From: a virus
Strand: one strand, 5' to 3'
Virus record (IMG/VR): IMGVR_UViG_3300047564_004382
Span: 1-21,790 of that record
Length of the DNA: 21,790 nucleotides
The notes below the pieces were generated by a model that saw only the letters and a list, made by a program, of their open reading frames with translations, was not told where the DNA came from and made no database searches. Every line of letters begins with the position of its first letter. The stretch's first letter is position 1. The translations under genes and the position numbers were made by a program. Shown here one piece after another: positions 1 through 21,790 of the stretch.

Positions 1-2
1 TC

Positions 3-1901
3 TGCAAGCGTCTCAATCGTGTCCTTGGTGAGAAACTAATGAAACGTTTCTCTAACTGGGGACTTGTGACTGAAGGTGAAATTTTCATCAATGGTCGTAA
101 GCACACAACCTTTGATGTTGGTGGATTAACTCAACTTGACTATCTCGACCTTTATAAGAAGTTTACTTATAAAGCACAGGAATCTTATCGCCTTGATTAC
201 ATTGCCGAAGTAGAACTGGGACAGAAGAAACTAGACCACTCGGAGTTTGATACCTTTAAAGATTTCTATACTCAAGGGTGGCAGAAGTTTATTGAATACA
301 ACATCGTTGACGTGGAACTTGTTGACCGTTTGGAAGACAAGATGAAACTCATCGAACTTGCCCTTACTATGGCTTATGACGCAAAGGTAAACTATGCTGA
401 TGTGTTTTATCAAGTTCGTATGTGGGACAATATTATTTACAACTATCTTAAGAAAAGAGATATTGTAATTCCCCCAAGAAATAGGTCCCAGAAGAACGAA
501 AAGTATGCTGGTGCATATGTAAAAGAACCCATCCCTGGCAGATATGATTGGGTTGTGAACTTTGACCTTAACTCACTGTATCCGCACTTGATTATGCAAT
601 ACAACATCTCACCAGAAACTCTGGTAGACGAAAAGCACCCAACAGCAAGTGTTGATAAAATCCTCAATCAAACTATCAATTTTGAACTGTATAAGGATTA
701 TGCAGTCTGTGCGAATGGTGCAATGTTCCGAAAGGACATTCGTGGATTTCTCCCTGAACTGATGGAAAAGATGTATCAGGACCGCGTTATCTTCAAAAAG
801 AAGATGATTGAAGCAAAGAAAGAGTATGAGAAAACCAAGAATAAAGAATTGGTAAAAGAGATTGCCCGCTGCAATAATATTCAGATGGCAAAAAAGATTT
901 CTCTTAACTCTGCTTATGGTGCGATTGGTAATCAGTATTTTCGATACTACAAACTTGAAAATGCAGAGGCAATCACTCTAAGCGGCCAAGTTTCAATTCG
1001 ATGGATTGAAGGTAAGATGAATTCTTATTTAAATAAACTTCTTAAGACGGAGGATGTAGATTATGTTATTGCTTCAGATACTGATTCTATCTATCTTAAT
1101 ATGGGTCCTGTGGTTGAACGTGTATTCAAAGGAAGAGAGAAAACTACTGAGAGCATTGTCACGTTCCTTGATAAGGTCGCTTCGATGGAACTTGAAAAGT
1201 ATATTGAAAGTTCTTACCAAGAACTGGCTGACTATGTAAATGCATACGACCAGAAGATGCAGATGAAACGGGAGAACATTGCTGACCGTGGAATCTGGAC
1301 TGCTAAGAAAAGATACATTCTTAATGTTTGGGATAGTGAAGGAGTTCGCTATGAAGAACCCAAACTAAAAATGATGGGTATTGAAGCTGTTAAATCTTCC
1401 ACTCCTGCACCTTGTCGTAAAATGATTAAGGATGCTCTTAAGATGATGATGAGTGGAACTGAAGATGATGTAATTAATTTTATTGAAAACGCACGTAAGG
1501 AATTTAAGTCGCTTCCACCAGAGCAAATCTCATTTCCACGTTCAGCATCCGACGTTCAGAAGTATAAGTCTTCATCTGATATTTACATAAAAGGAACACC
1601 CATTCACGTTCGTGGAGCACTACTTTTTAATCATTATATTAAAGAAAATAAATTAACCAACAAATACTCCCTTATTCAAAATGGGGAGAAGATTAAGTTT
1701 ATCTATTTAAAGAAACCAAATACTATTCACGAGAATATTATTTCTTTCATTCAAGAGTTTCCGAAGGAACTTAATCTTGACAAATACATAGACTATGAAC
1801 TACAATTTGAGAAAGCATTTCTAGAGCCACTCAAGATTATTCTTGATGCAATTGGGTGGTCTGTAGAAAAAACTGTAAACCTTGATTCCTTTTTTGCTTG
1901 A
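3..1901 (+). CDS. 43: DNA polymerase, family B (T4 gp43-like), 5'-truncated by window
   Basis: Replicative phage DNA polymerase; only the C-terminal part is in the window, because the frame is open to base 3 and the T4 protein is about 900 aa against about 632 here. An internal ATG at 39 is not the start. Counting from that Met, I see the Exo III motif (YNIVD, residues 87-91), polymerase motif A (DLNSLYPHL, D176), motif B (KISLNSAYG, 286-293), motif C (DTDS, 347-350) and a KKRY element. These show both the 3'-5' proofreading exonuclease and the polymerase palm are present and look active. The stop codon shares its last base with the ATG of the next small ORF, and the gene leads the cluster that continues with uvsX and helicase 41, as in T4-like phages. 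Family assignment is very secure; the true start lies outside the window. Confidence 0.97.
   Translation, partial: CKRLNRVLGEKLMKRFSNWGLVTEGEIFINGRKHTTFDVGGLTQLDYLDLYKKFTYKAQESYRLDYIAEVELGQKKLDHSEFDTFKDFYTQGWQKFIEYNIVDVELVDRLEDKMKLIELALTMAYDAKVNYADVFYQVRMWDNIIYNYLKKRDIVIPPRNRSQKNEKYAGAYVKEPIPGRYDWVVNFDLNSLYPHLIMQYNISPETLVDEKHPTASVDKILNQTINFELYKDYAVCANGAMFRKDIRGFLPELMEKMYQDRVIFKKKMIEAKKEYEKTKNKELVKEIARCNNIQMAKKISLNSAYGAIGNQYFRYYKLENAEAITLSGQVSIRWIEGKMNSYLNKLLKTEDVDYVIASDTDSIYLNMGPVVERVFKGREKTTESIVTFLDKVASMELEKYIESSYQELADYVNAYDQKMQMKRENIADRGIWTAKKRYILNVWDSEGVRYEEPKLKMMGIEAVKSSTPAPCRKMIKDALKMMMSGTEDDVINFIENARKEFKSLPPEQISFPRSASDVQKYKSSSDIYIKGTPIHVRGALLFNHYIKENKLTNKYSLIQNGEKIKFIYLKKPNTIHENIISFIQEFPKELNLDKYIDYELQFEKAFLEPLKIILDAIGWSVEKTVNLDSFFA
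1777..1806 (+). promoter_or_regulatory. candidate sigma70-type promoter inside the end of gene 43
   Basis: TTGACA at 1777-1782 and TACAAT at 1801-1806 with an 18-bp spacer. It would start transcription near 1813, ahead of the two mini-ORFs and uvsX. It is one of several consensus -35/-10 pairs tucked into gene 3' ends in this window, which supports it, but the spacer and -10 are not perfect and it lies in coding sequence. Confidence 0.4.
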
Positions 1902-2065
1902 TGGATTTGCCTATTAATGACGACGAACTGAATACAATTGTAAGTGCAATGCACCTTGGAGGAGATGTGGCACTCTATCAAAAACTAAAACTTGTGAAAG
2001 AACTTAGAGAAAAAGGGTTACCTTATAAAAAAATTCTTAGAGAAGAATATGGAATGGTTGTATGA
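1901..2065 (+). CDS. small hypothetical protein (54 aa), LPIN mini-protein A
   Basis: ATG overlaps the polymerase stop (TGATG) and the ORF ends in an ATGA overlap with the next mini-ORF, so it is translationally coupled at both ends. The product starts MDLPINDDELNTI and continues as an acidic then lysine-rich helical sequence with LYQKLKLVKELREKG. I do not recognise a function. Its N-terminus matches the next mini-protein (M-x-LPIN-x-x-EL-x-x-I and a later LY-x-KL), so the two look like diverged tandem copies. Position between gene 43 and uvsX, a slot that carries short hypotheticals in related phages, suggests a small replication accessory role, but that is inference. Confidence 0.7.
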   Translation: MDLPINDDELNTIVSAMHLGGDVALYQKLKLVKELREKGLPYKKILREEYGMVV

Positions 2066-2178
2066 TGGAACTTCCAATAAATCAGAAAGAACTTGATATT
2101 ATAATCAAACTTCTGAAATATTCTCATCCAGATTTATATGCAAAATTGTGGTCTTTTAACATTAATAGAAAAAAATAA
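2062..2178 (+). CDS. small hypothetical protein (38 aa), LPIN mini-protein B
   Basis: Two adjacent ATG codons (2062, 2065) start the frame; the first overlaps the upstream stop. The product begins MMELPINQKELDIIIKLL and includes HPDLYAKLW, paralleling mini-protein A. It ends three bases before the uvsX ATG. No function can be assigned. The conserved LPIN-EL-I pattern in two consecutive short frames is the main reason to believe both are real genes rather than spacer. Confidence 0.6.
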   Translation: MMELPINQKELDIIIKLLKYSHPDLYAKLWSFNINRKK

Positions 2179-2180
2179 TT

Positions 2181-3188
2181 ATGGACTTCCTTAAAGATAT
2201 TGTAAAAGAAATTGGTGATGATTACACCAAACTAGCATCTGATATTGACGAAACAGAAACTTATGTTGATACGGGCTCATACATTTTTAATGCACTTGTT
2301 TCAGGTAGTATATTTGGTGGTGTATCTGGGAATAAGATTACTGCTATTGCTGGAGAGTCTAGTACTGGAAAGACTTTCTTCTCTCTCGCAGTGGTTAAGA
2401 ACTTTCTTGATGCTAATCCCGATGGTTACTGTCTCTACTTTGACACTGAGGCTGCTATCACTAAATCACTTGTAGAGTCTCGTGGTATTGATACTTCCCG
2501 CTTGGTAGTCGTCAATGTTGTTACGATTGAAGAGTTTCGTGGAAAGGCACTTAAAGCGGTAGATCTTTACCTTAAGAAACCTGTTGAAGAACGCAAACCT
2601 TGTATGTTTGTGCTAGACTCTCTAGGAATGCTTTCTACAGAAAAAGAAATCACTGATGCACTAAACGACAAGCAAGTCCGTGATATGACTAAATCGCAAC
2701 TTGTTAAAGGTGCTTTCCGAATGCTCACACTCAAACTAGGTCAAGCAAATGTTCCACTCCTTGTCACAAATCATACATACGATGTCATCGGAGCTTATGT
2801 ACCAACGAAAGAAATGGGGGGAGGTTCTGGACTCAAATACGCAGCAAGTACGATCATTTATCTCAGCAAAAAGAAAGAAAAGGATGGAACAGAAGTGGTC
2901 GGCAATATTATCAAAGCTAAGACTGCTAAGTCGCGTTTGAGTAAAGAAAACAAAGATGTGGAGATTCGTCTTTTTTATGATGAACGCGGTCTGGATAGAT
3001 ATTACGGACTACTTGAACTCGGTGAGATTGGCGGTCTGTGGAAGAATGTCGCAGGGCGTTATGAAATTGATGGTAAGAAAATCTATGCTAAGCAGATTCT
3101 CAAGGAACCTGAGGTTTATTTCACTGAAGAAGTAATGGAACAATTGGATCAAATCGCACGCAAGGAATTTAGTTATGGAGAAGGTTGA
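2181..3188 (+). CDS. uvsX: UvsX-like RecA-family recombinase
   Basis: Strand-exchange ATPase that in T4-like phages drives recombination-dependent replication and repair. The 335-aa product has Walker A GESSTGKT (G58-T65), the catalytic-type glutamate in FDTE (E90), Walker B-like CMFVLDS (D146), and a loop rich in glycine (KEMGGGSGLKYAAS) where RecA-type DNA-binding loop L2 sits. Length is a little shorter than T4 UvsX (about 390 aa). The start follows the mini-ORF stop by two bases. Its end overlaps the start of helicase gene 41 by 14 nt, so the two are probably translationally coupled. Gene order 43-uvsX-41 supports the call. Confidence 0.95.
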   Translation: MDFLKDIVKEIGDDYTKLASDIDETETYVDTGSYIFNALVSGSIFGGVSGNKITAIAGESSTGKTFFSLAVVKNFLDANPDGYCLYFDTEAAITKSLVESRGIDTSRLVVVNVVTIEEFRGKALKAVDLYLKKPVEERKPCMFVLDSLGMLSTEKEITDALNDKQVRDMTKSQLVKGAFRMLTLKLGQANVPLLVTNHTYDVIGAYVPTKEMGGGSGLKYAASTIIYLSKKKEKDGTEVVGNIIKAKTAKSRLSKENKDVEIRLFYDERGLDRYYGLLELGEIGGLWKNVAGRYEIDGKKIYAKQILKEPEVYFTEEVMEQLDQIARKEFSYGEG

Positions 3189-4551
3189 GTTTCTAATTCT
3201 TAGAAACCTTTTACACAATGAAGAATATGTACGTAAGGTAATACCTTTTATCAAATCAGAATACTTTGAAGATCAAAATCAAAAGATTGTATTCGAAGAA
3301 ATTCTTAAGTTTGTCCAAGAATATAATCAACCAGCAACGAAAGAAGTTCTTTGCATTGAAGTAGAAAATCGTCAAGATATTAATGAATCTTCTTTTAAAG
3401 AGATTTCTCAGATTATTAGTTATCTTGGCGATGAACCTTCCGAATTTAATTGGTTAGTTGATACTACTGAGAAGTGGTGCCGCGACCGTGCAATTTACCT
3501 TGCACTTATGGAATCAATCCATATTGCAGATGGTAAAGATGAGAAGAAAAATCGTGATAGTATTCCTAGTATTCTATCAGACGCTCTGGCAGTATCCTTC
3601 GATACACACATCGGACACGATTATCTGCTAGACTATGAACAACGCTATGAGTCCTATCATAAGAAGGAAGAGAAAATTGAATTCGACCTTGAGTACTTTA
3701 ACAAAATCACAAAAGGTGGTCTACCTAATAAGACTCTCAATATCGCTTTGGCTGGTACGGGTGTCGGAAAAAGTCTCTTTATGTGCCATGTGGCTGCTTC
3801 CGTCTTATTGCAAGGCCGCAACGTTCTCTACATCACTCTTGAAATGGCGGAAGAGCGAATTGCAGAGCGAATTGATGCAAACCTTCTCAATGTCCCGATT
3901 CAAGATATTGCGGACCTTCCGAAGCAGATGTTTGAAAACAAGGTCACGAACCTTGCGAAAAAGACACAGGGCACTTTAATCATTAAAGAGTATCCAACTG
4001 CTTCAGCACACGCAGGACATTTCAAGTCTCTTCTGAATGAACTTGCGCTGAAAAAGTCATTCCGCCCAGATATTATCTTCATTGATTATCTGAATATTTG
4101 TTCCTCTTCTCGTTATCGTGGAAATGCAAATATCAACTCTTATACCTTTGTAAAAGCAATTGCAGAAGAACTCCGTGGTCTTGCTGTAGAGTTTAATGTT
4201 CCGATTGTGAGTGCTACTCAGACAACTCGTTCTGGTTATGGTTCTTCTGATGTGGAACTAACTGATACTTCAGAATCATTTGGACTTCCTGCTACTGCCG
4301 ACTTGATGTTTGCTCTGATTTCTACAGAGGAACTTGAGGGACTTGGACAGATTCTTGTAAAACAACTTAAGAATCGTTATAATGACCCTACCATTCATAA
4401 GCGTTTTGTGATTGGTATTGATAGGGCGAAGATGCGTCTTTATGACTGCGAACAATCAGCTCAGCAAGATATCCTTGACAATGGAAAGGATGAAGAGTAT
4501 GATTATGAAGAGAAAAAACCTAAAAAAACATTTGAGGGATTTAAATTCTAA
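3175..4551 (+). CDS. 41: Replicative DNA helicase (gp41-like, DnaB family)
   Basis: Hexameric 5'-3' helicase of the phage replisome, partner of the gp61 primase encoded further along. The 458-aa product (T4 gp41 is 475) has an N-terminal helical domain of about 150 residues, then a RecA-like core with Walker A AGTGVGKS (K199-S200), the DnaB-type TLEMAEERIAERI segment (221-233), Walker B IIFIDYLNI (D304) and an ATQTTRSGYGSSD loop. The ATG at 3175 overlaps the end of uvsX by 14 nt, and the terminal TAATG overlaps the mazG-like gene. The C-terminus is acidic then lysine-rich, ending in FEGFKF, which resembles the FSGFKL end of NrdB in this window; this may be coincidence. Confidence 0.95.
   Translation: MEKVEFLILRNLLHNEEYVRKVIPFIKSEYFEDQNQKIVFEEILKFVQEYNQPATKEVLCIEVENRQDINESSFKEISQIISYLGDEPSEFNWLVDTTEKWCRDRAIYLALMESIHIADGKDEKKNRDSIPSILSDALAVSFDTHIGHDYLLDYEQRYESYHKKEEKIEFDLEYFNKITKGGLPNKTLNIALAGTGVGKSLFMCHVAASVLLQGRNVLYITLEMAEERIAERIDANLLNVPIQDIADLPKQMFENKVTNLAKKTQGTLIIKEYPTASAHAGHFKSLLNELALKKSFRPDIIFIDYLNICSSSRYRGNANINSYTFVKAIAEELRGLAVEFNVPIVSATQTTRSGYGSSDVELTDTSESFGLPATADLMFALISTEELEGLGQILVKQLKNRYNDPTIHKRFVIGIDRAKMRLYDCEQSAQQDILDNGKDEEYDYEEKKPKKTFEGFKF
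4475..4503 (+). promoter_or_regulatory. sigma70-type early promoter inside the end of gene 41
   Basis: TTGACA (4475-4480), 17-bp spacer, TATGAT (4498-4503). Predicted start near 4510, about 40 nt ahead of the mazG-like gene. The -35 is a perfect match and the spacing ideal, and the same TTGACA-N17-TATGAT arrangement drives tRNAs at 21494 and 21692. Confidence 0.65.
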
Positions 4552-4955
4552 TGACTATTGATTTAAACAAATATGTCGAATTCGTTAATACCACTACCTC
4601 TAATCCTAGCAAAGACCACACATCTTTCGTCAATCGTATTATGGAACTGCGGGAACAAGAGTTTCCTACCGAGCGATTGCTTACTGCTGCTGTAGGTATG
4701 AGTGCAGAGGCAGGTGAGTTTACTGAGATTGTAAAGAAGATTGTATTTCAGGGCAAACCTGTAAACCAAGAAAATCTATTTCACCTGAAGCGCGAACTTG
4801 GTGATATTCTGTGGTATGTTTCTCAGGCGTGTATTGGACTTGATATTTCTATTGAAGAAGTAATCCAAATGAACTTTGAGAAACTAAGTGCTCGCTATCC
4901 TGAGGGTGCTTTTAGTATTGAACGTTCTGAAAATCGTGTGGAGGGAGACCTGTGA
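4551..4955 (+). CDS. mazG: MazG-like NTP pyrophosphohydrolase
   Basis: All-alpha nucleoside triphosphate pyrophosphohydrolase; in cyanophages MazG homologues are common and have been proposed to act on host nucleotides. The 134-aa single-domain product shows the EAGE motif (E53, E56) and the second acidic pair in RELGDILWY (E82, D85), the four metal ligands of the family. The ATG overlaps the gene 41 stop (TAATG), and the end overlaps a GTG-started 61-codon ORF. A consensus promoter sits just upstream within gene 41. The exact substrate cannot be read from sequence; dCTP/dGTP-type or other NTPs are all possible. Confidence 0.88.
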   Translation: MTIDLNKYVEFVNTTTSNPSKDHTSFVNRIMELREQEFPTERLLTAAVGMSAEAGEFTEIVKKIVFQGKPVNQENLFHLKRELGDILWYVSQACIGLDISIEEVIQMNFEKLSARYPEGAFSIERSENRVEGDL

Positions 4956-5137
4956 CTGAAGAAAAACAAGTAACACTTAAACTTGATGCTCGTACAGCAG
5001 CAGCAGTTCGCCAAGTTCTGTTTGATGCTCAGAAAGGATACACCTATGATGAGGTGAGTGTTCCTCCTCGTGTCGTTGATATTCGTAATGTGATTCAAGA
5101 CCTTGATGATAGTATTAGTGCTGTTCTTGGTGGTTGA
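4952..5137 (+). CDS. conserved-type small protein (61 aa)
   Basis: GTG start overlapping the mazG stop (GTGA). The product MTEEKQVTLKLDARTAAAVR... is acidic and ends in DDSISAVLGG. No catalytic motif is visible. The LKLDARTAAAVRQVLFDA stretch looks like a short helical, possibly DNA-associated or oligomerising segment, but no family can be named. Tight coupling to mazG and the terminator immediately at its stop codon show it is the last gene of the replication transcript. Confidence 0.75.
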   Translation: MTEEKQVTLKLDARTAAAVRQVLFDAQKGYTYDEVSVPPRVVDIRNVIQDLDDSISAVLGG

Positions 5138-5156
5138 CCCTTCGGGGTCTTTTTTT
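5136..5156 (+). terminator. intrinsic terminator ending the replication cluster
   Basis: GACCC-TTCG-GGGTC hairpin (5136-5149) with a stable UUCG tetraloop, followed by a T-run at 5150-5156. The stem begins inside the stop codon of the preceding gene. The last T of the run is also the first base of a TATAAATA late promoter. Confidence 0.85.
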
Positions 5157-5163
5157 ATAAATA
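5156..5163 (+). promoter_or_regulatory. T4-type late promoter
   Basis: Exact TATAAATA match to the T4 late promoter -10 element, 23 nt before the start codon of the 213-aa late protein, and directly fused to the preceding terminator T-run. Confidence 0.75.
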
Positions 5164-5185
5164 ACTAAAAAAGTAATTTGTAAAA

Positions 5186-5827
5186 ATGGATCCTAAAGAA
5201 CTGCGCGGTTTAATGGAAGCATATTCTGAAGTTTATGCTCCTCAAGAAGTAGATGAAGCAATCTATAGCGAAAAGGGTAAAGCAAAAGCGGCAGAAATGA
5301 TTGCTAAGCGTTCCACTCCTTCTGGTAGAGCAAAAGCAGGTAAAGGTGCTAATGTTTCTCAAATCAGACAAATTCGTGGTTCTGGTAGAGGCGACTTTGA
5401 TAGAGAAGGTCTGGGTGGAACTCCAATGACTCCAACCATGGCTAAAAATCCAATTAAGAAACAGAGCTATACTGGAACTGGAAACAAAGCAGCAAGAAGA
5501 GCAGGATTAACACCAACCAGAGAAAAACCAAATGCTTGGAAAGAAGACCTTGATATCTTTGATGTAGTCCTTGAGTTCCTCCAAGCAGAAGGATTTGCAG
5601 AAACTCTGGAAGAAGCAGAGTGGATGATGGCAAATGTGATTGATGAGGAAGCGATTTCTATTGTTCTCGGTGAAGCACAAGAGGCTCGCAACAACCCTGA
5701 GAAGTATGAAGCAGACCAAAAGAAAAAGTCTGCTCCTGTTCGTGGAGAAAAAACTCCTATGCCACCAAGAGGTGATAAGCGTAGAGAGGACTTTGAGAAG
5801 TGGTATGCTAAGCAAATGGGTCGCTGA
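5186..5827 (+). CDS. putative prohead/virion-associated protein (213 aa)
   Basis: Highly charged, basic late protein with no enzyme motif. Visible features: an N-terminal helix ending LMEAY (L9-A12); a basic glycine-rich middle (residues 30-115); a helical acidic segment FDVVLEFLQAEGFAETLEEAEWM split here as residues 125-147; and a lysine/arginine-rich tail. LMEA (9-12), LEEA (141-144) and LGEA (161-164) fit the T4 prohead protease consensus (L/I)-x-E followed by a small residue, which suggests processing inside the capsid. A TATAAATA late promoter lies upstream. I know similar EGYA/EA-type sequences as hypothetical late proteins of cyanophages. Function beyond likely capsid association is unknown. 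Confidence 0.7.
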   Translation: MDPKELRGLMEAYSEVYAPQEVDEAIYSEKGKAKAAEMIAKRSTPSGRAKAGKGANVSQIRQIRGSGRGDFDREGLGGTPMTPTMAKNPIKKQSYTGTGNKAARRAGLTPTREKPNAWKEDLDIFDVVLEFLQAEGFAETLEEAEWMMANVIDEEAISIVLGEAQEARNNPEKYEADQKKKSAPVRGEKTPMPPRGDKRREDFEKWYAKQMGR

Positions 5828-5851
5828 TAAATAAACACGGAAGGTTGCTCC

Positions 5852-5879
5852 AACCCCTTGACTTTTTAGTTGAGGGGTT
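5852..5879 (+). terminator. hairpin terminator overlapping the tRNA-Ala promoter
   Basis: Twelve-base arms (5852-5863 and 5868-5879, two G-T pairs) around a TTTT loop, followed by a short T-rich tail. It would end transcripts from the 213-aa gene. The left arm contains the TTGACT -35 element and the right arm fills the spacer of the promoter that follows. Confidence 0.6.
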
Positions 5880-5886
5880 TTATAAT
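5858..5886 (+). promoter_or_regulatory. sigma70-type promoter for tRNA-Ala
   Basis: TTGACT (5858-5863), exact 17-bp spacer, perfect TATAAT (5881-5886); predicted start near 5893, three bases before the tRNA. The spacer is one arm of a hairpin, so promoter and terminator share bases. Confidence 0.8.
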
Positions 5887-5895
5887 GTCTTTATC

Positions 5896-5968
5896 GGGGG
5901 ATTAGCTCAGTTGGTAGAGCACCTGCTTTGCAAGCAGGGAGTCAGGAGTTCGAGTCTCCTATTCTCCA
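5896..5968 (+). tRNA. tRNA-Ala (anticodon TGC)
   Basis: A 73-nt cloverleaf: acceptor GGGGGAT/ATTCTCC (G-T pairs allowed), D arm GCTC...GAGC, anticodon stem CCTGC/GCAGG with loop TTTGCAA (anticodon 5929-5931), T arm AGGAG-TTCGAGT-CTCCT and discriminator A. CCA is not encoded. It stands alone between two late genes with its own promoter. Confidence 0.95.
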
Positions 5969-5971
5969 TTT

Positions 5972-5978
5972 CTAAATA
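5972..5978 (+). promoter_or_regulatory. late-type promoter motif CTAAATA
   Basis: CTAAATA right after the tRNA-Ala and 22 nt before the ATG at 6001, the same spacing as the TATAAATA before the 213-aa gene. A related GATAAATA at 5826-5833 overlaps the previous stop codon and could be a second, weaker site. Confidence 0.55.
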
Positions 5979-6000
5979 CTTGAAAGAGTATTTTCGTTTA

Positions 6001-7416
6001 ATGGCAAAAATAACTGTAGATAATAAAGATGTAGAAGTCCTAAGCGAAGCTATGTTTTGCTATTACTTCGCTTTAAAGTTAAAGGGAAAACTCAATCAAT
6101 ATAGACAACAAGATTGGAACAGTATTCTAAAAAAAAGTGATTTAGATTCTTGGACTAGGCAAAATGGAATATACTCTATAGTTGCTAGAGTTAATAGTGA
6201 TTCTGCTTTTTTATCTAGACTCAATAAAGTTTCGACTTTTTTAATTGAAAAAGGTTGGCACGAAAGATTAGTCGCACAACAAGAAAAGTTTTTTTCAAAA
6301 TACACTTTCAGTAGTAATTTTCTTGCTATGAGAGCGGATGAAATACCTTCAATATATGATCCATATAAGGTTTATGAAGTATCTTCTCAAAAAGCAAAGA
6401 CAGCATATGGATTTAAAGGAACTGTTGATAAAGATAAATGGAATCCTTCTGATGTGTGGATATTTTCTCCAAAATCTATTCAGATTTTAAAAAAATATGT
6501 TTCTAAATTGGGAGATTCTATTTTAAAAAATGATGAATACAAAGTTGGATTTTTAAATGCTCTCAATAATAAAATTTATGATCTTTTTAAGAAAAACTTA
6601 TTATACCCAGTTTCTTTGAAAGCCCCTAGTGGTGCTGTTAAAATAGTAGAAGAAAATACAAGATTTAGTTCTATTAAAAAGGTAGTAAGATACACACAAA
6701 TGAAATATGAAAATAACAATCAAGATGCAAAGATAGGATTTGCTGTTGATTTGTATGATGAAACAACTAAAAAAATAATTAAAAAGGATGAAATAATAGG
6801 TAATATAAAAACAAAAACTGTAAAGTCTGGTGGGGCAAGATTAGAAGTTGAAGTTAAGGGTGGGGGTGCTAGGTATGGATCTATGGGAACAGAAAATTAT
6901 CAGTGGATAATAAAGGAAACTGATTCTTCGGGAATAAATTCTTTAAATCAACTAAGATCTAAACATCCAGAATTAAAAAAATATTGGGGATCTGGATCAG
7001 AATGGTTATCAAGAAAAAATTTGTTAAATGAGTTTAAAAAAGACCCAAAAAAATTTGCTGCAGAAATAGAACCCTATACTCAAACATTATACAAACATTT
7101 AAATAATTCTCCTTGGGATGCAACAACAGCAGAGCGTTCAGCTAGAACACCAGAAGAAGCTTGGTTAAATAAAACACACGCTGGGGAAATTGCAGTTGCT
7201 GTTAATGATATAATGAATAAAATAAAAAGAGATATAACGGTTGAAAATTTATTTGATCTGGCTGCATCGCAGAGATTATCTGCAGGAGTTAGAGCGGAAC
7301 AACTTGATAGAAGAAGAAACACTGTGTCTAAAGAACTTCAAACAGATTTAAATGCTATTCCACCATCGAGTGCTTCTATTATATGGAATGCTTGTTTTTA
7401 TATTGTAGTTAAGTAA
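6001..7416 (+). CDS. AT-rich orphan protein (471 aa), possible nuclease fold
   Basis: I do not recognise this protein with confidence. The ATG at 6001 (MAKITVDNKDVEVLSEA) is chosen because extending the frame upstream would translate through the tRNA-Ala. It is lysine- and asparagine-rich with no signal peptide or membrane segment. Residues 147-154 (WNPSDVWI) followed about 50 residues later by LLYPVSLK (200-207) resemble the spaced D...(S/D/E)xK pattern of PD-(D/E)XK-like phage and defence proteins; this is a weak motif argument. A glycine-rich segment (RLEVEVKGGGARYG) and an alanine/arginine helical C-terminus (ASQRLSAGVRAEQLDRRR) follow. Base composition is strikingly AT-rich (one 60-base line has 12 G/C) versus neighbours, suggesting transfer. 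Late motif CTAAATA precedes it. Confidence 0.8.
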   Translation: MAKITVDNKDVEVLSEAMFCYYFALKLKGKLNQYRQQDWNSILKKSDLDSWTRQNGIYSIVARVNSDSAFLSRLNKVSTFLIEKGWHERLVAQQEKFFSKYTFSSNFLAMRADEIPSIYDPYKVYEVSSQKAKTAYGFKGTVDKDKWNPSDVWIFSPKSIQILKKYVSKLGDSILKNDEYKVGFLNALNNKIYDLFKKNLLYPVSLKAPSGAVKIVEENTRFSSIKKVVRYTQMKYENNNQDAKIGFAVDLYDETTKKIIKKDEIIGNIKTKTVKSGGARLEVEVKGGGARYGSMGTENYQWIIKETDSSGINSLNQLRSKHPELKKYWGSGSEWLSRKNLLNEFKKDPKKFAAEIEPYTQTLYKHLNNSPWDATTAERSARTPEEAWLNKTHAGEIAVAVNDIMNKIKRDITVENLFDLAASQRLSAGVRAEQLDRRRNTVSKELQTDLNAIPPSSASIIWNACFYIVVK

Positions 7417-7420
7417 AATC

Positions 7421-7428
7421 AATAAATA
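7421..7428 (+). promoter_or_regulatory. late-type promoter motif AATAAATA
   Basis: AATAAATA four bases after the orphan gene and about 20 nt ahead of the ATG at 7449. Position and spacing match the other late sites in this window; no Shine-Dalgarno is evident downstream. Confidence 0.5.
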
Positions 7429-7448
7429 AAAGTATAAGATTTATCAAT

Positions 7449-8912
7449 ATGAAGAGTTTTTCCAAATTTCTAACTGAGGCAACACAATCGCAAGCATCGA
7501 TGCAAGCGAAAAAGTTAAACCTCAAGAGTGATGGCCACGGCGGTTGGTTAGATAGCCGTGGAGAGTTTGTTGCGAAAACAGAAAATGGAAAACTTGTGTT
7601 TTATGATAAAGGTAGAGTAGAAGGCGGAAAAGACCAACCAAAAGGTGCAGTAGGAAAATCACCAGCAGCACAAAAACCAGAAGCAAAACCAACTGCAGCA
7701 CCTGCACCAAAAGCACCTGCAAAAGCAGAAACTCCAACTGATGATGTTGATACTGGTAGTGATACTTTAACTGTTGCATTTGGTCGTTTCAATCCACCAA
7801 CAGTTGGCCACGAAAAACTTTTAAAGGCAGCAAGAAAAGCAGCAACTGGTGGAGACCTTAAGATTTATCCTTCAAGAACTCAGGATGCCAAGAAAAATCC
7901 TCTTGACCCTGATATGAAGATTTCGTTTATGAAAAAGATGTTCCCTGATTTTGAAGAGAACATTATTAATGATGATGAGATGAAGTCAATATTTAATGTA
8001 TTGATTGCAGCATCAGAAGCAGGATATGCAAATGTCAATATCGTTGTAGGTTCTGATAGACAAGCAGAGTTTGAAAATCTAGCTCAGAAATATAATGGAG
8101 ACCTTTATGAGTTTGATTTAATCCGTGTAATCTCTGCTGGTGTAAGAGATGCTGATGCTGAGGGTGTAGAAGGAATGTCAGCATCTAAAATGCGTAAAGC
8201 AGTTATTGAAGATGACTTTGATTCATTCCGAAAAGGAACACCAAAGACATTAGATGATGGTGATACACAAGCATTATTCGATGCAGTCCGTCAAGGAATG
8301 GGTGCAAAGAAAAAGAAGAAAGTTGCAGAGTTATGGCAGATTGCTCCAAAGTATGATGCAGAAACTCTCCGTGAAAACTACATCAAAGGTAACATTTTTA
8401 GAATTGGTGATATTGTAGAGAATTTAAATACTGGTCTTGTTGGCGAGATTATCAGAAGAGGAACTAACTATCTTATCTGTGTAACAGAAGATGAGTATAT
8501 GTTTAAGTCTTGGATTCGTGATGTAATGGAAGCAGAGGTAGAAGTTCCAACAACTAACTTAAAAAAACTTGTGAAGAGAGCTATTAATAGAAGAGATAAT
8601 AATATTGATGGATTTGTAGATAAAGAAGACCCAAAGGTTGGTCCTTATGGTGCTTTTATTCCTCAAGCAAGAAATCTTCCTAAGAACTTTAAGGAAGCAT
8701 ACCAAGAAGTAAGAGTTGAGAAAAAGATGAGAGCTCCTGGAAAACCAAATACGCTGGCAGGAACAGGTGGATATTTTAAGTATGTGTCTGATATGACGCC
8801 TGGATTTGAAAAGGGAGATAAGACAAACCTACAATATGGAGCAAAACCTTATAGTGGATATAAGCAAACAAATATTAGGGATTTCATAAATAAGTATAAA
8901 GTAAAGAAATAG
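7449..8912 (+). CDS. virion-associated nucleotidyltransferase-domain protein with capsid-targeting-like N-terminus
   Basis: 487-aa multi-domain late protein. Residues 1-11 read MKSFSKFLTEA, closely resembling the T4 internal-protein capsid-targeting peptide (MK-aromatic...F-I/L-x-E then A) cut by the gp21 protease after Glu10. A proline/alanine/lysine linker (62-97) precedes a cytidylyltransferase-like nucleotidyltransferase domain: FGRFNPPTVGH (111-121, TxGH motif) and SASKMRKAV (244-252, the second nucleotide-binding motif). Then an SH3/KOW-like segment (FRIGDIVENLNTGLVGEI, 317-334), VMEA (359-362) and an EF-hand-like loop D383-D394 (DNNIDGFVDKED). The likely picture is an enzyme packaged in the head or a structural protein built on that fold. 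Substrate (NMN, CTP-alcohol or other) cannot be told. CATAAATA for the next gene lies in its 3' end. Confidence 0.85.
   Translation: MKSFSKFLTEATQSQASMQAKKLNLKSDGHGGWLDSRGEFVAKTENGKLVFYDKGRVEGGKDQPKGAVGKSPAAQKPEAKPTAAPAPKAPAKAETPTDDVDTGSDTLTVAFGRFNPPTVGHEKLLKAARKAATGGDLKIYPSRTQDAKKNPLDPDMKISFMKKMFPDFEENIINDDEMKSIFNVLIAASEAGYANVNIVVGSDRQAEFENLAQKYNGDLYEFDLIRVISAGVRDADAEGVEGMSASKMRKAVIEDDFDSFRKGTPKTLDDGDTQALFDAVRQGMGAKKKKKVAELWQIAPKYDAETLRENYIKGNIFRIGDIVENLNTGLVGEIIRRGTNYLICVTEDEYMFKSWIRDVMEAEVEVPTTNLKKLVKRAINRRDNNIDGFVDKEDPKVGPYGAFIPQARNLPKNFKEAYQEVRVEKKMRAPGKPNTLAGTGGYFKYVSDMTPGFEKGDKTNLQYGAKPYSGYKQTNIRDFINKYKVKK
8885..8892 (+). promoter_or_regulatory. late-type promoter motif CATAAATA
   Basis: CATAAATA inside the last codons of the nucleotidyltransferase gene, about 29 nt before the ATG at 8922. 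Confidence 0.45.
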
Positions 8913-8921
8913 TAAATTACA

Positions 8922-10820
8922 ATGTCTATCAATCCTCTAAATGATATTTCTGCAGTTTATCTTAAACAGGTTGCGGAAAAAAAGGACAATTCATATCTTG
9001 AGACTGATATGAAAAAACGTCATGAGAATAATGAAAAGGCGCGTGAAGAAATGCGTAAGACTAAGGCAAATAAGGATATGGTAAAGGCTGCTAGAAAGTC
9101 TATGGGAATTGAAGAGGAAAGAAATGATGAGCCTGGTGAAGGCACAAGACAAAAGTATGGTGATATGCGTGGTTTAGATCGTAGTGGTCCTCCAACATCA
9201 TTTGGTGGAAAGTGGCAAAGTAAAGACAGAAAGGCAGCAGGTGCAGCAGCTCTTGCTAAACTTAATAAGGAAGAAATTGAAATTGGTGAAGCAGAGGAAA
9301 AGGATCCTTTTGGAAGACCAGGTGGTAAGTATGGTGGAGTTCCCAAAAAGGGTGGTGGATATGATAGAGGTTATCAGGCGATGCAGAAAAAACTTAAAGA
9401 GTTGGATAAATTAAAAAAAGAAGAAACTGAAATAGAAGAAGCAGTAAAGGGTGCTGACCCAGAGATGAGAAAAGCAGCATCTGATGAAAGAAGAGAAGGT
9501 GATAAAAGACTTTCTCCTTCTAAAGGAAAAGGTTATGCAGACCAGCAAAAGCAACAAATTTCTTATATGGATAAAGTAACCAAGAAGAATAAGAATGTGG
9601 TTGGTCTTGTTACCAAGGAAGCATTAGACCCAGTAGGTAAAGAAGATGCTGATATTGATAATGATGGCGATACTGATAAGTCCGATAAGTATCTCCATAA
9701 TCGTCGTAAGGCAGTTGGTAAGGCAATTGCTAAGAAGAAAGGGATGAAGGAAGGTTTCTCAAACTGGAGACAAGACCTTTCTGAGGTTATGGATGATGCT
9801 GAAGCAACTAAAGAAATTAAAGAAAAGAAGGTTAATAATAAGGTAAAGACTTCTGCTATGGGCGGAGGTATTAAATTAGGTGAAGCAGTAGAGGAGATTG
9901 GTGGAACTCTGCTTGAAATGGTTGAAATTGATGAAGTAGATTACATTATTGAAAGTGCATATAATGAGCTTATTGAAGAGGGTTATGATGAGAATGATAT
10001 TGAAGAAGCACTTGAGTATGCGCTAACTGAAGCAAAAGTAACTTTCGGACACGATACTTCTTCAACCGAAAAGAAAAAAGAAGGTCTTTTAAGTGCTGCT
10101 AGAAAGAAACTTTCTGGTGCAAAAGCATCTGCAAAGGCAGCAGTTGCAAGAGGAGCAAGAAAGGTTGCTAAAGGTGCATTAGGTGTTGCACGTAAAATGG
10201 AAGGTGGAGATAAGGCACCAAAAGCAACAGAAAGAAAACCATCAACATATCGTGGCGCCGGCGCAGGAACCAAAGAAAAAGTAAGTAGTGGTTCTTATAC
10301 TGCTCCAACCAAGAAGAAGGCAGAAAAACCTGCTGATCCTTGGGAAGGAACTGCAAGCACTCCACCCAAAGCAAAGGCAAAGAAGGCTGCTGCTCCTAAA
10401 GCAAAAGCACCTGCTGCTCCAAAGAGAAAGAGAAAAGCAAGTAAATTAGATTCTTTACTTACTTCAATAAGAAGTGAAGAAGTGCAGATTGATGAGAAGG
10501 CACTTAGCAAGCAGCAGCAAAAGTTTATGGGAATGGTTTATGCTGTAAAGAAAGGTGAAATGGAAGCACCTTCACCTGAAGTTGCAAAGGCAGCCGCAGG
10601 AATGACTAAGCAGCAGGCCAAGGATTTTGCTAAGACTAAGCACAAGGGTCTTCCTCAAGTTAAAGAAGCAATGGATGATTCTGTTGAAACATCATCAACA
10701 GCGTCTGGAACATCACCAGTTGATGATAAGAAAATGGAACAGCAGAGAAAGAAAATCCAAATGCAAAAAGTTAGAGACCTAACAGTGCGTCTCGCAGCAG
10801 CAAGAAAGGGTGTTTATTAA
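8922..10820 (+). CDS. scaffold/internal-protein-like virion protein with DUF3008-like C-terminus (632 aa)
   Basis: Very charged, lysine/alanine/glutamate-rich protein. In order: helical basic N-terminus; GRPGGKYGGVPKKGGGY glycine patch (131-147); EF-hand-like loop DIDNDGDTDKSD (244-255); a FSNWRQDLSEV box (279-289); the AYNELIEEGYDENDIEEALEY helix (346-366); histone H1-like Ala/Lys/Pro stretches (388-425, 482-508); and QQQKFMGMVYAVKKGE to KDFAKTKHKGLP (531-578), which I recognise as DUF3008-like. Sites I-G-E-A (121), I-E-E-A (171, 360), L-G-E-A (319) and L-T-E-A (368) fit the T4 prohead protease consensus, so multi-site cleavage during head maturation is likely. Best guess is a prohead core or DNA-associated internal protein. 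Upstream late motif; ends before a 10-bp palindrome. Confidence 0.8.
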   Translation: MSINPLNDISAVYLKQVAEKKDNSYLETDMKKRHENNEKAREEMRKTKANKDMVKAARKSMGIEEERNDEPGEGTRQKYGDMRGLDRSGPPTSFGGKWQSKDRKAAGAAALAKLNKEEIEIGEAEEKDPFGRPGGKYGGVPKKGGGYDRGYQAMQKKLKELDKLKKEETEIEEAVKGADPEMRKAASDERREGDKRLSPSKGKGYADQQKQQISYMDKVTKKNKNVVGLVTKEALDPVGKEDADIDNDGDTDKSDKYLHNRRKAVGKAIAKKKGMKEGFSNWRQDLSEVMDDAEATKEIKEKKVNNKVKTSAMGGGIKLGEAVEEIGGTLLEMVEIDEVDYIIESAYNELIEEGYDENDIEEALEYALTEAKVTFGHDTSSTEKKKEGLLSAARKKLSGAKASAKAAVARGARKVAKGALGVARKMEGGDKAPKATERKPSTYRGAGAGTKEKVSSGSYTAPTKKKAEKPADPWEGTASTPPKAKAKKAAAPKAKAPAAPKRKRKASKLDSLLTSIRSEEVQIDEKALSKQQQKFMGMVYAVKKGEMEAPSPEVAKAAAGMTKQQAKDFAKTKHKGLPQVKEAMDDSVETSSTASGTSPVDDKKMEQQRKKIQMQKVRDLTVRLAAARKGVY

Positions 10821-10832
10821 TCTGATTTTAAC

Positions 10833-10855
10833 AAAACTATTTTCTAAATAGTTTT
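10833..10855 (+). terminator. perfect AT-rich hairpin with embedded late motif
   Basis: AAAACTATTT / AAATAGTTTT arms (10 bp, loop TCT) after the 632-aa gene, ending in four T. The loop and right arm contain CTAAATA (10844-10850), a late motif about 28 nt before the next gene, so this may be a weak terminator and a promoter at once. Confidence 0.5.
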
Positions 10856-10878
10856 GAATCCACTATTCGGAGGACATC

Positions 10879-11052
10879 ATGGGCGCACTAGTAGAGGTTG
10901 TAAAACCACTTATTCTCGCTGCTATGAATTCTTGCCACACTAAGCGTCTTGTAGTTGAACTACTTGAGCGTTATGTGAATACTACAGATAATGATATTGA
11001 TAATGTAATTGCCGCATCAGTAAGAACTGCACTTCTTAAGAATTGTAAGTGA
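10879..11052 (+). CDS. small conserved-type soluble protein (57 aa)
   Basis: ATG preceded by a strong Shine-Dalgarno (CGGAGGA, 10868-10874), the best in the late region. The product MGALVEVVKPLILAAMNSCHTK... is a predicted helical protein with a DNDIDNVIAASVR segment and basic C-terminus; no enzymatic motif. Its stop overlaps the GTG start of a small membrane protein (GTGA), so the two are translated together. I have seen similar short proteins in cyanophages but know no function. Pairing with a membrane protein invites a holin/regulator or assembly-factor guess, unproven. Confidence 0.75.
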   Translation: MGALVEVVKPLILAAMNSCHTKRLVVELLERYVNTTDNDIDNVIAASVRTALLKNCK

Positions 11053-11216
11053 TTACTTGTCTAGTAACAAACTGGGGAATAACTGTTATCCTTGGTTTGT
11101 TGCTTACCGCATCTGAGTGGTTAGCAAAGACAAAAAAATTTGAGGAAAATGGTCTATTAGATTTAATAACTCACTTTTTAAAAACAGTTTTAAAACATAA
11201 GAGAGGCCAAAAGTAA
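11049..11216 (+). CDS. small single-pass membrane protein (55 aa)
   Basis: GTG start overlapping the upstream stop by four bases. Residues 8-27 (NWGITVILGLLLTASEWLAK) form one hydrophobic segment, followed by a lysine-rich cytoplasmic-type tail ending KHKRGQK. Length and topology fit small phage membrane proteins such as holin-like or antiholin-like products, but nothing specific supports lysis. The terminator stem begins inside the final codons. The absence of a Shine-Dalgarno other than coupling suggests its level depends on translation of the 57-aa partner. Confidence 0.7.
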   Translation: MITCLVTNWGITVILGLLLTASEWLAKTKKFEENGLLDLITHFLKTVLKHKRGQK

Positions 11217-11230
11217 GGTCTCTCTTTTTT
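11201..11230 (+). terminator. intrinsic terminator
   Basis: GAGAGGCC / GGTCTCTC arms (one G-T pair) with an 8-nt loop, then TTTTTT at 11225-11230. The left arm is coding sequence of the membrane mini-protein, and the last T begins a TATAAATA late promoter. Confidence 0.85.
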
Positions 11231-11237
11231 ATAAATA
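11230..11237 (+). promoter_or_regulatory. T4-type late promoter
   Basis: Exact TATAAATA sharing its first base with the terminator T-run, 31 nt ahead of the structural gene at 11269. Confidence 0.75.
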
Positions 11238-11268
11238 TTCATAGCAAATATTTTTTACGGAAAAGAAC

Positions 11269-12036
11269 ATGGCACTCTGGGGAGACAAAGATAACATTTA
11301 TTCTGGTGGCACCGTATCTTTAGATTATCAAACTGGTGTTGTAACTGGAAGCGGCACCACTTTTGGTAACGTTGGAGCTGCTGGAACGGGAGACGTTATC
11401 CGTTTCGGTGAAGTGGTTGGCGGCACTTATTACGGCGATGCTGTAATTGTTGGAATTGCTAGCACAACACAACTCACGATTGGTTCTACGGCTGGACTTA
11501 GTGGCGCTACTATTTCTGGTGCTGAATTTACAGTAAATCAGCAACCAAAGTATGGTGTTCTTGACGTTCACTATAGTCAAAAGTATGAATCAACTGCTGA
11601 AACAATTAATGCAGTTGTAACCACTGCATCAGCACCTGGAGCTGGTGTAGGAACCGATGTTGTTGCTATCGCTAGCACCACTGGCATTCTTGTTTCCGAT
11701 ACTTTGACTGCTGCAGGTGGAGTAAGTGCTGAAGTTACTTCAATTGGCGCTACAACAGTTTCTCTTGGTTCTACCATCTCTGCAGGAATTGCAACTGATG
11801 CAACAGTTACCTTCACTCGTGTAACTGGTGGTTATAATTCTTATATCGCTGGTGTTTCTACAACTGGTGTTGGACTCGCTCAATCAACTGCATATGAAGT
11901 TGGAACTGGTTGGGTTGGAGTTACTACTTACAAGGACGCTGAAGGAAACCTCAGAGTTAAGAAAGAAATTCTAGTTGCAATGTCTGGCATTCAGACAGGT
12001 AATGTTCCTGTTTATGATGCAGACCCAACCATCTGA
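11269..12036 (+). CDS. putative virion structural protein, beta-rich (255 aa)
   Basis: Begins MALWGDKDNIYSGG and is dominated by Gly, Ala, Thr, Val and Ser with almost no charged residues until the end, typical of phage decoration, neck or fibre-like beta proteins. V-x-IASTT recurs (VGIASTT and VAIASTT) followed by short turn-rich strands, suggesting two to three repeated modules. The C-terminus (LRVKKEILVAMSGI) looks like that of a cyanophage structural family beginning MALWG, as I recall it. A strong terminator-late-promoter junction precedes it, and ACGGAAAAG gives a modest ribosome site. The exact virion position is unknown. Confidence 0.75.
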   Translation: MALWGDKDNIYSGGTVSLDYQTGVVTGSGTTFGNVGAAGTGDVIRFGEVVGGTYYGDAVIVGIASTTQLTIGSTAGLSGATISGAEFTVNQQPKYGVLDVHYSQKYESTAETINAVVTTASAPGAGVGTDVVAIASTTGILVSDTLTAAGGVSAEVTSIGATTVSLGSTISAGIATDATVTFTRVTGGYNSYIAGVSTTGVGLAQSTAYEVGTGWVGVTTYKDAEGNLRVKKEILVAMSGIQTGNVPVYDADPTI

Positions 12037-12042
12037 TAATAT

Positions 12043-12429
12043 ATGATTTTTAATGAACTGAATGAGGACAATTTCCTCTTATTCGCTATTAAGAATTATG
12101 AGAATCCTCAGGCGGTAACAAAAGAAGATTTTGATAAGGATCTTAATCATTTCAAATATATTAAAAGACTTTTGAAACGATACAAGAATACGGGTCAGTT
12201 AAAAACTCATCTTCTTCTTAATCATTTTATTATTCTTTATAATATTTTTGGTGAGGCTGCAACTCCAATGCTTTTTTTTAAAATAGAAAAAGAGTTGTGG
12301 TCTCCTATGAAAACATTTATGATTTTTTTGGATAAAATACCTGAATACCCTAAGTGTCATATTCATAGTATTCCAACAGATTCAATTTGTTTACAAGAAC
12401 TTCAAAGCATCTTCAAACCAAATGAATAA
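12043..12429 (+). CDS. conserved T4-like hypothetical protein (128 aa)
   Basis: Helical, aromatic-rich protein (MIFNELNEDNFLLFAIKNYE...) with a basic KYIKRLLKRYK segment, a hydrophobic LLLNHFIILYNIFGEAA helix (57-73) and a histidine/cysteine pair near the C-terminus (KCHIHS). I recognise the type from cyanophage genomes, always hypothetical. Six bases separate it from the structural gene, and its end overlaps the next gene (ATGA), so it may be carried on the late transcript. No function assigned. Confidence 0.8.
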   Translation: MIFNELNEDNFLLFAIKNYENPQAVTKEDFDKDLNHFKYIKRLLKRYKNTGQLKTHLLLNHFIILYNIFGEAATPMLFFKIEKELWSPMKTFMIFLDKIPEYPKCHIHSIPTDSICLQELQSIFKPNE

Positions 12430-12631
12430 GATCGATAAGATTATTGATATTGTTAGAAAGAATATCCAAGAAGAGATTGCAACGAATGCTGCGAGTAGTG
12501 GTAATTTTGCTGGTCTTCCGCCAGATGAACCTCCTGTTAGAGTGAGGAAAAAAGAAAGAAAGTATATGAAGAGTCCTGGTAGAAAAATTTGGCTAGAATT
12601 CCTCAGATCCTCCAATGGCAGAAGAAGTTAA
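12422..12631 (+). CDS. small basic conserved-type protein (69 aa)
   Basis: Starts within the end of the 128-aa gene and overlaps the next gene by 17 nt. The N-terminus is a charged helix (MNKIDKIIDIVRKNIQ), then a proline-rich turn (LPPDEPPVRV) and a strongly basic tail (RKKERKYMKSPGRKIW). Resembles short late proteins in related phages; the tail could bind nucleic acid or a virion surface. The dense overlap on both sides argues that it is really translated. Confidence 0.7.
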   Translation: MNKIDKIIDIVRKNIQEEIATNAASSGNFAGLPPDEPPVRVRKKERKYMKSPGRKIWLEFLRSSNGRRS

Positions 12632-12998
12632 AGTGGCTCTATTAGAGCAAAAACTTGAAGACTTAAAAGATATCATCGTCAAGATAGATGATGCTATCGA
12701 AAAAATGAGTGAGGTAAATAGTAATGTAAGCAGGATGCTTGCCGTCCATGAACAAAGAATTACCAAACAAGAAGAAGTTGACAACTTACTCTTTACTAAA
12801 ATTGACAAACTCCGTGATAAAGTTGACAGGGATTATGACGCACTTGTTACGAGAGTACAGACCATAGAAAAAAGAGTGTGGATGGCAATCGGCGCCATTG
12901 CATGTATAACCTTTTTGGTTAACAATACTCGTGTCATAGAAATCTTGACACCAGAACCCCAAGCATCTATAATAGAGCAACGCAACTTTAAGGTTTGA
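12615..12998 (+). CDS. coiled-coil membrane-anchored protein (127 aa), XhlA-like architecture
   Basis: Residues 5-85 are a long charged heptad-like coiled coil (LEQKLEDLKDIIVKIDDAIEKM and on), then one hydrophobic segment RVWMAIGAIACITFLV (86-103) and a short tail. This N-coil/C-anchor layout is that of phage hemolysin XhlA-type proteins, which act with holins, and of other small phage anchors; homology is not established. Its 3' end holds a perfect sigma70 promoter for the primase-RNR genes, and its stop is two bases before the primase ATG. Confidence 0.8.
   Translation: MAEEVKVALLEQKLEDLKDIIVKIDDAIEKMSEVNSNVSRMLAVHEQRITKQEEVDNLLFTKIDKLRDKVDRDYDALVTRVQTIEKRVWMAIGAIACITFLVNNTRVIEILTPEPQASIIEQRNFKV
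12945..12973 (+). promoter_or_regulatory. perfect sigma70 promoter for the primase-nrdA-nrdB unit
   Basis: TTGACA (12945-12950), 17-bp spacer, TATAAT (12968-12973); start near 12980, about 20 nt before the primase ATG. All twelve bases match consensus. It lies in the coding end of the coiled-coil gene. Confidence 0.8.
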
Positions 12999-13000
12999 TT

Positions 13001-13969
13001 ATGGATTTTGTTGATGTTAAATACATCAATTTGATTTCTTCTCGTCTTCAGAAATTTAAAAAAGTAAAGAATAATCTTTATAATTTTAGATGTCCTATCT
13101 GTGGAGATTCTCAGAGGAACAAGAATAAAGCAAGGGGATATCTTTATCAAGTAAAAAACAATACAAACTTTAAGTGCCACAATTGTGGAGTTAATGTATC
13201 CTTTAATAACTTTTTAAAGCAAGTAGATTCTGTTGTTTACAAGCAGTATACTTTTGAAAAGTTTAAAGAAGGAAAAACAGGAAAGAACTTTGCAGTAGAA
13301 GAACCTGTGTTTCATTTTGAAGCACCAAAGTTTAAGACAAAACTAGATTTGCCTAAAGCATCAGAAAATGCTGACGCAAAGGAATATTTAGAAAATAGAA
13401 ATTTAAATCCGGATAAATTTTATTACACAGATAAATTTAAATCGTGGACAAATTCTTTAAAAGATGTCTTCGATGATACCATTGTAGATGAACCTAGGAT
13501 TATTATTCCTTTGTTCTATCAAAATACTCTAGTTGGATTTCAAGGCCGAGCACTTGGTCCAAGTAAGATCAAATACATTACAGTAATGCTTGATGATGAT
13601 GCACCAAAAATCTATGGTCTCGATGAGATTGAAAAAAGTAAAACTGTCTACATCACGGAAGGTCCATTCGACTCAACTTTCATTCGCAACGCGATTGCTC
13701 TTTGTGGAGCTGACGGTGATATTGGTAAGTGGGGTATTGACAATTGTGTTTGGATCTATGATAACGAACCAAGGAATGCTGAAATCCATCGCAGAATCGA
13801 ACAATGTATCAGTAGAGGAGATAAGGTCGTAATATGGCCTTCCAACATAAAGGAAAAAGATATTAATGATATGACACTATCTGGACTTGATGTTCAGTCT
13901 GTGATAGAATTAAATACATATTCTGGATTAGAAGCAAAACTTAAATTTACTAATTGGAAGAAAATATGA
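13001..13969 (+). CDS. 61: DNA primase (gp61-like)
   Basis: Makes RNA primers for lagging-strand synthesis with the gp41 helicase. ATG 13001 is preferred over an upstream in-frame TTG. The 322-aa product (T4 gp61 is 342) has a zinc-binding N-terminus, C31-x2-C34 (CPICGDS) and C59-x2-C62 (CHNC), and a Toprim core with ITEGPFDS (E220) and the later WIYDNEP acidic motif (about 252-257). Its TGA overlaps the nrdA ATG (ATGA). A consensus promoter lies directly upstream, so it likely leads the nucleotide-metabolism transcript. Confidence 0.93.
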   Translation: MDFVDVKYINLISSRLQKFKKVKNNLYNFRCPICGDSQRNKNKARGYLYQVKNNTNFKCHNCGVNVSFNNFLKQVDSVVYKQYTFEKFKEGKTGKNFAVEEPVFHFEAPKFKTKLDLPKASENADAKEYLENRNLNPDKFYYTDKFKSWTNSLKDVFDDTIVDEPRIIIPLFYQNTLVGFQGRALGPSKIKYITVMLDDDAPKIYGLDEIEKSKTVYITEGPFDSTFIRNAIALCGADGDIGKWGIDNCVWIYDNEPRNAEIHRRIEQCISRGDKVVIWPSNIKEKDINDMTLSGLDVQSVIELNTYSGLEAKLKFTNWKKI

Positions 13970-16263
13970 GTAACGGAACAAAAGTACAAAAGCGTGATGG
14001 TCGAATTGAACCTCTCGACCTTGATAAGATGCATTTGATGGTTGAGGAGGCGTGTAAGGGTCTTGCAGGGGTCTCTGCAAGTCAAGTTGAAATGAAGTCT
14101 GGTATTCAATTTTATGATGGAATCTCTACCGGAGAGATTCAAGAAATTCTAATTCGTAGTGCAAGTGATCTTATTGATCTGGATCATCCAAACTATCAAT
14201 ATGTTGCTGCTCGTTTGCTTCTGTTCTCAGTTCGCAAACAACTTTATGGGAAGATGAAAGAGCTTCCCACACTAGAACAGCACATTATTGATTGTGTTTC
14301 TGCTGAGGTATATGATAATGATATTTACAACAAATACTCTCAAGAAGAAATTGCAAAAGCTGATAGTTGGATTGATCATGAGCGTGACATGCTATTCACT
14401 TATGCAGGTCTACGTCAGGTCGTTGATAAGTACCTCGTGCAAGATAGAAGCAGTGGCGGTGTATATGAAACACCACAGTTTATGTACATGATGATTGCTT
14501 TGACTATCTTTGCGGAGTATCCAAAAGAAACTAGAATGTCATATGTAAAGAGGTATTATGACGCAATCTCAAAACACAAAATCAACATCCCAACACCAAT
14601 CATGGCAGGAGTGCGGACTCCGCTTAGACAATTTGCTAGCTGTGTGCTTGTTGACGTTGATGACACCCTCGATAGTATCTTTAGTAGCGATATGGCTATT
14701 GGCAGATACGTTGCACAGAGGGCGGGGATCGGCATCAACGCTGGTCGCATCCGTGGCATCAACAGCAAAATCAGAGGTGGAGAAGTTCAACACACGGGTG
14801 TTGTACCATTTCTCAAGAAGTTTGAAGCAACTGTCAGATGTTGCACGCAAAATGGCATACGAGGTGGATCCGCGACAGTCCACTTCCCAATCTGGCACCA
14901 AGAAATAGAAGACATTCTAGTTCTTAAAAATAACAAGGGTACGGAGGATAATCGAGTTCGTAAACTTGACTACTCTATTCAGATTTCAAAGTTGTTCTAT
15001 GAAAGGTTTATCAAAGATGAAGAGGTTACTCTCTTCAGTCCCCATGACGTACCTGGACTTTATGATTCTTTCGGACTCCCTAGTTTTGATGATCTCTACG
15101 TTTCGTATGAGAACGATCCGTCCGTTCCGAAAAAGACTATTAAAGCGCAAGAACTCATTCTCAACCTCCTTAAAGAAAGGGCTGAAACGGGTCGTATCTA
15201 CATCATGAATATCGACCATTGCAATTCTCACTCATCCTTTAAGGATAAAGTTGAGATGAGCAATCTTTGTCAGGAAATCACTTTGCCAACTTATCCAATC
15301 CAGCATATTGATGATACGAGTGGTGAGATTGCACTTTGCATTCTTTCTGCTATCAATGTTGGTAAGGTTAAGTCTGATGATGAACTTGAGGAACTTTGTG
15401 AACTTTCGGTTCGCGGACTTGATGAGTTGATTGACTATCAAAAATACCCCGTAGCAGCAGCGGAGATCGCCACCAAGGCACGTCGTTCTCTTGGAATAGG
15501 GTTTATTGGTCTTGCACACTATTTGGCAAAATTGGGATTCAATTATGGAGACCAGGAGGCCTGGGATGCAGTTCATGGACTTTCAGAGTCTTTCCAATAT
15601 TATCTTCTCAAAGCATCTAATCAACTTGCTAAAGAGAAAGGGCATTGCGAATACTTTGGTCGTACTAAGTATGCAGATGGAATTCTTCCAGTTGATACTT
15701 ATAAAAAGGATGTGGATGAAATTACTACAAATAACCTAACACATGATTGGGAAACTCTTAGAGCATCTATCTTGGAATACGGCCTCAGGCACTCAACTCT
15801 GTCCGCACAGATGCCTTCGGAGAGTAGCTCCGTTGTGTCAAACGCAACTAACGGTATCGAACCACCTAGAGATTACTTGTCCGTTAAGAAATCAAAGAAA
15901 GGACCTCTTAAGCAAATTGTTCCACAATATCAAACTCTCAAGAACAACTATACGCTTTTATGGGATATGCCTAACAATACTGGGTATATTAATGTTGTTG
16001 CAGTGATGCAAAAGTTCTTCGATCAAGCAATTTCTGGTAACTGGAGTTACAATCCAGAAAACTATGATAACAATGAAGTTCCTACTTCAGTTATGGCAAA
16101 TGACTTTTTGACTACATACAAATATGGGTGGAAAACTTCTTACTATCAAAACACTTATGATATTAAGACTGATGAGGTGGTAGAAGAGAAACCCAATCTT
16201 AAAGATTTGCTAAGTGAGTTAAGTTCAGTAGAGGAGGGAGAGTGTGAATCCTGTGCAGTTTAA
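13966..16263 (+). CDS. nrdA: Ribonucleotide reductase class Ia, large subunit
   Basis: Reduces ribonucleoside diphosphates to deoxynucleotides for phage DNA. ATG 13966 overlaps the primase stop; an upstream TTG is rejected. The 765-aa product (T4 NrdA 754) has an ATP-cone-like N-terminus (VQKRDGRIEPLDLDKMH), catalytic NLCQE (N433, C435, E437), the redox cysteine pair C226 and C458, the MPSESSSVVSNATNG phosphate loop and the C-terminal redox pair ESCAV-type CESC. All class I active-site residues are present. Its end overlaps or adjoins nrdB. GC-rich patches (14701-14760) contrast with the AT-rich orphan gene. Confidence 0.97.
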   Translation: MSNGTKVQKRDGRIEPLDLDKMHLMVEEACKGLAGVSASQVEMKSGIQFYDGISTGEIQEILIRSASDLIDLDHPNYQYVAARLLLFSVRKQLYGKMKELPTLEQHIIDCVSAEVYDNDIYNKYSQEEIAKADSWIDHERDMLFTYAGLRQVVDKYLVQDRSSGGVYETPQFMYMMIALTIFAEYPKETRMSYVKRYYDAISKHKINIPTPIMAGVRTPLRQFASCVLVDVDDTLDSIFSSDMAIGRYVAQRAGIGINAGRIRGINSKIRGGEVQHTGVVPFLKKFEATVRCCTQNGIRGGSATVHFPIWHQEIEDILVLKNNKGTEDNRVRKLDYSIQISKLFYERFIKDEEVTLFSPHDVPGLYDSFGLPSFDDLYVSYENDPSVPKKTIKAQELILNLLKERAETGRIYIMNIDHCNSHSSFKDKVEMSNLCQEITLPTYPIQHIDDTSGEIALCILSAINVGKVKSDDELEELCELSVRGLDELIDYQKYPVAAAEIATKARRSLGIGFIGLAHYLAKLGFNYGDQEAWDAVHGLSESFQYYLLKASNQLAKEKGHCEYFGRTKYADGILPVDTYKKDVDEITTNNLTHDWETLRASILEYGLRHSTLSAQMPSESSSVVSNATNGIEPPRDYLSVKKSKKGPLKQIVPQYQTLKNNYTLLWDMPNNTGYINVVAVMQKFFDQAISGNWSYNPENYDNNEVPTSVMANDFLTTYKYGWKTSYYQNTYDIKTDEVVEEKPNLKDLLSELSSVEEGECESCAV

Positions 16264-17431
16264 GATTTCTTCAATAGAAGAACCAACACAGATTAAAGGA
16301 ATGACAGTTTTTAATACTGAGCAAGTGAATACCAAAAAGCAACCAATGTTTTTTGGAAAACCTTTGGGAGTTCAGAGATACGATTCATACAAATATCCCG
16401 TATTCGATAAACTGACTACTCAGCAACTAGGTTACTTCTGGAGACCTGAAGAGGTTTCTCTCCAGAAGGACCGTGGAGATTATCAAACACTTCGCCCTGA
16501 GCAGAAGCATATCTATACTTCTAACTTGAAGTATCAGATCATGTTGGACTCTATTCAAGGTCGTGGACCTGGTATGGCTTTCATTCCATACTGCTCACTT
16601 CCCGAATTGGAAGCATGTATGGAAGTGTGGGGATTCATGGAAATGATTCACTCGCGTTCATACACGTATATCATTAAAAATGTATATTCAGACCCAAGTG
16701 AGGTGTTTGATAAAATTGTGACTGATGAGCGTATTCTGGAGCGTGCTAAGAGCGTTACAGAATCATATGATGACTTCATTCAATCATCGCAACAGTATGG
16801 TGTGTCTGATGCTTGGATGCACAATCTTGAAGGAGTATCATACGCAAAGGAAACACTTAATGACGTTAAACGAAAACTCTACAGAGCAGTCGCAAACGTT
16901 AACATTCTTGAAGGTATTCGCTTCTACGTTAGTTTTGCTTGTAGTTTCGCCTTTGGCGAACTTAAGCTTATGGAAGGATCCGCTAAAATCATTAGTCTCA
17001 TCGCAAGAGACGAAAACCAACATCTAGCTATCACTCAGAACATTTTGAACAAATGGCGCGATGGTGATGATCCAGAAATGAAGCAGATTATGAAAGAGGA
17101 AGAAGAGTGGACATATGCTATGTTTGATCGTGCTGTAAATGAAGAAAAGCGTTGGGCAGATTATCTGTTCAAAGATGGAAGCATGATTGGACTAAACGAT
17201 AAACTTCTTCAACAATACGTTGAGTGGATTGCCAATAGAAGACTTAAAGCGATTGGACTAAAACCTCAATACGATATCTCAGCAAACAATAATCCACTTC
17301 CTTGGACTCAGCACTGGATTTCCTCTAAAGGTCTCCAGGTGGCTCCCCAGGAAACAGAAGTAGAAAGTTATGTAGTAGGTGGAATCAAACAGGATGTGAA
17401 AAAAGACACATTCAGTGGTTTCAAACTGTAA
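16244..17431 (+). CDS. nrdB: Ribonucleotide reductase class Ia, small (radical) subunit
   Basis: Houses the diferric tyrosyl radical used by NrdA. With the GTG start at 16244 (395 aa) the diiron region is LDSIQGR (D102), GFMEMIHSRSY (E133, H136, radical Tyr140) and RDENQHLAIT, so a normal class Ia Y-radical enzyme. A purine-rich Shine-Dalgarno (GAGGAGGGAG) precedes that GTG, but the T4 protein aligns from MTVFN, i.e. ATG 16301 (376 aa), which lacks a well-spaced ribosome site; the start is therefore uncertain. The C-terminal TFSGFKL tail is the probable NrdA-binding peptide. A terminator follows. Confidence 0.96.
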   Translation: MNPVQFKISSIEEPTQIKGMTVFNTEQVNTKKQPMFFGKPLGVQRYDSYKYPVFDKLTTQQLGYFWRPEEVSLQKDRGDYQTLRPEQKHIYTSNLKYQIMLDSIQGRGPGMAFIPYCSLPELEACMEVWGFMEMIHSRSYTYIIKNVYSDPSEVFDKIVTDERILERAKSVTESYDDFIQSSQQYGVSDAWMHNLEGVSYAKETLNDVKRKLYRAVANVNILEGIRFYVSFACSFAFGELKLMEGSAKIISLIARDENQHLAITQNILNKWRDGDDPEMKQIMKEEEEWTYAMFDRAVNEEKRWADYLFKDGSMIGLNDKLLQQYVEWIANRRLKAIGLKPQYDISANNNPLPWTQHWISSKGLQVAPQETEVESYVVGGIKQDVKKDTFSGFKL

Positions 17432-17450
17432 TAATATACAAAAACTTTAT
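17429..17450 (+). repeat. left copy of 22-bp direct repeat flanking the subtilase gene
   Basis: TAATAATATA-(CA)-AAAACTTTAT begins at the nrdB stop codon and is matched at 20 of 22 bases by the copy starting at the subtilase stop codon (19244). Each copy is followed by an intrinsic terminator. Confidence 0.75.
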
Positions 17451-17452
17451 TG

Positions 17453-17480
17453 GAGGGGTGTGGAAACTCCCCTCTTTTTT
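17453..17480 (+). terminator. intrinsic terminator after nrdB
   Basis: GAGGGG (17453-17458) pairs with CCCCTC (17469-17474), followed by TTTTTT (17475-17480). It closes the primase-nrdA-nrdB unit. Confidence 0.85.
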
Positions 17481-17492
17481 GTATAAAATAAA

Positions 17493-17500
17493 AATAAATA
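17493..17500 (+). promoter_or_regulatory. late-type promoter motif AATAAATA
   Basis: AATAAATA about 33 nt before the subtilase ATG; a nearby TATAAAATA (17482-17490) is a poorer match. The leader is nearly all A/T with no clear Shine-Dalgarno. Confidence 0.45.
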
Positions 17501-17533
17501 ATTCTTAACAATACTTAACGCAAATAATAAAAA

Positions 17534-19246
17534 ATGCCTTATCCTGTTACTTTAGAAGATTTGCTAAGTCAAAAGACCTCATTATCTTCAAGTTCCGAAG
17601 ATTCAGTTTTAGATGTAAAGTCTCCATATGTTATTTTTGTCGGCAATGAAGGATCTGAAAAACTTGAGAGTAAGATACAATCAATGCTTAGTGATGTTGG
17701 TGTAGATTCGGCACCAACTAAAGTTTTTTCTGAACTTAATGGATTCACAGTAGATATTACAGAGTCTCAAGCAGAACAACTAAAGGGTGTCGGTGGTGTA
17801 AAAAGTATTGAAAAAGATTTACCTGTTTTCTTTGAGTCTCCTGTTGCCGAGGCACTAAAGTCAAGGTCAAGGTCTAAGTTAAAAACAAAAGTCACAACAT
17901 CTTCGTTGTCAAGTTACAATGATGGTTTTGCTGGCACTGGAGAATATCTCCCTTGGGGAGTTCGTGCTGTATGGCAGGGGCAAGATGTTTCTACAAAAGG
18001 AAACTTTGCGAGTGATAGTTATGTTTTTGTTATTGATACAGGTGTATCAAATACAACTGGGGATTTAAACTTAGCATCTAATAGTACTTGGCACCGCAGT
18101 TGGATTCCTGGAGCAACTCCATTTACTGATGATGACGGACACGGAACACACGTAGCGGGCACTGTTGCTGCTTTGGCAAATGGTATTGGAGTTGTTGGAG
18201 TTGCTCCAGGAGCTCAAGTAGTTTCACTGAAGGTATTTGATAGTATTGGTAGTGGGGCAAGTTATTCAACAATTATAGATGCTATCAATTACGCTGTATC
18301 AGTAATTAATACTAACGGTTTAGATAAGAATAAAGTTGTAATCAATATGAGTCTGGGTGGACCATTCAGTTCATCACTAGATAATGCGGTTAGAAATGCC
18401 GCAAATCAAGGAATTAAGTTTGCCATTGCTGCTGGAAATAGTGGTTCTGATGCTGATGGTTTCTCTCCTGCTTCTGCTGGGGACAATCCAAATGTCTTTA
18501 CTGTTTCTGCTGTAGATAAGAACTATAATATGACATCCTGGTCCAACTGGGATGGAAATGACAGCGTTGACGATGTTGATGTTGCTGCCCCAGGAGCAGG
18601 TGTTCTTTCACTCTATCGTGGTGGACTTTCATACCTAAGCGGAACCTCTATGGCCGCGCCACACGTTGCTGGATTATTGTTAGCAGGTGGGGTTACTCGT
18701 GGAAGTCTTGTTAATCCTTATTACACTGGCACGGCTGACCCATTCGCTGTTGCTTCAAACACAACATCCACACCAACTCCTACCCCTAGTCCAACTCCAG
18801 TTGTTGATAAAGATTTAGTACTTTGGGGTACAACTAGAAGTGATGTAATCACAGGTGCTGGGGGTAATGATCGTCTTAGTGGAGTTCTTGCTTCTGGCAC
18901 TAGTTCTTTTGCTATGGGTGGAGGACAAATTGATGAGATTACCGGTCTTGCTGGGTCTGATGTATTTGTTTTAGGTGACAGTCGTGGAGTATTCTATAAT
19001 GATAGAAACTCACGTACTACTGGTACTTCAGACTATGCCTATATTAAAGATTTCAAATCTGGTGAAGATAAACTACAACTTCGTAATTCAAATTATTTCC
19101 TTGCCTCTTCTAATGGAAACTTATTTTTGTATTGGGATTCTAACTATAATGGCACTTTCCAAACAAGCGGCCGTAGCCAAGACGAACTGATTGCTGTACT
19201 GGGTGGTGTGTCTACATTAACTAACAATGATGTAACTTTCGTGTAA
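17534..19246 (+). CDS. subtilisin-like serine protease with inhibitor_I9-like propeptide and RTX-like C-terminus (570 aa)
   Basis: S8-family protease. Residues 31-100 (PYVIFVGNEG ... SIEKDLPVFF) match the inhibitor_I9 prodomain pattern. The catalytic core has Asp168 (VIDTGV), His203 (DGHGTHVAGT), oxyanion Asn302 (AAGNSG) and Ser372 (SGTSMAAPH), so the full triad is present. A Thr/Pro linker (412-423) leads to an RTX-like tail with GAGGNDRLSG (441-450), TGLAGSDVFVLGD (470-482) and DYAYIKDFKSGEDKLQL (500-516), the type that ends many cyanobacterial secreted proteins. No N-terminal signal peptide is seen, consistent with type I export or cytoplasmic/virion use. Single gene with own late motif and terminator, flanked by direct repeats; likely captured from a bacterium. 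Could process virion proteins or host surface. Confidence 0.95.
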   Translation: MPYPVTLEDLLSQKTSLSSSSEDSVLDVKSPYVIFVGNEGSEKLESKIQSMLSDVGVDSAPTKVFSELNGFTVDITESQAEQLKGVGGVKSIEKDLPVFFESPVAEALKSRSRSKLKTKVTTSSLSSYNDGFAGTGEYLPWGVRAVWQGQDVSTKGNFASDSYVFVIDTGVSNTTGDLNLASNSTWHRSWIPGATPFTDDDGHGTHVAGTVAALANGIGVVGVAPGAQVVSLKVFDSIGSGASYSTIIDAINYAVSVINTNGLDKNKVVINMSLGGPFSSSLDNAVRNAANQGIKFAIAAGNSGSDADGFSPASAGDNPNVFTVSAVDKNYNMTSWSNWDGNDSVDDVDVAAPGAGVLSLYRGGLSYLSGTSMAAPHVAGLLLAGGVTRGSLVNPYYTGTADPFAVASNTTSTPTPTPSPTPVVDKDLVLWGTTRSDVITGAGGNDRLSGVLASGTSSFAMGGGQIDEITGLAGSDVFVLGDSRGVFYNDRNSRTTGTSDYAYIKDFKSGEDKLQLRNSNYFLASSNGNLFLYWDSNYNGTFQTSGRSQDELIAVLGGVSTLTNNDVTFV

Positions 19247-19265
19247 TAATATAATAAAACTTTAT
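19244..19265 (+). repeat. right copy of 22-bp direct repeat flanking the subtilase gene
   Basis: TAATAATATA-(AT)-AAAACTTTAT starts at the subtilase stop codon; differs from the left copy at two adjacent bases only. Confidence 0.75.
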
Positions 19266-19270
19266 AGATA

Positions 19271-19294
19271 GGGGAGACAACCTCCCCATTTTTT
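19271..19294 (+). terminator. intrinsic terminator after the subtilase gene
   Basis: GGGGAG (19271-19276) pairs with CTCCCC (19282-19287), then A and TTTTTT (19289-19294). The T-run directly abuts the ATG of the next gene. Confidence 0.85.
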
Positions 19295-19456
19295 ATGCCT
19301 AAGAATCAACTGACTAAAGACGAAATAAAAGTTCGTGTCTTAAAATTAAAAGACCAATTGTATAAGGACCACGTTAGACCAGAAATGGATATGAAAGGAC
19401 TAGCCCATAAATATCTCAACGATGTCCTTGATATAATTGATGAGTACAGATATTGA
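19295..19456 (+). CDS. small conserved-type protein (53 aa)
   Basis: ATG lies immediately after the terminator T-run with no ribosome site between, so expression may need read-through or unusual initiation. Product MPKNQLTKDEIKVRVLKLKDQ ... VLDIIDEYRY is a charged helical protein of a type common in cyanophages; no known function. Its end overlaps the GIY-YIG-like gene by 17 nt. Confidence 0.75.
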   Translation: MPKNQLTKDEIKVRVLKLKDQLYKDHVRPEMDMKGLAHKYLNDVLDIIDEYRY

Positions 19457-19883
19457 CTATGAAAACCCTTGGATGTATAATGAGGTTCCTTTTACCAGTG
19501 CTGATATTGGGGACAACTTTGGGTTTGTTTATCTCATTACCAATAAGCTCAACTCAAGACAATACATTGGTAGAAAATATTTTTGGTCGTTCAGAACGCC
19601 AAAAGGTAAAAAACGAAAAGTAAAATCTGAATCTGATTGGAAAAACTATTATGGGTCCTGTCCGGAACTTAAAGAAGACATTATCAAAACTGGTAGACAA
19701 AATTTTAGTCGAACTATCTTATCATTACATAAAACAAAGGGCAAAACAAACTTTGAGGAGACCAGACGACTCTTCACCCACAATGTCCTCACAGAAGCCC
19801 TTGACAATGGAGACCCTGCCTTCTACAATAGCAACATCCTCAACAGGTACTTCCGAAAAGATTATTATGGAAACACAGATTGA
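19440..19883 (+). CDS. GIY-YIG-like endonuclease domain protein (147 aa)
   Basis: Likely small nuclease. ATG 19440 (MSTDIDYENPW) is preferred over an upstream TTG. The first GIY element is altered to FVY (29-31), but YIG (42-44), the following Arg45, a downstream Glu in NFEETRRLF (106/107) and Asn in FYNSNI (130/132) fit the family order. A basic linker PKGKKRKVK follows. Free-standing nucleases of this kind occur in T4-like phages as Seg-type homing enzymes or housekeeping nucleases; no interrupted gene is visible here, so homing is not shown. It overlaps genes at both ends. Confidence 0.8.
   Translation: MSTDIDYENPWMYNEVPFTSADIGDNFGFVYLITNKLNSRQYIGRKYFWSFRTPKGKKRKVKSESDWKNYYGSCPELKEDIIKTGRQNFSRTILSLHKTKGKTNFEETRRLFTHNVLTEALDNGDPAFYNSNILNRYFRKDYYGNTD
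19801..19829 (+). promoter_or_regulatory. sigma70-type promoter inside the GIY-YIG gene
   Basis: TTGACA (19801-19806), 17-bp spacer, TACAAT (19824-19829); start near 19836, about 30 nt before the ATG at 19867. Another consensus pair hidden in a gene's 3' end. Confidence 0.6.
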
Positions 19884-20085
19884 AAGTGAACCTGTGGCAC
19901 AAGTTCGTGAATGGGCTGTTGAAAAAATCCAACTTCTTCACGATGCGGATAGGCATAAGAATGCTAAAGCACTTGCAGCAGAGTTTGATGAATGGATTAA
20001 TATTCCTGATGGTGTAGAGGAACTTGACTATCTCTGTTTAGAAGATCAAGATTGGACTGACGAACAAGAGATTGATGTTCGGTAA
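19867..20085 (+). CDS. small acidic protein (72 aa)
   Basis: ATG 19867 (METQIESEPVAQVREW...) overlaps the end of the GIY-YIG gene by 17 nt. The frame is open further upstream to 19651, but that would lie entirely inside the nuclease gene, and a promoter at 19801 fits the short form. The product is strongly acidic (EEFDEW-like, LEDQDWTDEQEIDV tail) and helical, which fits a small modulator or DNA-mimic-like protein, but no motif supports any function. A promoter and terminator follow it. Confidence 0.75.
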   Translation: METQIESEPVAQVREWAVEKIQLLHDADRHKNAKALAAEFDEWINIPDGVEELDYLCLEDQDWTDEQEIDVR

Positions 20086-20094
20086 ACCAACTTC

Positions 20095-20123
20095 TTGACA
20101 AATCCTAAATACTCACTTATAAT
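20095..20123 (+). promoter_or_regulatory. perfect sigma70 promoter with an embedded late motif
   Basis: TTGACA (20095-20100), 17-bp spacer, TATAAT (20118-20123), all consensus. CTAAATA (20105-20111) sits in the spacer, so an early and a late start may be combined. A terminator hairpin begins four bases downstream. Confidence 0.75.
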
Positions 20124-20126
20124 GTT

Positions 20127-20155
20127 AAGATTCACAACTATGTGAATCTTTTTTT
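20127..20155 (+). terminator. intrinsic terminator right at the promoter start site
   Basis: AAGATTCACA (20127-20136) and TGTGAATCTT (20141-20150) form a 10-bp perfect stem with ACTA loop, then a T-run to 20155. It ends the upstream genes and would also stop RNA begun at the promoter just before it. Confidence 0.85.
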
Positions 20156-20185
20156 ATTATGAGATTTTGAGTGTGATTTAGAGCC

Positions 20186-20248
20186 GTGGGCGCTGCCCCT
20201 GAGAAGGGGAACTTCTCCTTTGCCTATACGGATGTAGAGTTCAATTAA
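20186..20248 (+). other. possible 20-codon leader ORF or gene remnant
   Basis: GTG at 20186 opens a frame reading MGAAPEKGNFSFAYTDVEFN then TAA, in the leader between the terminator and the lysozyme GTG. No Shine-Dalgarno is clear, and an in-frame stop (20174) bounds it. It could be a leader peptide, the tail of a decayed gene, or chance; a local GAGAAG...CTTCTC hairpin lies within. Confidence 0.3.
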
Positions 20249-20253
20249 ATTTA

Positions 20254-20919
20254 GTGCAAAATTTCTTTACAGTAGCCCTGCCCCTTCTGGCAACGGTTAC
20301 AACCAACGCGGCATCACTGCCATTCGTCAACTACAAGATGCAAGGTCCGCCCCCTCCAGTTCCTGGACAAGCACCTTTCTCTATCGTTAAAGAATTTGAC
20401 CTTGTAGATGAAAAGAAGACAGCAATCCGAGAGGTTGCATTACCAAAGCCAAAAGAAAAAAGGCTAATTTGTAAAGGGTGTAATGAACATGAGAATGCTA
20501 CCCTGGCATTTTTCCAGGAACGTGGTATTAAAGACAGAAACGCCCTTGCTACCATCATGGGTAATATTCGTCAGGAATCAACTTTTGTTCCTAACATTTG
20601 TGAAGGTGGTAGTAGAACCAGTTGGAGTAACTGCGGTGGCGGTTACGGACTGATTCAATGGACATCTGCCAACAGATATTATGGATTGGGTGATTTTGCT
20701 AAGAAGTATGGTGGTTCTCCATCATCACTTCACACGCAACTTCGTTATCTAACAAATGAAGTCCAATGGCAACAGATCGAAGACAGGATGAAAACTCCTG
20801 GCAAGTCTATCAATCGTTACATGGACTATGCGTATAGTTGGATTGGTTGGGGCCATCATGGTGCCCGCACTTCGTATGCTCATGATTATGCGTCCCGACT
20901 GATTACGGTAGAAGTTTGA
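20254..20919 (+). CDS. secreted phage lysozyme (tail-lysozyme/Phage_lysozyme2-like domain)
   Basis: Cell-wall hydrolase. GTG start chosen because residues 1-20 (MQNFFTVALPLLATVTTNAA) form a good signal peptide; an in-frame stop at 20200 blocks longer forms. After a proline-rich spacer and a CKGC pair (C73, C76), residues 80-215 match the phage tail lysozyme family: ALATIMGNIRQESTFVP with catalytic-type Glu108, GGGYGLIQWTSANRYYG, and HTQLRYLTNEV. Signal peptide suggests export to the periplasm, as endolysin or virion-associated enzyme. Followed by a membrane protein, forming a probable lysis pair. Confidence 0.85.
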   Translation: MQNFFTVALPLLATVTTNAASLPFVNYKMQGPPPPVPGQAPFSIVKEFDLVDEKKTAIREVALPKPKEKRLICKGCNEHENATLAFFQERGIKDRNALATIMGNIRQESTFVPNICEGGSRTSWSNCGGGYGLIQWTSANRYYGLGDFAKKYGGSPSSLHTQLRYLTNEVQWQQIEDRMKTPGKSINRYMDYAYSWIGWGHHGARTSYAHDYASRLITVEV

Positions 20920-20943
20920 TACAATAAAATATAACAACTGAAT

Positions 20944-20951
20944 AATAAATA
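20944..20951 (+). promoter_or_regulatory. late-type motif AATAAATA before a terminator
   Basis: AATAAATA overlaps by one base the hairpin that follows; transcription would begin within the hairpin. It may serve the 139-aa gene. Confidence 0.4.
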
Positions 20952-20981
20952 GAGGAGAGCGGTTGCTACTCCTCTTTTTTT
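20951..20981 (+). terminator. intrinsic terminator after lysozyme
   Basis: AGAGGAG (20951-20957) with CTCCTCT (20969-20975), inner AGC/GCT pairing with a GGTT loop and a bulged A, then a T-run to 20981. The next gene's ATG follows directly. Confidence 0.85.
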
Positions 20982-21401
20982 ATGTTCAATTTTAACTTCG
21001 GTAAGAAGAGACCAGATAAGAAGCAGTTAATCATTATAAGCGCCATACTCAGCGCTATCGTAGCAACCCTCTCCCAATGCACTGGAGTGTCCCCAGAGCG
21101 TCTCTGGGACCTCCTAGACGAGGTACAGAGGGAGTTCTTCCCACAGACCATAATCAACGATGTTCTGCTCCAGGATCCTAGTGTAGTGGATAGAAGAGTT
21201 GAGAGGGATGTGGATAAAGCAATCAGAGAATATGAGGCCTTGACAAGGGACTCCGAACCACCTAGGATACCTTTGCCCAGGTTGATCGAGAAAGCTCCAG
21301 ATAAAGCTTTATGTTACTCAGAAGATTGTAAGAAACTTGGAGGTGAAATGAGATTATGTGCTCCATGGGTTGACAGTTGTAAGGAAGAGGATGTAAAATA
21401 G
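20982..21401 (+). CDS. single-pass membrane protein (139 aa), probable lysis accessory
   Basis: Basic N-terminus (KKRPDKKQ), hydrophobic segment 15-33 ending at a Cys (IIISAILSAIVATLSQC), then a charged periplasmic-type helix and a four-Cys tail (CYSEDC, LCAPWVDSC). LSQC is a poor lipobox, so lipoprotein processing is doubtful. Location after the lysozyme and topology suggest a spanin/holin-type helper, without proof. ATG directly abuts the terminator T-run. A sigma70 promoter for the tRNA cluster lies in its last codons. Confidence 0.75.
   Translation: MFNFNFGKKRPDKKQLIIISAILSAIVATLSQCTGVSPERLWDLLDEVQREFFPQTIINDVLLQDPSVVDRRVERDVDKAIREYEALTRDSEPPRIPLPRLIEKAPDKALCYSEDCKKLGGEMRLCAPWVDSCKEEDVK
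21370..21399 (+). promoter_or_regulatory. sigma70-type promoter for tRNA-Tyr
   Basis: TTGACA (21370-21375), 18-bp spacer, TAAAAT (21394-21399) inside the end of the membrane-protein gene; start near 21406, just before the tRNA. Confidence 0.6.
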
Positions 21402-21409
21402 AATACATC

Positions 21410-21491
21410 GGGTAGGTGTCCGAGTGGTTAATGGAGGCGGACTGTAAATCCGCTGGCTCTGCCTACGGGGGTTCAAATCCCTCCCTGCCCA
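21410..21491 (+). tRNA. tRNA-Tyr (anticodon GTA)
   Basis: Class II tRNA of 82 nt: acceptor GGGTAGG/CCTGCCC, anticodon stem GCGGA/TCCGC with CTGTAAA loop (GTA at 21444-21446), variable arm, T arm GGGGG-TTCAAAT-CCCTC, discriminator A. CCA not encoded. Confidence 0.95.
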
Positions 21492-21493
21492 CC

Positions 21494-21522
21494 TTGACAA
21501 TCAAATCCTTAACTGATATGAT
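21494..21522 (+). promoter_or_regulatory. sigma70-type promoter in an inverted repeat (tRNA-Arg/Leu)
   Basis: TTGACA (21494-21499), 17-bp spacer, TATGAT (21517-21522). The inverted repeat GACAATCA (21496-21503) / TGATTGTC (21519-21526), with inner ATC/GAT pairing, spans the whole promoter. Confidence 0.75.
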
Positions 21523-21530
21523 TGTCCCAT

Positions 21531-21604
<74 letters not shown>

Positions 21605-21608
21605 CCTT

Positions 21609-21690
21609 GTCGTTGTGGCGGAATTGGTAGACGCGCTGGGTTTAGGTTCCAGTAGATTAATCTGTGAAGGTTCAAGTCCTTTCAACGACA
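21609..21690 (+). tRNA. tRNA-Leu (anticodon TAG)
   Basis: 82 nt class II: acceptor GTCGTTG/CAACGAC, anticodon stem CTGGG/TCCAG with TTTAGGT loop (TAG at 21643-21645), long variable arm, discriminator A. Only 4 nt from tRNA-Arg, so both share one transcript. Confidence 0.95.
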
Positions 21691-21691
21691 C

Positions 21692-21720
21692 TTGACAATC
21701 AAACTAAAATAGTTTATGAT
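21692..21720 (+). promoter_or_regulatory. sigma70-type promoter in an inverted repeat (tRNA-Gly)
   Basis: TTGACA (21692-21697), 17-bp spacer, TATGAT (21715-21720). GACAATCA (21694-21701) and TGATTGTC (21717-21724) with inner AACTA/TAGTT pairing form a long hairpin over the promoter. Confidence 0.75.
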
Positions 21721-21729
21721 TGTCTCAAT

Positions 21730-21790
21730 GCGAAATTGGTGTAGTGGTAACATCCCATCCTTCCAAGTTGGTGTCACGGGTTCGAATCCC
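21730..21790 (+). tRNA. tRNA-Gly (anticodon TCC), cut by window end
   Basis: Starts GCGAAAT, D arm GTGT...AACAT-type, anticodon loop CTTCCAA gives TCC, T-loop TTCGAAT present; the 3' acceptor half is beyond the window. The anticodon stem CCATC/GTTGG contains one T-T mismatch. Confidence 0.85.

Follow-up and report, generated by a model that had tools for sequence, protein, structure and literature searches.

The question raised by this locus was whether a nucleotidyltransferase of a T4-like cyanophage begins with a peptide that directs it into the phage head. The window, by which we mean the whole stretch of DNA analyzed, is an IMG/VR record of 21,790 bases from a marine T4-like cyanophage fragment, on which gp43, uvsX, gp41, mazG, gp61, nrdA and nrdB are arranged in the gene order of S-SM2. 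An open reading frame (ORF) at 7449-8912 (+) encodes a protein of 487 amino acids with the N-terminus MKSFSKFLTEA, the middle of which corresponds to PHROG_395 cytidyltransferase. Relatives of this protein were found in 534 phage records, cyanophages for the most part. Features of the gene and its neighborhood are listed below; a slash within a peptide marks a predicted proteolytic cut.

7421..7428 (+): late promoter core AATAAATA (NATAAATA type), ATAAATA at 7422, 27 nt upstream of the 7449 start
7449..8912 (+): whole gene, adenylyl/cytidylyltransferase tagged with a capsid targeting sequence (CTS), 487 aa (phrog_395, E 1e-101)
7449..7478 (+): CTS, residues 1-10, MKSFSKFLTE (homologue conservation, comparison with T4 internal proteins, T4 CTS mutagenesis, PMC9026906)
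7476..7481 (+): predicted prohead-protease site E10/A11, as L8-x-E10/A11 (sequence motif; MCPs of relatives FLAE/A, LLTE/A, ILTE/A)
7491..7610 (+): SDGHG module, residues 15-54, small helix/strand unit folded in the AF2 model (pLDDT about 76-79), also present in virion proteins of unrelated type (S-CREM2 ORF12, S-N03 and S-CRM01 proteins)
7614..7757 (+): low-complexity K/P/A linker, residues 56-103, predicted disordered, missing from the S-CREM2 and S-CRM01 homologues
7758..8318 (+): predicted adenylyltransferase-fold domain, residues 104-290, with (T/H)xGH at 118-121 and SxSxxR at 244-249 (VIA-align Z 12-13.5 to PPAT, NadD and NadM; Foldseek; invariant columns)
8391..8531 (+): C-terminal small beta domain, residues 315-361; in S-PM2, a comparable segment stands alone as a short ORF
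5186..5827 (+): cassette neighbor, orthologue of S-SCSM1 ORF89, virion-detected (32% identity, E 6e-19; late promoter at 5157)
6001..7416 (+): cassette neighbor, weak match to S-SCSM1 ORF90, virion-detected (22% identity, E 6e-6)
8922..10820 (+): cassette neighbor, a single gene orthologous to both ORF92 and ORF93 of S-SCSM1, each virion-detected (31% and 73% identity; late promoter at 8886)
11269..12036 (+): cassette neighbor, orthologue of S-SCSM1 ORF95, virion-detected (53% identity; late promoter at 11231)
12043..12429 (+): cassette gene in collinear position; its S-SCSM1 orthologue, ORF96 (DUF7207), was not among the virion detections (alignment to S-SCSM1)

The decapeptide at the start of the gene

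The ORF starts with the codons ATG AAG AGT TTT TCC AAA TTT CTA ACT GAG GCA (7449-7481, +), which encode MKSFSKFLTEA. The original prediction was that this stretch has the layout of a T4 capsid-targeting peptide with a gp21-type (L/I)-x-E cleavage point after residue 10, and the coordinates, layout and L/I-x-E site were all found to be correct. The peptide is confirmed as real and as located at the true gene start, where it conforms to M-K-x-[FY]-x-x-F-[LI]-x-E and matches the starts of T4 ipII and ipIII (MKTYQEFIAEA) and of ipI (MKTFKEF). Amber-suppressor mutagenesis of the T4 IPIII CTS assigned targeting chiefly to residues 4 and 7 and processing to residues 8 and 10 (review PMC9026906). These positions correspond to F4, F7, L/I8 and E10 in the window family, where they are invariant or conservatively exchanged, and the window peptide carries residues of the T4 type at both pairs.

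A set of 67 distinct, full-length homologues from metagenomes served to assess conservation. M1, K2, F4, F7, E10 and A11 were kept in 67 of 67 and position 8 was Leu or Ile, with positions 3, 5, 6 and 9 variable. Every invariant codon but ATG displayed synonymous variation (AAG/AAA, TTT/TTC, GAG/GAA and GCA/GCT), as did the Leu codons of position 8 (CTA/TTA/CTG/TTG). Since these residues are invariant despite synonymous codon changes, the decapeptide is, on the sequence comparison, under selection as a peptide. Small length changes among the homologues sit immediately 3' of A11. In the S-CREM2 and S-CRM01 homologues, which are 42-45% identical, residues 12-105 are mostly gone and the tag is retained (MKNFSSFLTEA and MKLFNQFFKEA, respectively); in the S-SZBM1 orthologue it reads MRFRQFIIEA and is shorter by one residue. 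The S-SSM7 homologue starts with GTG (VKSFGQFLTEA), and in the Bellamy cytidyltransferase (L118, 6001-6049) MKSLFQFLNEA lies 16 codons upstream of the start given in GenBank; thus, annotation can hide the tag. The domain is fused to a ligase-like protein with no CTS in S-PM2, and the Cr30 and CBB homologues checked were likewise without CTS; the tag is therefore no inherent part of the enzyme.

The peptide closes with a gp21-type motif, read as L8-T9-E10/A11. Comparable motifs were located in the MCPs of three relatives (FLAE/APT in S-SCSM1, LLTE/APT in S-CREM2 and ILTE/AAPT in S-SZBM1), within the N-terminal stretch that in T4 gp23 contains the cut. The prohead proteases of these relatives are encoded and virion-detected; neither gp21 nor MCP is encoded within the 21.8-kb window record. 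The LxE/A motif is as in the MCPs of relatives, in agreement with the cleavage point first proposed, and prohead cleavage after E10 is very probable.

Other CTS-like peptides were noted. T4 gp61.1 (L113, 967-1131), which adjoins primase gene 61, starts with MKTFKEFIKE, and the cyanophage virion cassette likewise lies in the neighborhood of gp61. The virion protein S-SCSM1 ORF93 (L085, 31626-31835) has the CTS-like C-terminal end RTFKEFLEYIE.

The gene would be expressed late. The NATAAATA sequence is the late promoter of cyanomyoviruses, with the core ATAAATA (PMC2984593), and a core of this type was found at 7421-7428. Among 65 distinct homologue upstreams, ATAAATA was present within 60 nt in 59 and at exactly -27 in 48, compared to a background of 2.6% of 60-mers across the same homologue loci. 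The window carries eight ATAAATA sites on the + strand (5157, 5827, 7422, 8886, 11231, 17494, 19407 and 20945) and none on the - strand. Seven of the eight are 27-40 nt upstream of ORF starts, those at 5186, 7449, 8922 and 11269 included, and the other precedes tRNA-Ala; no core was found directly upstream of the replication genes of the window. The site at 17494 belongs to a subtilase gene (17534-19246; Peptidase_S8, E 2.5e-35). Its product has an I9 propeptide and its C-terminus is GGxGxD/RTX-like; such a protease looks unusual in a cyanophage.

Enzyme fold and substrate

The AF2 model of the whole protein was modest (mean pLDDT 59), with the enzyme domain at about 70-86. Alignment of residues 104-290 to PPAT, NadD and NadM structures left the three families tied in Z, and TVGH (118-121) and SASKMR (244-249) were found at the motif positions. 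This structural alignment and the motifs support the nucleotidyltransferase fold proposed at the outset, which on the model would be that of the adenylyltransferase superfamily. In a diverse homologue set, the GRFNPP(T/H)xGH and SxSxxR residues were invariant or near-invariant. With regard to NMNAT, the protein has the predicted Rossmann-like nucleotidyltransferase fold and the (H/T)xGH and SxTxxR-type motifs; its scores lie below the curated cut-offs (15 versus 112 bits for TIGR00482 and 13 versus 341 bits for TIGR01526). Because PPAT, NadD and NadM tie structurally and the NCBIfam models score far below cut-off, NMNAT identity was not adopted for the protein. A search of PDB sequences with the family profile gave nothing significant.

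The alternative that survives best is a packaged and injected adenylyltransferase with a substrate other than NMN, such as a phosphopantetheine-like compound, nicotinate or another phosphate acceptor. This alternative is compatible with an internal head protein and competes with the NAD step only. The structural tie, the distance of the best NCBIfam scores from their cut-offs and the replacement of HxGH by TxGH are in its favor, against a lean of the PHROG neighbors and of the published annotations to NMNAT by homology only. We give a non-NMN substrate a substantial chance, if short of even. Action on NAD or NMN, the metabolism originally suggested, is a plausible reading that we put forward tentatively.

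A second alternative accepts packaging and assigns the protein a structural or core role (scaffold organization or DNA condensation), with a vestigial enzyme fold. The Lys/Pro/Ala-rich linker and long non-enzymatic extensions would fit such a role, as would the neighboring cassette proteins, which are lysine-rich and have virion proteins as orthologues. The invariant or near-invariant motif residues argue against it, and we consider it improbable.

Between the tag and the linker, residues 15-54 form the SDGHG module. A corresponding unit is found behind the tag in S-CREM2 ORF12 (annotated as Cas9), its S-N03 counterpart and S-CRM01 g128, and is more weakly common to cyanophage kinases (pairwise E values of 1e-5 to 1e-15, obtained with a minimal search space). 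The sharing of this unit behind the tag suggests that some members of the family have a cargo leader made of two parts. An Asp-rich EF-hand/dockerin-like segment was observed in the C-terminal insert of the window enzyme (8544-8723, NRRDNNIDGFVDKEDPKVGPYGAF) and in the ORF at 8922-10820 (DPVGKEDADIDNDGDTDKSDKYLHNRRKA), and likewise in S-SCSM1 ORF92 and syn9 gp185.

The tag across phages and in published virions

To follow the tag beyond this family, MKx[FY]xxF[LIVMF]xE was scanned on both strands of 17 whole phage records (about 3.4 Mb), with the reversed pattern as control. By this approach, 19 matches were obtained compared to 0 for the control, and 17 of the 19 were at the starts of plausible ORFs, T4 ipII, ipIII and 61.1 among these. 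The matches in Bellamy (a 51-aa frame within a longer open frame) and CBB (an 11-aa frame) were set aside as chance, and a 56-aa S-SCSM1 frame inside a tail-fiber gene was not counted as tagged. Other tagged proteins of the whole records were GNAT-like (S-CRM01), KptA/ART-like (Cr30) and, by eye, methyltransferase-like (KVP40). CTS-tagged ADP-ribosyltransferase/KptA-like proteins, reminiscent of the packaged T4 Alt, were noted in Cr30 (L126, 1213-1530; weak Pfam/PHROG hits) and, by eye, in a metagenomic cluster (L153, 1211-1858).

A stricter T3 form, MKT[FY]xxF[LIVMF]xEA, was scanned against IMG/VR with a permuted motif of the same constraints as control, giving at least 120 stretches versus 4. 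Among the matches listed, 84 of 85 begin an ORF of at least 40 aa, and the tagged ORFs form about 50 clusters with little in common past the first 11 residues. PHROG labels among the matches listed included internal head protein and internal virion protein, the recovery of which serves as an unselected positive control for the pattern; cytidyltransferase was one of the most frequent (10 of 84), and Pfam labels included CTP_transf_like, GNAT, DPBB and P-loop kinases. Taken together, the 67/67 conservation, the scan of whole records and the IMG/VR scan reveal that the tag is not a chance likeness.

Published virion proteomes provide evidence from relatives. S-SCSM1 ORF91, a tagged orthologue of 72% identity, belongs to the proteome of CsCl-purified virions (PMC9602691), and the tagged orthologues S-CREM2 ORF154 (PMC10665884) and S-SZBM1_140 (PMC9146016) are in CsCl virion lists. 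The S-CBWM1 'NMNAT' was rejected as a further proteome case (219 aa, a non-T4 phage, no CTS and no pattern match in the genome). The window genes starting at 5186, 6001, 7449, 8922, 11269, 12043 and 12615 correspond in the same order to S-SCSM1 ORFs 89, 90, 91, 92/93, 95, 96 and 98, and the GenBank record of S-SCSM1 marks ORFs 89, 90, 91, 92, 93, 95 and 97 as virion proteins. A further tagged gene, S-SCSM1 ORF30, is absent from the S-SCSM1 virion detections. When the S-CREM2 genome was scanned with a relaxed motif at ORF starts, four annotated genes were recovered: ORF6 (SAM lyase, i.e., S-AdoMet lyase; PF23780, E 2e-19), ORF13 (a small ORF), ORF14 (kinase) and ORF154 (cytidylyltransferase). 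All four were virion-detected, compared to 52 of 219 genes overall (hypergeometric P 0.003) and to 28 of the 187 not annotated as structural (P 0.0004). In the virion-detected S-CREM2 ORF12, the peptide core occurs as RFASFMAEA, 17 residues from the start.

Two further sequence likenesses to head proteins were observed. At 5186-5240 of the window, MDPKELRGLMEAYSEVY resembles the N-terminus of the virion protein S-SCSM1 ORF89 (MDSKTFNSLSEAYAAVY), and its LxE/A suggests another prohead-protease propeptide. A near copy of the MCP arm just past the cleavage motif (GFTGAAAPEGPVAGYDPLM) was found in the short proteins S-SCSM1 ORF97, S-CREM2 ORF160 and syn9 gp190 (L085, 33121-33306; L084, 28342-29235; L097, 9430-9954), the first two of which are virion-detected; it is possibly a second head-targeting device.

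Virion detection could be explained if an ordinary late or abundant metabolic enzyme co-purified with the particles and its N-terminal likeness were an accident of shared cyanophage ancestry. The proteome authors, those of S-SCSM1 among them, left open contamination by abundant proteins (e.g., PMC9602691), and RegA, unexpected in virions, is also marked as a virion protein in S-SCSM1. Against this stand the invariance of the tag despite synonymous codon change, its retention after loss of the adjacent region, the detection in S-CREM2 virions of unrelated enzymes bearing the same tag, and the result with the permuted motif; we judge co-purification quite unlikely. That the first ten residues instead form an unspecific amphipathic helix at the start of the protein, serving membrane or tail-tube association, in keeping with a low-confidence AF2 helix at 4-10, is very unlikely given the pattern identical to the T4 ip genes, the named internal head proteins recovered by that pattern and LxE/A at the same offset.

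Packaging inside the head, as originally predicted, is thus very probably right, based on the tagged orthologues in CsCl virions, the match to the T4-mutagenized positions and a tag that outlasts loss of the linker. We hold with high confidence that the enzyme is packaged, and consider it very likely, if a little less firmly, that it is a CTS-tagged internal head protein of T4 type with an enzyme as cargo.

Proposed route and comparison with known systems

The following route would account for these observations. After late expression from the NATAAATA promoter, MKSFSKFLTE would use F4 and F7 to dock the precursor to the scaffolding core of the prohead, and a gp21-type prohead protease would cut after E10 to leave a 477-aa enzyme from Ala11 within the head. 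The mature enzyme may then be ejected along with the DNA, injection into the host being plausible and rather probable. It could act there as an adenylyltransferase at the start of infection, with NAD or a related dinucleotide cofactor as simplest substrate.

Reconstitution of NAD+ by phages against NAD-depleting immunity is established elsewhere, as described for NARP1 (PMC12774641). By hypothesis, the packaged adenylyltransferase may be linked to such immunity. A broader joint reading is that proteins with the tag make up an open-ended repertoire of enzymes injected by phages of the T4 superfamily (adenylyltransferases, kinases, SAM lyase, GNAT, ART-like, nuclease-like, P-loop kinases and many unknowns). 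In marine cyanophages, the packaged adenylyltransferase would then restore NAD(H) or a related cofactor from the very start of infection, before host immunity based on NAD depletion can act; this we offer as speculative and, as a whole, rather unlikely.

NMNAT-like and other enzymes have been found repeatedly in published cyanophage virion proteomes, where packaging and contamination could not be told apart. A T4-type CTS on virion enzymes would supply a packaging mechanism and make both the cargo and its exact mature N-terminus predictable from sequence. Neither titles nor abstracts in the open-access literature searched described a CTS in cyanophages, the T4 head review being the sole match on capsid targeting with cyanophages, and the tag is not discussed in the accessible part of the S-SCSM1 proteome paper (PMC9602691). 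As far as that literature shows, the link between the T4 tag and enzymes recurrent in cyanophage virions is new, and so are the association of tag and virion detection, the SDGHG module and the wide range of proteins that carry the tag. With such a tag, the pre-loaded proteins of cyanophages, which rank among the most abundant viruses in the sea, could be listed from sequence, and early takeover of the host would become open to direct test.

Comparison with known systems sets these conclusions in context. One is S-SCSM1 ORF91, an NMNAT-like virion protein, together with the cytidyltransferase PHROG_395; this orthologue is 72% identical over residues 1-367 and has the same tag. The C-terminus of the window protein is longer, and an insert at about residues 366-425 is additional to it. 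NadM, NadD and CoaD share the predicted fold, (T/H)xGH and SxSxxR with the window protein, whereas identity in structural alignments is about 9-17% and scores are below the curated family cut-offs. T4 Alt is a packaged, propeptide-bearing ADP-ribosyltransferase. Like Alt (PMC9026906), the window protein would be a large, head-packaged enzyme with a propeptide. NAD-related chemistry would be common to the two only if the NMNAT reading holds, and even then Alt uses NAD whereas the window protein would make it; no sequence relation between them is shown. The T4 proteins IPI, IPII and IPIII (MKTYQEFIAE/A) are alike in length and position of the peptide, in residues 1, 2, 4, 7, 8, 10 and 11, in an LxE or IxE site before Ala, and in the varied cargo behind one short tag. 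By contrast to these small coliphage proteins, the cyanophage cargo would be a 477-aa enzyme of adenylyltransferase fold preceded by the SDGHG module of about 40 aa.
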